DNA of 64,000 nucleotides from Hamadaea tsunoensis DSM 44101 (GTDB taxonomy: Bacteria > Actinomycetota > Actinomycetes > Mycobacteriales > Micromonosporaceae). The stretch covers positions 124,001-188,000 of the forward strand of contig NZ_AUAX01000006.1 in the NCBI RefSeq assembly GCF_000428945.1, given 5' to 3'. The notes beneath the pieces are model-generated. The model had not been told where the DNA came from. It did not search any database and was given only the letters and a program-made list of their open reading frames with translations. Position 1 is the first letter of the stretch, and every line of letters begins with the position of its first letter. Position numbers and translations under genes: made by a program. Positions 1-64,000 of the stretch are shown piece after piece.

Positions 1-25
1 CGCGGGCCTCCGTGGGAAACCCGCG
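1..25. terminator. short hairpin beyond the dnaA stop
   Basis: CGCGGG at 1-6 pairs with CCCGCG at 20-25 around a 13-nt loop, 33 nt past the dnaA stop codon. There is no T-run, so it is at best a weak terminator or part of the origin spacer. Confidence 0.3.
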
Positions 26-44
26 TGTCCGGTGCGGCGAAGGG

Positions 45-53
45 TGTGGACGA
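45..53 (-). promoter_or_regulatory. DnaA box (one mismatch), probable edge of oriC
   Basis: TGTGGACGA is the complement of TCGTCCACA, one mismatch from the actinobacterial DnaA box TTGTCCACA. It lies just past the dnaA stop. In actinomycetes oriC is the spacer between dnaA and dnaN, so this is likely the first box of an origin that continues left of the window (inference). Confidence 0.4.
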
Positions 54-57
54 GCCG

Positions 58-1815
58 TCAGGGCGTCTGCTTGATGCGGTTCGTCAGCTCGGCGATCTGG
101 TTGTACAGCGACCGCCGCTCCGCCATCTGCTGGCGGATCTTCCGCTCCGCGTGCATCACCGTCGTGTGGTCACGGCCGCCGAACGCCGAGCCGATCCGGG
201 GCAGCGACATCGCCGTCAGCTCCCGGCACAGGTACATGGCCACCTGACGGGCGTTGACGAGTACGCGTGACCGCGAGTGCCCGCGCAGGTCCTCCAGGCT
301 CACCCCGAAGTAGTCGGCCGTGGACACCATGATCTGGTCGGCCGTGATCTCGGGGGCGGTGCCGTCCGGGATGAAGTCGCGCAGGACTTCCTCGGCGATC
401 TGCAGGCTCACCGGCGACCGCGACAGGGACGCGTACGCGGTGACCCGGATCAGCGCGCCCTCCAGTTCCCGGATCGAGTTCGAGATCCGGGACGCGACGA
501 ACTCCAGCACCTCCGGCGGGGCGAACAGCCGGTCCTGGGCCGCCTTCTTCTGGAGGATCGCGATGCGGGTCTCCAGGTCGGGCGGCTGGATGTCGGCGAG
601 CAGGCCCCATTCGAACCGCGTACGCAGCCGGTCCTCCAAAGTGGCCAGCTGCTTCGGCGAGCGGTCGGAGGTGATGACGATCTGCTTGTTCGCGTTGTGC
701 AGGGTGTTGAAGGTGTGGAAGAACTCCTCCTGCGTACGCTCCCGGTTCTCGAGGAACTGGATGTCGTCGATCAGCAGGATGTCCACGTCCCGATAGCGGC
801 GCTGGAACGCGCTCTGCTTGTCGTCGCGCAGGGAGTTGATGAAGTCGTTGGTGAACTCCTCCGTCGAGACGTAGCGCACGCCGCGGGCGTTGCCCAGCTG
901 TTGCGCGTAGTGCCCGATGGCGTGCAGGAGATGCGTCTTGCCCAGACCCGAACCGCCGTAGATGAACAGCGGGTTGTACGCCTTCGCCGGCGACTCGGCC
1001 ACCGCGACGGCGGCCGCGTGGGCGAACCGGTTCGAGGAGCCGATGACGAAAGTCTCGAACATGTACTTCGGGTTGAGCTTGTTGCCGCCCTCCGGCGCCG
1101 GCTGGCGGCCGGTCGGATTGTGCGGCCCGACCCGCTGCTCGCCCGCGGGCGTGTACGCCTGCTGCCCGAAGTTCTGCTGGCCGAACGTCTGCTGCCCGAA
1201 GTTCTGCTGGCCGTAGCCCTGCTGCGGGAAGTTCTGGGGTGCCACACCCGGCGGCACCATGCCCATCGGCGACGTGGGCGAGCCGAGCCGGCCCGGTCCG
1301 CTCTCCGGTGCGCCGTCGTCCTGCGGCTCGCGGTGCGGCGGCTGCGCCGGAACCCCGAAGAGCGCGTCCTCGTCGTCGGCCGGCGGCGCCATCGCCACGA
1401 TCGGATAGGCCCCCGACGCGTACGCGACGTGCGCGGGCGCTTCCGGCGCGGGATCCTCCACGGGTACGCCGGCCGGGGCAGGCGGAAGCAGTCCGGTTCC
1501 CGGCGACGGGGTGCCGCCGTAGCCGACCTGATAGGGCGTCCGGGCCGCGCCGTCCTCGGGCGGGCGCACGGTCACGGCGACCTGGATGGGCCGGCCGAGG
1601 TTGCGCGAGAGGGCGTCGGTGATCGCCGGGCGCATCCGGGTCTCGATGAAATCCCGGGTGAAGGCGTCGGGCACGGACAGCAGCGCGGTGTCTTCGACGA
1701 TCGCACGCAGCCGCGTCAGCTGCAGGTACGCCCGCTGCTGCGCCGAGATGATCTGGTCCGCCAGGTCGTTGACCGCGTTCAGCCAGACCGCGTCGAGGTC
1801 ACCCACGTCTCTCAC
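58..1815 (-). CDS. dnaA: chromosomal replication initiator protein DnaA
   Basis: DnaA binds DnaA boxes at oriC, oligomerises with ATP, melts the origin and recruits the DnaB helicase. The 585-residue protein shows all four domains: an N-terminal domain I (about 1-95), a long low-complexity domain II rich in Gly/Pro/Gln with tandem FGQQ units near 197-218, an AAA+ domain III with Walker [10 protein letters not shown] (about 285-293) and Walker [10 protein letters not shown] (about 347-355), and domain IV with the box-binding signature [14 protein letters not shown] (about 544-557). I chose GTG at 1815 because AAGGTGGGGG precedes it; GTG at 1806 is possible, and the frame is open further upstream without similarity. 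A DnaA box in the 5' spacer suggests autoregulation. dnaN should lie left of base 1. Confidence 0.98.
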
Positions 1816-1877
1816 CCCCCACCTTCCCGCCCCCGGTTTGCCGGATACGCGCGATCGCGCGACGGCATCCGAATAAG

Positions 1878-1886
1878 TTATCCACA
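1878..1886 (+). promoter_or_regulatory. DnaA box upstream of dnaA
   Basis: TTATCCACA is a perfect consensus DnaA box 62 nt upstream of the dnaA start. Such a box in the dnaA leader is the usual site of DnaA autoregulation in many bacteria; that role here is inferred. Confidence 0.75.
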
Positions 1887-2031
1887 ACCCTGTGTACGCG
1901 TTGCCCCGGGGATGGCGCGTCACACAGAGTGGGCGGCGCAGCGCCGATTGTGCCGTGACCGTCCCAGGAGAGTCCCAGCAGGATAACGAGGCAACGCCCG
2001 GAGGACCACATCTCGTGCCTGCCAGATCGAC

Positions 2032-2061
2032 TTGGGTCCGGATCGACGCAGCGTGTACCCT
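2032..2061 (+). promoter_or_regulatory. candidate promoter of the rpmH operon
   Basis: TTGGGT (2032-2037) and TACCCT (2056-2061) are separated by 18 nt, about 110 nt upstream of the rpmH GTG. The -10 fits the actinobacterial housekeeping pattern TANNNT. Position and spacing are the only evidence. Confidence 0.4.
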
Positions 2062-2170
2062 GGAACGGTTGCACCGCTGCCCAGCCCGTTCCCGTGGGAT
2101 GTTAGGGTGGCGGCCGAGTAGACCACCCCGCCGGGGCCGCGTGCCCGGGGATGACCGCAGGAGACCCGAC

Positions 2171-2308
2171 GTGAGCAAGCGCACGTACCAGCCGAACAAC
2201 CGTCGGCGCGCGAAGACCCACGGCTTCCGGCTGCGTATGCGCACCCGGGCCGGCCGTGCAGTCCTGTCCGCCCGCCGTGGCAAGGGTCGCGCCCGCCTGG
2301 CCGTCTGA
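2171..2308 (+). CDS. rpmH: 50S ribosomal protein L34
   Basis: The 45-residue, extremely basic protein begins [19 protein letters not shown], the signature of bacterial L34, a small component of the large ribosomal subunit. Start GTG is set by an AGGAG ribosome-binding site 8 nt upstream. It heads the rpmH-rnpA-yidD-yidC cluster, the standard neighbour of dnaA. Confidence 0.98.
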
Positions 2309-2330
2309 GCCTGGGTAGGGCGGGTGCCGC

Positions 2331-2720
2331 ATGCTGCCGGCCGCGAACCGACTGCGTCACAGCAGTGATTTCGCCGTCGCCGTACGCAGCGGCCGACGTG
2401 TCGGCCGTGGTGCCGTCGTCGTCCATGTGAACGTAGCAACGAAGCCCGGAGGCGAGCAGCTTCCGGGCTTCGTCGTGCCTGCCCCCCGTGCCGGATTTGT
2501 GGTATCCAAGGCGGTCGGCCCGGCGGTTGTCCGGAACAAGGTCAAGCGCCGCCTTCGTCACCTTGTGGCGGAGAGACTGCATGATTATCCGGCTGGCACG
2601 ACTCTGATCGTCCGCGCGCTGCCGGCCGCCGCCGGTGCCGCGTACGCCGACCTCGCCCGGGATCTCGACGCGGCCCTCGACGCCGCGAAGCGGCCACGGC
2701 GTACGGAGGCGCGCCGGTGA
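2331..2720 (+). CDS. rnpA: ribonuclease P protein component
   Basis: The protein subunit of RNase P assists the RNA subunit in removing 5' leaders from pre-tRNA. The 129-residue product has the family's RNR-type signature near residues 68-77 ([10 protein letters not shown]) inside the basic alpha/beta fold, and a basic tail. Its stop overlaps the start of yidD (GTGA), which points to translational coupling within the rpmH operon. The RNA subunit gene (rnpB) is not in this window. Confidence 0.97.
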
Positions 2721-3004
2721 AGACCCTGCCGAACGTCGAGCGACCTGCGACACTCCCCGGTCGCGTGCTGGCATGGGCGGTCATCGCGTACCGTCGTTGG
2801 ATAAGTCCGGGCCTTCCCGCCCGCTGCCGTTTCCACCCGTCCTGCAGTGCGTACGCGCTGGAGGCGCTGTCGCTCCACGGGGCGATCCGCGGAAGCTGGC
2901 TCGCGGTGCGGCGGATCGGACGGTGTCACCCCTTCCACCCTGGTGGGTATGACCCGGTACCGCCGGCGGTCCACCGTAACGAGGCGACTGGAGCACGACC
3001 TTAA
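2717..3004 (+). CDS. yidD: membrane protein insertion efficiency factor YidD
   Basis: YidD is a small membrane-associated protein that assists YidC-dependent insertion. The 95-residue product contains the family core [21 protein letters not shown] and the paired Cys motif CRFHPSC, followed by [15 protein letters not shown]. It starts at GTG inside the end of rnpA and its TAA overlaps the yidC ATG (TAATG), so the three genes are probably translated together. Confidence 0.96.
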
Positions 3005-3969
3005 TGCTGAATTGGATTTATTGGGCCGTGTCCCAGGTCATGCTGGGCTGGCACTGGGTGTGGGACAAGTTGGGCCTCGGTGAGTGGCTGGGCACCAACT
3101 GGGACTGGGTGCTGTCCATCGTCTTCCTCGTGCTGACCGTCCGGGCGATCCTCTTCCCGCTCTTCGTCAAGCAGATCCGCTCGCAGCGTGCCATGCAGGC
3201 GCTCCAGCCGAAGCTCAAGGCGCTGCAGGAGAAGCACAAGGGCGACCGGGAGACGCTCCAGAAGGAGATGATGGAGCTCTACCGGACGGAGAAGGCCAAC
3301 CCGCTGATGGGCTGCCTTCCTCTCGTCCTGCAGATGCCCGTCTTCCTCGGTGTGTTCCACGTCATCCGGCGTCTGGACGGCGGCGCGCACGACCCCAACC
3401 TCTACGGCTGGACCGAGAGCCTGTTCACCAGCGCGACCCAGGCGCAGCTTTTCGGCGTCTCGATCGGCGCGACCCTGCGACAGGGCGGCGCGGCCACGGT
3501 CCTCTGCGTCATCTTCGGCGTCATCATGATCGCCACCACGTACATGACCAGCCGCCAGATGATCCTCAAGACCGGCTGGAACGAGGACCCGCAGCAGCGC
3601 ATGGTCCAGAAGATCATGCTGTACGGCATCCCGGCCACAATGATCATCTCGGTGTCGGCGTTCCCCCTCGGTCTCATCCTCTACTGGACGACGACCAACC
3701 TCTTCTCCCTCGGCCAGCAGTTCTGGGTGCTCAAGAAGTACCCCCCGATGGTCAACGGCAAGCCGGTGCAGCCGAAGCCGAAGAGCCCGGAGGACGTCGA
3801 GCTCATCGAGGCCAAGCGCAAGGAGCTCGCGCCCAAGGTCGGCGCCAAGCCGGTGAACGCGAAGAAGGGCCAGCCCGCCTCCCCCGCGAAGGCGCAGCCG
3901 GCCGCCACCCCGGCGAAGGCGGATCAACCCGCCGCCCCGAAGAAGGGCCAGAAGCCGAAGGTCGGCTGA
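3004..3969 (+). CDS. yidC: membrane protein insertase YidC/OxaI
   Basis: YidC inserts and folds inner-membrane proteins, alone or with Sec. The 321-residue product is the short Oxa1-type form without the large periplasmic domain of proteobacteria. An N-terminal hydrophobic segment is followed by one near residues 30-60, a charged cytoplasmic hairpin (KLKALQEKHKGDRETLQKEM) and further membrane segments around 105-125, 155-180 and 205-240. The C-terminal 80 residues are a Lys/Pro/Ala-rich cytoplasmic tail, as expected for a ribosome-contacting region. Confidence 0.96.
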   Translation: MLNWIYWAVSQVMLGWHWVWDKLGLGEWLGTNWDWVLSIVFLVLTVRAILFPLFVKQIRSQRAMQALQPKLKALQEKHKGDRETLQKEMMELYRTEKANPLMGCLPLVLQMPVFLGVFHVIRRLDGGAHDPNLYGWTESLFTSATQAQLFGVSIGATLRQGGAATVLCVIFGVIMIATTYMTSRQMILKTGWNEDPQQRMVQKIMLYGIPATMIISVSAFPLGLILYWTTTNLFSLGQQFWVLKKYPPMVNGKPVQPKPKSPEDVELIEAKRKELAPKVGAKPVNAKKGQPASPAKAQPAATPAKADQPAAPKKGQKPKVG

Positions 3970-4006
3970 GCGTCCCACAAGCCCGCAGCAGAACAACGAC
4001 GGAGAC

Positions 4007-4567
4007 ATGAGCGTGACCGAGATCGAGACCGAGGCGTCCATCACCGAGACCGATGAGGTCCAGGCGGACGAGCCCGCGGAGGACACGCCGGCACCGGCGG
4101 CCGCGTCCGACGAAGAACTGTTCCACCAGAGCGAGATCGCGGCCGACTACGTCGAGGGTCTGCTCGACATCCTCGACATCGACGGTGACATCGACGAGCT
4201 GGTCTCGGGCGGCCGTCCGATGGTGGAGGTCGTCGGCAAGAGCCTCGGCGCACTGGTCGGCCCGCGCGGCGCGACCCTGGAGGCGCTGCAGGAACTGGCA
4301 CGTCTGGCGGTCTACCGCGAGACCGGGTCGCCCAGCCGGCTGCTGCTCGACGTCGGTGGCTACCGGGCCAACCGCAAGAAGGAACTTGTGGCCCTGGCCA
4401 AGAACGCCATCGAGAAGGTACGCGAACACGGCGAGGCGGTACGTCTCGACCCCATGTCGGCGTTCGAGCGCAAATGCGTCCACGACGTAGTCAATGCGGC
4501 CGAAGGTGTGGAGAGCGAGTCCGAGGGCGTCGAGCCCAACCGACGCATCGTGGTTCACCCGGCCTGA
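4007..4567 (+). CDS. jag: Jag/KhpB-type RNA-binding protein (KH and R3H domains)
   Basis: The 186-residue protein has an acidic N-terminal leader of about 45 residues, a KH-like domain with VVGKSLGALVGPRGATLEALQ (about 75-95), and a C-terminal R3H domain with the RKKELVALAKNAIEK and LDPMSAFERKCVHDVV segments. Jag/KhpB proteins bind RNA and are linked to cell elongation control in Firmicutes; in actinomycetes the gene nearly always follows yidC. It sits 37 nt after yidC and 20 nt before rsmG, so co-transcription is likely. Confidence 0.93.
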   Translation: MSVTEIETEASITETDEVQADEPAEDTPAPAAASDEELFHQSEIAADYVEGLLDILDIDGDIDELVSGGRPMVEVVGKSLGALVGPRGATLEALQELARLAVYRETGSPSRLLLDVGGYRANRKKELVALAKNAIEKVREHGEAVRLDPMSAFERKCVHDVVNAAEGVESESEGVEPNRRIVVHPA

Positions 4568-4587
4568 CCCGTCGCACACCCTGAATA

Positions 4588-5331
4588 ATGGAATCCATGA
4601 CACCAGACCCCGCCGCTCCGATCGACTCGGACGGCGGGGTCTCGTCTGTCGTCCCGGACGCGCTCCGGCCCGCCGCGGCCGTGCTGTTCGGCGACCGGCT
4701 CCCGCTCGCCACGGCGTACGCCGAGCTTCTCGTCACAGAGGGTGTGGTCCGCGGCCTCATCGGTCCCCGCGAAGCGCCACGCATCTGGGAACGTCATCTT
4801 CTGAACTGCGCCGCGGTGAGCCAATTGATTTCGTCCGGGGAAACGGTCGTTGATGTGGGCTCCGGTGCGGGTCTGCCGGGTATCGTGCTCGCAGTGGCTC
4901 GATCGGACATTTCGGTCATCCTGATCGAGCCGCTGGCGCGACGCACCGCCTTCCTCACGGAGACGGTCGACGCCCTGCGCCTGGCGAACGTGACCGTCCA
5001 CCGAGGGCGGGCCGAGGAGGCGACCGGACCGCAGGCCGACGTGGTCACCGCGCGAGCCGTCGCTCCCCTCGACCGACTGGCCGGCTGGTGTCTGCCACTG
5101 GCCCGGGTGGGCGGCCGGCTCCTGGCGCTCAAGGGCTCCTCGGCCGAGGAGGAGATCGTCGAACACCAACCGGCGGTCACCCGCCTCGGCGGCGGCCCCG
5201 CCACCGTGGTCCGCTGCGGCGAAGGGCTGATCGACCCGCCGACGACGGTGGTGTCGATCGAGTGCGTCGCGCACGTCCGGTCGAAGCCGTCGCGCAAGGC
5301 GGCACGCCCGGGGGGTCGCAGCCGCCGCTGA
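4588..5331 (+). CDS. rsmG: 16S rRNA (guanine527-N7)-methyltransferase RsmG
   Basis: RsmG (GidB) methylates N7 of G527 in 16S rRNA using S-adenosylmethionine. The 247-residue product has the SAM-binding glycine loop VVDVGSGAGLPGIVLA and the family motif WERHLLNCA upstream of it. Two ATGs (4588, 4597) are possible; GGA lies 4-5 nt before the second, which may be the real start. The C-terminal tail is very basic. Beyond it the coding density collapses into a repeat-rich gap before parA. Confidence 0.95.
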   Translation: MESMTPDPAAPIDSDGGVSSVVPDALRPAAAVLFGDRLPLATAYAELLVTEGVVRGLIGPREAPRIWERHLLNCAAVSQLISSGETVVDVGSGAGLPGIVLAVARSDISVILIEPLARRTAFLTETVDALRLANVTVHRGRAEEATGPQADVVTARAVAPLDRLAGWCLPLARVGGRLLALKGSSAEEEIVEHQPAVTRLGGGPATVVRCGEGLIDPPTTVVSIECVAHVRSKPSRKAARPGGRSRR

Positions 5332-5679
5332 CCCCCGGACGCGAAATGCGCAGGGGGTGTGGTGGGAACCGGTCGGCCCGTAAGCCTCGCCGACGTACTC
5401 GCGTGCGTTCCCCTCCCGTACGGCTCCCTCCCTTACGCCGGAGACGGTGGGCGTGCGGGCCGTGTGGATGCCACGCCCCACTGCGGGAGTCGTCCCTCCG
5501 AACCTGCTGATGCTGCTCTGCTGGAGAGTCTCGGCGGTCCATCAGTCAGCGGTGTTTCGGTCGGTAGCGCGCCGGTGGGTGGTGCGTCAGGCGGGGTCGC
5601 TTTCGCGGGAAGCCCTGCCTCGGAGTGCTTCGCTTCCGAGGGCTCAGCTTCGGGACACGCAGCGCTGGATAGCTTAGTT

Positions 5680-5754
5680 TCGGGTGGCACTGCTCTGGGT
5701 GGCACAGCTGTGGGTAGTGCGGTCTTGGGTAGTGGTGTTTCGGGCGCTGAAGGG
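5680..5754 (+). repeat. 15-bp degenerate tandem array, 5 units
   Basis: Five consecutive 15-nt units follow the pattern YYGGGYRGYRCNGYY, starting at 5680, 5695, 5710, 5725 and 5740. In one plus frame they read as pentapeptides (ALGGT, AVGSA, VLGSG). The periodicity is exact although the units differ in sequence. Confidence 0.6.
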
Positions 5755-5845
5755 CTTCTTGGCGCGGTTGGTGTCGGCTTGGTTCTTCCTGCGGCTGTCT
5801 CGGATGCCGCTGCTCCTCGCATCACCACTCCGAGGGACCTCGTTC

Positions 5846-6061
5846 CGGATGGTGACCCGCTTCTGGGTGGAGGCCTGTTTCCGGGCGGCTCCCTGCTTCG
5901 GGGCGGCTCCCTGCTTCTGGGCGGAGGCCCGTTTCCGGGAAGACCCCCGCTTCGGGGTGGCGGCCCATTTCCGGGCGGTGCTCCCGTTCCGGACGGCGAC
6001 CCGCTACTAGGCGGCGACCCACTATTAGGTGGCGACCCGCTCCTGGACGACGCTCCCTTTC
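5846..6061 (+). repeat. 18-bp tandem array, 12 units
   Basis: The stretch is exactly twelve 18-nt units (216 nt) such as CGGGCGGCTCCCTGCTTC and TAGGCGGCGACCCACTAT, with no insertion between units. In the plus frame it reads as hexapeptides of the type GDPLLG / GGPFPG; on the minus strand one frame reads RPEAGS-type hexapeptides. No frame shows a known repeat-protein signature clearly. Confidence 0.75.
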
Positions 6062-6403
6062 CCCGGAGTGTGGGAGACGACGGCGCAGCCGGAAGTGGGG
6101 CGAATGTAGGGGCCGCGGACGGCGGCGGCGAGACTGGCGGCACCACCGCGAGGGCGGCCGACCGTGACCTTCCAACTCGTCGGCGCGTACAGGTCGGCCA
6201 TTCATTCCTCGGATCCGAGTCCGATGGCGATGGATCTGAGTCCGACGACGATGCTGAGTCCGACGGCGCCTGGCATCGTACCTGTGAGCGAGACGGCGAC
6301 CGCGGTGACGAGCTGGCGGCATCCTGCCGCGAAGATCTTGTCCCTGGAGATCAATCGCCCGGTGATCCCGGCTCTGGGGCTGACTGTCTGCAGACTTGTT
6401 GCT

Positions 6404-6658
6404 CGGGAGTTCCTGTCCGCAGGAATCAGTCCTCCGGGAATGCCAGCCGTAGGGAGCTCAGTACTGGGGATCCCGGACCTGAGGATCCCGGATCTGAAGG
6501 TCACGAGGTTGGGCGTTGGTCCCCTGAAGGCCACTCCCCTAGCGATACGTGCTCCGAGGGGCGCTGCCCCGGATTTGCCGGCTTCGAGAGCCTCGCCTCC
6601 GAGTGCTCGGCCTTAGAAGATTCCGCCCGGGGAAGCCATGCCTTCGCGGGGGCGGCAC
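6404..6658 (+). repeat. 15-bp degenerate tandem array, about 17 units
   Basis: From about 6404 the sequence divides into 15-nt units (for example CTGGGGATCCCGGAC at 6464, CTGAGGATCCCGGAT at 6479, CTGAAGGCCACTCCC at 6524) down to about 6658; more irregular GGCGGCAC units follow to about 6710. One minus frame reads SGILR-SGIPS-TELPT-AGIPG, faintly like pentapeptide repeats, but stops and frame changes interrupt it. Confidence 0.6.
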
Positions 6659-7414
6659 GGCGTCGAAGGGCGGCACGGCTTCCCCGGGCGGCACGGCTTC
6701 GCGAGGCGAGCCCCGGAGCGACGAGGCCGGATGCGGAGCGGACGAAACGAGAACGGCCGGCCCAGCGAGAAGAGATACAACATGCCTGAGCGTGAAGGGC
6801 GTCGTAGCCCCGATATCGGTCGTAGCCCCGATATCGCAAGGGAGGACCAGGAACGGCGGGTGACAGTCGCCCAGGCCGTTGATCGCTCTCCCCCGGGCGG
6901 CCAAGACTCCGCGGTTGCCGGCGATACCTCTCATCGGAAGAAGCTCGGGAGTAGGAAGCGCAAAGGCAGGTCGCGACGCCAACCCCGCGTCGGGCCTGTA
7001 GGTCAAGACCCGGGCCGCTCCCCCGCCGGACTCGATGAACATGAGGGTGTATCGGAATCGTGGCCGACCACGGCGGAAGCCGAGTCCGACGGTCCCCCGC
7101 CATGGCCGCTCCCAAGGTTGCCCGCGGTCGACGAATCCGCCGGCGCGACACGCCCTTCCGTTGGTACGCCACAGAATTGGCACTCCGTGGGTTGGCCGCG
7201 TACCCCAACTCCACACATGGGCGGCAGGCTGCGCCTCGTGCCCGGGATCTTCGTCTTCACTCCACCGAATGTTGTGATCTCTTCTGCCCGTCCGGTGGAC
7301 TCAACTGGAATCGCGAGCGCGGGCGCCGTAGGCTGGCCGCGCGTCGTTTGTGTGGACCCCCAATCGGAGTGGGCCGGCGACGCGGTCGAGCCGTCATCCA
7401 CCAGGGGCAGGGAT

Positions 7415-8740
7415 GTGACCGTGCAGAACGATGTTTCACGTGAAACATCGGTGCCGCAGCCGCGGACACCGACTTTCTTGGCGCCCGAGTACGCAGCAGA
7501 GGCAACGCAGCAGGAAGGCGGCCGCGAGGGCCAGTCGGAGGGCACAGAATACCGGTCAGCGAATGCGTCGGCGCCGGTCCCCGAGGAGAACGCCGACCTG
7601 TCGCCAGGGGCGGCCGGTCACGTTGCTACGTCCGGTTCCGCCGCTGCCACCGCCCCGTCGCCCGCGCCCCGACCGAGCCCGTCACCTCGTCCGGTCAGCG
7701 CCGTTCCTGTAACGCCGGCTGTCGGAACGGCCAAGGTCAGCTCGATCGTTGACCCTAGCGTGGAGCAGGAGCGTCAGGCTGGATCTCCTGACGTTGTAGA
7801 TGTCGAAACCGAGGAACCTGTGGCGAACACATACGTTGCAAAGAATGCTGCGGCCGGTGAGCCGCAGGAGGATGATCCGCCCCTGGCGATGGAGGCCATG
7901 CGAGCCGTGCAGATCCTGAACCCTAGCGGCGAGATCACGATGCCGCGCCCTGCCCGCCCGCGCGTGATGTGCGTTGCCAACCAGAAGGGCGGCGTGGGTA
8001 AGACCACCACGACGGTCAACCTGGCCGTGGCCCTCGCCCTGCACGGCAACCGAGTCCTCGTGGTCGACCTCGACCCGCAAGGCAATGCGTCGACCGGCCT
8101 CAACGTGCCGCACCACGCCGGCATCCCGGACGTCTACGACTGCCTCATCGAGAACGTGCCGCTGGCGGATGTCGCCCAGCCGGTTGAGGGCATCCCGAAC
8201 CTCTTCTGCGTGCCGGCCACGATCGACCTCGCCGGTGCGGAGATCGAACTCGTCTCCGTAGTCGCCCGTGAATCCCGGCTCGGCCGGGCGATCACGGCGT
8301 ACCCGCAAGAGTTCGACTACGTCTTCATCGACTGCCCGCCGTCGCTCGGCCTGCTGACAGTCAACGCCCTCTGTGCGGCTCAGGAAGTCCTCATCCCGAT
8401 CCAGTGCGAGTACTACGCGTTGGAGGGGCTGAACCAGCTCTTGAACAACATCAACCTCGTGAAGGCGCACCTGAATCCGCAACTCGAGGTCTCCACCATC
8501 CTGCTGACCATGTACGACCGGCGCACGCGCCTGGCCGACGCGGTGGAGCAGGACGTCCGCAACCACTTCGGCGACAAGGTGCTCACGTCGGTGATCCCCC
8601 GGAACGTCCGCGTCTCCGAGGCGCCGAGCTACGGACAGTCGGTCATGACCTATGACCCCGGTTCGCGAGGTGCGACGAGCTACTTCGAGGCCGCTCAGGA
8701 GATCGCTGAGCGCGGCGCCCGGATCGGAGTCACCGCATGA
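7415..8740 (+). CDS. parA: chromosome-partitioning ATPase ParA (Soj family)
   Basis: ParA binds DNA non-specifically when ATP-bound and moves ParB-parS complexes, segregating origins. The 441-residue protein has the deviant Walker A motif [12 protein letters not shown] (about 188-199), the DLDPQGN loop (about 217) and the FIDCPPSLG Walker B region. It is longer than usual because of a Pro/Ala/Glu-rich leader of about 175 residues. GTG at 7415 is chosen because AGGGG lies 7 nt upstream; the frame is open further back but without similarity. Codons 6-11 overlap a perfect parS site, encoding the VSRET peptide that I also recall near the N-terminus of Streptomyces ParA. The stop overlaps parB (ATGA). 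Confidence 0.95.
7432..7447. promoter_or_regulatory. parS: parS site 1, perfect, inside parA
   Basis: TGTTTCACGTGAAACA is the perfect 16-nt parS consensus. It lies at the centre of a 22-nt perfect palindrome (7429-7450) within the first codons of parA. Confidence 0.95.
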
Positions 8741-9747
8741 GCCCCGCCCCGAAGACGAAGGGCGGCCTGGGTCGCGGCCTGGGTGCGCTCATCCCGACCG
8801 GGCCCGCGCCCACCCCTGTTGAGCCGGCGCTGTCGCGTACAGCGTCCACGGAAGGCACCGCTTCCGAGCCGATCACCCCCATCGAAACCCCGGCACCCGT
8901 GCAGCGCGGGCCGGAGATCGAGCTGGCCCCGGTTCCGGGTGCGCGCTTCGCTGAGATCCCGGTCGACTCGATCGTGCCGAACCCGAAGCAGCCGCGGCAG
9001 GTCTTCGACGACGAGGCACTGGAGGAGCTGAAGACCTCGATCCGGGAGGTCGGCTTCCTTCAGCCGATCGTCGTACGCGACCTCGGCGCCGACAAGTACG
9101 AACTCGTCATGGGCGAGCGGCGCTGGCGCGCGGCGCAGGCTGTCGGCAAGGACCTCATCCCGGCGATCATCCGGGAGACCCGCGACGACGACATGCTTCG
9201 CGACGCGCTGCTGGAGAACATCCACCGGGCCCAGCTGAACCCGCTCGAAGAGGCGGCCGCGTACCAGCAGCTGCTGGAGGAGTTCGGGGCGACGCACGAG
9301 GAACTCGCCAAGCGCATCGGCCGCAGCCGGCCTCAGATCTCCAACACGATTCGACTCCTCAACCTCCCCGCTGTGGTCCAGCGCCGGGTGGCGGCAGGCG
9401 TACTGAGCGCCGGACACGCTCGCGCGTTGCTCAGCCTTGAGAACGCGGGCAAGCAGGAGGAGCTGGCAACCCGGATCGTCGCGGAGGGCCTCTCGGTACG
9501 CGCGACCGAGGAACTCGTGACGCTGGCGCTCTCGGATGGCGCCCCGTCCGAGAAGAACTCCCCCGCCCGCCGAGCGAAGCCTCACGCGCCGGCCCTCACG
9601 GATCTGGCTGACCGCCTGTCGGACCGGTTCGACACGCGCGTGAAGGTGGACATCGGTCGGTCGAAGGGCAAGATCACGATCGAGTTCGCCACCGTGGATG
9701 ACCTGGAGCGCATCGTCGGCATCATCGGGGTCGACAAAGCACAGTAG
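8737..9747 (+). CDS. parB: chromosome-partitioning protein ParB (parS-binding CTPase)
   Basis: ParB loads at parS, slides as a CTP-dependent clamp and recruits ParA and condensin. The 336-residue protein begins [20 protein letters not shown], the ParA-interacting N-terminal motif, followed by a Pro-rich linker, the ParB/Srx fold with the [12 protein letters not shown]-binding motif (about 125), [14 protein letters not shown] (about 163-176) and the helix-turn-helix [20 protein letters not shown] (about 187-206). The last 60 residues match the dimerisation domain, ending in [13 protein letters not shown]. It overlaps parA by 4 nt, and a terminator follows. Confidence 0.97.
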
Positions 9748-9764
9748 CGCCGACGCCGAAGTAG

Positions 9765-9803
9765 AGAGCCCGTTCGCCTCGTGCGAGCGGGCTCTTCTCT
9801 TTT
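9765..9803 (+). terminator. intrinsic terminator of parAB
   Basis: AGAGCCCGTTCG (9765-9776) pairs with CGAGCGGGCTCT (9784-9795) with one G-U pair around a 7-nt loop, followed by TCTCTTTT. It begins 18 nt after the parB stop. Confidence 0.9.
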
Positions 9804-9811
9804 GATCTTCG

Positions 9812-9827
9812 TGTTTCACGTGAAACG
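9812..9827. promoter_or_regulatory. parS: parS site 2
   Basis: TGTTTCACGTGAAACG matches 15 of 16 consensus positions; the 14-nt core is perfect. It forms the left arm of the inverted repeat behind parB. Confidence 0.93.
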
Positions 9828-9844
9828 GGGGGCGGGCGTCTTCG

Positions 9845-9860
9845 TGTTTCACGTGAAACA
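9845..9860. promoter_or_regulatory. parS: parS site 3, perfect
   Basis: TGTTTCACGTGAAACA is a perfect parS, 33 nt from site 2 (start to start), about three helical turns, so both face the same side of the helix. Confidence 0.95.
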
Positions 9861-11688
9861 CGAAGATCAATGGCGTACGCCGAGCACCCGGGTAGGTGCC
9901 CGGCACGGGCGCTGCGGCCCGGCGTCGCCGTCCTACTCCCGGTCTCCCTGTAGCGGGCTCTCCCCTGGGTCATTGCCGGCAGGGTCAACAACACGTCTCC
10001 CGATTCGGTGGGCACTCCGAGCTGGCTGCCGTGAGCGGCGCATGCCCGGGAGGGCGTCAAGCGCTCGGAGCGCGTCAGCGATGGAGCCGTCCTTGGTGGC
10101 GCCCCAGCTCGCCGAGTTGGCCAGGACAGTCCCATCGGCTTCCCGTCGGACGGCTGAGATGCCAGCGGCTTGGGGTGAGACACCCCGACCGTGGCTCGGC
10201 AGAGTCCCGGATCTGTGAGCACCGGGGTGGCCCAGATGCCACGCGCTACGAGGCACCTGGTAGCGACGTAGAGCCTCTGTCGACCGTCGGCGTGAGGCCA
10301 CCTGACCGTCCGGAATGCCTCTCCGCAGACACGGTGTCGGGACGTGCTGTGACGCTGACCCGGAGCCTCTAAGAGGACGAGGTAAGGCCATTCCCTGAGG
10401 GTCGGCCGAACGCCCTCGCATCTCCGAAGGTCGGCCTCGCTTCCCGGCGGCGGGCCCGGATCCGTGGCGCCGGCGTGGTGTCGCGGGGTGGAACCTCGCG
10501 CCGACCTTCGCCTTAGGAGGAGACCTGCTTTGAGTCGAGCCGCCCGAACCGCCGGAGGGTCTGAGAGTTGTCGCTAGACCGAGGGCTTCCGCTCTCTCCC
10601 TGTATCTGACATGGGCCCAGCGACCGTCGGCGTGCATAGGTGGCCGCATCATCGGTACGACTGCGGTGTCTCAGTGGCGGCTTGGCCGCTCACAATCGGT
10701 CCAATGCTTGGACCAACCCGTCTGTGATGGATGCGCTGACGCCGGACATGTGGCTCGGGTTGAGTTCCTGCGGGCTTACCCGGTCGCAAGTTGCCGAGGA
10801 GTAAGGCGATGACCGTTCGAGCGTCGCTACTGAGTTGCTCGCCGAGGCTTCGGTCTCATCACCGGCCTGGCGGCTGCGTGCCCGATCGTCGCGTCCCTAG
10901 GAGAGGCCGACCCTATCGTTGCGTTCGTGCCGTCCAGCCATCTTCGGTGAGCTACTTGAACCTCGCCACGCCAGCCTGGTCCACATCATCTGGCGAGTCC
11001 GCCGGCTCTTGGCGGGCAGTCCGACACAGCGCGGTCTTGTAGCAGGTGCGCGCTGCAGCACCGGTCGGGTTGATCACTTTGAGCATGACGGCGCTGCCAC
11101 GCGGCATGTGCCACTCGATTTGCAGGTCGCCAAGACTGCCGGACTACACGGTCCTGGGGCCTCGTATGGGCGTCCGCACGTCAAAAGATGGTGTAGACGT
11201 CGGGCGACGGTCCGTGATCACGACGCGAGCGGACCATCTCCACTTTGCGGTTCGCAAGGCTTGCCGCTGTTCGCCGCTCCCCCGCCATTCATCGCTCCCC
11301 CGCCATTCGCTGCTCGTGTTCACTGCTCACTGCAGCAGCCAGGGAACTCCAGGGCGTTCTGCCAGAGCCGACGGATTGCCCCGGCACGGGGCCAGCCGAT
11401 GCAAAACGCTGCGCTGAACAGCTCCGCAATCAGGTGTTCGTCGCAGTGGCTGTAAAGGAGGCCGACGTATCGCTAAGCCAGACGGGCGCGTTCCAGCGTG
11501 TATGACCTCCGCCGAGGGCATCCACGCGGCGGCTTGCCGAGAGCATTCACCGGGCAGCGGGCGGAGCCGCATCGACTCGCCCAGCTGCAGGGCGCTCCCC
11601 AACCTGCATTGCCTAACCAACCTGCATCTCGCCGATCTCGCCTCGCCGGCGAACCATTCAGTCTGACGTTCCGATCGGAGCGGAGCGG

Positions 11689-12400
11689 AATGTCTGGCGG
11701 CCGGTGCTGGTGCCGCTTCCGCTGATCGTGTCGGGCTGCTCCCGCCGGCTGTTGGCCGGATGCTGCCCTCGCGTCAGGCGTACGACCTGATCGCCGGACA
11801 CCAGGCGCTACCTGACCGACTTGGCGTGATCGCCGGGGCGCTGGTCTGGGACATTGAGTCCCGCGGCCGGGTCATCGAAGCGTCCAGCGTTGCTGTGGAA
11901 CTTCGAGTCGTTCCACGGCACTCTCGCCGTTGAAGTCGCGCAGTTTGCGGCCGCGGGATCCGGAGTCCAGAGCCGGATGAACACGCCACCGGCTATTTGG
12001 AGATGTCGTTCCTGCGCGGCCGGGTGTTCTCCACACCGTACGACTTCAACGGCCAGCTCACCGTCTGGCTCACCCGCCCCAACGAGCGGCTCACCGCCGG
12101 ATCGAGTGCCCGGTCGACCGCCTCGATGCCGATCGGACCGCGACGTCGTCCTGCCGCCCGTAGTCCTCTGCTGCCTGTCGCGCCGTCGCCGGCTGAGGCA
12201 GCACCAGGTCCGCCTCGGCCGTGACCACAGGTGATGGCCGAGACCTGTGACTGCGCCTTGCATCCGTCTGCGACCGGCCGGCTTCTCGACGTCGTTGCCG
12301 ACCTCGGCGCGGTGACGGGTCGTCCGCAAGGCAGCCGGTCGCCCGTCATGAAAGCAGCTGGGCGCCGCGTCAGACCCTCACCGACCGGTCCATGCCGACG
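11689..12400 (+). pseudogene. decayed IS21-type (IstA-like) transposase fragment
   Basis: Read across several frameshifts, the plus strand gives the typical order of an actinobacterial IS21-family transposase: VWRPVLVPLPLIVSG (11689, frame 1), MLPSRQAYDLIAGH then ALVWDIES (11760, frame 3), FHGTLAVEVAQF (about 11900), ATGYLEMSFLRGRVF then DFNGQLTVWLTR (about 11970-12080), PVDRLDADR (about 12105), VRLGRDH (12210), ALHPSATGRLLDVVADL (about 12255) and RQTLTD (about 12370). These match the C-terminal half of the rve catalytic domain and the tail that reads roughly DYSVHPAAIGRRVEVVADL in intact copies. The N-terminal part and the istB partner are missing. At least four frame changes show it is dead. 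Confidence 0.75.
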
Positions 12401-12815
12401 AACCAGCCAGGTGCGCCGAACACAGTTGAGCGTGGTACGCCCAGCGCGGTGCTGTCGCCGATGTCGAACAGCGCAGCCTTGCCAGCTATGGCCGGCCTCT
12501 CCGCGCCGATTTCGAGGTGATGGGCTGATGTCCCGCGCCCCGAAGCCGTCGACGCCGAAGCCAAGCCCCGCACCGACCGCGAAGCACGGGAGATCCAGGC
12601 TCCGCGAGAGGCCGCAGTCGCAGCGCCAGAACGGCCCGGTCACTATGAACGCCGCCGTCTTGGGCCACAAGGACCAGCCAGGACCCCGGGTACGAGCCGC
12701 TATGAAGTCCGTATCGTCGCCCGAGGGGGCGGCATCTAACGGTGGATCTCATCGCCGACGGGCGTCCTGCATGGGGGCAAGGCTGCGACCTGCTGAATCC
12801 CCAGACTTGATGAAG

Positions 12816-12824
12816 TTATCCACA
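12816..12824 (+). promoter_or_regulatory. DnaA box
   Basis: TTATCCACA is a perfect DnaA box inside a short direct repeat (TTGATGAAGTT twice), 27 nt upstream of the parS site 4 core. Confidence 0.6.
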
Positions 12825-12850
12825 GAGTTGATGAAGTTTTCCTCAGGCCT

Positions 12851-12866
12851 CGTTTCACGTGAAACG
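12851..12866. promoter_or_regulatory. parS: parS site 4
   Basis: CGTTTCACGTGAAACG has the perfect 14-nt core with C/G flanks. It follows a DnaA box by 26 nt. Confidence 0.92.
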
Positions 12867-13005
12867 GAGTCGTGCAAGTCGCGCAGTTACCCTCCGGAGC
12901 CGATCGTGAGCACGTAAAACGTGCTGCCGAGGAGTACCCCAGGACATTCACGTGACATCGCGTACGCCGATCGTGCCCTGGGTCGCACTGAGTTTCTCCA
13001 CACAG

Positions 13006-13014
13006 TTATCCACA
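13006..13014 (+). promoter_or_regulatory. DnaA box
   Basis: TTATCCACA is a perfect DnaA box flanked by an imperfect dyad TTTCTCCACA / TGTGGAGAAA (12993-13040). It precedes the parS site 5 core by 37 nt, repeating the box-then-parS arrangement seen 190 bp earlier. Confidence 0.6.
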
Positions 13015-13050
13015 GGGCGGCGGGATCTTCTGTGGAGAAAGTCGGTCGGT

Positions 13051-13066
13051 CGTTTCACGTGAAACG
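13051..13066. promoter_or_regulatory. parS: parS site 5
   Basis: CGTTTCACGTGAAACG is identical in core and flanks to site 4. It lies 89 nt upstream of the HIT-like gene. Confidence 0.92.
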
Positions 13067-13154
13067 AGTCCGAGACCGCATTGGGATGAGCCCACCTCCG
13101 ACGTGCCACGCCAGGGGGAAGACAGCCGATACCCTCGGGCGTTAGGGTTCCCAG

Positions 13155-14084
13155 GTGGCTGACGCACCCCTCCCCCTGCCCGCCTTCACGACGTGGGACA
13201 CGTTCCCGTTCGAAGGCACGTTCAACGTTAAGACTCTGGATCCGCCGGTCGCCGACGAGCCCGCCCGCAAGGGTGAGGAGATCGCAGAATGCAAGGCATG
13301 CCAGGCAAGCGACGACTCGTACATCTGGGTGAATGAGCGCTGGCGGGTACGCGCGATGGACCGTCCGACGGGCCTGCCGATGGTGCTGATCCTGGAACCT
13401 CGGTCGCATCTCGACATCGGGGACTTGTCGAATCTTCTCGCAGCCGAACTCGGCGTACTGACCGTACGCGTCGAGCGGGCGATCCGGTCGCTGGATGAGG
13501 TGGCACGCGTACACGTGAACCGTTGGGGAGACGGAGCGGCGCACCTGCACCTCTGGTTCATGGGGCGGCCGAAGGGCCAGCTCCAGTTGCGCGGCTCGTT
13601 CCTGCCGATGTGGGACGACATCCTGCCGCCGGTACCCGAGTCGCAGTGGCGGGAGAATCTCGCGCACATCGCCGCCTGGTTGGAAGCGTTTGGAGGTACG
13701 GCCCACGCGCAGCCGCCGAAGATTGAGTGGCAGGCGCCCTCGCGTTTCCTGGGTGAGAGCGAGCTTTCGCCTGAGCCGGTGATCGGACGGGCCTCGGTGC
13801 CGAGCGCCTCGGTCTTGGAGTCCGGGGCCGGACTCGATGCAGATGCTGGATCCAACGCGCATGCCGGCCCCAGCACGACTGCCGGACCCGAGACCACCAG
13901 GCACAGTACGGGCATCGTGCCCAGTGCGGGCGTCGCGCCCAACGCGGCTGCGGGAACCGCGACGGAGGAGCCCACCGCAGCGACGTCTCCGGTAGCCGCT
14001 CCCAGTCCGGCGACTCCCATCGTGGCGGCCCACATTGAGCCGACAAAGCTGGAACCCGCGACCGGTACGCCCAACGTTTCCTAA
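13155..14084 (+). CDS. HIT-like domain protein of unknown function
   Basis: The 309-residue product has a folded N-terminal part (about 1-200) resembling the HIT/GalT fold: a CKAC pair near residues 44-47, a strand-rich region VLILEPRSHLDIGDLS, a helix with RAIRSLDEVARVHVNRWGD, and the His-rich strand AAHLHLWFMGRP in the place of the HIT triad. The triad is incomplete (HxHxW rather than HxHxH), so catalysis as a nucleotide hydrolase is uncertain. The last 100 residues are Ala/Thr/Pro-rich and probably disordered. The GTG start lacks a clear ribosome-binding site. It stands alone among parS sites, and parS site 6 forms its terminator hairpin. Confidence 0.75.
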   Translation: MADAPLPLPAFTTWDTFPFEGTFNVKTLDPPVADEPARKGEEIAECKACQASDDSYIWVNERWRVRAMDRPTGLPMVLILEPRSHLDIGDLSNLLAAELGVLTVRVERAIRSLDEVARVHVNRWGDGAAHLHLWFMGRPKGQLQLRGSFLPMWDDILPPVPESQWRENLAHIAAWLEAFGGTAHAQPPKIEWQAPSRFLGESELSPEPVIGRASVPSASVLESGAGLDADAGSNAHAGPSTTAGPETTRHSTGIVPSAGVAPNAAAGTATEEPTAATSPVAAPSPATPIVAAHIEPTKLEPATGTPNVS

Positions 14085-14108
14085 GTCGGTCCAGCCACGT
14101 CGCTCACC

Positions 14109-14140
14109 ACGGCTCCGGTTTCACGTGAAACCGGAGCCGT
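14109..14140. terminator. 32-nt perfect palindrome: terminator hairpin enclosing parS site 6
   Basis: The palindrome is perfect over 32 nt and begins 24 nt after the stop of the HIT-like gene; TTTGTTGTG follows on the plus strand. The transcript would form a 15-16 bp hairpin. The central 16 nt are parS site 6, so one DNA element seems to serve both as terminator and centromere site. Confidence 0.7.
14117..14132. promoter_or_regulatory. parS: parS site 6
   Basis: GGTTTCACGTGAAACC has the perfect 14-nt core with G/C flanks, at the centre of the 32-nt palindrome. Confidence 0.92.
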
Positions 14141-15172
14141 TTGTTGTGTGCTGCGAGCGCTCGGATCGGGTGTCGGGGCCTTCTCCGTTCCGACCCCAGC
14201 GGGGGCGCGGTCAGCTTGAGTCGCGATGTCCCATCCCGGATCAAGCCGTCGGCAATCTCGGCCGCGGGGACGGACCGACCCGGATCTCGATCAACGTTGC
14301 CGACATTCAGCGGCGACGCAACGATGTCGAATGCGACGGCATACACCGCTGCGTGGCGGAGCGCGGCACGCGAAGGATGTCTTTAGCGGCCACCACGTAG
14401 CGCGGGATGCGATAGCCGGCCCGGGTCTCGCCAAGCTGCGGCTGGCGCATCCAGCCGAGTACTGCTTCAGCAGCAACGAGGTACACCGGCGACGTGCATC
14501 CTTCGGGCACCGCGAGCCACGGTGCGGTCGGCTCCTACCTTGGAGTAGATGGCTGTGCGGTTCGACGTTCCCGATTTCGTTGCCGGCGCCGCTCGGCAAG
14601 TCCTCTTGCCGAGCAGAACATCGCCGCCCCTCTTGTCTCACAGACGGGCGTCACCGATCCCCCGTTACTTGGACTTCACTGACGAGGCAGGTGCCGCCTT
14701 CCAGCGGATGCACAACTAGGCAAGGACCAGCTCCGCCACCGACATGTCTGGCGAGCGCAGCGCTGCCCATCCCGTCGTGGCAGGCGATCGCCTTGTTGCG
14801 CTGCCGGACACGAACCCGTCCCGTGGTGGGTTGGGCGAGGAACCGGCTCCGCCGCGAGCTCGGTAGGTGTCGACCTTCCTGCCCCGACCGACCGAGGAGC
14901 CGGCTGATCCGGCGGCGGCAACGGGGTCGAGCAGGCCATGGAAGCTGATATGAGATCGAGTACCAGGTGACGCTCGGACAGGTCGAGTGCCGGTCAAGGT
15001 GAGAACTGCCGGGAGACCTACCGGATTCGCTGCCGGACAGGCAGAGCGGACACAGCCCCGGCGGCGGACCGGACACAAGCCGGGACAAGAGCCGGGACAT
15101 TTCCCGGAGGCCTCCACCCTTCCTGCGGCTACGCGTCACCGACGACGGCCACGACTACGGGCGACGACGACC

Positions 15173-15261
15173 ACGGAGATGGTGACGACCACGGAGATGG
15201 TGACGACCACGGAGATGGCGACGCCACGGAGATGGCGACACCACGGAGACGGGCGACGACC
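15173..15261 (+). repeat. 17-19 bp minisatellite, 5 units
   Basis: Units of ACGGAGATGGTGACGACC start at 15173, 15191, 15209, 15226 and 15243, the first two identical and the others differing by one or two bases or length. A further partial copy lies near 15310-15332. Confidence 0.85.
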
Positions 15262-15442
15262 ACGGCGGTTCCGGCGCCGCACCGTAGACCTCGCCGAACG
15301 GGCGGCGACCACGGAGACGGGCGACGACCACAGGCGAGGGCGGCAGGTAGGGACGATGCCGGGATCGAGTGACTGACAGGCATGGGTGGCAGGCGCGGGC
15401 TGGATTCCAGAAGACCACTGGTGGACTCCCGACGACAGCGAC

Positions 15443-15472
15443 GGTGATGGTGGTGATGGTGATGGTGATGGG
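15443..15472 (+). repeat. GGTGAT hexamer repeat
   Basis: Thirty nucleotides are built from GGTGAT with GGT interruptions. It is a simple-sequence tract with no coding support. Confidence 0.7.
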
Positions 15473-15610
15473 CGCGCCACTGCACTGCGACCGTCTGCAC
15501 GGTGGTCAGTCACACCACGATCACCCGCACCAGCAACAACCGGCCCCGCAGCGCAGACAGTGCGAGGGCATCGCCGACACCGCGACGGTGACTCTGCAGG
15601 CAAATACCGC

Positions 15611-15685
15611 GACCGCCCGCACCGCGACGAGCCCTCACGACCGCCCGCACCGCGACGAGCCCTCACGACCGCCCGCACCGCGACC
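15611..15685 (+). repeat. 28-bp direct repeat, 2.7 copies
   Basis: Two identical 28-nt units, beginning GACCGCCCGCACCGCGACGA, span 15611-15638 and 15639-15666, followed by a 19-nt partial copy. Confidence 0.9.
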
Positions 15686-15744
15686 CCACTCCGGGACAGT
15701 CTCACTCCCACCCCGACCCGTTCGACACCAAACAAGGCGCGGTC

Positions 15745-15760
15745 AGTTTCACGTGAAACC
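15745..15760. promoter_or_regulatory. parS: parS site 7 within a 34-nt dyad
   Basis: AGTTTCACGTGAAACC has the perfect 14-nt core. It is framed by GGCGCGGTC (15736-15744) and GACCGCGCC (15761-15769), giving a 34-nt dyad with one mismatched pair. It is the parS site farthest from the origin in this window. Confidence 0.92.
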
Positions 15761-16018
15761 GACCGCGCCCCCAACAACTTCGAGCTAGCCGTCATGGTTC
15801 AAGCAACCCAACCAACCCAATCAACTCAACCCAACCAACACGCGCCGAAACCGGCCGTACCCGACCCGCGCCTGAACTAGCTGAGCCTCAATCACCCGCC
15901 TGACCCGCCACCGAATCCAGCGACCTCAAACGGAGGCTCCCCACCCAGCGGCCTCACATCGGCACCTCACATCGGCGACTTCAACCCCGACGACGTCGTA
16001 CCAGCGATTGGCGAGGTA

Positions 16019-16768
16019 TCACCAGGCGATCGTTCCGGCATCATCGAAGAAGCCTCCCGTCGGTCCGTCCTCCCCGACGAGCGCCAGGCGTACCGCGATC
16101 GCCGCTCCCGCTTCCGGCGTCTTGTATCCGGTCCGCTCGTTCAGGTCGGTCGCCGTGTACCCGGGCGACACCGCGTTCACCTTGATCTCCGTGTTCCACA
16201 GTTCCTTGGCGTACGCGACGGTGACCATGTTCAGCGCTGCTTTCGACGCCGGGTATTGCAGGTTCACCATCGGCCAGAGCGGTCCGGTCTGATCGAGCAT
16301 CACCGACATGGAGCCGACTTCGCTGGACACGTTGACGATCCGGCCGGCCGCCGCGGTACGCAGCAGCGGCAGCATCGCGTTGGTCACGGTGACGACGCCG
16401 AAGACGTTGACCTCGAAGACGCTGCGCATGCTGTCGACTCCTTGCCGGCTGGGCAGCCAGTCGGCCGGGTCGTGGGAGCGCTGGCCGCCGTCGGGGCGGG
16501 CGATTCCGGCGTTGTTGACGAGGATGTCGAGGCGTCCCCACTCCTGTTCGATCCGCTTCGCCGCTGCGGTGACGGACACGTCATCGGTGACGTCGAGGTG
16601 GAGGTAGTGGGCGTCGAGGTTCTCGTTCCGGAGGGCGTCGGCTGCCGCGGTTCCCCGTTCAGGCGAGCGTGCGCCCAGGAGCACGGTATTGCCGTCGCGG
16701 CCGAGTGCGCGGGCGATCTCGAAGCCGATGCCTTTGTTGGCTCCGGTGATGAGCGCGATCTTTGTCAT
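16019..16768 (-). CDS. short-chain dehydrogenase/reductase
   Basis: The 249-residue protein is a classical SDR: N-terminal NADP-binding motif TGANKGIG (about 8-15), NNAG (about 86-89), the catalytic Ser in NVSSEVGS and the YPASK motif (about 181-185), ending in PTGGFFDDAGTIAW. A carbonyl reductase-like role is typical for this subgroup, but the substrate is not predictable. ATG at 16768 is the only start that keeps the beta-alpha-beta N-terminus intact. The gene is divergent from an MmyB-type regulator 122 nt away, the common pairing in which the regulator controls the reductase. Confidence 0.93.
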   Translation of the reverse strand: MTKIALITGANKGIGFEIARALGRDGNTVLLGARSPERGTAAADALRNENLDAHYLHLDVTDDVSVTAAAKRIEQEWGRLDILVNNAGIARPDGGQRSHDPADWLPSRQGVDSMRSVFEVNVFGVVTVTNAMLPLLRTAAAGRIVNVSSEVGSMSVMLDQTGPLWPMVNLQYPASKAALNMVTVAYAKELWNTEIKVNAVSPGYTATDLNERTGYKTPEAGAAIAVRLALVGEDGPTGGFFDDAGTIAW

Positions 16769-16795
16769 GCGTACCAGGGTGGTGTGGGGGTTCGC

Positions 16796-16844
16796 CGCTG
16801 TGGAGGGGCTGGGCGAGGGTGGTATCGGCGGTACCTCCACAGCG
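16796..16844. promoter_or_regulatory. 11-bp inverted repeat between SDR and regulator genes
   Basis: CGCTGTGGAGG (16796-16806) and CCTCCACAGCG (16834-16844) are perfect inverted copies separated by 27 nt, in the 122-nt divergent spacer. It is a good candidate operator for the adjacent regulator. Confidence 0.5.
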
Positions 16845-16890
16845 CAGCCCGGGCCGGGCATGCTGGAACCACAGGATGACAGGGGGACGA

Positions 16891-17823
16891 ATGAACCGTC
16901 AGGAGCTCGCCGCCTTCCTGCGCGCTCGCCGGGCCAGGCTCCGGCCCGCTGAGGCCGGCCTTCCGGAGGGGCTTCGCCGGCGTACACCGGGGCTGCGTCG
17001 CCAGGAAGTGGCGCAGTTGGCGGGTATGTCCGTCGAGTACTACATCCGGTTGGAGCAGGCGCGGGGGCCGCGGCCGTCGCGGCAGATCCTCAACGCGCTG
17101 GGCCGGGCGTTGATGCTGACGATGGATGAGCGGGAGCATCTGTTTCATCTGGCGGGTGAGACGGTCTCGCCCGCGAGCCGGCTCGATCGGGATGTGCCCA
17201 CCGGCATCAGGCATGTGCTCGCGACCCTGACCGAGACGCCGGCGTACGTGATCGACGCGAAGTATGACATCTTGGCGTGGAACGACCTGGCGGTGTTTTT
17301 CATCGGCGACCTGAGCGTGGCCGGGACGGAACGCAACATGCTGCGGTGGCTGTTCGGCTCACCGTTCCTGGACGAGTACCTGCGCGACGAGTCCCACAGC
17401 GAGTTCGTACGCTCCGGCGTCGCCGATCTGCGCGCGTCGGCGGGCCGGTATCCCGATGATCCGAGTATCGCGGAGCTGGTGGCCGATCTGCACCGGATGA
17501 GCCCTGAGTTCACGAGCATGTGGGCGGATCACGATGTGGCGGTGCGGCGTACGATCCGCAAGGAGTTCAAGCATCCGGAGGTCGGGCCGCTCGATTTCGA
17601 GTGCCAGGTCCTGCTCATCCCCGACCGGGATCAGCGGCTCGTCATCTACGCCACCGAGCCGGGCAGCCCTTCGTACGCCGCGATGCAGGTGTTGCGTCAG
17701 TCCATCCCGGACCGCCCCGCCGCCGTCTGCACTCCGTCGGACGGAGACGCCGCCGGACCGCAACCCCGGCAGACCGAGAACACGCAGAGGCAGACCCAGA
17801 ACAGGCAGACCCAGAACAGGTAG
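16891..17823 (+). CDS. helix-turn-helix regulator, XRE family with MmyB-like ligand domain
   Basis: The 310-residue protein has an N-terminal XRE helix-turn-helix (RRQEVAQLAGMSVEYYIRLE, about 35-54) preceded by the RRRTPGLRR motif, and a C-terminal MmyB-like PAS-type sensor domain (from about 105; VIDAKYDILAWNDLA, NMLRWLF). Such proteins are widespread actinobacterial regulators, usually of an adjacent reductase. AGGGGGACGA precedes the ATG. The last residues repeat QTQNR, encoded by a short direct DNA repeat. Confidence 0.9.
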   Translation: MNRQELAAFLRARRARLRPAEAGLPEGLRRRTPGLRRQEVAQLAGMSVEYYIRLEQARGPRPSRQILNALGRALMLTMDEREHLFHLAGETVSPASRLDRDVPTGIRHVLATLTETPAYVIDAKYDILAWNDLAVFFIGDLSVAGTERNMLRWLFGSPFLDEYLRDESHSEFVRSGVADLRASAGRYPDDPSIAELVADLHRMSPEFTSMWADHDVAVRRTIRKEFKHPEVGPLDFECQVLLIPDRDQRLVIYATEPGSPSYAAMQVLRQSIPDRPAAVCTPSDGDAAGPQPRQTENTQRQTQNRQTQNR

Positions 17824-17887
17824 CGAAGAAGTCCGGTGATCTTGGCCATACAGGGCCTGACGCGACCCCACTCCCCCTGGCAACCTC

Positions 17888-19177
17888 GTGTTCATGGTCG
17901 CGCGAGCCCGAACCACCGTCGGCGCTCTCGCCGTCACCTCTCTGGTCGGCTACGGCTGCCTGTTCTACGCGTACGCGGTGCTGCTCGGGCCGATCGCGCG
18001 GGATCTCGGGATCTCCACGACCCAGGCTTCGTTCTCCATCACCTTGTGCACGCTCGGCTCCGCTGTCTGTGCGGTCCTGGTGGGACGCTGGATCGACATT
18101 CGGGGTGGCCGGCCGCTCATGGCGGTCGGATCGGTGGCCGCGGCTTCGCTGCTCTACGTAGCGTCGCGCGTACAGAATGTGGTCGAGTTGTACGCGGTCT
18201 GGGCCGGGATCGGTGTGACCTGGGCGCTCGTCCTGTACGAGCCGGCGTTCGCGGTGATCGTGCCGCGGCTGCCGCCCGAACGCCGTGGCCTCGCCCTCCT
18301 CGTCGTGACCGCCGTCGGCGGCTTCGCGAGCACCGTCTTCCTGCCGCTCACCGGTGCGCTCGTCAGTGATCTCGGCTGGCGTACGGCGCTGGTCTGGCTG
18401 GCGGTCATCCTGGGCGTCACCACGGTGCCCTTGCACCTCCTCGCGATCCCCCGAGGGCCCGCCGGTACCCGCACCGTCCACAAGGAATCCCCGGAAGACG
18501 AGAACAGGAAAGCGGCACCCGGGAAAGGCCACATCAGCCAGACGCTTCGGCGACCGCGCTTCTGGCTCTACGCCGTCGCGTTTACCGCACACAGTTCCGT
18601 GATCACCGCGCTGGGCGTACAGCTGGTCAGCATTCTGCGCGAACTCGGGCACTCCACCGCCGTCGCCGCGACCATCGCCGGCCTCATCGGCGTACTCTCG
18701 GTCACCGGCCGTCTCGCGATCACCGCGCTCGCCCGGTGGACCAGCCCCGTGCGTACCGTGTGCGCGCTGTTCGGCGTCCAGGCCGTGGCGCTCGGCCTGC
18801 TTCCCTACCTCGGGAGTACGCGTACCGGAGCCGTCTGTTGCGTCGTCACGGTCGGGCTCGGTTTCGGCCTCGCCACGATCACCCGGCCGGCGCTGGTCGC
18901 CGAGCACTTCGGGACCGCCCGGTTCGGCACGGTGGCGGGCATGCTGAACACCTCGATCGCGATCGGCACGACCACGGTCCCGCTGGGTGTGGCGGCGTTG
19001 CACGGCTTGACCGGCGGCTATCGCGTACCGGTGGAGGTGTGCGCGGCGCTGTTCGCCGTGGCGGGAGCCCTGCTCGCGGTCAGTACGCGGTCAGCGCGCG
19101 ATCGCGCGCTGGACGAGCGTGGCGAGGACCTGGCCGAAGTCGAGGCCGGCGGCCTGGACGGCCATCGGCAGCAGTGA
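17888..19177 (+). CDS. MFS transporter
   Basis: The 429-residue protein has about 12 membrane segments with a cytoplasmic loop near 195-220 and an MFS signature between segments 2 and 3 (GRWIDIRGGRPLM, about 66-78). Substrate unknown; drug or metabolite efflux is plausible from its place beside an oxidoreductase and regulator. GTG 17888 and ATG 17894 are alternative starts; neither has a strong ribosome-binding site. The last 29 codons run antisense through the 3' end of ddl (overlap 19091-19177) and encode a hydrophilic tail, suggesting the original stop was lost or the genes were brought together by rearrangement. Confidence 0.85.
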   Translation: MFMVARARTTVGALAVTSLVGYGCLFYAYAVLLGPIARDLGISTTQASFSITLCTLGSAVCAVLVGRWIDIRGGRPLMAVGSVAAASLLYVASRVQNVVELYAVWAGIGVTWALVLYEPAFAVIVPRLPPERRGLALLVVTAVGGFASTVFLPLTGALVSDLGWRTALVWLAVILGVTTVPLHLLAIPRGPAGTRTVHKESPEDENRKAAPGKGHISQTLRRPRFWLYAVAFTAHSSVITALGVQLVSILRELGHSTAVAATIAGLIGVLSVTGRLAITALARWTSPVRTVCALFGVQAVALGLLPYLGSTRTGAVCCVVTVGLGFGLATITRPALVAEHFGTARFGTVAGMLNTSIAIGTTTVPLGVAALHGLTGGYRVPVEVCAALFAVAGALLAVSTRSARDRALDERGEDLAEVEAGGLDGHRQQ

Positions 19178-20029
19178 CGTCTCGGTCATGCCGGGCGCGA
19201 CGTTGACCTCGAGCACGGTGATCTCACCGTCGGCACCGACGATCAGGTCCACCCGGGACAGATCGCGCAGGCCGAGTGCCTTGTGCGCCGCCAGGGCCAC
19301 CTCGGCGACCTCGGCGGCGACACCGCGATCGAGGCGGGCGGGGGCGTGCCAGGTCGTCACCCCGGCCGTGTAGCGGGCGGCGTAGTCGTAGACGCCGCTG
19401 TTCGGCACGATCTCGACGGCCGGCAGCGCGGTCGGGCCGTCGCCGACGTCGAGGACAGAGACGGCGACGTCCACGCCCGCGGCGTACCGCTCGACGAGGG
19501 CCGTCTGGTCGTACGCGAAGCAGCCGACCATCGCGGCCGGGAGCGAGTCCGGCGTACGCACGACCGAGGCGCCGAGGCCCGAGCCGCCCTGGGCCGGCTT
19601 GACCATCAGCGGCAGGCCGAGACGCTCGACGATCCGGTCGAGCACGGCCTGCGCGCCGAGCTCGGAGAAGCGTTCGTGCGGCAGTGCCACCCACTCCGGC
19701 GTCGGAATGCCGGCCTCCGCGAGCACGGCCTTGGCCGACGGCTTGTCCCAGGCGAGCCGGGCCGTGGGCGCGTCGCAGCCGACGTACGGCACGCCGCACA
19801 GGTCCAGTACGCCGCGCAGCGAGCCGTCCTCGCCGATGCCGCCGTGCAGGGCGATGACGACCGCGTCCGGCGGATCTTCGCGGAGCACCGGCAGCAGGTG
19901 CAGGTCGGCGTCGCGCATTTCGGCGTCGACGCCCACGGCCTTGAGCGCGTCGATGACCCGCTGGCCGGAGCGCAGCGACACGTCGCGTTCGTAGGAGAGG
20001 CCGCCGGCGAGGACGAGAACTCGGCTCAT
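19091..20029 (-). CDS. ddl: D-alanine--D-alanine ligase family protein
   Basis: Ddl joins two D-alanines with ATP for peptidoglycan precursors. The 312-residue ATP-grasp protein shows ALHGGIGEDGSLRGVLDLCGVPYVG (positions about 60-84), the ATP-binding MVKPAQGGSGLGASVV and the C-terminal Mg-binding EVNVAPGMTETSL. It begins 7 nt after the stop of the aminotransferase gene on the same strand, so they form an operon. It is somewhat shorter than housekeeping Ddl enzymes, so a second, housekeeping ddl elsewhere in the genome is possible; a role on a related dipeptide cannot be excluded. Confidence 0.85.
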   Translation of the reverse strand: MSRVLVLAGGLSYERDVSLRSGQRVIDALKAVGVDAEMRDADLHLLPVLREDPPDAVVIALHGGIGEDGSLRGVLDLCGVPYVGCDAPTARLAWDKPSAKAVLAEAGIPTPEWVALPHERFSELGAQAVLDRIVERLGLPLMVKPAQGGSGLGASVVRTPDSLPAAMVGCFAYDQTALVERYAAGVDVAVSVLDVGDGPTALPAVEIVPNSGVYDYAARYTAGVTTWHAPARLDRGVAAEVAEVALAAHKALGLRDLSRVDLIVGADGEITVLEVNVAPGMTETSLLPMAVQAAGLDFGQVLATLVQRAIAR

Positions 20030-20036
20030 ATGACGA

Positions 20037-21347
20037 TCATGCCAGCCCGGGGTTGTCCGCTCCCGGCCAGACCGACCCGGCCGAGTTGCCGACGCCGGAA
20101 CCGAAGACGGCCCGCATCGCCATCTCCTGCTCGATCACGCCCGCGAGACGGCGTACGCCCTCACGGATGCGGTCCGGCGGCGGGAAGGAGAAGTTGAGGC
20201 GCAGGTGGCGCTGGCCGGTGCCGTCGGCGTAGAACCCCGTCCCCGGCACGTACGCGACGCGGGCGGCGATCGAACGGGGCACCATGGCCTTCGCGTCGAG
20301 GCCCTCGGGCAGGGTCGCCCAGACGAACAGGCCGCCGTCCGGACGCGTCCACGTCATGCCGGGCGGCATCAGGTCGGCCAGCGAGTCGAGCAGGGTGTCC
20401 CGGCGCTCGGAGTAGAGCTGCGAGAACGTCTTGATCTGCTCGCGCCAGGGCATCGTCGACAGGTACGTGCTCACCGCGTACTGCGAGAAATGGGGTGGGC
20501 AGAGGATCTGCGCCTCGGTGGCGATGACGAGCTTGTCGCGGACGGCGTGGGGCGCCAGGATCCAGCCGACCCGCAGGCCGGCGGCGATGGTCTTGGAGAA
20601 GGTCGACAGATAGAAGACGCCCTCGCGGCGGCGCGCGCGCAGCGGCTTGGGGGCCTGGCCGCCGAAGCTCAGCCGGCCGTAGGGGTCGTCCTCGATGACC
20701 AGCAGGCCCTCGCGCTCGCAGATGTCGAGCACGCGCTCGCGGCGCTCCTCGGAGAGGGTCACGCCGGCGGGGTTCTGGTACGTCGGGATCGTGTAGAGGA
20801 ACTTGGCGCTGCGGCCCTGCGTGGCGAGGTGCGCGATGGCGGCCTCGAGCGACTCGGGGATCAGCCCGTCGGCGTCCATCGCGACGTGGACGACCTCGGC
20901 CTGCGCGGCCTGGAAGGCGCCGAGCGCGCCGACGTAGGTGGGGCCCTCGGCGAGGACGATGTCGCCCGGGTCCAGGAACAGCCGGGACACGAGGTCCAGC
21001 GCCTGCTGGCCGCCGATCGTGACCACGACGTCGTCCGGGGACGCGCCCATCGCGGCATCGATGCCGACGTCGGCCATCAGCTCGCAGATCTGCTCGCGCA
21101 GCTCCGGCAGGCCCTGGCCGATGCCGTACTGCAGCGCCTGCGCGCCGTTCTTGCTCATCAGGTCCTTGAGCATCTCGCCGACGGCGTCGAGGGGCAGGGC
21201 GGCCGTGTAGGGAGCGCCGCCGGCGAGGGAGACCACCTCTGGCCGGTTGGCCACGGCGAAGAGAGCTCGGATCTCGCTCGCCGTCATCCCGCCGATCCGC
21301 TGCGCGTATCGGCCGGTGTAGTCGTCCAGCGTGGTGCCGCCGCTCAT
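20037..21347 (-). CDS. PLP-dependent aminotransferase, class I/II
   Basis: The 436-residue protein is a fold-type I aminotransferase of the 2-aminoadipate/MocR-core type: TIGGQQALDLVSRLFLDPGD, PTYQNPAGVTL, the aspartate in VIEDDPYGRL and the PLP lysine in STFSKTIAAGLRVGW. It lacks an N-terminal GntR domain, so it is an enzyme. The start ATG at 21347 has AGGCGG nearby; upstream open frame has no similarity. It is co-transcribed with ddl, suggesting amino-acid supply for the cell wall, but the substrate is unknown. Confidence 0.9.
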   Translation of the reverse strand: MSGGTTLDDYTGRYAQRIGGMTASEIRALFAVANRPEVVSLAGGAPYTAALPLDAVGEMLKDLMSKNGAQALQYGIGQGLPELREQICELMADVGIDAAMGASPDDVVVTIGGQQALDLVSRLFLDPGDIVLAEGPTYVGALGAFQAAQAEVVHVAMDADGLIPESLEAAIAHLATQGRSAKFLYTIPTYQNPAGVTLSEERRERVLDICEREGLLVIEDDPYGRLSFGGQAPKPLRARRREGVFYLSTFSKTIAAGLRVGWILAPHAVRDKLVIATEAQILCPPHFSQYAVSTYLSTMPWREQIKTFSQLYSERRDTLLDSLADLMPPGMTWTRPDGGLFVWATLPEGLDAKAMVPRSIAARVAYVPGTGFYADGTGQRHLRLNFSFPPPDRIREGVRRLAGVIEQEMAMRAVFGSGVGNSAGSVWPGADNPGLA

Positions 21348-21555
21348 GACCCGCCTCGCTTCCCTGACCTCGGTGTTCGCCCGCCCGATGAGGGGCCGGA
21401 GAATCAGTGTGCCCCGCCGTGCGCCGGGCGCACGGGAAATTCCACGGTACCCGGCGGCGGGTTTGCCTTCCTTACTCTCCCAGATGACGGTCACTGCGCG
21501 TAAGGTCGAGTGGTTAGCGAAACGAGGGCCCTTACTTCGCAGATCGGTCACACGC

Positions 21556-22227
21556 ATGTCGCGACGCGTCGTCAATCTGACCCTGGACACCCTGGAAGAC
21601 CTGCCGCGCTCCTGCCGCGGCTGCGTCTACTGGGAGCTGGACCCCGTCGCGGCCGAGAAGGCCTGCGCGAACGGCGACGCCGGCTTCGAGAAGGAGGCGT
21701 GGGTCTCGCAGGCGCTGCTCGAATGGGGCTCCTGCGGCAAGATCGCGTACGTCGACGGCATGCCGGCCGGGTTCGTGATGTACGCGCCGCCCACCTACGT
21801 CCCCCGCAGCAACGCCTTCCCCACCTCGCCGGTCTCCGGCGACGCTGTCGTGATCATGGCCGCCAACGTCGTGCCGCCCTTCGCCGGCGGTGGGCTCGGC
21901 CGGATGCTCATCCAAGGCATGGCGCGGGACCTCACCAAGCGCGGGATCAAGGCGATCGAGGCCTTCGGCGACGCCAAGTTCGGCGAGCTCGACGAGACGC
22001 TCGGCCCGGTGGGCTGCGTCACCCCCGCCGATTTCTTCCTCGCCGTCGGGTTCAAGACCGTCCGGCCGCACCACCGGTTCCCCCGGTTGCGGCTCGACCT
22101 GCGTACCGCCCTCTCCTGGAAGAGCGACGTCGAGTACGCGTTGGAGAAGCTCCTCGGTTCGATGAGCCCCGAAGGCCTCCTCCGGCCGGTACGCCCGGCG
22201 ACCCGGTCCCTCAGCTCGGGGAACTGA
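21556..22227 (+). CDS. GNAT-family N-acetyltransferase
   Basis: The 223-residue protein begins MSRRVVNLTLDTLEDLP, has a CRGCVYWE segment, the acetyl-CoA-binding region VVPPFAGGGLGRMLIQGMARDL (about 98-119) and a C-terminal domain. It corresponds to the conserved hypothetical that separates parB from cwlM in mycobacteria and Streptomyces (from memory of synteny). Substrate unknown. No ribosome-binding site is obvious before ATG 21556. It converges on cwlM, overlapping it by 17 nt. Confidence 0.85.
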   Translation: MSRRVVNLTLDTLEDLPRSCRGCVYWELDPVAAEKACANGDAGFEKEAWVSQALLEWGSCGKIAYVDGMPAGFVMYAPPTYVPRSNAFPTSPVSGDAVVIMAANVVPPFAGGGLGRMLIQGMARDLTKRGIKAIEAFGDAKFGELDETLGPVGCVTPADFFLAVGFKTVRPHHRFPRLRLDLRTALSWKSDVEYALEKLLGSMSPEGLLRPVRPATRSLSSGN

Positions 22228-23389
22228 ACTCGGCCCCGGCGAGGGCCGCCCGCAGCTCGCGTACGTCGATGGAACCGGTGAGCACGTCGGCCTCCAGCGG
22301 GTAGTACATCCGCTGGACGGCCGCCACGATCGCCTCCACGACGAGATCACGGAACCGCGGGTCGGTCAGCCGGGCACGGTCGGTCGGCGAGGTCAGGTAG
22401 CCGATGTCGACGCGTACCGCGGGCATGCGGGTGAGGCGCAGGATGTCCCAGCTCTTGGCGTGCACCTGGCAGTTGCGCAGCCCGGTACGCGCGACGATCT
22501 CCCGCAGCACCAGGCCGGCGAGGCGCTCCCCCATCGTCGAGGTGACGCCGTTGTCGGTGCCGTAGTGGAACGCCGCGACGCCGTCCGCCTCGGGATTCGG
22601 GTGCCCGTCGATGTGCAGGGAGATCAGCAGATCCGCGCCGAGGTCGTTGGCGAGCTGCGCGCGTTCCAGCGTGGACGGGGCCTGAGCCGGATGCGGCCCG
22701 CGGGTCAGGTGTACGCGCATCCCCGCCGCCGCCAGACGACCCTCCAACCGGCTCGCCATGTCGTACGCGAGATCCGCCTCGGACCAGCGCAGCGGGCCGT
22801 CGGGTACGTAGACGCCGGGATCGTCGGGGCCGCCGTGACCGGGGTCGATGACGATCTGCCGCCCGACCAGCACCGGTCCGTACGCGCGGAACACCTGCTC
22901 CTCGCGTAGCCGCTGCGGGGAGCCGCCGACGACCTTCCGGCCGAGCCGGCGCAGCGCGTTGAGGGTGTGGGGTCCGCAGGCGCCGTCCGGGGTCAGGCCG
23001 ACCTCGCGCTGGAACTGGCCGACCGCCTTGGCCGTACGCGCGCCGTACACGCCGTCGGCCCGGCCGACGTCGTAGCCCATTTCGAGCAGGCGCTCCTGGA
23101 GCTGGCGTACGTCGTCGCCGATCAGGGCGTCCGGGATCTGCTGGTAGAGCGTGCGGGCGCCGAGGTGCCACTGGGCGGCCAGCAGGGCGCGCCAGGTCTC
23201 GTCGCCGACCTCGCCGTCGACGGACAGGCCGCGGCTCTGCTGGAACGTGCGCACCGCCCGTTCGAGCGCATGGTCGAAGACCCCGTCCTCGGCCGGCTCG
23301 GGGGACGGCGGCACGAGCTGCATGCCCGTCAGGATCGCGCGGATCTCGAGGACCGCGGCACCCCGATCACCTCGACAGATCGGACGCAC
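22211..23389 (-). CDS. cwlM: CwlM-like peptidoglycan regulator (amidase_3 fold)
   Basis: The 392-residue protein carries two peptidoglycan-binding-1 repeats (about 8-70 and 90-155) and an Amidase_3 domain (about 178-350). Zinc-ligand positions are present (VIDPGHGG, SEADLAYD, LLISLHIDGH), but the catalytic Glu of the usual VELGFLSN motif is Asp here (VDIGYLTSP). It has no signal peptide, so it should be cytoplasmic. In mycobacteria CwlM is such a protein and, when phosphorylated by PknB, activates MurA; gene order cwlM-trxA-trxB-anti-sigma-sigM matches. A conserved-looking LTGS near the C-terminus may be the phosphorylation segment (inference). Confidence 0.88.
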   Translation of the reverse strand: MRPICRGDRGAAVLEIRAILTGMQLVPPSPEPAEDGVFDHALERAVRTFQQSRGLSVDGEVGDETWRALLAAQWHLGARTLYQQIPDALIGDDVRQLQERLLEMGYDVGRADGVYGARTAKAVGQFQREVGLTPDGACGPHTLNALRRLGRKVVGGSPQRLREEQVFRAYGPVLVGRQIVIDPGHGGPDDPGVYVPDGPLRWSEADLAYDMASRLEGRLAAAGMRVHLTRGPHPAQAPSTLERAQLANDLGADLLISLHIDGHPNPEADGVAAFHYGTDNGVTSTMGERLAGLVLREIVARTGLRNCQVHAKSWDILRLTRMPAVRVDIGYLTSPTDRARLTDPRFRDLVVEAIVAAVQRMYYPLEADVLTGSIDVRELRAALAGAEFSSPS

Positions 23390-23528
23390 AGATCACCTCC
23401 ACCGTCGGCAAGCTTCCCCAGTACCCACACACACCCGGCCCGGCACACGAAAGCCGCCGGCCTTCGTCGCTCAAGCCCTCGGGAGCGTACCGCCCTCAGG
23501 CTTTCACAGGCCTCGGCCGCGCATGTGT

Positions 23529-23560
23529 CGGCCCCACCGGCTTGTGCGCCGATGGGGCCG
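23529..23560 (-). terminator. hairpin downstream of trxA
   Basis: A 13-bp stem with one G-U pair closes a 6-nt loop, 23 nt beyond the trxA stop. There is no T-run. It separates the thioredoxin genes from cwlM. Confidence 0.6.
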
Positions 23561-23582
23561 GATGTTCTCGCGTAGGCGGTGG

Positions 23583-23906
23583 CTACAGCGCCTGCTCGAT
23601 GAGCCGGACGAGTTCGCCCTTGGGCTTCGCGCCGGCGACCGACTGCACCGGCTGCCCGCCCTTGAAGATCGTGAGGGTCGGAACCGACATCACCCGGTAC
23701 GCGCGCGTCGTCTCCGGGTTCTCATCGATGTTGACCTTGACGATGGTGACCTGGTCGGCCATCTCGCCGGCGATCTCCTCGAGTACCGGGGAGACCTTGC
23801 GGCACGGGCCGCACCACTCGGCCCAGAAGTCCACCAGGACGGGCTTGTCGGACTGCAGCACGTCGCTGACGAAGGTGGCGTCGGTGACGATCTTGGCAGA
23901 ACCCAT
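23583..23906 (-). CDS. trxA: thioredoxin
   Basis: This 107-residue thioredoxin has the redox-active site WAEWCGPCRKVSP (Cys about 32 and 35) and the cis-Pro motif VMSVPTLTIF. It reduces protein disulfides in the cytoplasm and is reduced by TrxB, whose gene lies 74 nt upstream on the same strand. A good ribosome-binding site (GGGAGA) precedes the ATG. Confidence 0.97.
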   Translation of the reverse strand: MGSAKIVTDATFVSDVLQSDKPVLVDFWAEWCGPCRKVSPVLEEIAGEMADQVTIVKVNIDENPETTRAYRVMSVPTLTIFKGGQPVQSVAGAKPKGELVRLIEQAL

Positions 23907-23980
23907 GTTCTCTCCCTTGTGTGCGGGGCCTTGTGCGCCGGGGGTTCGGTGAATCGGTACGGGGAAGTCGGTACGGCGGC

Positions 23981-24913
23981 TCAGCCGTGGTGGTGGGCCA
24001 GCCAGCGCTCGGCGTCCAGGGCCGCGGCGCAGCCCGAGCCGGCGGCCGTGATGGCCTGGCGGTAGGTGTGGTCGACGAGGTCGCCGGCGGCGAAGACACC
24101 CGGGACGTTCGTCCGCGACGACCGGCCCTCGGTGAGCACGTAGCCGTCCTCGTCCAGCTCGACCTGGCCCTTGAACAGCTCGCTGCGCGGGTCGTGGCCG
24201 ATCGCGATGAACACGCCGGTGACGTCGAGCGTACGGTTCTCGCCGGTCTGGGTGTCGCGTACCTTGAGTCCGTTGACCTTGCCGTCTGCCCCGGTCACCT
24301 CGTCGACGACCGTGTTCCAGGCGACCTTGATCTTCGGGTTGGCGAGTGCCCGGTCAGCCATGATCTTGCTGGCCCGGAACTCCTCCCGGCGGTGCACGAT
24401 CGTGACGGTCTCGGCGAACTTGGTCAGGAAGTTCGCCTCCTCCATCGCGGAGTCGCCGCCGCCGATCACGGCGATGTCGTGGCCGCGGAAGAAGAAGCCG
24501 TCACACGTCGCGCAGGACGAGACGCCATGACCGAGCAGCTCCTGCTCACCCGGTACGCCGAGCGGGCGCCACGCCGAGCCGGTGGAAAGGATCACGGCCT
24601 TGGCCTGGTACGCCTTCTCCCCCACCCAGACGGTCTTGACGTCGCCGGCCAGCTCGACCCGGGTCGCGTTGTCCGTGACGAACTCGGCCCCGAACCGCTC
24701 GGCCTGCCGGCGCATCTGGTCCATCAGCTCGGGACCCATGACGGCGTCCGGGAAGCCCGGGAAGTTCTCGACCTCGGTCGTGGTCATGAGCGCGCCACCG
24801 GACTCGAAGCCCTCGATGACGAGAGGCTGGAGGTTCGCCCGTGCCGCGTAGGTGGCCGCGGTGTAGCCCGCCGGCCCCGAACCGATGATGATGACGTTGC
24901 GAACGTCGCTCAC
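23981..24913 (-). CDS. trxB: thioredoxin reductase
   Basis: TrxB transfers electrons from NADPH through FAD to thioredoxin. The 310-residue flavoprotein has the FAD motif [12 protein letters not shown] (about 9-20), the redox-active CATC in [11 protein letters not shown] (about 130-140), the NADPH-binding [13 protein letters not shown] and the C-terminal FAD motif [16 protein letters not shown]. The start is GTG. It lies in the sigM cluster; in other actinomycetes trx genes are controlled by disulfide-stress sigma factors, so redox control of the operon is plausible but not visible here. Confidence 0.97.
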
Positions 24914-25061
24914 TGTTGCTCCTCAGGCGTTCCTCCGGCGTTGGCGCACCGCCGACGGGCGGCACCGCGGCGCCGGAACTACATGGTGAGAACGTCATCG
25001 TACGGACGACTGATTCCCGCCTGGCGCAGGCGTGCGCGAGGTCACCGGAGGATGGGACTTC

Positions 25062-25922
25062 TCAGGACACCTTCTGTGACAACACGAGGTCGGCGCCTGA
25101 CTTGCCGCAGTCCGGCCGGGCCACCGCGACCGTACGCCCGTCGTCGGCCGTCCGGATCACGACGATGAGTGCCGGGTCGCCGAGGTAGCGGGCGAAGTCG
25201 ACGCCCACGACCTGGCCCGGAACCAGCGCCGACACGGCTCTGAGGCAGTCGGCCAGGCTGCTGCCGCCGCCCGCCAGGGGCGTGAGGTTGCTGGGCACCG
25301 AAGCGGTGGGCATCGGGGCGCTGTTCGCCGTCTTCGCGGGTACCGACGACGAGGCGTACATGCGGGTCTCGCCGAAGTCGGTCGCGAGGACGAGGGTGTC
25401 GCGGTTGTAGTCACGACCGGTGGCGACCTGCTCGAACGGTCCGAACATGGGAGCCGCCGCGGTGTCGGCGGCACCGCTGCCGGCCTGGTCCTGGCTCTGG
25501 TGCCGCAGCGCCGGAATGCCCACCGCCAGGGCGAACAGCACGACGAAGGCGGCGAGCACGGGTACCGCCCAGCGCCGGCGGCGACGCTGCGGTCGTCCGC
25601 CCGGGCGGTTGTCGGCGGGCGAACCGCTCTGCCGCGGATAGGTCGGCATTCCCGCCGTGATCTCGTTCACCGGCGGGGTCTCGTCGGCCAGCGCCGACCG
25701 CAGGCCTGCCCAGACGTCGTCCGGCATCGGGCCGGGGTCCTCGTCCAAGCCTGCGAGAGCGCTGCTCACCTCAGAGAGTGCCGCTGACATCTCGACGTGC
25801 GCGGCCGCCCAGACGAGATCATTGGCGACACGGTCGCGTACTTCTGCTTCCTGGGGAGTTCCGGCGAGGGCGCCGCCCACGTAATCGGCGAGCAGATCGA
25901 GATCGGGCTGGCTCAGGTTCAT
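25062..25922 (-). CDS. anti-sigma factor-like transmembrane protein (partner of SigM)
   Basis: The 286-residue protein has a cytoplasmic N-terminal part (1-130) beginning MNLSQPDLDLLADYVGGAL, a basic stretch RPQRRRRRW, one membrane helix (AVPVLAAFVVLFALAVGIPAL, about 133-153) and an extracytoplasmic domain of about 130 residues. It overlaps the upstream sigma-factor gene by 4 nt (ATGA). This layout is that of RsmA-type anti-sigma factors that hold SigM. No zinc-binding HxxxCxxC motif is visible. Confidence 0.8.
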   Translation of the reverse strand: MNLSQPDLDLLADYVGGALAGTPQEAEVRDRVANDLVWAAAHVEMSAALSEVSSALAGLDEDPGPMPDDVWAGLRSALADETPPVNEITAGMPTYPRQSGSPADNRPGGRPQRRRRRWAVPVLAAFVVLFALAVGIPALRHQSQDQAGSGAADTAAAPMFGPFEQVATGRDYNRDTLVLATDFGETRMYASSSVPAKTANSAPMPTASVPSNLTPLAGGGSSLADCLRAVSALVPGQVVGVDFARYLGDPALIVVIRTADDGRTVAVARPDCGKSGADLVLSQKVS

Positions 25923-26539
25923 ACCGGCCGTCCTCCCGTCTGATCTAGTCCGGCCCGTGATGGGTCTGAGACGCCGCCGTGACCAGCCGGGTTCCGCAGG
26001 TGGCCGAGCATCACAGCCAATCGCGCCCGCCCCCGTGAGCAGCGGCTCTTCACCGTACCCTCGGCGACGCCCAAGATCACGGCGACCTCGGCGACCGAGT
26101 AGCCCTGCACGTCGACCAGGATGAGCGCTGCTCTCTGCTCCTCCGGCAACTGCTGGAGCGCGTCGCGTACGACGAGATGGGTGTCATGATCCACGACGGG
26201 TGAGGCGGGCTCGGGCCGGGCGTGTCCCTCGGGCTCGCCCTGGCCGGGCAGCGGGACGGTCGGGCGGGCCTGGCGCCGGCGGACCCGGTCGAGGCAGGCG
26301 TTGACGACGATGCGGTGCAGCCAGGTGGTGACGGCGGCCTCGCCCCGGAACCCCGCCGCCGACCGGTACGCCTTGAGCAGCGCGTCCTGCAGCGCGTCGG
26401 CGGCCTCCTCGCGATCGTGGAGGGTACGCATCGCGACCGCCCACAGCCGGTCCCGGTGCCGCCGGACGATCTCGGCGAACGCGTCCCTGTCTCCGGCGAC
26501 GTGAGCGGCCAGCAGCTCCTCGTCGGAGAGGGACAGCAT
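25919..26539 (-). CDS. sigM: ECF RNA polymerase sigma factor SigM
   Basis: The 206-residue protein has ECF region 2 (AFAEIVRRHRDRLWAVAMRT, with EEAADALQDALLKAYRSAA) and region 4 (QQLPEEQRAALILVDVQGYSVAEVA and VAEGTVKSRCSRGRARLA). ATG at 26539 overlaps the stop of the upstream pseudokinase gene; GTG at 26542 is equally possible and AGGGTGG precedes both. Position between murJ, the anti-sigma gene and trxB identifies it as SigM of Streptomyces and mycobacteria. Its C-terminus overlaps the anti-sigma start. Confidence 0.93.
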   Translation of the reverse strand: MLSLSDEELLAAHVAGDRDAFAEIVRRHRDRLWAVAMRTLHDREEAADALQDALLKAYRSAAGFRGEAAVTTWLHRIVVNACLDRVRRRQARPTVPLPGQGEPEGHARPEPASPVVDHDTHLVVRDALQQLPEEQRAALILVDVQGYSVAEVAVILGVAEGTVKSRCSRGRARLAVMLGHLRNPAGHGGVSDPSRAGLDQTGGRPV

Positions 26540-28095
26540 CACGCCACCCTGACCGTTATCTCCTGCACGCCGATCTGGAAGCGCTGCGCCGAGTCCGCGG
26601 TGTCCCGCGGCATGCTCGTGATCCACAGCAGCAGGTAGCGGACCTTCTCGGCGCCGTCGTCCGACTGGCTGAACACCATGTTGGTGCCGTTGAAGTCGTC
26701 GAACGCGTTGCCGATCTGCTTGTACGTGGTCAGCGCGCTGGAGTCGGGAACCGTGGCGCCGCCGAGCAGCTTCGCCGAGACGGGCTTGCCCGACAGGACG
26801 ACCTGGACGTCCGCGATGGACTGCGGCGTACCGAGGTCGAGCCAGATGCCCATGCCGGCCTTCAGGCCGCCGGGTCCGAAGTTCTGGTTGTAGTGCTCGC
26901 TCTTCCAGCCGGTGGTGTTCTTGCCGTCCACGGCCTTGTCGAGATTGGCCTTCTGGGTCCCGTCGCCCTGCGGGTCGAACAGGTTGACCTGGCCGCCGCT
27001 CAGCGTCAGGGCCACCGGCTCGGCGACGCTCGGAGCCGACGTGCTGGGCTGGGCCGAGACCGTGTTGCCGCCCTTGTCGCCGGGTTGGTTGTTCGAGGTG
27101 AGCGCGCGGGCGCTGATCGTGAGGCCGACGAGGGCCAGCACGACCACCGCCGCCACGCCGTAGATCAGCCGGCGCGACCGCTGCCGGGGCGGCTCGGGCA
27201 GCGTCTCGCTGAACCGCAGCGGGCCGTAGCCGCGCTCCTCCCCCGCCACGTCGAGGCGGTCGAGTTCGGCGGCCAGCACATCGGCGCTGGGCAGCGTGAC
27301 CCGCTCGTTGAGCAGGTCGCCGACGAGATCGTCGAGGTGCGTCGGTACGCCTGCCCGGACCTGCCTCGGCGTGGCGAGAACACCGTTCTCGTCGCGTACG
27401 CCGTCGGGCAGGCCGAGGGCGCCGGCCTCCTTGCGAGGCCACTGCTCGGTGAGCGCGTAGTAGAGGATGCCGCCGATCGACCGGACGTCGCCGTCGTTGG
27501 TGGCGGAGCCGGCGCGCGCGTCGGTCAGCACGACGCGGCCGTCGTCGCCGAGCAGGACGGTGCCGGGGTGCACGTTGCCGTGGGCCATGCCGCTCGCGTG
27601 CAGTGCGCTGACCGCCTCGGCGATCGCGTGCACGACGTTCACCGCGCGGTCGGGATCGAGCGGGCCCTCGCCCTCGACGATCTGCCGCAGCGAGACGCCT
27701 TCGACCCATTCGCGCACCACGTACGCCCGGTGGCCCTCGTCGATCGCGTCGTAGACGCCGATCAGGTGCGGGTGCACGACCCGGCTGGCCGTGACGGCGG
27801 CGGCGAGCATCTCCTCGGCGGCGGGACCGCCCGGGGCTCGCAGCACCACCGCGATCGGGCGCAGCAGCATGATGTCGACGCCGCGCCAGACCTGCCGGCC
27901 GCCCGCGTCGTCGTTGATGTGCTCTTCGAGCCGGTAGCGGTCGGCGAGCACCTCGCCGACCGTGCCCGCCCGGTCGGTCGGGGACGCTGAGGGAGCGCTG
28001 CCTGGGTCCGGGCCCGTGACATCGCCGAGGGACGGCCGGTCAGCGGTTCGGTGCTCCTTCTCGGCCACCGGCTGACCTTCGCCGACGTGGGTCAC
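26539..28095 (-). CDS. transmembrane pseudokinase with extracellular discoidin-like domain
   Basis: The 518-residue product has a disordered N-terminus, a kinase-like domain (about 50-300), one membrane helix (RLIYGVAAVVVLALVGLTISA, about 314-334) and an extracellular beta-rich domain (about 370-518). The kinase fold has lost key residues: the HRD motif reads HGNVHPG, and the DFG aspartate region reads VLTDARAG. It corresponds to the pseudokinase region fused to MurJ in mycobacteria, where it recruits an FHA protein to control lipid II flipping. Here it is a separate gene just upstream of sigM, overlapping it by 1 nt. Start GTG. Confidence 0.85.
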   Translation of the reverse strand: MTHVGEGQPVAEKEHRTADRPSLGDVTGPDPGSAPSASPTDRAGTVGEVLADRYRLEEHINDDAGGRQVWRGVDIMLLRPIAVVLRAPGGPAAEEMLAAAVTASRVVHPHLIGVYDAIDEGHRAYVVREWVEGVSLRQIVEGEGPLDPDRAVNVVHAIAEAVSALHASGMAHGNVHPGTVLLGDDGRVVLTDARAGSATNDGDVRSIGGILYYALTEQWPRKEAGALGLPDGVRDENGVLATPRQVRAGVPTHLDDLVGDLLNERVTLPSADVLAAELDRLDVAGEERGYGPLRFSETLPEPPRQRSRRLIYGVAAVVVLALVGLTISARALTSNNQPGDKGGNTVSAQPSTSAPSVAEPVALTLSGGQVNLFDPQGDGTQKANLDKAVDGKNTTGWKSEHYNQNFGPGGLKAGMGIWLDLGTPQSIADVQVVLSGKPVSAKLLGGATVPDSSALTTYKQIGNAFDDFNGTNMVFSQSDDGAEKVRYLLLWITSMPRDTADSAQRFQIGVQEITVRVA

Positions 28096-28288
28096 CCCGT
28101 CCTCCCTCGGTGTGGTGCGCGCAGCGTTTCCACGCCTAGCCTATGCGTTCCGGGCGCGCGCTGGGTGCGACCTTACCGCTCTGAAACAAACTCGCGACAC
28201 TGCGATGTGGTTGAACCTCAAGTGACACGGTGGTCACACGGCTTGACGTACCCAAGTGATCAGCAGATGTCGTATTTACCCATGATCG

Positions 28289-29869
28289 GTGACTTTTATC
28301 CGGAAAACTGAGCTGGTGAGCACCGCACCGGACGACGCCGTACGCACCGGCTACGCCTTCACCACACCCGCCATCGACCTCGGCGCACTGGTTCTGGCCG
28401 GCGGCGACGCCGACAAGGACGCGCCGGTACGCGTACCGATGGCGATGCTCAACCGGCACGGCCTGGTGGCGGGGGCCACCGGCACGGGCAAGACGAAAAC
28501 CCTTCAGGTGATGGCCGAACAGCTCAGCGCGGCCGGCGTACCGGTGTTCCTGGCCGACGTCAAAGGCGACGTGAGCGGCATGGCCGTCGCCGGGGAGCCG
28601 AACGAAAAGATCACCGGCCGGATGAGCGAGCTGGGCCAGGAGTGGGTGGCGGCCGCGTACCCGGTGGAGTTCTTCACACTCGGCGGCCGCGGCACTGGTA
28701 CGCCGATCCGCGCGACCATCACCGCGTTCGGCCCGATCCTGCTGTCCAAGGTGCTCGGCCTCACGGATGTGCAGTCGTCCTCGCTCAACCTGGTCTTCCA
28801 CTACGCCGACAAGGCCGGCCTGCCCCTCGTGGATCTCAAGGACCTGCGGGCGGTCATCCAGTTCCTCACCTCCGACGAGGGGGCCGCCGAACTCAAGGAA
28901 CTCGGCGGGCTGTCGAAGCAGACGGCCGGCGTACTCCTGCGGGAGCTGATCGCGTTCGCCGACGCCGGTGCCGAGGACTTCTTCGGCGAGCCCGAGTTCA
29001 ATTCGCAGGACCTGCTGCGGACGACCCCGGACGGCCGGGGCGTCGTGTCCATTCTGGAACTACCCGGCGTGGTCCAGCAGCCGGCGCTCTTCTCCTCGTT
29101 CCTGATGTGGCTGCTCGCCGACCTCTTCCAGGATCTGCCCGAGGTCGGCGACCCGGACAAGCCGAAGCTGTGCTTCTTCTTCGACGAGGCGCACCTGCTG
29201 TTCAAGGACGCGTCCAAGCAGTTCCTGGAGTCGATCACGCAGACCGTGCGGCTCATCCGCTCCAAGGGCGTCGGCGTGTACTTCGTCACGCAGACGCCCA
29301 AGGACGTCCACCCCGACGTCCTCGCGCAGCTGGGCAACCGGATCCAGCACGCGTTGCGCGCGTACACGCCCGACGACGCGAAGGCGCTCAAGGCGACCGC
29401 CTCCACCTTCCCCAAGTCCGGCTACGACCTGGAGGAACTGCTCACCCAGCTCGGCACCGGCGAGGCGGTCGTCACCGTCCTCAACGAGAAGGGCGCGCCC
29501 ACCCCGGTCGCCTGGACCCGGCTCCGCGCACCGCAATCTCTCATGGCCGCCGCACCCGCCGAGCTTCTCCAGCAGACGACCGCGAATTCCCTCCTGTACG
29601 CGAAGTACGCCACCCCGGTCGACCGGGAGTCGGCCTACGAGATGCTGGCCGCCCGGCTGGCCCCGGCGGCGCCACCACCGGCGGAAGCCCCGGCCCCCGC
29701 CCCGAAACCGGAGAAGGCGGCGAAACCGGCCAAGGCCGAGCCGGGGATCGTCGACCAGGTGCTGAAGTCGCGTACGACCCAGACTTTGATCAAAAGTGCG
29801 GCCGCCGCGGCCGGCGCGGCGATCGTGCGCGGGATCTTCGGGACCGCGCGCAGGAGCAAGAAGAGCTAG
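28289..29869 (+). CDS. HerA-like/DUF853 ATPase
   Basis: The 526-residue protein is a P-loop ATPase of the HerA/FtsK superfamily, DUF853 (YjgR) branch: Walker A GLVAGATGTGKTKTLQ (about 55-70), FLADVKGDVSG, Walker B KLCFFFDEAHLLF (about 292-304), sensor motif VGVYFVTQTPKD and a C-terminal Ala/Pro/Lys-rich tail. A hexameric DNA translocase is inferred from family; its cellular role is unknown. GTG at 28289 or 28316 may be the start. It lies inverted between the pseudokinase and murJ, and its stop shares the four bases CTAG (29866-29869) with the murJ stop on the other strand. Confidence 0.88.
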   Translation: MTFIRKTELVSTAPDDAVRTGYAFTTPAIDLGALVLAGGDADKDAPVRVPMAMLNRHGLVAGATGTGKTKTLQVMAEQLSAAGVPVFLADVKGDVSGMAVAGEPNEKITGRMSELGQEWVAAAYPVEFFTLGGRGTGTPIRATITAFGPILLSKVLGLTDVQSSSLNLVFHYADKAGLPLVDLKDLRAVIQFLTSDEGAAELKELGGLSKQTAGVLLRELIAFADAGAEDFFGEPEFNSQDLLRTTPDGRGVVSILELPGVVQQPALFSSFLMWLLADLFQDLPEVGDPDKPKLCFFFDEAHLLFKDASKQFLESITQTVRLIRSKGVGVYFVTQTPKDVHPDVLAQLGNRIQHALRAYTPDDAKALKATASTFPKSGYDLEELLTQLGTGEAVVTVLNEKGAPTPVAWTRLRAPQSLMAAAPAELLQQTTANSLLYAKYATPVDRESAYEMLAARLAPAAPPPAEAPAPAPKPEKAAKPAKAEPGIVDQVLKSRTTQTLIKSAAAAAGAAIVRGIFGTARRSKKS

Positions 29870-31788
29870 CGGCGCAGGAGCTTGCGGCGGACCCGGCCGA
29901 GCAGGCCGAAGACGTCGTCGATCTCCTCGATCCGCAGGCCCTTGGCGACGGCGAGATAGCCGGCCAGGATCACCGCGCCGCCCAGGACCAGCTGGATCCA
30001 CGAGCTCTCGATGCCGATCTTGCGCAGCACCAGCACGGTGAGGTAACCGAGGATGCCGGAGGCGACCATCGCGCCGACGATGCGGGCCAGCGTCCACGCC
30101 GTACGTCCGAGCCCGAGCGAGCCGATCCGCTTGTGCAGCTGCCAGATGCTGAGCGCGGTGGCGATGACGTAGGAGATGCCGTTGCCGAGCATGACGCCGG
30201 CCGCCTCGAGACCGATCGTGAACAGCACCCACTGCGCGATGATCCGGATCAGGACGACGGGGATGTTGAGCAGCGCCGGGGTCTTCGTGTCCGGCAGCGC
30301 GTAGAACGCGAACGTGAACAGCTGGCTCAGCGAGAACGGGATCAGCGAGATGCCGGCCATGATGAGCACGGAGGCGCCGCGACTCGCGTCGTGCTCGGTG
30401 AACGCGCCCCGGGCGAAGAGCGAGACGAGGGCCGGCCCGGCCAGGAAGACGAAGACGACCGCGATCGGAGCCAGCATGGCGCTGGTCGTGCGTACGCCCT
30501 TCGCCAAGTCGTTGACCAGCTCCGCGAGGCGACCGGCGGCCGAGGCGGCGGACATCCGCGGCATCAGCGCGGTGATGATCGAGACCGCCACGATGCCGTG
30601 GGCCATCATCATCAGCAGGTAGACGTTGTTGTAGATGAGCAGGCTGTTGCCGCTCAGCAGGCGCAGCATGACCAGCACGCCGACCTGGCTGACCGCGACG
30701 TAGCAGAACATCCAGCCGCCGAGGTGGGCCAGTTCGCGCAGGCCCAGCGCGCGGAAGTCGAACCGTGCCTTCCAGCGGAACCCCGCCCGGTGCAGCGCGG
30801 GCAGCAGCCCCGCGGTCTGCAGGGTGATGCCGAGCAGCGTGCCGCCGCCGAGCAGGGCGACCATCGCCGGGCTGACGTCGCCGGCCTCCCGGCTCACCGC
30901 GCCGAAGAACACGATGTACAGCACGCAGGTGGCGATGACGACGATGTTGTTGAGGATCGGCGTCCACATCGGCGGCCCGAACACCCCGCGCGTGTTCAGG
31001 TACGCGCTGAGCACCGCCGAGACGCCGAAGAAGAAGATCGCCGGCAGCGTGAAGTACGACAGGGCGGTGACGAGGTTGCGGTAGTCGTCGCCCGTCCCGG
31101 ACTTCGTGTAGATCATCGTGAGCAGCGGTGCGGCCAGCGTGGCCAGGATCGCCGCGACGCCGAGCACGAGCGCGGTCAGGGTCATCAGCCGCTGGGCGTA
31201 CGCCTCACCGCCGTCGGCGTCGTTGCGCCGGGCGCGTACCAGCACCGGGATGACGACGCTGGACAGGACGCCGCCGATGAGGAACTCGTAGACCATGCCC
31301 GGGAAGAACTGCGCCGTCGTGTACGCGTCGCCCAGGCCCAGCGCGACGCCGCCGAGGGCCGCCGCGATCATGGCCGTCCGCAGGAAGCCCGTTCCGCGGC
31401 TGACCAGCGACCCGATCGCCATGATCGCCGAGTTGCCGGCGGCCGTGTTCTCCCGCGGCTGTCCGCTTTCGGCCGGGCCGGTCGGCGTACCGGGCGCGGT
31501 GTCCGGGGCGGGGCGGGGCGGCGGCTGGAGGTGGACGGTCGTGTCTCCCCCGACCGCGGGCAGGATCGTCGTGGCGTCGTCGATCGGGCGCAGCACGGTG
31601 GTCGCGTCGTTCATCGAGGGGACCGGACCGAACCGCACCGTACGCTCGACCGCCAGTTCGGTCTCGGCACCCGGAAGCGATTCGCCGACGATCTGGGGCA
31701 GCATCATGGTCGCGTCGGGATCCACCCGCGGGTATGCCCCCGTCGGGTCGTCCCAGGGAAACCAGTCCTGCTCCGGATCTCTGCTCAC
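29866..31788 (-). CDS. murJ: lipid II flippase MurJ (MviN family)
   Basis: MurJ flips lipid II across the membrane for peptidoglycan synthesis. The 640-residue protein has a cytoplasmic N-terminal extension of about 115 residues, rich in Pro/Thr/Asp with repeated DATT/VLPxI motifs (MLPQIVG, TTVLRPIDD, TTILPAVGG), then 14 predicted membrane segments starting with SLVSRGTGFLRTAMIAAALG, the MOP superfamily entry. The basic C-terminus (RVRRKLLRR) ends in the cytoplasm. GTG at 31788 is preceded 7 nt upstream by TAGTGT, compatible with a leaderless transcript. The pseudokinase usually linked to it lies beyond the HerA-like gene. Confidence 0.95.
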   Translation of the reverse strand: MSRDPEQDWFPWDDPTGAYPRVDPDATMMLPQIVGESLPGAETELAVERTVRFGPVPSMNDATTVLRPIDDATTILPAVGGDTTVHLQPPPRPAPDTAPGTPTGPAESGQPRENTAAGNSAIMAIGSLVSRGTGFLRTAMIAAALGGVALGLGDAYTTAQFFPGMVYEFLIGGVLSSVVIPVLVRARRNDADGGEAYAQRLMTLTALVLGVAAILATLAAPLLTMIYTKSGTGDDYRNLVTALSYFTLPAIFFFGVSAVLSAYLNTRGVFGPPMWTPILNNIVVIATCVLYIVFFGAVSREAGDVSPAMVALLGGGTLLGITLQTAGLLPALHRAGFRWKARFDFRALGLRELAHLGGWMFCYVAVSQVGVLVMLRLLSGNSLLIYNNVYLLMMMAHGIVAVSIITALMPRMSAASAAGRLAELVNDLAKGVRTTSAMLAPIAVVFVFLAGPALVSLFARGAFTEHDASRGASVLIMAGISLIPFSLSQLFTFAFYALPDTKTPALLNIPVVLIRIIAQWVLFTIGLEAAGVMLGNGISYVIATALSIWQLHKRIGSLGLGRTAWTLARIVGAMVASGILGYLTVLVLRKIGIESSWIQLVLGGAVILAGYLAVAKGLRIEEIDDVFGLLGRVRRKLLRR

Positions 31789-31795
31789 CGCGCAT

Positions 31796-31801
31796 ACACT
31801 A
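31796..31801 (-). promoter_or_regulatory. candidate -10 element of leaderless murJ promoter
   Basis: TAGTGT (reading the minus strand) lies 7 nt before the GTG start and there is no ribosome-binding site, the arrangement of leaderless actinobacterial genes. Confidence 0.4.
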
Positions 31802-31940
31802 GCTGCCCGTTCACGGCCGCGGCGAGACGAGGCGGGGGCCCTTGTCAAGATCCACCAGGCGTTGATGTGGATCTTCATTGCGAAGTGATCCGGCCACCGC
31901 GCACCTGCCGCCCGGCCGTGCCCGATAAGCTGCTTGACCG

Positions 31941-33374
31941 ATGTCGAACTCAAACGCCCTGACCGTGGCCCAGCGCGAGGCCGTGGCCGCGCTGCTGGCG
32001 CGCTTCCCTGTCGCCGACGAGCTCGGCGGCCGGTTCGCCGACGCCGGATTCGAGCTGCACCTCGTCGGCGGCTCGGTACGCGACGCGCTGCTCGGCCGCC
32101 TCGGCGACGATTTGGACTTCTGCACCGACGCACACCCCGACGAGACGCTGCGCGCGGTGCGGGGCTGGGCCGAGGCGACCTGGGAGACGGGGCGGGAGTT
32201 CGGCACGATCGGTGCCTTCCGCGACGGGCTGCGCCTGGAGATCACGACCTACCGCGCGGAGTCCTACGACGGCGTGAGCCGGAATCCGGCCGTCCAGTAC
32301 GGCAGCACCCTGGCCGAGGATCTGAGCCGGCGCGACTTCACGATCAACGCGATGGCGGTCAGCCTCCAGGACCACCACTTCACCGACTTGTTCGGCGGCC
32401 TCGACGACCTGCAGACCCGGATCATCCGTACGCCGGGCACGCCCCAGCAGAGCTTCGGCGACGATCCGCTCCGGATGCTGCGCGCCGCCCGGTTCGCCGC
32501 CCAGCTCCGATTCGTCGTCGACGAGCCGGTGATGCGGGCGATGTCGGACCTCTCCGGTCAGCTGACCCGGATCACCGCCGAGCGCGTACGCGAGGAATTC
32601 AGCAAGCTGATGCTCGGCGAGGACCCGGTGACGGGGCTGCGGCTGCTGGTGGAGACCGGACTGGCCGAGATCTTCCTGCCGGAGCTGACCGCGCTGCGGA
32701 TGGAGATCGACGAGCACGCCCAGCACAAGGACGTGTACGAGCACACGCTGACGGTCGTGCAGAACGCGGTGAACCTCGACACCGCCGACACGGGCCCGGA
32801 CCTCGTGCTGCGCCTGTCCGCGCTGCTGCACGACATCGGCAAGCCCGATACCAAGGCAGTGGACGCGGACGGCCGGGTGAGCTTCCACCACCACGAGCTG
32901 GTCGGCGCACGGATGGCCAAGCACCGGCTCAAGACGCTGAAGTACCCGAAGGAGGTGATCAGTTCCGTGGTCGGACTGATCGCGCTCCACCTGCGGTTCT
33001 ACGGCTACGGCCGGGGCGAGTGGACCGACTCCGCGGTCCGCCGGTACGTCCACGACGCCGAAGACCTGCTTCCCCGGCTGCACAAGCTGACCAGGTCGGA
33101 CTGCACGACCCGCAACAAGCGCAAGGCCGCGCAGCTCAGCGCCGACTACGACGCGCTGGAGGAGCGGATCGCCCGCATCGCCGAGGAGGAGGATCTCGCG
33201 AAGGTCCGGCCCGACCTCGACGGCAACGCGATCATGGAGCTGCTCGACATCCCGCCGGGCCCGGTGGTGGGCCGCGCCTGGAAGCACCTCAAGGAGGTAC
33301 GCCTGGAGCGCGGGCCCCTGACCCGGGAGGAAGCCGAGTCGGAGCTGCGCGCCTGGGCGACGGAGAACCTCTGA
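31941..33374 (+). CDS. cca: CCA tRNA nucleotidyltransferase
   Basis: This enzyme adds or repairs the 3' CCA of tRNA using CTP and ATP. The 477-residue class II polymerase-beta protein has LVGGSVRDALLGR with the metal-binding DLDFCTD (about 42-60), the RRDFTINAMA motif (about 130), DDPLRMLRAARFAAQL (about 172-187) and a C-terminal HD domain (LLHDIGKPDTK, about 296-306) with FHHHELVG. It is the PcnA-annotated gene upstream of murJ in mycobacteria. Its TGA abuts the TCA (stop) of the convergent membrane-protein gene with no spacer. Confidence 0.95.
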   Translation: MSNSNALTVAQREAVAALLARFPVADELGGRFADAGFELHLVGGSVRDALLGRLGDDLDFCTDAHPDETLRAVRGWAEATWETGREFGTIGAFRDGLRLEITTYRAESYDGVSRNPAVQYGSTLAEDLSRRDFTINAMAVSLQDHHFTDLFGGLDDLQTRIIRTPGTPQQSFGDDPLRMLRAARFAAQLRFVVDEPVMRAMSDLSGQLTRITAERVREEFSKLMLGEDPVTGLRLLVETGLAEIFLPELTALRMEIDEHAQHKDVYEHTLTVVQNAVNLDTADTGPDLVLRLSALLHDIGKPDTKAVDADGRVSFHHHELVGARMAKHRLKTLKYPKEVISSVVGLIALHLRFYGYGRGEWTDSAVRRYVHDAEDLLPRLHKLTRSDCTTRNKRKAAQLSADYDALEERIARIAEEEDLAKVRPDLDGNAIMELLDIPPGPVVGRAWKHLKEVRLERGPLTREEAESELRAWATENL

Positions 33375-35738
33375 TCAGGCGCCGGTCAGCTCGTAGACCG
33401 TGACCGTGCCCTCGTGGTAGCGGACCTGCGCGTACTTGGTCAGGTCGGGTGAGACCGCGCCGGCCCGGTCGTCGGCGTACAGCCAGTGGGCGCCGTACTG
33501 CTGCTGGAGCCGGCCGACGACCTCCGCGGTCGGGTTGGTGAAGACCTGGTCGTTGATGCTCAGCCGCTCCAGGTCAGGTGCCGGCTGCTTGAAGTAGGGC
33601 AGTCCGTCCTTGCCGTGCGCGGCCTGCGTCGCCTCCTGGTATGCCCACCCCTCCAGCACCACGCGGTGTTCGGTGAGGCCGGAGACCCAGAACGAGCGGT
33701 TGATGCAGTTCGGCTCGGTGACCAGGTTCTCGCAGTGGATGTTGGTGGCCACGACGTCGTTCGCCGGGGCGTTCGCCGCCAGCCACTGGGCGGCACGCAT
33801 CTCCTCGGCGGTCACCCAGAACGAGCCCTTGCTGCCGGCGCTCGGTCCGTGGCCCTGCACAGCCGGCTTGACCGTGTAGTAGATCTCGTATCCGGCGCTG
33901 AAGAAGCCGAGGCCGAACAGGCACGTGACCATCACGACCGCGCCCTTGCCGGTCAGGACCGACGCCCGCGGGGTCAGCCGGGGCAGGACCCGCCACGCCA
34001 GCGCGCCCAGGCCGAGGATCGCGATGAGGCTGACCAGCGGCGCACCCAGCAGGTACGCCCAGTCGTGCTTCCAGCTGCCGCGCCCGCCCGGACCGTAGGA
34101 GTAGAGCACCTTGGCGAGCAGGCCACCGGCGACGAGTCCGCCGATCACGAAGATCCGGCGCTGCCGGGCCGGGGCGAGGTCGACGATGAGCCAGGCGCCG
34201 AGCACCGAGCCGGCGGCGACCGCCGAGTACCAGAAGTACAGCTCACCATTGGCGACGTGGCTGACCAGCAGCGCGGCTCCGAGCCCGCCGACGCTGGTGC
34301 CGGCGAGCAGCCAGGCGGCCGGATCGCGGCGGATCCGCGGCCGCAGCAGCGCGACGAGGCCGAGCAGCCGGGGCAGCTGGCTGATCAGGAAGCTCACGAT
34401 GAGCAGCGGGAAGAACAGCTTCGTCAGCGAGCCGACCGTTTGCAGGCTCGGCGGCAGGAAGCCCCCGGTGCCGGGGATCGAGCTCGACCCGATCACGTTG
34501 ATGTACTGCGCCTTGAACGTGAAGGCCGCGCCGAGCTGCAGGCCGGAGCCGGGCAGGCCGCCCGCGATGATCGGAGCCGCCAGCGCCAGTACGCCGACCG
34601 TCGCGGCCAGCGCGACGAGCAGTCCCTTCGGCGGCCGGCGGTGGATCATCCAGGCGGCGCCGGCGGCCGTCACCACGCCGCACAGCAGAACAGGGATCGA
34701 GCTGGACTTCGACCCGGCCGAGGCGAGCAGGAACACCGGGACCAGAACCCATGCCCGGCCCATGCGCTTGCCCCGGGCGACGTCCACGAGCAGGCTCGCC
34801 GTGACCACGAGGACCGGGATCGAGTAGGTCAGCGTCGGGCTGTAGGAGGCCAGGAGGCGTACCGGGTAGCTGCTGAAACGCGGCCAGATCACCGTGTCGG
34901 AGAACAGCATGGCGGCGGAGGCCGCGAGCGGGCCGCTCCACCACGCGCCGGTCACCTGCCGGGCGAGGCCGCAGATCACCAGTACGCCGGCCAGCACGAC
35001 CGGTGCCCACCACAGGCGCAGCAGGACGGTGGAGATCGGTACGCCGCTGATCAGGTGCGCGGTGGCCCGGTGCGCGTCGGAGAACCAGTGGTAGTGCAGC
35101 GCGACGCCGGCCATCTGCGGCTGCTGCGGAGTGATCGTCCGGCTCAGCTCGGCGCTGTTGGCCCAGTGGTAGTAGAGGTCTTCGAAGAGGCTGTGGGTCG
35201 CGGGCGGCAGCGGGTTGTTGCCCCAGAACACGACCGCGAACCAGCCGACCATCAGGGACATGATCCCGGCGACCGACCAGGAGAACGCGATCGGCAGCGG
35301 CCTGGGCTCCTCGATCCGCCAGAACCTCCGCAGCCGCGGAACGCCGGCGAACAGTGCCACGACCGGGATCGGCCAGGCCCACAGCCAGTGCTGCTGGCCG
35401 GTGCCGACGCCGAGCGCCCACATCGGCAGCTCGGCCACGAGACCGGTGATCGCGCCGAAGCCGATGTCCTCCGGCAGGTTGCCCCGGCTCCCACGGAGGG
35501 CCCGGAAGATCAGCGTTCCCGGCAGCACCACGCAGCCGGCCCAGTACGCGGCGTACCGGGCGATGTCGGTGGCGGGGGTGTTCGACCAGAGCAGCCCGAC
35601 GACCGTGACCGCGGCGACGATGAGCCACGGCAGCGTACGCGCGACCCACACCAGCGCGCCCGTCCCACCGGTACGCCCAGCCGGCGAGGTGAGGTCCGCT
35701 TCCGCACTGGTATCGGGCGCGTCGAGAACGGTGCTCAC
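33375..35738 (-). CDS. large polytopic membrane protein, unknown function
   Basis: The 787-residue protein has about 14 hydrophobic segments from residue 35 to 560 and a C-terminal soluble region of about 180 residues with paired cysteines (HCENLVTEPNC) likely outside the membrane. The layout resembles GT-C fold glycosyltransferase or polysaccharide-assembly proteins, but I see no DxD or other diagnostic motif that fixes the family. GTG at 35738 is set by GGAGGT with a 6-nt spacer. Confidence 0.8.
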   Translation of the reverse strand: MSTVLDAPDTSAEADLTSPAGRTGGTGALVWVARTLPWLIVAAVTVVGLLWSNTPATDIARYAAYWAGCVVLPGTLIFRALRGSRGNLPEDIGFGAITGLVAELPMWALGVGTGQQHWLWAWPIPVVALFAGVPRLRRFWRIEEPRPLPIAFSWSVAGIMSLMVGWFAVVFWGNNPLPPATHSLFEDLYYHWANSAELSRTITPQQPQMAGVALHYHWFSDAHRATAHLISGVPISTVLLRLWWAPVVLAGVLVICGLARQVTGAWWSGPLAASAAMLFSDTVIWPRFSSYPVRLLASYSPTLTYSIPVLVVTASLLVDVARGKRMGRAWVLVPVFLLASAGSKSSSIPVLLCGVVTAAGAAWMIHRRPPKGLLVALAATVGVLALAAPIIAGGLPGSGLQLGAAFTFKAQYINVIGSSSIPGTGGFLPPSLQTVGSLTKLFFPLLIVSFLISQLPRLLGLVALLRPRIRRDPAAWLLAGTSVGGLGAALLVSHVANGELYFWYSAVAAGSVLGAWLIVDLAPARQRRIFVIGGLVAGGLLAKVLYSYGPGGRGSWKHDWAYLLGAPLVSLIAILGLGALAWRVLPRLTPRASVLTGKGAVVMVTCLFGLGFFSAGYEIYYTVKPAVQGHGPSAGSKGSFWVTAEEMRAAQWLAANAPANDVVATNIHCENLVTEPNCINRSFWVSGLTEHRVVLEGWAYQEATQAAHGKDGLPYFKQPAPDLERLSINDQVFTNPTAEVVGRLQQQYGAHWLYADDRAGAVSPDLTKYAQVRYHEGTVTVYELTGA

Positions 35739-35876
35739 TGGACTACCTCCGTGCCGCATCGCGGCCATCGCCGGCGCATTGTGCAGAGCGACTCTACAAG
35801 GCCGCCTGCCTGGGGACATCCCTCGGCATCCGGGCGCTTCGCCGGTCAGGGCCGGTGTCGAACCACCGGGTCGGCA

Positions 35877-37214
35877 CTAATGCCTGACGGGACGGCCGAA
35901 CCAGAACGCGAGGGCGGCGTACCCGACGGCGACGCCGATCAGGGCGACGGCCGACTTGCCGTCCGCCGGAAGAGTGAGCGCGGCGAGGAAGAGACCGGTC
36001 ACCATGCACAGGTTGAACGCGGTGTCGTTGAGGCTGAAGATCCGGCCGCGGTAGTCGTCCTCGCACTCGTGCTGCAGCGTGGCGTCCACGATGATCTTCA
36101 TGCTCTGCGAGGCGATGTTCATGACCGCGGCCGCCACCAGGAGCAGCCCGGCGATGAACGGCAGGCCGAGGACCAGGATTGCGACGGAGATGCCGGCCAG
36201 CATGATCGTGATCCAGCGCTGGGCGCCGAAGCGGCGCGTCGCCGCCGGTGTGACCACGGCGGCGAGACCGGCGCCGACCGCCCCGGCGATCACGACCTGG
36301 CCCAGGGACCACAGCGACCGCGAGGTGCCGTCGGGCGTGTGCCGGCCGAAGTAGCGGCTGTAGAGCAGCAGCACCGCCAAGGTCAGGAAGCCGTAGAGCA
36401 GGCGGTGACCGGCCGTCAGCACCATCACCCGGGCGGCCCGCGGCCGGGCGGCCAGGTGGCGAAGGCCCCCGACCATCCCCCGCGCGACGTCGACGACCGC
36501 CGTCCAGACGCCGATCCGCGGCCGCTCCTCCTCGTCCGGCCCCAGCTGGCCACTGCGGAAGGTCGCGTACGCGAGCAGACCCGACGCGAGGTAGCCGACG
36601 GCCGCGATGCCGGCGATGCACGCGTACCCGTGCTGGGTGGTGTGGACCATGGAGGTCGCGATCATGGCAGCGGCCGAGAAGAGGCCGACCGAGAACATGA
36701 TCGTGCCGGCGGTCGTGGCGAGTGCGTTGGCGGTGACCAGGCGGGCGTCCTCGACCACCCGGGGCAGGGCGGCCGACAGGCCGGCGAGGAAGAACCGGTT
36801 CACGGCGATCACGAGAAGCGCGGCGAGCGCGAACCGCGGGCCCTGGTCGCCCGTCCAGATGAGGAAGAAGGCGGGGATCACGAGCAGCGCCCGGCCGAGG
36901 TTGGCCAGCGCGAGCGACGCGCGCCGGTCCCAGCGGTCGAGGAAGACGCCGACGAACGGCCCGAGCAGCGAGTACGGCAGCAGCAGGATGGCGAAGCCGG
37001 TGGCGATGGCCAGCGGGCTCGACTGCTTCGACGGGTTGAACAGCAGCGATCCGGCGAGGCCGGCCTGGAACCAGCCGTCGGCGAGCTGCGAGATCAGCCG
37101 GACGAGCAGGAGGTTGCGAAAGCCCCGCGACCTGAGGATCGCCTTGAGGTAGTGCCCGTCGACCTTGCGCTGCAGGTCGGCGTTGACAGCGGCGGACGTC
37201 GCGGGAGGCGGCAC
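35877..37214 (-). CDS. MFS transporter
   Basis: The 445-residue protein has 12 hydrophobic segments and the MFS loop between segments 2 and 3 (GVFLDRWDRRASLALANLGRA, about 89-109; here with LLPYSLLGPF before it), as in the MFS_3-like family of efflux proteins. Substrate unknown. It starts at GTG 37214. It lies 138 nt upstream of the large membrane protein on the same strand. Confidence 0.88.
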   Translation of the reverse strand: MPPPATSAAVNADLQRKVDGHYLKAILRSRGFRNLLLVRLISQLADGWFQAGLAGSLLFNPSKQSSPLAIATGFAILLLPYSLLGPFVGVFLDRWDRRASLALANLGRALLVIPAFFLIWTGDQGPRFALAALLVIAVNRFFLAGLSAALPRVVEDARLVTANALATTAGTIMFSVGLFSAAAMIATSMVHTTQHGYACIAGIAAVGYLASGLLAYATFRSGQLGPDEEERPRIGVWTAVVDVARGMVGGLRHLAARPRAARVMVLTAGHRLLYGFLTLAVLLLYSRYFGRHTPDGTSRSLWSLGQVVIAGAVGAGLAAVVTPAATRRFGAQRWITIMLAGISVAILVLGLPFIAGLLLVAAAVMNIASQSMKIIVDATLQHECEDDYRGRIFSLNDTAFNLCMVTGLFLAALTLPADGKSAVALIGVAVGYAALAFWFGRPVRH

Positions 37215-37346
37215 CCGACCAGAGTAAGTGACCGTCGCCCGGCTCGCCGAATACGCGGGGATCAGACCACCCGTGTCCGCATTCAGGGTGCTGTGCCCTT
37301 ACTGGAAGTTCACTGAACGTTCGCCGTCATCGGCCCGCGACGGTCG

Positions 37347-37850
37347 CTAGGCGAGGACCCACTTGAGGATGCGGAGCAGGCCCACCGCCGCGAGAGCGCC
37401 GACGATCACCATCGCGACGACCGTGTAGAAGCAGGGAATGCCCGCGCCGCGGGTCTTCGCCGGCGCGCGGTACGACCCCACCCAGATCTCCGGCGGCCCC
37501 GACTGCTCCGCCTCCGCGACCAGCGCGTCGAGGCGGCTGCGGGCCGGCGCCGACAACGCGTCCGGGTCGCCCGTCCAGCGCAGCAGCCGGACTCGCGCCC
37601 ACGGATCCGCGTGTACGCGGTGGAAGGCGGTCAGCTCGTCCGGGCGTACCTCGTCGGTGAGGAATCCCCAGCGGCCGGCCTCGGTCAGGTTGCCGGTCTG
37701 CCGGTAGACGGAGGCGAGCAGGCGGAACAGTTCCAGATCGTCCGGATAGGACGCGACCAGCGTACGCAGGCGCTGTGCGGCGAGATGGGTATGGCCGGCG
37801 GCGAGATCCCGCTTCACCCGGTCCAGGACGTCGGCTTTGGCCACCCACAC
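37347..37850 (-). CDS. DUF6584-type protein with C-terminal membrane anchor (copy 1)
   Basis: The 167-residue protein begins with a TPR-like helical region (VLDRVKRDLAAGHTHLAAQRLRTL... YPDDLELFRLLASVYRQTGN) and ends in one membrane helix (FYTVVAMVIVGALAAVGLL). The next gene encodes a paralogue with the same architecture. The family is common in actinomycetes, of unknown function. Start is GTG 37850; GTG 37844 is an alternative. Confidence 0.75.
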   Translation of the reverse strand: MWVAKADVLDRVKRDLAAGHTHLAAQRLRTLVASYPDDLELFRLLASVYRQTGNLTEAGRWGFLTDEVRPDELTAFHRVHADPWARVRLLRWTGDPDALSAPARSRLDALVAEAEQSGPPEIWVGSYRAPAKTRGAGIPCFYTVVAMVIVGALAAVGLLRILKWVLA

Positions 37851-37932
37851 ATGATCTGGGCTCGCGACTGTGCGCGCCAGGTGCCCATGTAACGAAACCG
37901 CAACGTGAGACGCCGATGTCTCGGAGCGACGC

Positions 37933-38415
37933 CTACGTCAGCCAGCCAACGATGGTCATCACACCGAGGACCGCCAGGGCGAGGACCGCTCCCCCGCCGA
38001 CCAGGGCGGCCGCGCTGACCAGAAACGGCCGCCGCTGCGGGACCGCCACCGGTACGCCGACCGGCAGCTCGGCAGCCGCCGCGGCGGCCAGCTCGGCGAG
38101 TCGCGTACGCGCGTGGTCGGTCGGTGCGAGGTCGGCCGAGCCTTCCCAGCGCAGCGCGCGCAACCGTTGCGCGGCGGACGGGAAGGCGCGCTCGAAGGCC
38201 GAGATCTCGGCGGGCTCGGTGCCCTGCGAGAGATAGTCCCAGCGACCGGCTTCGATGGCGTTACCGGTCATGCGGTGCACCGCGGCGAGCCGGTGCCGGA
38301 GATCCAGGTCATGCGGATGGACCGCGACCAGGCTGCTCAAGCGCTGGATCGCGGGCTGGGTACGGCCGTGCGCCACATCGACGTCGACCTTGTCCAGCAC
38401 GTATGCCTTAGCCAT
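37933..38415 (-). CDS. DUF6584-type protein with C-terminal membrane anchor (copy 2)
   Basis: The 160-residue protein aligns with its downstream neighbour through KAxVLDKV...A..RLSSLV..HP.DL.LR..LA.V.R.TGN..EAGRW, and ends with a membrane helix (PFLVSAAALVGGGAVLALAVLGVMTIV). The two genes are on the same strand 82 nt apart and look like an old tandem duplication. Function unknown. ATG 38415 begins MAKAYVLDKVDVD, parallel to VAKADVLDRVKRD in copy 1, which supports both starts. Confidence 0.75.
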   Translation of the reverse strand: MAKAYVLDKVDVDVAHGRTQPAIQRLSSLVAVHPHDLDLRHRLAAVHRMTGNAIEAGRWDYLSQGTEPAEISAFERAFPSAAQRLRALRWEGSADLAPTDHARTRLAELAAAAAAELPVGVPVAVPQRRPFLVSAAALVGGGAVLALAVLGVMTIVGWLT

Positions 38416-38481
38416 AAGCCCACTGTGACAGGCGCCCCACGGGGAGGTAAATACCTGGCGACCCTCGTTGATGCCATAGAC

Positions 38482-38516
38482 GACTATGAGCCGTCCCACA
38501 GGAACGGCTCATAGTC
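38482..38516. terminator. hairpin between ino1 and DUF6584 copy 2
   Basis: GACTATGAGCCGT (38482-38494) and ACGGCTCATAGTC (38504-38516) form a perfect 13-bp stem with a 9-nt loop, 22 nt past the ino1 stop on the minus strand. Confidence 0.75.
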
Positions 38517-38537
38517 GGTGTCAGCTGCCCGAACGCG

Positions 38538-39617
38538 TCAGCGCTCGACCTCGCCGCGGATGAAGGCCTCGACGGACTCGTGCGCGTCGTGGTCGCTGTA
38601 CTGGACCGGCGGCGACTTCATGAAGTAGCTCGACGCCGAGAGGATCGGGCCACCGATCTTGCGGTCGAGCGCGATCTTCGCGGCGCGGACCGCGTCGATG
38701 ATGACGCCGGCCGAGTTCGGCGAGTCCCACACCTCGAGCTTGAGCTCGGCATTCAGCGGAACGTCGCCGAACGCGCGGCCCTCCAGCCGGATGTAGGCCC
38801 ACTTGCGGTCCGACAGCCACGGCACGTGGTCGGACGGCCCGATGTGGACGTCGCTCTTGGCCAGCTCGTGCGGGACCTGGGAGGTGACCGACTGGGTCTT
38901 CGAGATCTTCTTCGAGACCAGGCGGGTCCGCTCCAGCATGTTCATGAAGTCCATGTTGCCGCCGAAGTTGAGCTGGTACGTGCGCAGCAGCTCGACGCCG
39001 CGGTCCTCGAACAGCTTGGCCAGCGCCCGGTGGACGATGGTCGCACCGACCTGCGACTTGATGTCGTCGCCGACGATCGGCAGGCCCGCGTCCTCGAACT
39101 TCTTCGCCCAGACGGGGTCCGAGGCGATGAAGACGGGCAGGGCGTTGACGAAGGCGCACCCGGCGTCGATGGCCGCCTGCGCGTAGAACTTGTCGGCCTC
39201 TTCCGAGCCCACCGGCAGGTAGGAGACGACGACGTCGACCTGCGCGTCCCGCAGCGCCTGCGCGACGTCGACCGGCTGCTCGTCGGACTCCTGCACCATC
39301 TCCTGGTAGTACTGGCCCAGGCCGTCGTACGTCGGACCGCGCTGGACACTCACGCCCACCGGCGGCACGTCGCACAACTTGATCGTGTTGTTCTCGCTGG
39401 CCACGATCGCCTCGGCCAGATCCTGCCCGACCTTCTTCGCGTCGACGTCGAAGGCCGCGACGAACTGGACGTCACGAACGTGGTAGCCGCCGAAGTCGAC
39501 GTGCATGAGACCGGGTACGCGCTCGTTGGGGTCGGCGTTGCGGTAGTACTCGACGCCCTGGACCAGGGACGAGGCGCAGTTGCCGACGCCGACGATGGCT
39601 ACGCGGACGGAACCCAT
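38538..39617 (-). CDS. ino1: inositol-3-phosphate synthase
   Basis: The enzyme converts glucose-6-phosphate to 1D-myo-inositol-3-phosphate with NAD, the first step to phosphatidylinositol and mycothiol in actinobacteria. The 359-residue product has the Rossmann motif [16 protein letters not shown] (about 5-20), the conserved [13 protein letters not shown] region, and [13 protein letters not shown] with [17 protein letters not shown] 39617 follows GGAGG with 8-nt spacing. The padR gene lies 20 nt upstream on the same strand, so the two are probably one operon under PadR control. Confidence 0.96.
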
Positions 39618-39637
39618 CGTGGGTGCCTCCTTACTGT

Positions 39638-40291
39638 TCACTGCCGCCTCGGCGTCTGGCCAGGCGGGTCATCTTCGTGGCCCGGTTGGGCCGCGGAAGT
39701 CTCCGTGCCGGGGTCACCCGGCTGGTACGCGCGCTGCGCCGGCGGCCTGCCGGACCGCTCGTTCGCGATCAACTCCTCGAGCCAGCGCACCTCACGCTCG
39801 GCCGCGTCGAGGCCGTGCCTCTGCAGCTCCAGCGTGTACGCGTCGACGCGCTCGGCGGCCCGCGCGAGCACGTCGCGCAGTCCCTCCCGGCGCTCCTCGA
39901 CCTTGCGGCGGCGCCCCTCGAGAATGCGCAGCCGGATTTCCGTGTCGGTACGCGCGAAGAACGCGAAGTGGACCCCGAAACCGGGGTCGTCGTAGCTCTC
40001 CGGTCCGGTCTGCGCGAGGAGCTCCTCGAAGCGCTCCTTGCCCTCTGCGGTGATCTTGTAGACCACCCGGCCGCGCCGGCTGGTCAACGGGGGGACCAAC
40101 TCGTCGTCGGGCAGGGACTCCCCTGCCTCGGTGATCCAGCCGCTGGCCTGCAGCCGCCGGAGGGTCGGGTAGAGCGAGCCGTAGCTGATCGCGGCGCGCA
40201 TCGCCCCGATCTTGAGCGCGAGCTGTTTACGCAGCTCATAGCCGTGCATAGGGGCCTCGTGCAGGATGCCGAGGATCGCCATGTCCAGCAC
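39638..40291 (-). CDS. PadR-family transcriptional regulator
   Basis: The 217-residue protein has the PadR winged helix at the N-terminus ([59 protein letters not shown]) and a C-terminal coiled-coil dimerisation region (about 115-180) followed by a disordered tail. It is the homologue of the regulator next to ino1 in mycobacteria and Streptomyces. GTG 40291 has AAGGTGG just upstream. A 21-nt palindrome 22 nt upstream of its start is a likely operator, so it should repress itself and ino1. Confidence 0.92.
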
Positions 40292-40312
40292 TTCGCCACC
40301 TTCCCGCCACTC

Positions 40313-40333
40313 GATGTATCGGGCCGATACATC
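40313..40333. promoter_or_regulatory. 21-nt palindrome, probable PadR operator
   Basis: GATGTATCGG and CCGATACATC flank a single central G as perfect inverted 10-mers. It contains ATGT...ACAT ends, the hallmark of PadR operators, and lies upstream of padR-ino1 where it would overlap the promoter. Confidence 0.7.
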
Positions 40334-40445
40334 TGTAGGTTAGAACGCCCGGATACTTCAGGGCAAGACAACCGGGCCGGTGGCCTTGATCACCGACAGT
40401 GACGGAGGTCGCGAGGGTCAAGATGACCCGTTACCCTTCCTAAGC

Positions 40446-40889
40446 ATGCGGACGCAGCGGCAGGTGGTCGATTTCGCGCTCCAGCGCCGGGCGCTGCTGC
40501 GGGATGTCTACGCCGGTCGAGTGGCGGTCCGCGAGGTCTGCGACGCGTCTGCCTATCTGCGGACGGCGGCCCGCTTCCACGGCGAGCCGACCGAGGACCT
40601 CTGCCCGATCTGCCGACGCGAATTTTTGACCCGCGTCCACTACATCTATGGTGATGAGCTGAAGCAATCTGCTGGTCAGGCGCGTACCCTGGCGGAGTTG
40701 ACCAGCCTGGCGACGACGTTGCGCGAGTTTCAGGTGTTCGTGGTGGAGGTCTGCCGCGGGTGCCAGTGGAACCACCTGGTGGAGCAGTTCCTCCTGGGCG
40801 ACGCCGGTACGCCGGAAGCTACGACGGGGACCGCACCGGCCGCCCCGGGCCGGAGGTCCTCGACGTCACGTCGCCGCCAGGCGATGTGA
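40446..40889 (+). CDS. DUF5318 family protein (zinc-ribbon-like)
   Basis: The 147-residue protein begins MRTQRQVVDFALQRRALLRDVYAGR and carries two Cys pairs, CPIC (about 58-61) and CRGC (about 102-105), likely a metal site. It matches the conserved small protein encoded upstream of ponA1 in mycobacteria (DUF5318). Function unknown. No ribosome-binding site; TACCCT (40432-40437) lies 8 nt before ATG 40446, suggesting a leaderless transcript. Confidence 0.85.
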   Translation: MRTQRQVVDFALQRRALLRDVYAGRVAVREVCDASAYLRTAARFHGEPTEDLCPICRREFLTRVHYIYGDELKQSAGQARTLAELTSLATTLREFQVFVVEVCRGCQWNHLVEQFLLGDAGTPEATTGTAPAAPGRRSSTSRRRQAM

Positions 40890-40937
40890 CAGTCCGACCA
40901 GGCGGTCCCCCCGCCGTGACCGGAACGGTGTAAAGAG

Positions 40938-43763
40938 ATGAGTTCGTACGGCGACCCCAACGCCGGCGCCGGACACTGGAACGAGGCCGGCCGCGATGGT
41001 GCCGGCTACGACGGTGCCGGTTACGACGGCGGCTACGGCGCCGCAGCGCCCTCCTCGGGCCGAGCGTCCGCACCGCAGCCCGGCCGCGGCCGGGCGCAGG
41101 TGAACCGGGACGATTTCGGCTACCAGTACGACGACGACGCCGGCCGCCCGGCCGCCTCCTACGACGACTACAACAACCCGGGCGGCGGCTACGGCCGGCC
41201 CGTGGGCAGCGCGTCGGTGGGCTCCGCGTCGGTGGGCTCCGCTTCCGTTCCGACCTCTCCGGCGAGCGGGTCCGCCCCGGTGGGTCGTGCCTCGGTCGGC
41301 CGCGCGGGCGTCGTTTCCCCGGGCACCGCCGGGCGGGCGAGCGTACCGGCGCCGGGTGCCGGTCGGGCCGGCGTACGGCCGGTCGACCCGGACGAACTCG
41401 ACGGTCCTGACCGCGGCCCCGGTGGTCCCGGCGGCCCCCGCGGTCCCCGCGGCCGGGACGGCGGCAGCGGCGGCGGAAAGGGCGCCCCCCGCTCCAAGAA
41501 CGCCAAGAAGTCGCGCCGCATCAAGATCATTACGGCCTCGGTCGCGGCGTTCCTGATCCTCTTCGGTGTCGGCGCCATCGGCGGTACCTACTACTTCGAC
41601 ACCGTCGACGAGTACCTGCCGGACGCCATCCCCACCGCGCAGACGACCGCGGTGATGGCGAGCGACGGCAAGACGCAGATCGCCCAGCTGGGTACGGAGA
41701 ACCGCATCACGGTCCCGATGTCGATCATCCCGGACCAGGTGCGCAAGGCCCTCATCGCCGGTGAGGACAAGGAGTTCTTCGACCACCACGGCATCTCCTA
41801 CAGCGGCATCCTCCGCGCGGCCTGGAACAACGTGACCGGCGGCGACAAGCAGGGCGCCTCGACCATCACGCAGCAGTACATCAAGATCGCGACCCAGCAG
41901 TCGCAGATCACGTACGCCCGTAAGCTCCGCGAGGCGGTCCTCGCCCGCAAGCTGGAGGACAAGTACTCGAAGCTCGAGATCATGGGCTTCTACCTCAACA
42001 CCGTCGACTTCGGCCGGGGAGCGGTCGGCATCGAGAAAGCCGCGCAGGCGTACTTCAACAAGAGCGCCAAGGACCTGACGGTGCCGGAGGCGGCCGTGCT
42101 CGGCGCGGTCATCAAGGACCCCTACGGTTCGGGCGGCGCCGGCGGCAGCCCCTACGATCCCGAGTTCCACCCGGACACCGCCAAGGTCCGCTGGGGCTAC
42201 GTGCTGGACAACATGGTCGAGAAGGGCTGGCTGCCGGCGACGGACCGGGCCGCCATGCAGTTCCCCGTCGACAAGGTACGCAAGGCGGCCACCGTGTCGA
42301 CCACGGCGCAGTGGGGCATCAAGATCAACCCTGGTGACCCGGCCGGCAAGGCGACCGGCAATGTGATCAATTACGTGTCCCAGGAGCTCTCCGCCCAGGG
42401 CATCAGCCCCGACGAGCTGCGTACCGGCGGCTACCGCGTGACCACGACGATCGACATGAACGCGCAGAAGATCGTCGAGACGGCCGCCCGGCCCGACCTC
42501 AAGACCTCGCAGATCTACGGCCGCAAGGTGACCAAGACGCAGGACCTGGAAGCGGCGGCGGTCATGATCGACCCGTCGAACGGCCGGGTGCTCGGTTACT
42601 ACGGCGGCCTCGACGGCACCGGCACCGACCTGGCCGGCCTGAACACCGGTGGCGCGCACGGCGAGTTCGGCGGCCACGCGCCCGGATCGTCCATGAAGGT
42701 CTACACACTGGCGGCCGCGCTGGAGGCGGGTGTCTCGCTGCAGACCCGCTGGAAGGCGAACCCGTTCACGACCGAGGACGGTCACAAGATCGGTAACGCC
42801 GGCTACAACAACGCCAGCTGCGGCAACTACTGCACGCTCGAGTACAGCTTCATGAAGTCCTTCAACGTCCCGTTCTACTGGGTCGCCCGGCAGATCGGTC
42901 CGGGCAAGGTCGTCGAGATGGCCGAGAAGGCCGGCGTACGCACGATGTGGACGACGGACGGCGCCCCGGTGGACCTGACGAAGGACATGCAGGGCGCTCA
43001 GGACCGCGCGCCGTTCGACCGCGAGGTCGGCTACGGCCAGTACCCGATCACGGTGCTGGACCACGCGAACGGTGTGGCGACGATCGCGAACGGCGGCGTC
43101 TACAACAAGGCCCACTTCGTGCTGAAGGTCGAGAAGAAGGACATCACGACCGGGCAGTACAAGATCGTGACGAGTGCCGGCGAGAAGCTGGCGCCGACCG
43201 CCACGATCCGGCGCCAGGTCGCCAACGACGTCACGTACGCGATGGAGAAGGTCTTCGACGACCACGGCTGGCCGTCGATCGCCGGCGGGCACCAGATCGC
43301 CGCCAAGACCGGTACCTGGGAAGGCGCGACCGTCAAGAACGGCAGGGTCGTCGCCAGCAGCGACAACGCGCACGCCTGGGTCGTCGGCTTCACCAAGCAG
43401 GCGGCACTGGCGGTGTGGACCGGCAACGTCCTCGGTGAGACGCCCGTCGTCGACCCGAAGACCAACAGCACGATCACGTCGGGCAGTGCGCCCTACCGGA
43501 TCTGGAACCAGATCTTCCAGGGCTACACCAAGGGCACCGACAAGCTCAAGCTGGCTGACCCGTCGCACGTCGGCGACGACGACAGCCCTCTGGCGAACGG
43601 GATCTCCCCGACGCCGAGCCTGCCGGTGCTGCCCTCGGGCGGAACCGGCGACCCCAACTGCATTCCCCTCGTGACCTGTCCCACTACCGACCCCGGCGGC
43701 CCGCAGAGTCCCGATCCGTCCGCGTCGCCGAGGACCTCGAAATCGCCCCGGCCTGGAGGCTGA
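40938..43763 (+). CDS. ponA: class A penicillin-binding protein (transglycosylase/transpeptidase), PonA1-like
   Basis: This bifunctional enzyme polymerises glycan strands and cross-links peptides outside the membrane. The 941-residue protein has a Gly/Ala/Tyr-rich cytoplasmic N-terminus of about 190 residues, a membrane helix (about 195-218), the GT51 domain (EDKEFFDHHGISYSG near 276; GASTITQQYIK) and the transpeptidase domain with SxxK in GSSMKVYTLAAAL (about 584), SFN in MKSFNVPFYW and KTGTWEG (about 789), then a Pro/Ser/Asp tail. It lies one nucleotide before a GT87-type gene and is paralogous to the PBP at 45288. Confidence 0.96.
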   Translation: MSSYGDPNAGAGHWNEAGRDGAGYDGAGYDGGYGAAAPSSGRASAPQPGRGRAQVNRDDFGYQYDDDAGRPAASYDDYNNPGGGYGRPVGSASVGSASVGSASVPTSPASGSAPVGRASVGRAGVVSPGTAGRASVPAPGAGRAGVRPVDPDELDGPDRGPGGPGGPRGPRGRDGGSGGGKGAPRSKNAKKSRRIKIITASVAAFLILFGVGAIGGTYYFDTVDEYLPDAIPTAQTTAVMASDGKTQIAQLGTENRITVPMSIIPDQVRKALIAGEDKEFFDHHGISYSGILRAAWNNVTGGDKQGASTITQQYIKIATQQSQITYARKLREAVLARKLEDKYSKLEIMGFYLNTVDFGRGAVGIEKAAQAYFNKSAKDLTVPEAAVLGAVIKDPYGSGGAGGSPYDPEFHPDTAKVRWGYVLDNMVEKGWLPATDRAAMQFPVDKVRKAATVSTTAQWGIKINPGDPAGKATGNVINYVSQELSAQGISPDELRTGGYRVTTTIDMNAQKIVETAARPDLKTSQIYGRKVTKTQDLEAAAVMIDPSNGRVLGYYGGLDGTGTDLAGLNTGGAHGEFGGHAPGSSMKVYTLAAALEAGVSLQTRWKANPFTTEDGHKIGNAGYNNASCGNYCTLEYSFMKSFNVPFYWVARQIGPGKVVEMAEKAGVRTMWTTDGAPVDLTKDMQGAQDRAPFDREVGYGQYPITVLDHANGVATIANGGVYNKAHFVLKVEKKDITTGQYKIVTSAGEKLAPTATIRRQVANDVTYAMEKVFDDHGWPSIAGGHQIAAKTGTWEGATVKNGRVVASSDNAHAWVVGFTKQAALAVWTGNVLGETPVVDPKTNSTITSGSAPYRIWNQIFQGYTKGTDKLKLADPSHVGDDDSPLANGISPTPSLPVLPSGGTGDPNCIPLVTCPTTDPGGPQSPDPSASPRTSKSPRPGG

Positions 43764-43764
43764 C

Positions 43765-45213
43765 ATGATCCGAGTCGACACGGACACCGAAGCGGTATCC
43801 GAGGCCGACGACAACGTAAGTCCGAGCGGGACAGGGACTCCTATGGATTCCCCGTCCCGCTCGGATGGTTTCGTCGGCGGCCTCGCCGAACTGCTCGGCG
43901 GCAAGGTGGGTGACCACGCCTCGCCGGTACGCCACACAGTGCGGTTCGTGGGACTCATCGTGCTCGGGCTGACGTTCCTGACGCTGGCCCTGCACTTCGT
44001 CCAGAAGTCGCCCTGCCGGGACGGCGCCTGGTCGGACAACAAGCAGTACACGCACTTCTGCTACACCGACGTGCTCGCCCTGTACGGCGCCGAAGGCCTG
44101 GCCGACGGCAAGGTGCCCTACGTCGACCACGCCGTCGAGTACCCGGTGCTCACGGGCGCGATGATGGGTGTCATCGGCCTGCCGATCCACAAGTACGGCC
44201 AGACCCACCCGGAGTTCAACCAGTACCAGGGGTTCTACGACCTCACCGCGCTGGTGCTGGGCGCGTTCGCCCTGATCACCGCCGCGATGATCGTGGCCCT
44301 GCGCAATCGCCGGCCCTGGGACGCGGCGATGTTCGCGCTCTCCCCAGCCCTGCTCGTGACGGCCACGGTCAACTGGGACTTCCTGGCCATCGTGCTGGCG
44401 GTCGGCGGCATCTACGCCTGGTCGCGCCGATGGGACTGGGCCTGGCTCCCGCCGGTCGTCACGGGTGTCCTCTTCGGACTCGGCGCCTCGGCCAAGTTGT
44501 GGCCGCTGTTCCTGCTCGGCGGCATCCTCGCGGTCGCCGTACGCAACCGGCAGCTGAGCAGGTTCTTCATCGCGGCCGGCGCCACGGTGGTCACCTGGCT
44601 GATCGTGAACGTGCCGGTCATGATGGCCAACTTCGCGAGCTGGAACGAGTTCTTCCGCAACAGCAACGAGCGCGGCGTGGACTGGGGCGTGCTGTGGTAC
44701 GTCGGCCGCTACTTCGACAGCAAGTTCTGGTCGGGGGCGCCCGGCGACTCGGGCCTGTTCCAGTACCTGTCGCGGGACGAGAACCGGTCGCTGCTCAACT
44801 TCATCTGCTACGCGCTGTTCCTCGGCGCCTGCGCGGGCGTCTTCTGGCTGGCCCAGAAGGCTCCGGCGGCCCCCCGGCTGACCCAGCTGACCTTCCTGAT
44901 CGTGGCGTTCTTCCTGCTGTTCAGCAAGGTGTGGTCGCAGCAGTTCACGCTGTGGCTGCTGCCGCTGGCGATCCTCGCCCGGCCGCGCTGGGGCGCGTTC
45001 CTGCTCTGGCAGTTCGCCGAGCTCGGCTACTTCCTGGCGTTCTACGGCGAGCTCCTGGGCGCGTCGGGCAAGAACGTCATGCCCGAAGGTGTGTTCGTTC
45101 TCGCATCGACGTTCCGCTGGGTGACGGTTGCCGCGCTGTGCGTACTGGTGATTCAGGACATCCGGCACCCGAAGCGGGACGTGGTACGCCAATCCGACCC
45201 GCTCGCGGTCTGA
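43765..45213 (+). CDS. GT87-type integral membrane glycosyltransferase-like protein
   Basis: The 482-residue protein has a soluble N-terminus (about 55 residues) and about 10-11 membrane segments, with an extracytoplasmic loop after the first helix holding HFCYTDVLALYG and PYVDHAVEYPVLTG, the typical acidic loop of GT87/DUF2029 polyprenyl-linked mannosyltransferases. Mycobacteria have a homologous membrane protein right after ponA1. The start lies one base past the ponA stop. Substrate unknown; cell-envelope glycan assembly is the likely field. A strong hairpin follows. Confidence 0.85.
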   Translation: MIRVDTDTEAVSEADDNVSPSGTGTPMDSPSRSDGFVGGLAELLGGKVGDHASPVRHTVRFVGLIVLGLTFLTLALHFVQKSPCRDGAWSDNKQYTHFCYTDVLALYGAEGLADGKVPYVDHAVEYPVLTGAMMGVIGLPIHKYGQTHPEFNQYQGFYDLTALVLGAFALITAAMIVALRNRRPWDAAMFALSPALLVTATVNWDFLAIVLAVGGIYAWSRRWDWAWLPPVVTGVLFGLGASAKLWPLFLLGGILAVAVRNRQLSRFFIAAGATVVTWLIVNVPVMMANFASWNEFFRNSNERGVDWGVLWYVGRYFDSKFWSGAPGDSGLFQYLSRDENRSLLNFICYALFLGACAGVFWLAQKAPAAPRLTQLTFLIVAFFLLFSKVWSQQFTLWLLPLAILARPRWGAFLLWQFAELGYFLAFYGELLGASGKNVMPEGVFVLASTFRWVTVAALCVLVIQDIRHPKRDVVRQSDPLAV

Positions 45214-45218
45214 CCAGG

Positions 45219-45259
45219 CCGCGCATGACCCGGTGGCAACCCGGCCGGGTCATGCGCGG
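45219..45259. terminator. terminator-like hairpin after the GT87 gene
   Basis: CCGCGCATGACCCGG (45219-45233) and CCGGGTCATGCGCGG (45245-45259) form a perfect 15-bp stem with an 11-nt loop directly after the stop codon. It isolates the next PBP gene transcriptionally. Confidence 0.8.
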
Positions 45260-45274
45260 ATCCCGATGAGCGCC

Positions 45275-45280
45275 TACCTT
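45275..45280 (+). promoter_or_regulatory. candidate -10 of leaderless promoter for second PBP
   Basis: TACCTT fits TANNNT and ends 7 nt before ATG 45288, so transcription could start at the A of the start codon. Confidence 0.4.
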
Positions 45281-45287
45281 GGTGGGC

Positions 45288-47663
45288 ATGAGTTCGTACG
45301 GTGACTATCCCCCCGGGCCGCCCCCGGTCGCGGTCAACGACGGCGCATACCCCTACGCCGCCGGTCCCGAGGTGGCGCAGCCCGGGGTGACGGGGCGTGC
45401 CCGCGTCCCCGAGGCGCCGCGCGTACCGGCGGATTTCGAAGACCTCCCGCCGTGGCAGGGGCCGCCCCCACCGCCCCAGCCGGCCGCCGAACCGCCCGAG
45501 CGGCCCACCCGCCGCGGTCGGCTGCGGCGGTTGAAGGAAGCCCGGCGGCGTAAGAAGCTGCTGGTGGCGTTCGCGGCCTTCATCATGCTGTTCGGCACCA
45601 CGGCCATCGCCTTCACCTGGTTCGTCGACAGCGTCGACGAGATCCGCCCGGAGAACCTGCAGGCGGCCCAGCCGACGAAGATCATGGCCGACGACGGCAA
45701 GACCCAGATCGCCCAGATCGGTACGGAGAACCGGGAAGACATCCCGATGAGCATCCTCCCCGATCCGGTCAAGAACGCGCTGATCGCCGGCGAGGACAAG
45801 GACTTCTACAACCACCACGGCGTCTCGTTCAGCGGCATCATCCGGGCCGCCTGGAACAACGTCACCGGTGGCGACACTCAGGGCGCGTCGACGGTCACCC
45901 AGCAGTACGTGAAGATCGCGACCAAGGACATGGAGATGTCGGTCGGCCGCAAACTCCGTGAGGCCGTCCTCGCCCGCAAACTCGAGGACAAGTACAACAA
46001 GCAGCAGATCCTCGGGTTCTACCTGAACAACGTCTACTTCGGCCGGGGTGCCATCGGCGTACAGGTGGCGGCGCGTACCTACTTCAACAAGAACGCCAAG
46101 GACCTGACTGTCGCCGAGGCGGCCGTCCTCGGCGCCGTCGTACGCCAGCCCGAGCCGACGACCTCCTTCAAGGGCTACGACCCGGCGGTCAATCCCGACG
46201 CGGCGAAGGGCCGCTGGGGCTACGTGCTCGACAACATGGTCGACGCGAAGTGGCTCAGCGACGGCGATCGCGGCAAGCAGCAGTACCCCGCCATCCAGCC
46301 CGTACGCAAGGACGCCGGCAACGCCCAGTGGGGCATCAAGGGTGTCGGCCCGAGCGGTCTGACCTCCGGTAACGTCGTGAACCAGGTGGTCGACGAGTTG
46401 GAGGGGAAGCCGTACAACATCGGCGACCTGAAGACCGGCGGCTACCGGATCACCACCACGATCGACGCCAAGACCCAGCTGGCGGCGGAGCAGGCGGCCC
46501 GCCGGGGCGCCACCGGCTCGCTGCTCAACGGGACGAAGACGAACGTGATGGCCGCGATCGTCGCGATAGACCCGAAGACCGGCCGCGTCCTGGCGTACTA
46601 CGGCGGCGACGACGGCACGGGACACGACTACGCGGGCCTGAACATGGAGAACGGACAGCTGACCGGCGGGCATCCGGCCGGATCCTCGTTCAAGATCTAC
46701 ACGTTGGCCGCCGCGCTCAAGGAGGGCTACTCCCTCCAGTCGCACTTCGACCCGGCGGAGTTCACCGACGGGCAGTTCCGGATCCAGAACGCCGGCCGTG
46801 ACGTCGACTCCTCCTGCGGCAACTACTGCACGCTGGAGTGGGCCACCGTGCACTCCTACAACGTGCCGTTCTACAAGCTGGGCAAGCTGATCGGGGTCGA
46901 CAAGATCACCTCTATGGCGGCCGCGGCGGGCATCAGGACCATGTGGAACACCGGTGACGGCAAGCCGTACGACATCGCGAGCCCGGACTTCCACGAAACC
47001 GAGAACTCGCCGTTCTACTACCACGCGGCGTTCGGCCAGTACCCGATCACGGTCCTGGACCACGCGAGCGGTGTGGCGACCTTCGCCGACCGCGGCATCT
47101 ACAACAAGCCGCACTTCGTCTTCAAGGTCGAGCAGCACATCCCCGGCACCGACAAGTACCAGGCGGTCGGCGGCGAGAAGCTCGGCGGCAAGCAGCAGAT
47201 CGACCGCGACATCGCCGACGACGTGAACGCGGTGCTGCAGGAGATCCCGAAGTCCAACGGGCACACCCTTGGCAGCAGCCGGCCGGTCACCGGCAAGACC
47301 GGCACCTGGCAGTGCCAGAACACCTCGCACAACTGCCACGCCTGGTTCGTCGGCGCCACCAAGCAGATCGCCGCCGCGGTCTGGGTCGGCAACGTCGGCA
47401 AGGAGCAGCCGGTCTACGAGAAGAGCGGCAAGGACATCAGCGGCGCCGGCCTCCCGGGCAACATCTGGGAGAAGTTCATGAACGCCGCGAGCAAGGGCAT
47501 GGACGAGATCAGCTTCCCGCCCAAGGCCAACGTGGGCGATCCCAGCAAGTCCGAGCCCGGCCTCCAGGGGCCCAAGCAGAACTGCTGGTTCATCATCTTC
47601 TGCCCCGGCAACGGAGACGGGAACGGCAACGGCGGCGGCGGTCGCGGGCGGGGCCGCGGCTGA
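45288..47663 (+). CDS. class A penicillin-binding protein, second paralogue
   Basis: The 791-residue protein shares the MSSYGD start, the order of domains and many motifs with the PBP at 40938, so the two arose by duplication around the GT87 gene. It has a short Pro-rich N-terminus, a membrane helix (about 90-112), the GT51 domain (EDKDFYNHHGVSFSG near 169; GASTVTQQYVK), the transpeptidase SxxK in GSSFKIYTLAAAL (about 466), SYN in HSYNVPFY and KTGTWQC (about 669), and a Gly-rich tail. The cysteine pair SCGNYCT is conserved in both. ATG 45288 is chosen over GTG 45279 because of the shared MSSYGD. Confidence 0.95.
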   Translation: MSSYGDYPPGPPPVAVNDGAYPYAAGPEVAQPGVTGRARVPEAPRVPADFEDLPPWQGPPPPPQPAAEPPERPTRRGRLRRLKEARRRKKLLVAFAAFIMLFGTTAIAFTWFVDSVDEIRPENLQAAQPTKIMADDGKTQIAQIGTENREDIPMSILPDPVKNALIAGEDKDFYNHHGVSFSGIIRAAWNNVTGGDTQGASTVTQQYVKIATKDMEMSVGRKLREAVLARKLEDKYNKQQILGFYLNNVYFGRGAIGVQVAARTYFNKNAKDLTVAEAAVLGAVVRQPEPTTSFKGYDPAVNPDAAKGRWGYVLDNMVDAKWLSDGDRGKQQYPAIQPVRKDAGNAQWGIKGVGPSGLTSGNVVNQVVDELEGKPYNIGDLKTGGYRITTTIDAKTQLAAEQAARRGATGSLLNGTKTNVMAAIVAIDPKTGRVLAYYGGDDGTGHDYAGLNMENGQLTGGHPAGSSFKIYTLAAALKEGYSLQSHFDPAEFTDGQFRIQNAGRDVDSSCGNYCTLEWATVHSYNVPFYKLGKLIGVDKITSMAAAAGIRTMWNTGDGKPYDIASPDFHETENSPFYYHAAFGQYPITVLDHASGVATFADRGIYNKPHFVFKVEQHIPGTDKYQAVGGEKLGGKQQIDRDIADDVNAVLQEIPKSNGHTLGSSRPVTGKTGTWQCQNTSHNCHAWFVGATKQIAAAVWVGNVGKEQPVYEKSGKDISGAGLPGNIWEKFMNAASKGMDEISFPPKANVGDPSKSEPGLQGPKQNCWFIIFCPGNGDGNGNGGGGRGRGRG

Positions 47664-47681
47664 TCGCGTACGCGCGAACGC

Positions 47682-47715
47682 AAAGGGCCGCACACCATTC
47701 GGTGTGCGGCCCTTT
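47682..47715. terminator. bidirectional intrinsic terminator
   Basis: AAAGGGCCGCACACC (47682-47696) and GGTGTGCGGCCCTTT (47701-47715) form a perfect 15-bp stem with loop ATTC, between the convergent PBP and membrane-protein genes. The AAA/TTT ends serve both directions. Confidence 0.92.
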
Positions 47716-47737
47716 CGCTGCCTCGTGCCGGGAATCG

Positions 47738-49669
47738 CTAGGGGTTCAGGTAGAACACGATCTCGTCGCCGTGATCCTCGCGCTTGATGCCGAGCCCGTC
47801 GCCGGTCGCGTTGAGCGCGCTGTCGGGCGCCGCGCCGGTGCTCGGGTTCCGCAGCACGATCACTTCCTGTACGCCCAGGTTGCGCAGGTAGTCGACGCTG
47901 GGCTGGTCCGGGAAGGTCTTCACGATCTCGCGGGTCTGCTCCAGCGACTGCGGCGTGAAACCGCTGCCCCCGTTGACGATCTTCTCGAAGCGGTCGGTCG
48001 ACCAGAGCATGATGTTCTCGTCGTTGAGCTGGTCGCTCGGCAGGATCAAGGCCGGGCCGCGCATCGTCGCCATCGCGGCCGGCTGCGTGCGGACCGTCGG
48101 GAAGTCCATCTGCTGCCGGCCTTCGAGCAGGACGAGGACCAGCGGGATGAGCATCGCCGCCACGATCACCGGGTGCGGTTTGCGGTGGGTGTCCCGCTCG
48201 CTGGCGATCTCCGCGGCCCGGTCCCCGAACGCGGTCACGGCTCCGGCTCCCAGGATCGCCAGCAGCAGCGTCGTCCAGACGACGAGGCGGCCGGGCGTAC
48301 GGATGGCGTTCCAGCCAGGCAGGTTGTCGTAGAGGACCTGGTAGACCTTGCCGTCGAGGAAACGCGTACCCATCGCGAGGGTGACGCTGACGACCACGCC
48401 CAGGAACAGCAGTACGCGCTGCCACCACTTCCACGACGAGTAGATGAGCCCCGCGACCGCCAGACCGTACGCGGTGAAGCCGACGAGCAGCGTCATCTCG
48501 CCGCCGCCCCAGCTGTTGAGCGAGTCGCGGGCGACCTGATGGGCGTCGCCCCACAGCCAGTCCTTGCCGGGAGCGGTGAAGAAGCCGAGGATCGGCGGCG
48601 AGTAGAGGCCGACCTCGGCGAAGCTGCGCTCGGCGTACGGGTGGTCCTTGACGACCTGGAAGTACGGGATCGCCATCAGTACGCCGACCGCGGCGAACAC
48701 CAGGCCGCCGACGAGGTCGAAGCTGAGCAGCTTCCAGCCGAACGGCTTCGGTTCGGACCAGAAGAAGAACCGGCCGAGCAGCCAGGCGATCACTCCGGTG
48801 ACCGCGACGATCCCGATGACGTACGCGAACGGCAGCCCGATGCCGAAGCCGAGGCTGATCTGCCAGGCGGCGACGAGCCAGCCGGCCAGGACCCAGCCGG
48901 GTTTGCGCAGTTCGGGGCGGTAGCCGCGGCGCAACGAGTAGCCGTGGCCCCGGGCCAGCATCGCGAGGCTGAGCGCGATGCCACCGGTCGACAGCACGTG
49001 CATGTGACCGGCCTGATCCCAGCGCCACGGCGCGTACGCGCAGATTGCGCCGGCCACCACCGCACCGGGGATCCGCGAGCCGAGCTGGCGGGCCAGGGCG
49101 TAGACGCCGAAGAAGGCGAGGGCGAAGACCAGGACGAACATGATGTTGTAGCGCAGCAGGGCGGCGACCGGACCGGTGCCGATCATCCCGGCCGGGAAGT
49201 AGCCGAGCAGCGTGTCGGAGAACGCGAAGCTGTTGTCCTCCGGGAAGAAGGTGTTGGAATCCCAGACGCCCAGCGGGTTGTGCAGCATCGCGTGGCCGGA
49301 CCACGCCATCTGCCAGGCCTGGAGCGTGGGATCCCAGACGTCGTTGGGGATGGTGTAGAGCGGGTAGCGCATGGTCGGCCAGGTCATCACCACCGACAGT
49401 GCGACGGCGAAGACCGCCGCCCACGTCCATTCGTGGCGCAGCCCCCGGCCGAAGGCGGATCCGATCCGCCGGCCGCGGCCCGGCGCTGGCTCGGCCGCCG
49501 GCGCGAAACTGTCGAACTCCGGCGGTTTGCGCTCGACCTTCATCTGGCCGGGCGGCTCCTCGGCGGGCGGCGGGGCGGCCGCGGCCGGTGGGGCTGCCTG
49601 CTCCGGCGCCGGCTCCTCGCCCGGCCGGGGCTCGGGCGGGGTGTCACGCGTCATCGTGGGCTCCGTCAT
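47738..49669 (-). CDS. polytopic membrane protein, GT-C-like
   Basis: The 643-residue protein has a Pro/Ala/Glu-rich cytoplasmic N-terminus (about 75 residues), 11-12 membrane segments and a C-terminal extracytoplasmic domain of about 150 residues. The first long loop contains NDVWDPTLQAWQMAWSGHAML and FFPEDNSFAFSD with acidic residues, as in GT-C glycosyltransferases, but the precise family is not clear. It ends 22 nt from the bidirectional terminator. Start ATG 49669; ATG 49654 is possible. Confidence 0.8.
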   Translation of the reverse strand: MTEPTMTRDTPPEPRPGEEPAPEQAAPPAAAAPPPAEEPPGQMKVERKPPEFDSFAPAAEPAPGRGRRIGSAFGRGLRHEWTWAAVFAVALSVVMTWPTMRYPLYTIPNDVWDPTLQAWQMAWSGHAMLHNPLGVWDSNTFFPEDNSFAFSDTLLGYFPAGMIGTGPVAALLRYNIMFVLVFALAFFGVYALARQLGSRIPGAVVAGAICAYAPWRWDQAGHMHVLSTGGIALSLAMLARGHGYSLRRGYRPELRKPGWVLAGWLVAAWQISLGFGIGLPFAYVIGIVAVTGVIAWLLGRFFFWSEPKPFGWKLLSFDLVGGLVFAAVGVLMAIPYFQVVKDHPYAERSFAEVGLYSPPILGFFTAPGKDWLWGDAHQVARDSLNSWGGGEMTLLVGFTAYGLAVAGLIYSSWKWWQRVLLFLGVVVSVTLAMGTRFLDGKVYQVLYDNLPGWNAIRTPGRLVVWTTLLLAILGAGAVTAFGDRAAEIASERDTHRKPHPVIVAAMLIPLVLVLLEGRQQMDFPTVRTQPAAMATMRGPALILPSDQLNDENIMLWSTDRFEKIVNGGSGFTPQSLEQTREIVKTFPDQPSVDYLRNLGVQEVIVLRNPSTGAAPDSALNATGDGLGIKREDHGDEIVFYLNP

Positions 49670-49693
49670 GCTCGTGCACCGCTCCTCGTCCGC

Positions 49694-50470
49694 CTAGCTC
49701 GCCAACTCTGCCCGCAGGTAGGCGATGTCGGCACCTTGGCCGTCCTGGCCGCCAGGAGTCTCGACGACCGCCGGCGCCCCGCTCGCGCGGATCGCCGCCA
49801 CCACCAGCTTCGGATCGATCATTCCGGATTGAAGATTATCGTGCCGGTCGCGGCCGGAGTCGAATTCGTCGCGTGAACCGTTGGCGTGAATCAGGTCGAT
49901 GCGGCCGGTGATCGCCATCACCCGGTCCACCACTCCGACCAGATCCTCCCCGCCCGCGTGCGCGTGGCAGGTGTCCAGGCAGAATCCCACGCCGAACTCC
50001 CCCACCGCGTCCCACAGCCGGGCCAGCGCCTCGAAACTGCGGGCACAGGCCAGATCCCCGCTCGCGGTGTTCTCGATCAGGACGGGGACGGCGAACCCGC
50101 CCTGCTCCTGCGCGTACGCGAAGGTCTTGCGCCAGTTGTCGAAGCCGGTCGCGAGGTCGTCACCCTTCTGCATGTGTCCACCATGGACGATGATCCCGGA
50201 CGCGCCGACCTCGGCCGCGCCGGCCGCGTGCGCGAGCAGCAGTTTGCGGCTCGGGATGCGGATGCGGTTGTTCGTGGTGGCGACGTTGATCCGGTACGGC
50301 GCGTGGATGAAGACCTCGGTCGGCGCGGCCTTGATCGCGGCGGCGTCGGCGCGCGGTTCAGGGTTCTCCCAGCCTTGCGGGTCGGTGAGGAAGAACTGCA
50401 CCACGTCGGCCGAGCGGGTCGCCGCCTCGGCCAACGGATCGGCGGAATCGACGTGGGCTCCGATACGCAT
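49694..50470 (-). CDS. nfo: deoxyribonuclease IV-like AP endonuclease
   Basis: The 258-residue TIM-barrel protein has conserved metal-binding motifs of endonuclease IV: IGAHVD near the start, FIHAPYRINVA, IIVHGGH, VLIENTASGD, FCLDTCHAHAGG, DLIHANGSRDEFDSGRDRHDN and VVETPGG. It cleaves at abasic sites with Zn in base-excision repair (family knowledge). It is about 20-30 residues shorter than E. coli Nfo. ATG 50470 lacks a ribosome-binding site; TAGGCT on the minus strand ends 7 nt upstream, again a leaderless pattern. It lies 24 nt upstream of the membrane-protein gene. Confidence 0.92.
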   Translation of the reverse strand: MRIGAHVDSADPLAEAATRSADVVQFFLTDPQGWENPEPRADAAAIKAAPTEVFIHAPYRINVATTNNRIRIPSRKLLLAHAAGAAEVGASGIIVHGGHMQKGDDLATGFDNWRKTFAYAQEQGGFAVPVLIENTASGDLACARSFEALARLWDAVGEFGVGFCLDTCHAHAGGEDLVGVVDRVMAITGRIDLIHANGSRDEFDSGRDRHDNLQSGMIDPKLVVAAIRASGAPAVVETPGGQDGQGADIAYLRAELAS

Positions 50471-50631
50471 GCGGCAGAGCCTAGTACCCCGCCCCGACAC
50501 GAAATGCCCGCGTCACCGGCTTTACCAGTGGTCGTTGGTCTCTCCGTACCCACGTATTCGCACTGATCGGGGCGCTGTCCCGGTCCGCCCGTCGCACCCC
50601 GCGGGGGCACAAACGTTTGGGGAGTGAATCG

Positions 50632-51396
50632 ATGCGATCCGCACGACGTCTGGCCGCCGGCATCGGCCTCGGGCTGCTGCTGGGCCTGCCTCTGCTCGCG
50701 GCGCCGGCACTGGCCGCCGGCGACGAGGGGCAGACCCAGGTGGAGTTCAACGGCGGCGGCCTCGGCCTGCTGCTGTGCGGTTCCCGGCCGAACACCTCGG
50801 CGGTGACCATCAAGTCGGAGAGCAAGGTCGTCTTCGTCAACAACCTCGGCCAGGGCGCGACCCTGCAGATCGACGGCGAGAACGGCGGCCCCATCACCGA
50901 CGGCCAGGCGGTCGAGGTGCAGTTCCACCGCGGCCCGGTCGCGGTCGCGATGGTCCCCGACTGCCTGCTCGACCTGGGCGGCAACGGATCGTACGAACCC
51001 GTCACGGTGAATGTGACGTCGGCCTCGCCGTCCGGCGGAAAGACGGCCAGCTCACCGCATACGGTGAAGCCGCGTACCTCGCCGAAGCCCAGGTCGTCGG
51101 CGTCCGCCGCGGCCGCCGCGGCGACCCCGTCCGCCGAGGCCTCGCTGGACGCGCCGCTCCTGCCGCTCGACCCGAGCGACGGCACCACCGACCCGTCCGG
51201 GGACTTCGGTGCGACCGATCCGGCCGTCGCGCCCGACGGCACTCCGGTGACCTCGCTGACGGCGGGCGACACGCCGACGGATAAGGGACCAATCGGACTT
51301 CTGGCAATTATTGCTACAGTATGCGTCGTAGGCGTTTCAGTCGGCGCGATCCGGGTGATCGTCAGCCAGCGGGCAACTCGGGCGGAGTTCGCCTAG
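50632..51396 (+). CDS. secreted or cell-surface protein with C-terminal membrane anchor, unknown
   Basis: The 254-residue protein has a classical signal peptide (MRSARRLAAGIGLGLLLG, cleavage likely after ALA near 28), a beta-rich folded domain (about 35-125) with two cysteines (LLLCGS, PDCLLD), a Ser/Pro/Ala/Asp-rich stretch (about 130-220) and a membrane helix (IGLLAIIATVCVVGVSVGAI) with a short basic tail. It looks like a wall-spanning surface protein. Family not recognised. ATG 50632 follows GGGGAG. Confidence 0.75.
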   Translation: MRSARRLAAGIGLGLLLGLPLLAAPALAAGDEGQTQVEFNGGGLGLLLCGSRPNTSAVTIKSESKVVFVNNLGQGATLQIDGENGGPITDGQAVEVQFHRGPVAVAMVPDCLLDLGGNGSYEPVTVNVTSASPSGGKTASSPHTVKPRTSPKPRSSASAAAAAATPSAEASLDAPLLPLDPSDGTTDPSGDFGATDPAVAPDGTPVTSLTAGDTPTDKGPIGLLAIIATVCVVGVSVGAIRVIVSQRATRAEFA

Positions 51397-51741
51397 TACC
51401 CGAAAACGCCGCGTAGAATGTAGTACATAACAGGCTCCGCGAGGCGCCTCTCATCCAACCTCGTCGGTGTGGTCGTTCCTCCCCAGGTCCCACCCAGCAG
51501 AACTGGATGAGAGCGCCTCGCGGCTTTTTGCGCCCCGCCCGTGGGTCCGCCTGCGCCGCCCGCGGGTCCGCGGCCGGCGTGGGCGGCGTCACCAGCCCGA
51601 AGTCGCGGGTCGCCCCCGAGTAGATCAAGTCCTCCCTGTAAGATTGCCCGGTTCGTCTTCCGCTCCCTGCGGAAGACGGCGACGCACGACCTCCTGCCGC
51701 GGAAGGACCGCGGCCGTCAGCCCAGAGGAGGTGAGCACGTC
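51397..51741 (+). other. rpsF upstream region with structured RNA candidate
   Basis: This 345-nt spacer contains a -10-like TAGAAT (51412-51417), a long hairpin with T-run (51437-51529) and about 200 nt more before rpsF. No gene is visible in it. Confidence 0.6.
51437..51529 (+). terminator. long stem-loop with T-run; terminator, attenuator or small RNA
   Basis: 51437-51457 pairs with 51504-51523 over 20 bp with a single bulged base, closing a 46-nt loop, followed by CTTTTTG. A -10-like TAGAAT lies 19 nt before the stem, so the hairpin could end a small RNA of about 105 nt, or it may simply terminate the upstream surface-protein gene. Confidence 0.75.
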
Positions 51742-52032
51742 TTGCGTCATTACGAGATCATGGTGATCCTCGATGCTTCGCTCGAGGAGCGCACCGTCGC
51801 CCCGTCGCTCGACACGTATCTGAACGTGATCCGGACGTCGGGTGGTTCGGTGGAGAAGCTCGACGTCTGGGGCCGCCGGCGCCTGTCGTTCGAGATCAAC
51901 AAGAAGGCCGAGGGCATCTACGCCGTCATCGACCTGCAGGCGGAGCCTGCGGCCGTGGCCGAGCTGGACCGTCAGCTGCGACTCAACGAGTCCGTGCTGC
52001 GTACCAAGGTCATCCGCCCGGAAGTTCGCTGA
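51742..52032 (+). CDS. rpsF: 30S ribosomal protein S6
   Basis: The 96-residue protein ([17 protein letters not shown]... [16 protein letters not shown]) is S6, which pairs with S18 on the small subunit platform. Alignment to known S6 N-termini (MRHYE) places the start at TTG 51742, with AGAGGAGGTG 9 nt upstream; the nearby GTG at 51731 is out of frame. A TTG start in a ribosomal protein gene is unusual and could lower translation. It heads rpsF-ssb-rpsR-rplI. Confidence 0.95.
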
Positions 52033-52145
52033 CAGCGATTTCCGGGGACACCCAGAACCGCTAGCCAGCGACTGTCGTAGGCCCGTGAGAGCCTGTCGAC
52101 AGAACGCAGATGCCCAAGGTAGTAGCCAGGCCAAGGAGTCGAGTC

Positions 52146-52670
52146 ATGGCTGGAGAAACCATCATCACCGTCATCGGCAATCTGACCGATGATCCCGAAT
52201 TGCGCTTCACCCCGTCGGGTGCCGCCGTCGCCAAGTTCCGCATCGCTTCCACGCCGCGGACCCTGGACCGGGACTCCGGCCAGTGGAAGGACGGCGAGCC
52301 GCTCTTCCTGCAGTGTTCGGTGTGGCGGCAGGTGGCGGAGAACGTCGCCGAGTCGCTGCAGCGAGGCGCCCGCGTGATCGTGTCCGGCCGGCTTCGCCAG
52401 CGGTCGTACGAGACCCGCGAGGGCGAGAAGCGTACCGTCTTCGAGCTCGAGGTCGACGAGATCGGCCCTTCGCTGAAGTACGCGACGGCGAAGGTGCAGA
52501 AGATGTCGCGCTCCGGCGGAGGCGGCGGTGGTGGCGGCTTCGGCGGCGGCTCCGGCTCCGGCGGCGGCAACAGCGGGGGCGGCGGCGGTTTCGCCGACGA
52601 CCCGTGGGCTACCGCGGCACCGGCCGGCGGCGGTTCGGGTGGCAACTTCGACGACGAGCCACCGTTCTAA
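52146..52670 (+). CDS. ssb: single-stranded DNA-binding protein
   Basis: The 174-residue SSB has the OB fold ([22 protein letters not shown] to about 110; [18 protein letters not shown]), a Gly-rich linker of about 45 residues and the acidic C-terminal tip FDDEPPF that binds replication partners. Actinobacterial SSBs typically have this Gly-rich tail. It lies 113 nt after rpsF and 21 nt before rpsR. Confidence 0.97.
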
Positions 52671-52691
52671 AGATCACTGGAGCACTGAGCA

Positions 52692-52931
52692 ATGGCTAAG
52701 GCTGCCGCGCTTCGCAAGCCGAAGAAGAAGGTGAACCCGCTCGAGAAGGAGGGGGTCACCTACATCGACTACAAGGACACCGCGCTGCTGCGCAAGTTCA
52801 TCTCGGACCGCGGAAAGATCCGCGCGCGCCGAGTGACGGGTGTGACCACCCAGCAGCAGCGCCAGATCGCTCGTGCGGTCAAGAACGCCCGTGAGATGGC
52901 GCTCCTGCCGTACACGAGCACCGGGCGCTGA
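52692..52931 (+). CDS. rpsR: 30S ribosomal protein S18
   Basis: The 79-residue basic protein contains [26 protein letters not shown] and ends in [16 protein letters not shown], the S18 signature. It has no cysteines, so it is the zinc-independent type; a Cys-containing paralogue often occurs elsewhere in actinomycetes. Confidence 0.97.
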
Positions 52932-52945
52932 GGGGAGGCACCATT

Positions 52946-53395
52946 ATGAAGATCATCCTGACTCATGAGGTGACCGGCCTCGGTACCCCGGGCGACATCG
53001 TGGAGGTCAAGGACGGCTACGGCCGTAACTACCTGCTGCCGCAGGGCTTCGCGATCGCCTGGACCAAGGGTGCGGAGAAGCAGGTCGTGCTGATCAAGCG
53101 GGCGCGTGACGCCCGTGAGATCCGCGACCTCGGCCACGCCAACGAGGTCAAGGCCCAGCTCGAGGGGCTCAACGTCCGGCTCGGCGCGCGCGCCGGCGAC
53201 GGCGGCCGCCTCTTCGGCTCGGTCACGCCGGTCGAGGTCGTCGCCGCGGTGAAGGCCGCCGGCGGTCCGAACCTCGACCGCCGCCGGGTCGAACTGCCCG
53301 GGCACATCAAGTCCCTCGGCGCATACCAGGTGCACGTCAAGCTGCACCCCGAGGTGACGGCCAAGTTCTCCGTGAACGTGGTCGCCGCCAAGTAG
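52946..53395 (+). CDS. rplI: 50S ribosomal protein L9
   Basis: The 149-residue protein has the L9 N-terminal domain ([32 protein letters not shown]) with the [20 protein letters not shown] signature, a connecting helix and the C-terminal domain ending [22 protein letters not shown] precedes the ATG by 9 nt. A strong terminator follows, ending the ribosomal operon. Confidence 0.97.
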
Positions 53396-53408
53396 GCGTA
53401 CGGACTCG

Positions 53409-53442
53409 AACGGGGGCCGGTGCGGTTGCACCGGCCCCCGTT
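53409..53442. terminator. intrinsic terminator after rplI
   Basis: AACGGGGGCCGGTGC (53409-53423) and GCACCGGCCCCCGTT (53428-53442) form a perfect 15-bp stem with loop GGTT followed by TCC. It lies between the convergent rplI and vWA-lipoprotein genes. Confidence 0.92.
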
Positions 53443-53459
53443 TCCATTCCCGACGAAGG

Positions 53460-54944
53460 TCAGCTGCCGTTCCGGGCGGCCAGCCGCATACCGTCGACGA
53501 GCTCGTCCACCTGGCGGTCGTTGAGCTCGTCCGCGACGCCACCGGCGATCTCCTGCAGCCGCGCGAGGGCGATCTCGTTGCCGTAGGGGCTGCGGCGCAA
53601 CAGCTCCGCGAAGTACCCCGCGGCGTACGCGAGCCGGAGATGCGGATCCGCCGCCGCGAAGGAACCCGACAGTTGCCGGGCGAGCACGGTGGACCCCTGC
53701 TCGGCGGCCTCGTGCGTCTTCGGATCCTGCCAACGCACCTGGACGCGGGCGATCGTGTCCCCCGCCGCCACGCCGTCCGCCAGCCGCACGACGTACAGCG
53801 CGGTCACGGAATGGCCGGGGCCGACCTCGCCGCCGTCGACCGTGTCGTTGCGGAAGTCGGAGGCGGCCAGTTTCCGGTCCTCGTACCCGACGAGGCGGTA
53901 CGACTCGACCGCCGAGGTGAAGGTGACCTGGGCCTTGGCGTCCATCGCGCGTACCGAGACGTTGGCGGGCAGCCGGTGGACGAAGACGTCACGGGCCTGC
54001 GCCCGGTTGCCGACGTAGACCACGAAACCGTCGCCCTTGTCGGCCAGCCGTTCCATGAGGCTGTCGCCGTAGTCCGAGCCCACTCCGACGCCGAGCAGCG
54101 TGATCTCCTTGTCGGCCTCGGCGCGTACCTTGCGCAGGATCGGGTCGGCCTCCGTGTCGCCGACGTTGGCGAGCCCGTCGGACAGGACGATCACCCGGTT
54201 GGACGCCTGCGGGCGGAACCCGTCCCGGGCTACTTCATACCCCGTCGTCAGGCCTGATTCGAGGTTGGTGCTGCCGCCGGCGTGCAGTGAGTCGATCCCC
54301 TTGTCCAGGTCCTCCAGCCGGCTCACCGGCGTCATGTTCAGGCGTACGGTCGCCCGGTCGTTGAAGGTCACCAGCGCCACGGAGTCGGTGGGGCGCAGCT
54401 GGCGGGCCAGGTAGTGCAGGGCGTCCTGGACGAGGTCGAGCTTGCCGGTCTCCGACATCGAACCCGAGACGTCGATGACGAACGTGAGCGCCACGTCCGG
54501 CCGGGTGCCGCCGGTGTCCGCCCGCGTCTGCAGGCCGACCCGCATCAGGCGTACGCGGTCCACCTCGTCCTCGTGGTGCGCCGAAGGCATGGCGGAACCG
54601 TCGACGTTGACGGTGAACCCGTCGCCGGCCGGCTGCGGGTAGTCCATGTCGAAGGCGTTGACGAACTCCTCCGGCCGGGGGTTCGACGCGTCCGGCCAGC
54701 GCCCGTCCTTGAGCTGCTGCAACGCGTACGTGTAAGAGGCGGTGTCCACGTCGAGGGCGAAGGTGGACGGGCGGTCGGCGGACGTCTGCGGACTGATCTC
54801 GCCGCCGCCGCGGTTGTCGCCGCCTTGCGCGGGCTTGTTGACACCGTTGCTCGAGCCGCTGTCCGACGACGAGCAGCCGGCCAGCGCGAGCCCGGCGAGG
54901 GCGACACCGGCCAGGAAGACGGTCGCACCCCGGGTGAATCTCAT
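53460..54944 (-). CDS. von Willebrand factor A domain lipoprotein (YfbK-like)
   Basis: The 494-residue protein has a lipoprotein signal peptide with lipobox LAGC (Cys about 23), a Ser/Gly linker, the YfbK-type N-terminal domain (TFALDVDTASYTYALQQL, RPEEFVNAFDMDY), a vWA domain with the MIDAS motif DVSGSMS (about 157) and a C-terminal DUF3520-like region. It should sit on the outer face of the membrane and bind partners through a metal. Function unknown. A 17-bp direct repeat overlaps its promoter region. Confidence 0.88.
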   Translation of the reverse strand: MRFTRGATVFLAGVALAGLALAGCSSSDSGSSNGVNKPAQGGDNRGGGEISPQTSADRPSTFALDVDTASYTYALQQLKDGRWPDASNPRPEEFVNAFDMDYPQPAGDGFTVNVDGSAMPSAHHEDEVDRVRLMRVGLQTRADTGGTRPDVALTFVIDVSGSMSETGKLDLVQDALHYLARQLRPTDSVALVTFNDRATVRLNMTPVSRLEDLDKGIDSLHAGGSTNLESGLTTGYEVARDGFRPQASNRVIVLSDGLANVGDTEADPILRKVRAEADKEITLLGVGVGSDYGDSLMERLADKGDGFVVYVGNRAQARDVFVHRLPANVSVRAMDAKAQVTFTSAVESYRLVGYEDRKLAASDFRNDTVDGGEVGPGHSVTALYVVRLADGVAAGDTIARVQVRWQDPKTHEAAEQGSTVLARQLSGSFAAADPHLRLAYAAGYFAELLRRSPYGNEIALARLQEIAGGVADELNDRQVDELVDGMRLAARNGS

Positions 54945-54963
54945 GGCCTACTCCATCCCGTGA

Positions 54964-54995
54964 AGGTCATCGTGAGTCTGAGGTCATCGTGAGTC
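54964..54995. repeat. tandem direct repeat upstream of the vWA gene, possible operator
   Basis: AGGTCATCGTGAGTC occurs at 54964-54978 and 54981-54995, 17 bp apart, 20-51 nt upstream of the lipoprotein start. Direct repeats near 1.5 helical turns are typical of response-regulator sites, but the binder is unknown. Confidence 0.5.
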
Positions 54996-55214
54996 GAGGA
55001 AACTGCCGGATTCGACGGCTGGAGTTCCCGCACGCTCCGTTCGTGTCCGTAGCGCAATGTGAACGCAATCGCCGTGACCGTATCGATCTCGGGCTGTGAC
55101 CAGCGGCGGGGAACGTCCGGAAGGCCCGCGGCGTCCACAGCGGATTCGACACGCCGGGCCAAGTTTTTGCCACACACACCCTGTGATTTCCATTTTCGCA
55201 GTTCAGGGGCACAA

Positions 55215-55310
55215 TGTGGATAGCCGGTCGGCAGTTATCCACAAGCTGTGCACAGGGTTACCCACAGGTCCAGCCCAGTTGTCCACAGGTTGTCCAGAGC
55301 TCTGTCCACC
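55215..55310. promoter_or_regulatory. cluster of DnaA boxes upstream of dnaB
   Basis: Within 96 bp lie two perfect boxes, TTATCCACA (55235-55243) and TTGTCCACA (55279-55287), three with one mismatch, TGTGGATAG (55215-55223, reverse), TTACCCACA (55258-55266) and TTGTCCAGA (55290-55298), and a weaker CTGTCCACC (55302-55310). Five read in the same direction. The cluster begins about 205 nt upstream of the dnaB start. Confidence 0.8.
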
Positions 55311-55420
55311 GGGGTGTTTGTCTTTGCGGCACGGGGTTCGTAACGTCAAGTCTTCTGTGCCTGAGAATCAGGGCGGCCGGCCCATACCGAGTCGCGATGC
55401 GAGTGGCGGGGTGGGGTGCT

Positions 55421-56830
55421 ATGTCCATCGATGAGGTACGCGACCAGGCGAAGTTCCCCGTGTCCGGTGCGCCGGCGCAGGCGGAGCGCGGTACGCCCGC
55501 GTACGAGCGCACGCCCCCGCAGGACGTGGCGGCCGAGCAGAGCGTGATCGGCGGCATGCTGCTGAGCAAGGACGCCATCGCCGACGTGGTGGAGATCCTG
55601 CGCTCGTCCGACTTCTACCGCCCGGCCCACGCGACGATCTTCGACGCCGTCGTCGACCTGTTCGGCCGGGGCGAGCCCGCCGACGCGGTGACGGTGGCGG
55701 CCGCGCTGGACAGCCGCGGCGACCTCAGCCGGATCGGTGGCGCGCCCTACCTGCACACGCTGCTCAACTCGGTACCGACGGCGGCCAACGCGGCGTACTA
55801 CGCCCGGATCGTCAACGAGCGTGCCATCCTGCGCCGGCTCGTCGAGGCCGGCACCAAGATCGTCCAGCTGGGCTACGGCTCGGCCGCCGGCGCCGGCCGC
55901 GACGTCGACGACGTGGTGGACCTCGCCCAGCAGGCCATCTACGACGTGACCGAACGCCGGGTGAGCGAGGACTTCGCCGTCCTCGCCGACCTGCTGCAGC
56001 CCACCCTCGACGAGATCGAGGCGGTCGGCGCGCAGGGCGGCGTCATGTCCGGCGTCCCCACGGGCTTCTCCGACCTGGACCGCCTGCTCAACGGGTTGCA
56101 TCCAGGACAGCTGATCATCGTGGCCGGCCGGCCCGGTCTCGGCAAGTCGACGGCCGGCATGGACTTCGCCCGCAGCGCCGCCATCCGGCACAACCTGGCC
56201 AGCGCCATCTTCTCCTTGGAAATGTCCAAGGTCGAGATCGTGACCCGTCTGCTGAGCGCCGAGGCGCGCGTACCCATGCACGTCCTGCGGTCCGGCCAGC
56301 TCTCGGACGACGACTGGACCAAGCTCGCGCGGCGGATGGGCGAGATCAGCGAGGCGCCGATCTTCGTCGACGACACGCCCAACATGAACCTCATGGAGAT
56401 CCGGGCGAAGGCCCGCCGCCTCAAGCAGCGGCACGATCTCAAGCTGATCGTGGTCGACTATCTCCAGCTCATGACCTCGCCGAAGCGTACCGAGAGCCGC
56501 CAGCAGGAGGTCGCCGACCTGTCTCGTGGCCTGAAGCTGCTGGCCAAGGAGGTCGAGTGCCCGGTGATCGCGGTCAGTCAGCTGAACCGTGGTCCCGAGC
56601 AGCGTACGGACAAGCGACCGCAGCTGTCCGACCTGCGTGAGTCCGGCTCGATCGAGCAGGACGCCGACGTCGTCATCCTCCTGCACCGCGACGACTACTA
56701 CGACAAGGAATCGCCGCGGGCGGGCGAGGCGGACTTCATCGTCGCCAAGCACCGAAACGGCCCGACCGACACCGTCACCGTCGCGGCTCAGCTGCACCTC
56801 TCGCGCTTCGTCGACATGGCCATGAACTGA
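55421..56830 (+). CDS. dnaB: replicative DNA helicase DnaB
   Basis: DnaB is the hexameric helicase of the replication fork. The 469-residue protein has the N-terminal helical domain (PPQDVAAEQSVIGGMLLSKDAIADVVEIL, from about 32) and the RecA-like ATPase with Walker A GRPGLGKSTAGMDFA (about 240-254), FSLEMSK, Walker B LIVVDYLQLM (about 344-353), the arginine-rich RESGSIEQDADVVILLHR and C-terminal KHRNGPTDTVTV. No intein interrupts it. ATG 55421 is preceded by GGGGTG; the frame is open further upstream through the DnaA-box cluster without similarity. Confidence 0.97.
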   Translation: MSIDEVRDQAKFPVSGAPAQAERGTPAYERTPPQDVAAEQSVIGGMLLSKDAIADVVEILRSSDFYRPAHATIFDAVVDLFGRGEPADAVTVAAALDSRGDLSRIGGAPYLHTLLNSVPTAANAAYYARIVNERAILRRLVEAGTKIVQLGYGSAAGAGRDVDDVVDLAQQAIYDVTERRVSEDFAVLADLLQPTLDEIEAVGAQGGVMSGVPTGFSDLDRLLNGLHPGQLIIVAGRPGLGKSTAGMDFARSAAIRHNLASAIFSLEMSKVEIVTRLLSAEARVPMHVLRSGQLSDDDWTKLARRMGEISEAPIFVDDTPNMNLMEIRAKARRLKQRHDLKLIVVDYLQLMTSPKRTESRQQEVADLSRGLKLLAKEVECPVIAVSQLNRGPEQRTDKRPQLSDLRESGSIEQDADVVILLHRDDYYDKESPRAGEADFIVAKHRNGPTDTVTVAAQLHLSRFVDMAMN

Positions 56831-56842
56831 GGTCACGCTCGG

Positions 56843-56848
56843 TAGAGT
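56843..56848 (+). promoter_or_regulatory. candidate -10 element, leaderless promoter
   Basis: TAGAGT ends 7 nt before ATG 56856, with no ribosome-binding site between, as in other leaderless starts of this window. Confidence 0.4.
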
Positions 56849-56855
56849 GCTGATC

Positions 56856-57491
56856 ATGATCGGCTTCCTGCACACCTCGCCGGTGCATGTCCCGACCTTC
56901 GACCGGCTCGCGGCCGAGGTGGCCCCGGGCACGCCGGTGCGGCACGTCGTGGACGAGTCGATGCTGGCCGACGCGCGCGCGGGCATGGCGTACACCGGGA
57001 AGCTGTCCAAGGCGATCCACGGCCTGGAGGGGTCGACGGTGATCGTGTGCACCTGCTCGACGATCGGTGCGCACGCCGAGGCGGCCGACCCGCGCGTGAT
57101 CCGCGTCGACCGCCCGATGGCCGCCCGCGCCGCGCGTTATCCACGGGTCGCGGTGGTCGCGGCCCTGGCCAGCACGCTGGCGCCGACCGAGCGCCTGCTC
57201 CGGGAAGAGGCCGCGCGGGCCGGCACCGCGCCCGCGCTGGTCGAGGTCGCGTGCCTCGACGCGTGGTCCCTGTTCGAGGCCGGTGACCTGCCCGCCTATC
57301 ACCAGGCCATAGCTTCCCGGGTACGCGGGGTCGCGCCGGACGTGGACGCGGTCGTGCTGGCTCAGGCGTCGATGGCGCCGGCGCTGGACTATCTCGCGGA
57401 CCTGACGGTCCCGGTCCTGGCCAGCCCACGTTCGGCGGTGGAGTACGTGGTCCGCAGCAGCGGCGCCCACGCGGCGAGGACGACCGGGTAG
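56856..57491 (+). CDS. Asp/Glu racemase-like protein
   Basis: The 211-residue protein starts MIGFLHTSPVHVPTFDRL and has the two features of the aspartate/glutamate racemase superfamily, a conserved Cys in CTCSTIGAHAE (about 65-75) and a second Cys in EVACLDAW (about 137), with a C-terminal ALDYLADLTVPVLASPRSAVEYV. Substrate unknown; a hydantoin- or Asp-racemase role is possible. Its last 103 bp overlap the 3' end of the convergent GT87-type gene, so one of the two stops may be a late extension. Confidence 0.78.
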   Translation: MIGFLHTSPVHVPTFDRLAAEVAPGTPVRHVVDESMLADARAGMAYTGKLSKAIHGLEGSTVIVCTCSTIGAHAEAADPRVIRVDRPMAARAARYPRVAVVAALASTLAPTERLLREEAARAGTAPALVEVACLDAWSLFEAGDLPAYHQAIASRVRGVAPDVDAVVLAQASMAPALDYLADLTVPVLASPRSAVEYVVRSSGAHAARTTG

Positions 57492-58678
57492 AGCAGGTAG
57501 CCGAACCGGGTCGCCGGCATCAGCAGGATCGCGATCAGCAGCCCGCCCGCACCGAAGAGCGCCGCTCTCGCCACTGTGGTGGGTGGCCGGTGGACCAGGG
57601 CGGCACCGAGGCCGGCGATCGACGACAGCAGCAAGGCGATGACGAGCTGGCGGCCGTCAGGCAGGTGCACCGAGAGCAGGTAGCCGGGCAGCGGTGAGGC
57701 GGCCGGGCTCGTGACCAGGCCGTGTCCCATCGGGAAGCGGACGATGTTCTCGACCACCGAGCTTGTGTTGATCGCCAGCATCGGCACCAGGACCAGCAAC
57801 GGAATGGCGAGAGCGGCGCTCGCGTACGCGTACAGGAAGCGGCGGGCGCGGACGAAGACGACCACGCCCAGCACCACGGCGATCGGCAGGGCCGTCAGCT
57901 TCAGGGCGCCGGCACAGCCGATCACCACCCCGGCGGCCACCCAGCGGTCGCGTACGCACAACGCGCACGCGAGCAGCGCCAGTGCGACGACGGGCACGTC
58001 ATCCCCGCCCGTGGCCAGGGTCAGCGCCGCCAACGGGAGCACCGTGACCGCCTGCAGCGCCCGAAGACCGGCCTCGGTACGCAACGGCGTACGGGTGCCG
58101 CCCAGCAGGAGCAGCGCACACACGACGGCCACGGTGCTCAGCAGGGTCATGCCGACCCGCGCATCCGTCCACCACGCGACTCCGCCGATCGCCCGGGGGA
58201 GGCCGGCGATCGCCATCCCCGGCTGGTAGGGCAGGTAGTCGGCCAGCCGCAACGGGCTCGGTACGGCCGCGATGGCGGCCCGGTCCAGGTAAGGCGTACC
58301 GGTGTGCAGCATGCGTACGCCGGCCGCCTCGATGACCAGCACCTCCTCCTGGGCGCGGTCGGCCCGCCCGGCCGCTCTCTCGTGCGCCTGGAGAACGAGG
58401 GGCAGCAGAGCGGTCGCCGTCCACGTGAGTCCGGTGAGAACCGTGCGGGCGGGTCGCGTACGCAGTCCGACGGCGATGATCGCGGCGGCCAGGTAGCCCC
58501 AGGCGGCCACCGATGCCCAGGCCCGGTGCGGGGCGAGGACCGACCAACGCCACGTGAGCACCGCGAACAACGCCGATACGGCGTAGATGAGAACGTCGGC
58601 CGAGCGACCGACGGCGAGCAGCCGCTCCGTCACCTCTCGCGCGGAACGGGTTGGCCGCGGCGTGAGCGGGACCGGCAT
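57389..58678 (-). CDS. GT87/DUF2029-type integral membrane protein
   Basis: The 429-residue protein has about 10-11 membrane segments and a first extracytoplasmic loop with GTPYLDRAAI and PSPLRLADYLPYQPG, like GT87 mannosyltransferases; the acidic residue cluster at the active loop is weak. It is distinct from the GT87 gene next to ponA. Start ATG 58678. It converges on and overlaps the racemase-like gene by 103 bp. Substrate unknown. Confidence 0.78.
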   Translation of the reverse strand: MPVPLTPRPTRSAREVTERLLAVGRSADVLIYAVSALFAVLTWRWSVLAPHRAWASVAAWGYLAAAIIAVGLRTRPARTVLTGLTWTATALLPLVLQAHERAAGRADRAQEEVLVIEAAGVRMLHTGTPYLDRAAIAAVPSPLRLADYLPYQPGMAIAGLPRAIGGVAWWTDARVGMTLLSTVAVVCALLLLGGTRTPLRTEAGLRALQAVTVLPLAALTLATGGDDVPVVALALLACALCVRDRWVAAGVVIGCAGALKLTALPIAVVLGVVVFVRARRFLYAYASAALAIPLLVLVPMLAINTSSVVENIVRFPMGHGLVTSPAASPLPGYLLSVHLPDGRQLVIALLLSSIAGLGAALVHRPPTTVARAALFGAGGLLIAILLMPATRFGYLLYPVVLAAWAPLLRTTYSTAERGLARTGTVRSAR

Positions 58679-58752
58679 TCTCGCAGTGTGCCGGTCAATC
58701 CGCCTATATCACTGTGAAACGCCGAAATGGGGCATACTGCAACGACGGGCGG

Positions 58753-61254
58753 TCACTCGGGAGAACGACTCCCCCGCCGGACCTGCCCGAAATGCTCGCC
58801 CGGCCGGGGCAGGCGTACCACGGAACCCTCTTCGTGCAACGATTCGGCGAACTGTCCGCGGACGAGCGCGGCCACGAAACGCTGCTGGGACAGGGGCCGC
58901 GCGAACAGGTGGCCCTGGCCGAGGTGGCAGCCCAGGTTCCACAGCGTCCGGCGCTGGTCGACCCGCTCGATCCCCTCCGCGACCACGGTCAGGCCAAGCG
59001 CCCGGCCGAGTTCGATCGTGGACCGGACGACCGCCAGGGCCTGCGCGGAGGAGTCCATGTCCGTGACGAAGCTGCGGTCGATCTTCAGCTCCTTCACCGG
59101 TACGCGGGCCAGCGCGGTCATCGACGAGAATCCGGTGCCGAAGTCGTCCAGCGCGATGGCGACCCCGATGCGGCCGAGCCCGGCCAGAACCTGGTCGACG
59201 ATGTCCATCGAACTGATCGTGAGCGACTCGGTCAGCTCCAGCACCAGCGAGTCGGGCGACATGCCGCGCTCGTCGAGGACCTCCTGGACCAGCGCCGGGA
59301 AGCGGCGGTCGAGCAGGCTGCGCGGGGACACGTTGACGGCGACCGGAATCGGGTGCCCAGCCGCCGCCCAGATGCCCGCGGCGCTCAGCGCCTGGTCCAG
59401 GATGGCCTCGGTGAACGGCGTGAGCTGGCCGGAGCGTTCCACGGTGTCGAGGAAGCGGCGCGGGTCGAGGTTGCCGTAGTCGGGGTGGTGCCAGCGGGCG
59501 AGCGCCTCGGCGGAGACGGTCTTGCCGGTGGCGAGGTCCACGATGGGCTGGAACTCGATGGTGAACTCGCTCGCCGCGACGGCCCGGGAGATCTGCCCGC
59601 CCAGCTCGATCCGGTCCAGGTCGGTGCGGTCGAGGCTGCGCGAGTACGAGACGAGGCGCTGCCCGGTGCGCTTCGCCTCGATGAGGGCGAGACTGGCCCG
59701 GCGCAGGAGCTCTTCCATGTCGCCGTCCGCCGGGGCGACCGCGAGCCCGCCCCGCAGCACGAGCGTGATCGGTACGCCGTCCACCTCGTAGTCGGCCGCC
59801 ACGGCCTGGAGCAGCTCGCGGGCGCGGTGCACGGCCAGGGCCGGGGTCGGCAGTCCGGTGTAGAGAGCCGCGAACTCGTCGGCACCCTGCCGCGCGATGA
59901 GCACGTCGTCGCCGGCGGCGGTGCACATGCGGCGGCCGATCTCGACCAGCGTCTGGTCGCCGGCGTGGTATCCGAGGCTCTCGTTGATCTCCTTGAACTG
60001 GTGGATGTCGACGGTCAGCAGGGCGATCGTGCCGCCGCCGCCGTGCTCCTCCAGCACCGCCGTGCCCACGTCGACCAGCCGGCGGCGGTTGGCCAGCCCG
60101 GTCAGCTGGTCGTGCTGGGCGTCGTGCGCGTGCCGGTCGGCGACACTGGTCAGCATCCCGTACGCACGCGCGTTGCGGATCGCTGTTCCGAGCGCGGCGG
60201 CGAAGGAACTCAGCAGGAAGGTCTCGCGCTCGGCGAGCATGGTCGGCCGGGCGAAGTACAGCCGGAGTTCGCCGACGTCCTCGCTGCCCCGCTGGCCTTC
60301 GAGCACGACCACGGTCGGCCTGCCCTCGACCCGGGCGGGATCGGGAACGGATCCGAGCATGCCGGTCCGGTCGCCGTAGTAGGTGCGCGCCGTCCCGGGG
60401 AGGCTCACCTCGACCTCGACCCATTCGGCGCCGAACATGGTCACACCGGTGTCGACCGCGGCCCGCAGGACCTTCGCGAGGTCGACCTCGTTGAGCGCGT
60501 CGGTCGCCCGGGCCAGCCGCTGCCAGGCGTCGCGTTCGGCGCGCTCGCGCAGCCGGTTCTTGTGCATGAAGTGCAGGCTGAGGACCAGCGGCGGGATCGC
60601 CACGATGAGCCGCGGGTCGAACAGCAGGATGACCAGCGCGGCGACGGCGACCGCGAAGCGGATCACCGACAGCAGGAATCTCCGGTTCACGTTCTCCCGC
60701 AGCGCCCGCAGGACGGGCTTGCCCGACGAGATGGCGATCACCGGGGTCGTCAGGAACTCGTCGAGGACGACCATCGCGGCGAAGGCGATGGCCAGCGTCT
60801 GCAGCCGTGGGAAGTCGTGCAGCTGATTGGTCGCGGTCAGGTGGCCGAGGGTGGCGGTCGACATGATGACGCCGCCGACCGTCGCCACCAGCGTCTCCTT
60901 GGCGACGGCGAAGACGAGCTTGATGGGCGCGCGGCGCTGGATGGACTTCGCCACCAGCACGCTGAGCGCGGTCGACAGGACCAGCCAGGGCGCCGGCAAC
61001 GTGGCCGCCGCGACCAGAACGGCCGCGTCGGTCCAGTTGACCGAGAACTCGCGCCGGATCGTGACGGTCAGGAGATTGCCGAGTCCGATGAGGATGGTGA
61101 AGGTGATGACCGTCCGCCACTCGTCGGGGGCGGGTGCCGTCAGCTTCGTGGCCTGGACGATGAGAATGATGAGGGTCAGAAACGACAGGAGACCGACGAT
61201 CAGCCTGAGGCGTTGGTCGGTCTCACGAGTCGCGTCCTGTGACGTCACGCTCAT
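58753..61254 (-). CDS. membrane GGDEF-EAL protein (cyclic di-GMP turnover)
   Basis: The 833-residue protein has an N-terminal membrane region (about 15-230, roughly 6-7 helices), a GAF-like region (about 245-375), a GGDEF domain and an EAL domain. The GGDEF signature is degenerate (RQGADEF, about 455-461), so cyclase activity is doubtful. The EAL domain keeps its catalytic set: SAEALARWHHP (about 584), ELTES, DDFGTGFSS, KIDRSFV and EGIE, so it probably hydrolyses cyclic di-GMP. A 14-codon ORF with a strong ribosome-binding site precedes it by 54 nt. Confidence 0.93.
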   Translation of the reverse strand: MSVTSQDATRETDQRLRLIVGLLSFLTLIILIVQATKLTAPAPDEWRTVITFTILIGLGNLLTVTIRREFSVNWTDAAVLVAAATLPAPWLVLSTALSVLVAKSIQRRAPIKLVFAVAKETLVATVGGVIMSTATLGHLTATNQLHDFPRLQTLAIAFAAMVVLDEFLTTPVIAISSGKPVLRALRENVNRRFLLSVIRFAVAVAALVILLFDPRLIVAIPPLVLSLHFMHKNRLRERAERDAWQRLARATDALNEVDLAKVLRAAVDTGVTMFGAEWVEVEVSLPGTARTYYGDRTGMLGSVPDPARVEGRPTVVVLEGQRGSEDVGELRLYFARPTMLAERETFLLSSFAAALGTAIRNARAYGMLTSVADRHAHDAQHDQLTGLANRRRLVDVGTAVLEEHGGGGTIALLTVDIHQFKEINESLGYHAGDQTLVEIGRRMCTAAGDDVLIARQGADEFAALYTGLPTPALAVHRARELLQAVAADYEVDGVPITLVLRGGLAVAPADGDMEELLRRASLALIEAKRTGQRLVSYSRSLDRTDLDRIELGGQISRAVAASEFTIEFQPIVDLATGKTVSAEALARWHHPDYGNLDPRRFLDTVERSGQLTPFTEAILDQALSAAGIWAAAGHPIPVAVNVSPRSLLDRRFPALVQEVLDERGMSPDSLVLELTESLTISSMDIVDQVLAGLGRIGVAIALDDFGTGFSSMTALARVPVKELKIDRSFVTDMDSSAQALAVVRSTIELGRALGLTVVAEGIERVDQRRTLWNLGCHLGQGHLFARPLSQQRFVAALVRGQFAESLHEEGSVVRLPRPGEHFGQVRRGSRSPE

Positions 61255-61577
61255 CCTCGGGGGTGAAGGAGGTGTCTGGCGTGACCTCAGCCTAACCGCA
61301 GGGAACGGTCAGCTCCAGTCGTTGCTACGACGCACGTTGATGTTCGAACCCATGGTTCACCTCCGCTTATCTGGCACATTTTCGTGCTCATCTATTGCTT
61401 TGGAACTGAACCGACTGTATTCTCCGGCAGTTCAAAAGAAAAGTGGAGGAGTCGCACCTGCACGTCGATAGTCCGAAATATCACTACATGTCAGGAGATC
61501 ACTACACCGTGTGCATCTCTCATGGTGCAACGTGCACCCAACGGCACGCGATGTATGCGGAGTGTTGTCAACCGACC
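61255..61577. other. low-GC spacer between the GGDEF-EAL gene and moaE
   Basis: The spacer holds a 14-codon ORF on the minus strand (61309-61353). From about 61370 to 61560 the base composition is clearly lower in GC than in the rest of the window. A plus-strand frame from GTG 61444 (51 codons, five Cys and five or six His) is open here but overlaps the moaE end, and I cannot support it as a gene. Confidence 0.5.
61309..61353 (-). CDS. 14-residue ORF with strong ribosome-binding site, possible leader peptide
   Basis: ATG at 61353 follows GCGGAGGTGAACC, one of the best Shine-Dalgarno sequences in the window, and opens a frame MGSNINVRRSNDWS ending at TGA 61309. It lies 54 nt upstream of the GGDEF-EAL start on the same strand. 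It could be a leader peptide or a conserved micropeptide. There is no cluster of a single regulatory amino acid. Confidence 0.4.
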   Translation of the reverse strand: MGSNINVRRSNDWS

Positions 61578-61994
61578 TCAGGGGCAGTTGACCCACTCGT
61601 CTGAGCCGTCTGTGAAGATCTGGTGTTTCCAGATCGGCAGTTTCTCCTTGACCCGATCAACCAAACGGGCACACGCCGCGAAGGCCGCAGCTCGGTGAGC
61701 TGTGGAAACCGCCGCAACCAAGGCGATGTCGCCGATTTCCAGCCGGCCGATGCGATGCGAGACGGCGACCGCGACGACGTCGGGGTCCGCGGCGATCTCG
61801 GCGGCGACCTCGCGCAGCACGTCCTCAGCGGACGGATGCCCCTCGTACTCCAGGACCGTGACGCCCCGGCCGTGGTCGTGGTCGCGTACGACGCCGGCGA
61901 ACGAGACCACCGCTCCGGCGCGCGCGTCGGCGACGAGCGCCTCGTGCTCCGCTACGAGCAAGGGCTCGGTACCGATCGCCGCCCGTGTGATCAC
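61578..61994 (-). CDS. moaE: molybdopterin synthase catalytic subunit MoaE
   Basis: MoaE, with MoaD, inserts sulfur into precursor Z to make molybdopterin. The 138-residue protein has GAVVSFAGVVRDHDHGRGVTVLEYEGHP (about 28-54), VAVSHRIGRLEIGD and the C-terminal catalytic lysine region VKEKLPIWKHQIFTDGSDEWVNCP. Its GTG start overlaps the stop of moeA (GTGA), so the genes are translationally coupled. Confidence 0.95.
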   Translation of the reverse strand: MITRAAIGTEPLLVAEHEALVADARAGAVVSFAGVVRDHDHGRGVTVLEYEGHPSAEDVLREVAAEIAADPDVVAVAVSHRIGRLEIGDIALVAAVSTAHRAAAFAACARLVDRVKEKLPIWKHQIFTDGSDEWVNCP

Positions 61995-63169
61995 GGAAGC
62001 TCCAGAAGGTCGACTCGGTCGCCGGGGTGAGCGGCTTTACCCGGCGGCACGACCGCGAAACCTGTCGACTGTGCCAATCCCCGCAACATCGCCGAACCGA
62101 CGTGGCCGACCGGGTAGACGAGACCGTCGCGCTCGTCTCGGCGTACCAGGGAAAGGTGGGTGTAGTCGCCGCGGTCCGCGATCGTCGCACCCACGGTGAC
62201 CTGCTCGGACGCCGGGAAGGGCCGGCCGCGCAGGCCGGCCAGGAGGGGCATGACCAGGCTGACCAGAGCGACCATGGCGGACTGCGGATTGCCCGGCAGG
62301 CCGGCGACGAACTGACCGCCGGGCAGTTCCGCGACCAGCATGGGGAAGCCCGGGCGGACGGCGACGGTGTTGACCACGTAGGACGCGCCGAGCTCGGCGA
62401 GGGCCGGGTGGAGATAGTCGACCGGGCCGTGCATCGTCCCGCCGGTCGTGCAGATCAGCTCGCTGCCGCCGGCCACCGCCTGGCGCAGCGCGTCGACGTG
62501 CGCCGCGAGGGTGTCCTGCACCCGCCGGAACCCGTCCGTACGCGCGCCCAGCCGCCGCAGGAAGGCCGGGATCGACGGCCCGAGGGCGTCGCGTACGCGG
62601 CCGTCGCCGGGCAGGCCGGAATCGAGGAGCTCGTCGCCGAACACCACGGTCGTCGCCCGCGGGGCGTGCCGGGTGAGCAGCGTGTCGTAGCCGCAACTGG
62701 CGGCCAGGCCGAGGACGCCGGGGCTGATCGGCGTACCGGCGGGGAGCAGTTCCTCGCCCGCCGCGCACTCGTCGCCGGGCAGCCGCCACTCGGGCTCGGT
62801 CTTCGGGGATCCGGCGACCTCGTCGCCCCGCAGATCGCCGTGTTCGAGCCGGAGAATCGTGGTCGCGCCGGCGGGGACCATCGCGCCGGTCGCGATCTCC
62901 ATCGCGGTGCCGTCCTCGGTGAGGTCGGGCGCCCGGTGTCCGGCGAGGACGCGGTCGACCACCCGCCAGGGCCCCGTGCCGCGTACCACCCAGCCGTCCA
63001 CACTGGCCGTGGGGAACGCCGGCAGAGGCGTACGCGCGACCAGCGGCTCGGCCAGTGTCAGCCCGTCGGCGTCGGACAGGGCCACCTCGGCGGCCTTCAT
63101 CCGGGCCTGCGCGAGGGCGCGCCGGTAGACCGCCGTTCGTGCGTCGGACCAGGCGATCGGTGTGCTCAT
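61991..63169 (-). CDS. moeA: molybdopterin molybdotransferase MoeA
   Basis: MoeA inserts molybdate into adenylylated molybdopterin. The 392-residue protein has the N-terminal [16 protein letters not shown] motif (normally PxxxxSxMDGYA; the Met-Asp is VD here), the [15 protein letters not shown] segment, the central [13 protein letters not shown] motif and [19 protein letters not shown]. The loss of the usual SAMDGYAV wording makes it a divergent MoeA typical of actinomycetes. It overlaps both neighbours by 4 nt. Confidence 0.92.
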
Positions 63170-63999
63170 GAAGGTTCTCCCGCCGTACCGGGTGCGGGGG
63201 CGTGGTCGCCGCCGTTGACCTGATCGATGGCGTGACCGAGGACCCGGCCGAGCAGGGCCAGGCCGTCCTTCGCGCCACCGGTGGAGCCGGGGAGGTTGAT
63301 GACTATGGTCCGGCCCGCCACACCCGCCACCCCGCGCGACAGCGCCGCGGTCGGCAGGTCGGGGCGGGCGCGGAGCGTCTCCGCCAGGCCCGGCACCTCG
63401 CGGTCGAGGAACTCGCGGGTGATCTCCGGAGTCCGGTCGGTCGGCGAGATACCGGTGCCGCCGCTGGTCACGACCGCGTCCGGGGCCTCTGCCAGGGCCG
63501 CTGCCAGCTCGGCCCGGAACGGCTCGCCGTCGGCCGCCACGCGGGCCGGGCCCACGTCGGCACCGAGATCGCGCAGGCCCTCGGTGAGCAGCGGGCCGCT
63601 GCGGTCGGCGTACACGCCGGCGGCGGCCCGGGTCGAGGAGACCAGGACCGTGACCCGGCGGCCGGCCAGCGGGGTCGCCCGAGCCTCGGCGGCTGCCGGG
63701 TCGCGCGTCCAGAGGCCGGTCTTGCCGCCCTCCTTGCGCAGGACGCGGACGTTCTCGATGCTCGCGCCGGGGTCGACCGCCTTGATCATGTCGATGAGCG
63801 CGAGTCCGGCGACGGCGACGCAGGTGAGCGCCTCCATCTCGACGCCGGTCCGGTCGGCTGTACGCACGGTAGCGGTAATGGCGACGCTGTCCTCGCCCGG
63901 AACGAGCTCCACGGTTACTCCGTGTATCGCTATCGGGTGGCAGAGCGGGACGAGGTCCGGCGTACGCTTCGCGGCCATGATCCCGGCCAGCCGGGCCAC
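63166..63999 (-). CDS. bifunctional MoaC-Mog protein, 5' end outside window
   Basis: The visible 277 residues begin inside MoaC ([22 protein letters not shown], ...[26 protein letters not shown], cyclic pyranopterin monophosphate synthase) and continue after about residue 105 into a MoaB/Mog domain ([55 protein letters not shown]) that adenylylates molybdopterin. Both halves are in one frame without a stop. The N-terminus of MoaC lies beyond base 64000. The stop overlaps the moeA start. Confidence 0.92.
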
Positions 64000-64000
64000 C

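Follow-up and report, generated by a model that had tools for sequence, protein, structure and literature searches.

To our knowledge, little is understood of how bacteria match the supply of their replicative helicase to the initiation of replication. Some clusters of DnaA boxes outside oriC, such as the extra-oriC cluster of Streptomyces and datA of E. coli, which has an IHF site within the cluster, are sites of the titration or inactivation type. For dnaB itself, the region upstream of the gene is among the five top DnaA regions of M. tuberculosis, binding there has been shown in vitro and in vivo for both M. tuberculosis and M. smegmatis, and the M. tuberculosis DnaA mutant I282T combines weaker binding at this region with lower dnaB expression, according to the portions of the report available (PMC7738170). 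Caulobacter dnaB belongs to the DnaA regulon, with predicted boxes upstream and DnaA-dependent expression (Hottes 2005, as cited in the accessible text of PMC8203912), and the same text gives autoregulation of DnaA at its own promoter as reported for many bacteria (PMC8203912). In a literature search that most subscription papers fell outside, PMC7738170 was the only report found to link DnaA with the dnaB upstream region or promoter.

The box array in front of dnaB

The window, i.e. the whole stretch of 64,000 nucleotides that was analysed, is G000:C6:124001-188000 of a 9.48-Mb genome (G000, the organism's own). The dnaA gene is encoded on the minus strand and ends at window position 58, at the left window edge; just beyond that edge is oriC, where 800 bp contain 33 box-like places with two mismatches or fewer, ~55.5 kb from the dnaB array. 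Boxes were scored, and mismatches counted, against the consensus TTRTCCACA. The first-pass annotation had reported six boxes with starts 11-23 bp apart, ~55 kb from the dnaA end, and we recovered every one of them; with the weak box at 55246 there are seven, six of which share one orientation, and the steps from box to box are 20, 11, 12, 21, 11 and 12 bp (Table 1). They stand in the intergenic region 54945-55420 between the divergent YfbK/VWA gene and dnaB, where the order from left to right is an AT-rich T-tract stretch, GCAGTTCAG, the reverse box, the array, a promoter-like motif and dnaB.

The cluster is real and beyond chance. Allowing one mismatch at most, the window contains 18 boxes, and 100 bp at dnaB hold 5 of these; in dinucleotide shuffles of the window (n=400, 25.6 Mb) the densest 100 bp held 1 box in 360 shuffles and 2 boxes in the other 40. 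Genome-wide there are 45 copies of exact TTGTCCACA vs 12 of the reversed pattern. Rfam gave no matches at gathering scores in the window and 11 other loci. The dnaB gene of the window is uninterrupted; many dnaB genes of the phylum are open frames of ~760-1460 aa that match in pieces, as inteins would give.

Table 1. Features around the dnaB box array (positions in the window) and composite loci in other families
Feature	Position	Strand	Details
Divergent YfbK/VWA-domain gene	53460..54944	-	divergent neighbour of dnaB
Distal module: T-tract into degenerate box	55161..55174	+	AAGTTTTTGCCACA; inside most AT-rich intergenic 40-mer
Local GCAG.TCA motif	55198..55206	+	GCAGTTCAG; CAG.TCA core starts 36 bp before first array box
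DnaA box	55215..55223	-	CTATCCACA; 1 mismatch, reverse orientation; absent from family consensus
Array box 1	55235..55243	+	TTATCCACA; perfect
Array box 2	55246..55254	+	CTGTGCACA; 2 mismatches; weak by consensus, well conserved in family
Array box 3	55258..55266	+	TTACCCACA; 1 mismatch
Array box 4	55279..55287	+	TTGTCCACA; perfect; 44 bp (4 turns) after box 1
Array box 5	55290..55298	+	TTGTCCAGA; 1 mismatch
Array box 6	55302..55310	+	CTGTCCACC; 2 mismatches
Predicted -35 element, dnaB promoter	55318..55323	+	TTGTCT; 28 bp after box 5 start
Predicted -10 element, dnaB promoter	55341..55346	+	TAACGT; 17-bp spacer
dnaB, replicative DNA helicase	55421..56830	+	PF03796 E 3.8e-105, PF00772 E 1.7e-35; predicted start ATG 55421
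YgjP-side composite loci, other families			L281, L284, L286, L287, L288, L292, L293, L297, L298, L300

Conservation, helical phase and promoter geometry

By dnaB, the closest named relatives are Micromonosporaceae (80 loci kept of 474). We anchored 199 loci with tblastn, all of which were placed, and dropped identical upstream sequences and those shorter than 450 bp, which left 182 distinct sequences, free of shifted copies: 100 from the family and 82 from 29 other families of the class (29 of the 82 being the best loci returned by the search and 53 hand-picked from the table). At least one box with no more than one mismatch was present in the 700 bp upstream of dnaB in 98 of the 100 family sequences (all except L042 and L087), with a mean of 2.73 boxes vs 0.13 in shuffles; two or more were found in 78 and fewer than two in 22. 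Outside the family, 79 of the 82 sequences had at least one box (all except L114, L126 and L142), and in other classes of the phylum 11 of 24 loci had any box, with a mean of 0.75. The boxes point predominantly towards the gene, with 249 towards dnaB and 24 away in the family, and 215 and 65 respectively outside it. In relatives the boxes are therefore conserved together with dnaB, as at a DnaA-regulated promoter, and the absence from close relatives that the first-pass annotation had named as a refutation is contradicted by the family counts.

For the family array we made a sequence model (R1) from 60 of 97 length-filtered sequences, partly chosen by hand, and ran it together with a model of the distal module (R2, described below) on 98 class genomes with stricter filters; dnaB was placed by hand for 70 of them. 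Among the matches listed for these 70 genomes, those directly upstream of dnaB came from R1 in at least 36, from R2 in at least 25 and from either model in at least 41; among the same matches, R1 had none near dnaB in 34 genomes, and neither model had one upstream of dnaB in 29.

The spacings of same-strand boxes in the family cluster at 11-12, 21-24, 32-35, 43-45, 55-57 and 64-69 bp, and 44 bp is the most frequent single spacing (43 of 265 pairs). The period that fitted best was 10.9 bp in the family (resultant 0.79) and 10.8 bp outside it (0.71). When one sequence was drawn per family (30 families, ~51 pairs, 200 draws) the period was again 10.8 bp, with a mean resultant of 0.74 and a lowest of 0.60, and the 99.9% point of the resultant under a uniform null with 60 pairs was 0.40. 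The dnaB boxes thus stand in helical register, a feature expected of a replication origin; phasing in the organism's own oriC is weaker, with resultants of 0.37 on the plus and 0.43 on the minus strand when two mismatches are allowed.

A promoter for dnaB is predicted by its motif and by conservation, with the position of the dnaB start codon aligned among relatives. The TTG of the -35 element and the TA..GT of the -10 element are invariant columns in an alignment of 60 family sequences, and 95 of the 100 family sequences in the wider alignment have TTG...TA...T. When searched for without gaps (spacer 16-18), the promoter was found behind box 5 in 80 of the 100 family sequences, at a distance from box 5 of 28 bp in 78 of those 80 and of 29 bp in the other 2. 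Transcription is predicted to start near 55353, which would centre boxes 1-6 at about -114, -103, -91, -70, -59 and -47. A box cluster adjoins the predicted promoter, the arrangement looked for at a DnaA-regulated promoter: array box 6 ends 7 bp before the predicted -35 element, and none of the family-consensus boxes overlaps the -35 or -10.

Nine other families of the class were examined for the promoter motif and its distance. Behind the last box the promoter follows at 14 bp in f17 (10 of 10 sequences), 13 bp in f16 (5 of 5) and 16 bp in f32 (4 of 4); the distance varies in f18 (14, 14, 39, 39, 39 and 49 bp) and in f2 (16-74 bp, with no promoter in one of seven). The pattern was mostly missing from f15 (found in 1 of 7, at 53 bp), f22 (0 of 4) and f23 (0 of 4), and in f30 it was found in 1 of 6 with no box before the promoter. 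Family f2 very likely includes the mycobacteria, because a DnaB from this family matches PDB chain 2r5u (344.6 bits over 180 residues), which we take to be the M. tuberculosis protein; 6 of 7 f2 sequences have boxes upstream of dnaB. The upstream consensus of f16 also has TCGAACATTTGTTCGA, and that of f2 has TCGAA...ACGTTCGA, between promoter and dnaB, both of which resemble LexA (SOS) boxes.

The geometry of array and promoter in the family is independent of the upstream neighbour gene. The VWA gene is upstream and divergent in 8 of the 80 named family loci and downstream in 1, with five of the loci counted as lacking it containing less than 4 kb upstream. We considered this gene as the owner of the array and rejected it, as it is upstream and divergent in just those 8 loci.

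The distal module and box clusters elsewhere

R2 was built on an alignment selected for CAG.TCA, i.e. conservation of the motif there is by construction, and only motif counts and genome searches bear on it. GCAG.TCA is carried by 69 of the 182 upstream sequences on the dnaB strand, while the opposite strand gives 16 and reversed strings give 5. In 83 cases CAG.TCA is followed by a box at a distance of 11-89 bp, and in 65 of these the distance is 35-37 bp. R2 matches the window at 55148-55210 with 34.9 bits, the sole clear match in the organism's own genome (the next scores 16.5). The most AT-rich 40-mer of the intergenic region is 55161-55200, with a GC content of 0.425 vs 0.325 at the corresponding minimum in oriC.

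Among 30 R2 loci from the class and the organism's own genome (L273-L302), the DnaB N-terminus is encoded at 20 and a YgjP-like peptidase at the other 10, the latter assignment having been checked with PF01863 for one of the ten. In nine of the ten YgjP-like loci a script found the T-tract, CAG.TCA and then a TTG-TA...T promoter 120-141 bp on, and the tenth, L286, has the same layout by eye. L293 continues with a small zinc-ribbon-like ORF and a ThiF-like gene. In the organism's own genome three perfect TTATCCACA boxes, 33 and 21 bp apart, sit between ThiF-like and YgjP-like genes (L268:2758-2820, i.e. G000:C5:395758-395820).

Seven of eight f17 genomes have a weaker R2 match (E 1.4e-5 to 0.006) 35-39 kb from dnaB. 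Five of these loci were fetched and two read; both carry a T-tract, a box, a GGGGA stretch and, further on, CAGGTCA, and L306 begins with the dnaA end. The organism's own oriC contains CGCAGGTCA near the dnaA end, and the R2 search of the genome gave no match in this oriC. As a reader of GCAGGTCAG we considered MtrA, among whose targets in M. tuberculosis the available part of one report places dnaB (PMC11215152), and rejected it: GTCAC direct repeats occur in 0 of the 182 upstream sequences. GTCACAG is mildly enriched (19 of 182 upstream sequences vs 7 of 182 reversed strings).

We tentatively propose, as a possibility rather than as our expectation, an origin-related module of actinomycetes that consists of a T-tract, a box, a GTGGA/GGGGA half-box and GCAGGTCAG, followed ~36 bp on by a phased DnaA array and then a promoter. 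The module would be found at dnaB and beside the YgjP-like gene, with related pieces in oriC, and DnaA, helped by a factor reading GCAGGTCAG, would build the same kind of complex at origin and promoters; the supply of helicase and a second operon might in this way respond together with initiation. The occurrence of GCAGGTCAG at dnaB, at the second locus and in oriC-like stretches hints at a possibly unrecognised actinomycete factor.

The dnaB site is by far the best R1 match of the genome (87.2 bits), yet it is not the sole dense cluster. R1 also matches oriC (25.2 and 18.9 bits), C3:454292 (24.9), C5:395754 (19.4), C36:31152 (17.7), C6:3049 (16.7) and C3:349621 (16.4). At L270:3052-3117 (G000:C6:3052-3117), ~121 kb from oriC on the same contig, five boxes, partly inverted, lie in 66 bp between the ends of two converging ORFs; this cluster is a candidate titration site. 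L267 (G000:C3:454240-454362) has eight box-like sites within an ORF, whose product we take to be carboxypeptidase-like, and these arise from Tyr-Pro-Gln repeats (TAT CCA CAG); it is a warning for scans for box clusters, as codon repeats can mimic boxes. Within the window, 12816-13039 holds a second box group, made up of two perfect TTATCCACA and two TTCTCCACA and lying upstream of ORF 13155-14084, for which there was no Pfam match.

Explanations for the array and comparison with known systems

We consider it likely that the array serves the dnaB promoter as its upstream control region, through which DnaA controls dnaB with one sign or the other. The first-pass annotation had offered a titration site, a DnaA-regulated promoter and a secondary initiation region, and the second of these is the best supported, by the geometry of array and promoter in the family, by conservation and by the mycobacterial binding with its linked effect on expression. 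Counted against it are the two family sequences and three others that lack boxes, the 22 family sequences with fewer than two, the 34 of 70 class genomes in which R1 had no listed match near dnaB, the other families in which the promoter pattern is missing or far from the boxes, and the other dense box clusters of the genome, which are not located at promoters of replication genes. DnaA would fill the row of boxes cooperatively on one face of the helix, as a filament, and the filled array would control dnaB transcription, most likely by activating it; the supply of helicase would then track the DnaA state at which oriC fires. For a filament on the DNA to act on RNA polymerase, it would require both helical register and a fixed distance to the promoter. 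The distal module may also have a role in dnaB control. Since the layout is common to related bacteria, the array probably ties helicase supply to the start of replication. With an array at a fixed promoter distance across the family, and present upstream of dnaB in much of the class, this coupling is directly testable.

As to the sign of control, we lean towards activation of dnaB by DnaA from the array, a reading suggested by one mycobacterial mutant and by the box positions; it is likelier than repression because no consensus box covers the promoter core. Repression within the same control region, i.e. negative feedback on dnaB of the kind seen at dnaA promoters, seems to us unlikely: DnaA autoregulation is widely reported, in the accessible text of PMC8203912, and the last box lies close to the -35 element, but the consensus boxes leave both promoter elements free and the I282T phenotype, as far as the available report gives it, is the opposite (PMC7738170).

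It is rather improbable that the array is primarily a site near the origin for titration or inactivation of DnaA, with its place at dnaB secondary. A dense, conserved array ~55 kb from oriC would suit such a site, as would the recurrence of a similar composite at another locus and the presence in the same genome of the five-box cluster at C6:3052-3117, which has no obvious promoter role. However, the family array keeps its fixed distance to the promoter whatever the upstream neighbour, which a sink need not do, and in the sole known mutant less binding accompanies less dnaB expression, according to the part of the report available (PMC7738170).

A region of secondary replication initiation or helicase loading is very unlikely, because the DnaA-trio signature is absent from all of the 182 dnaB upstream regions. 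A signature of origins is the DnaA-trio adjoining a GC cluster and a box, and trios, GC cluster and box are present in the organism's own oriC (TAATAGTAGGGCCTGTGGA) and in two f17 oriCs; in the dnaB upstream regions a DnaA-trio next to a box was found in 0 of 182. The phased array, the T-rich stretch and GCAG.TCA do resemble part of the f17 oriC, and among 40-mers (89 kb) this stretch ranks in the top 0.13% for AT, but its AT-rich minimum is weaker than that of oriC and the region carries a predicted promoter. The term origin-like, used in the first-pass annotation, suits the anatomy, i.e. the helically phased boxes and a module before the array with a likeness to part of the f17 oriC; a secondary initiation region is not supported. 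GC skew around 55 kb was discarded as a sign of a second origin, as the cumulative skew does not clearly mark even oriC. That the cluster is a chance or compositional one without function is scarcely credible, since conservation already contradicts it: codons can yield clusters, as at C3:454240-454362, but this one is intergenic, exceeds the shuffles and is conserved with its helical phase across families.

The first-pass annotation had called each of its three readings new for the organism, which is partly right: binding of DnaA upstream of dnaB is published for M. tuberculosis and M. smegmatis (PMC7738170), and Caulobacter dnaB is cited as a member of the DnaA regulon (PMC8203912). Helical phasing, the promoter geometry of the family, the class-wide spread and the GCAGGTCAG module are new as far as the literature covered, itself available in part, shows.

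In mycobacteria the dnaB region lies on the other side of oriC. The gene, dnaB (Rv0057) in M. tuberculosis and its homologue in M. smegmatis, and the position of the DnaA region are the same as here, and the mycobacterial account, in its accessible portions, makes no mention of helical phasing, of the geometry of a promoter, of a distal module or of conservation outside mycobacteria (PMC7738170). Caulobacter crescentus, of a distant phylum, likewise has predicted DnaA boxes upstream of dnaB. Smulczyk-Krawczyszyn is said to have described in 2006 a cluster of several DnaA boxes outside oriC in Streptomyces coelicolor, and this cluster and the dnaB array are alike in having several boxes outside oriC. 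Actinobacterial oriC shares boxes of the TTRTCCACA type with the dnaB region, and two f17 oriCs share the T-tract-box stretch and CAGGTCA as well; unlike oriC, the dnaB region is without the DnaA-trio signature and has a short array before a promoter.
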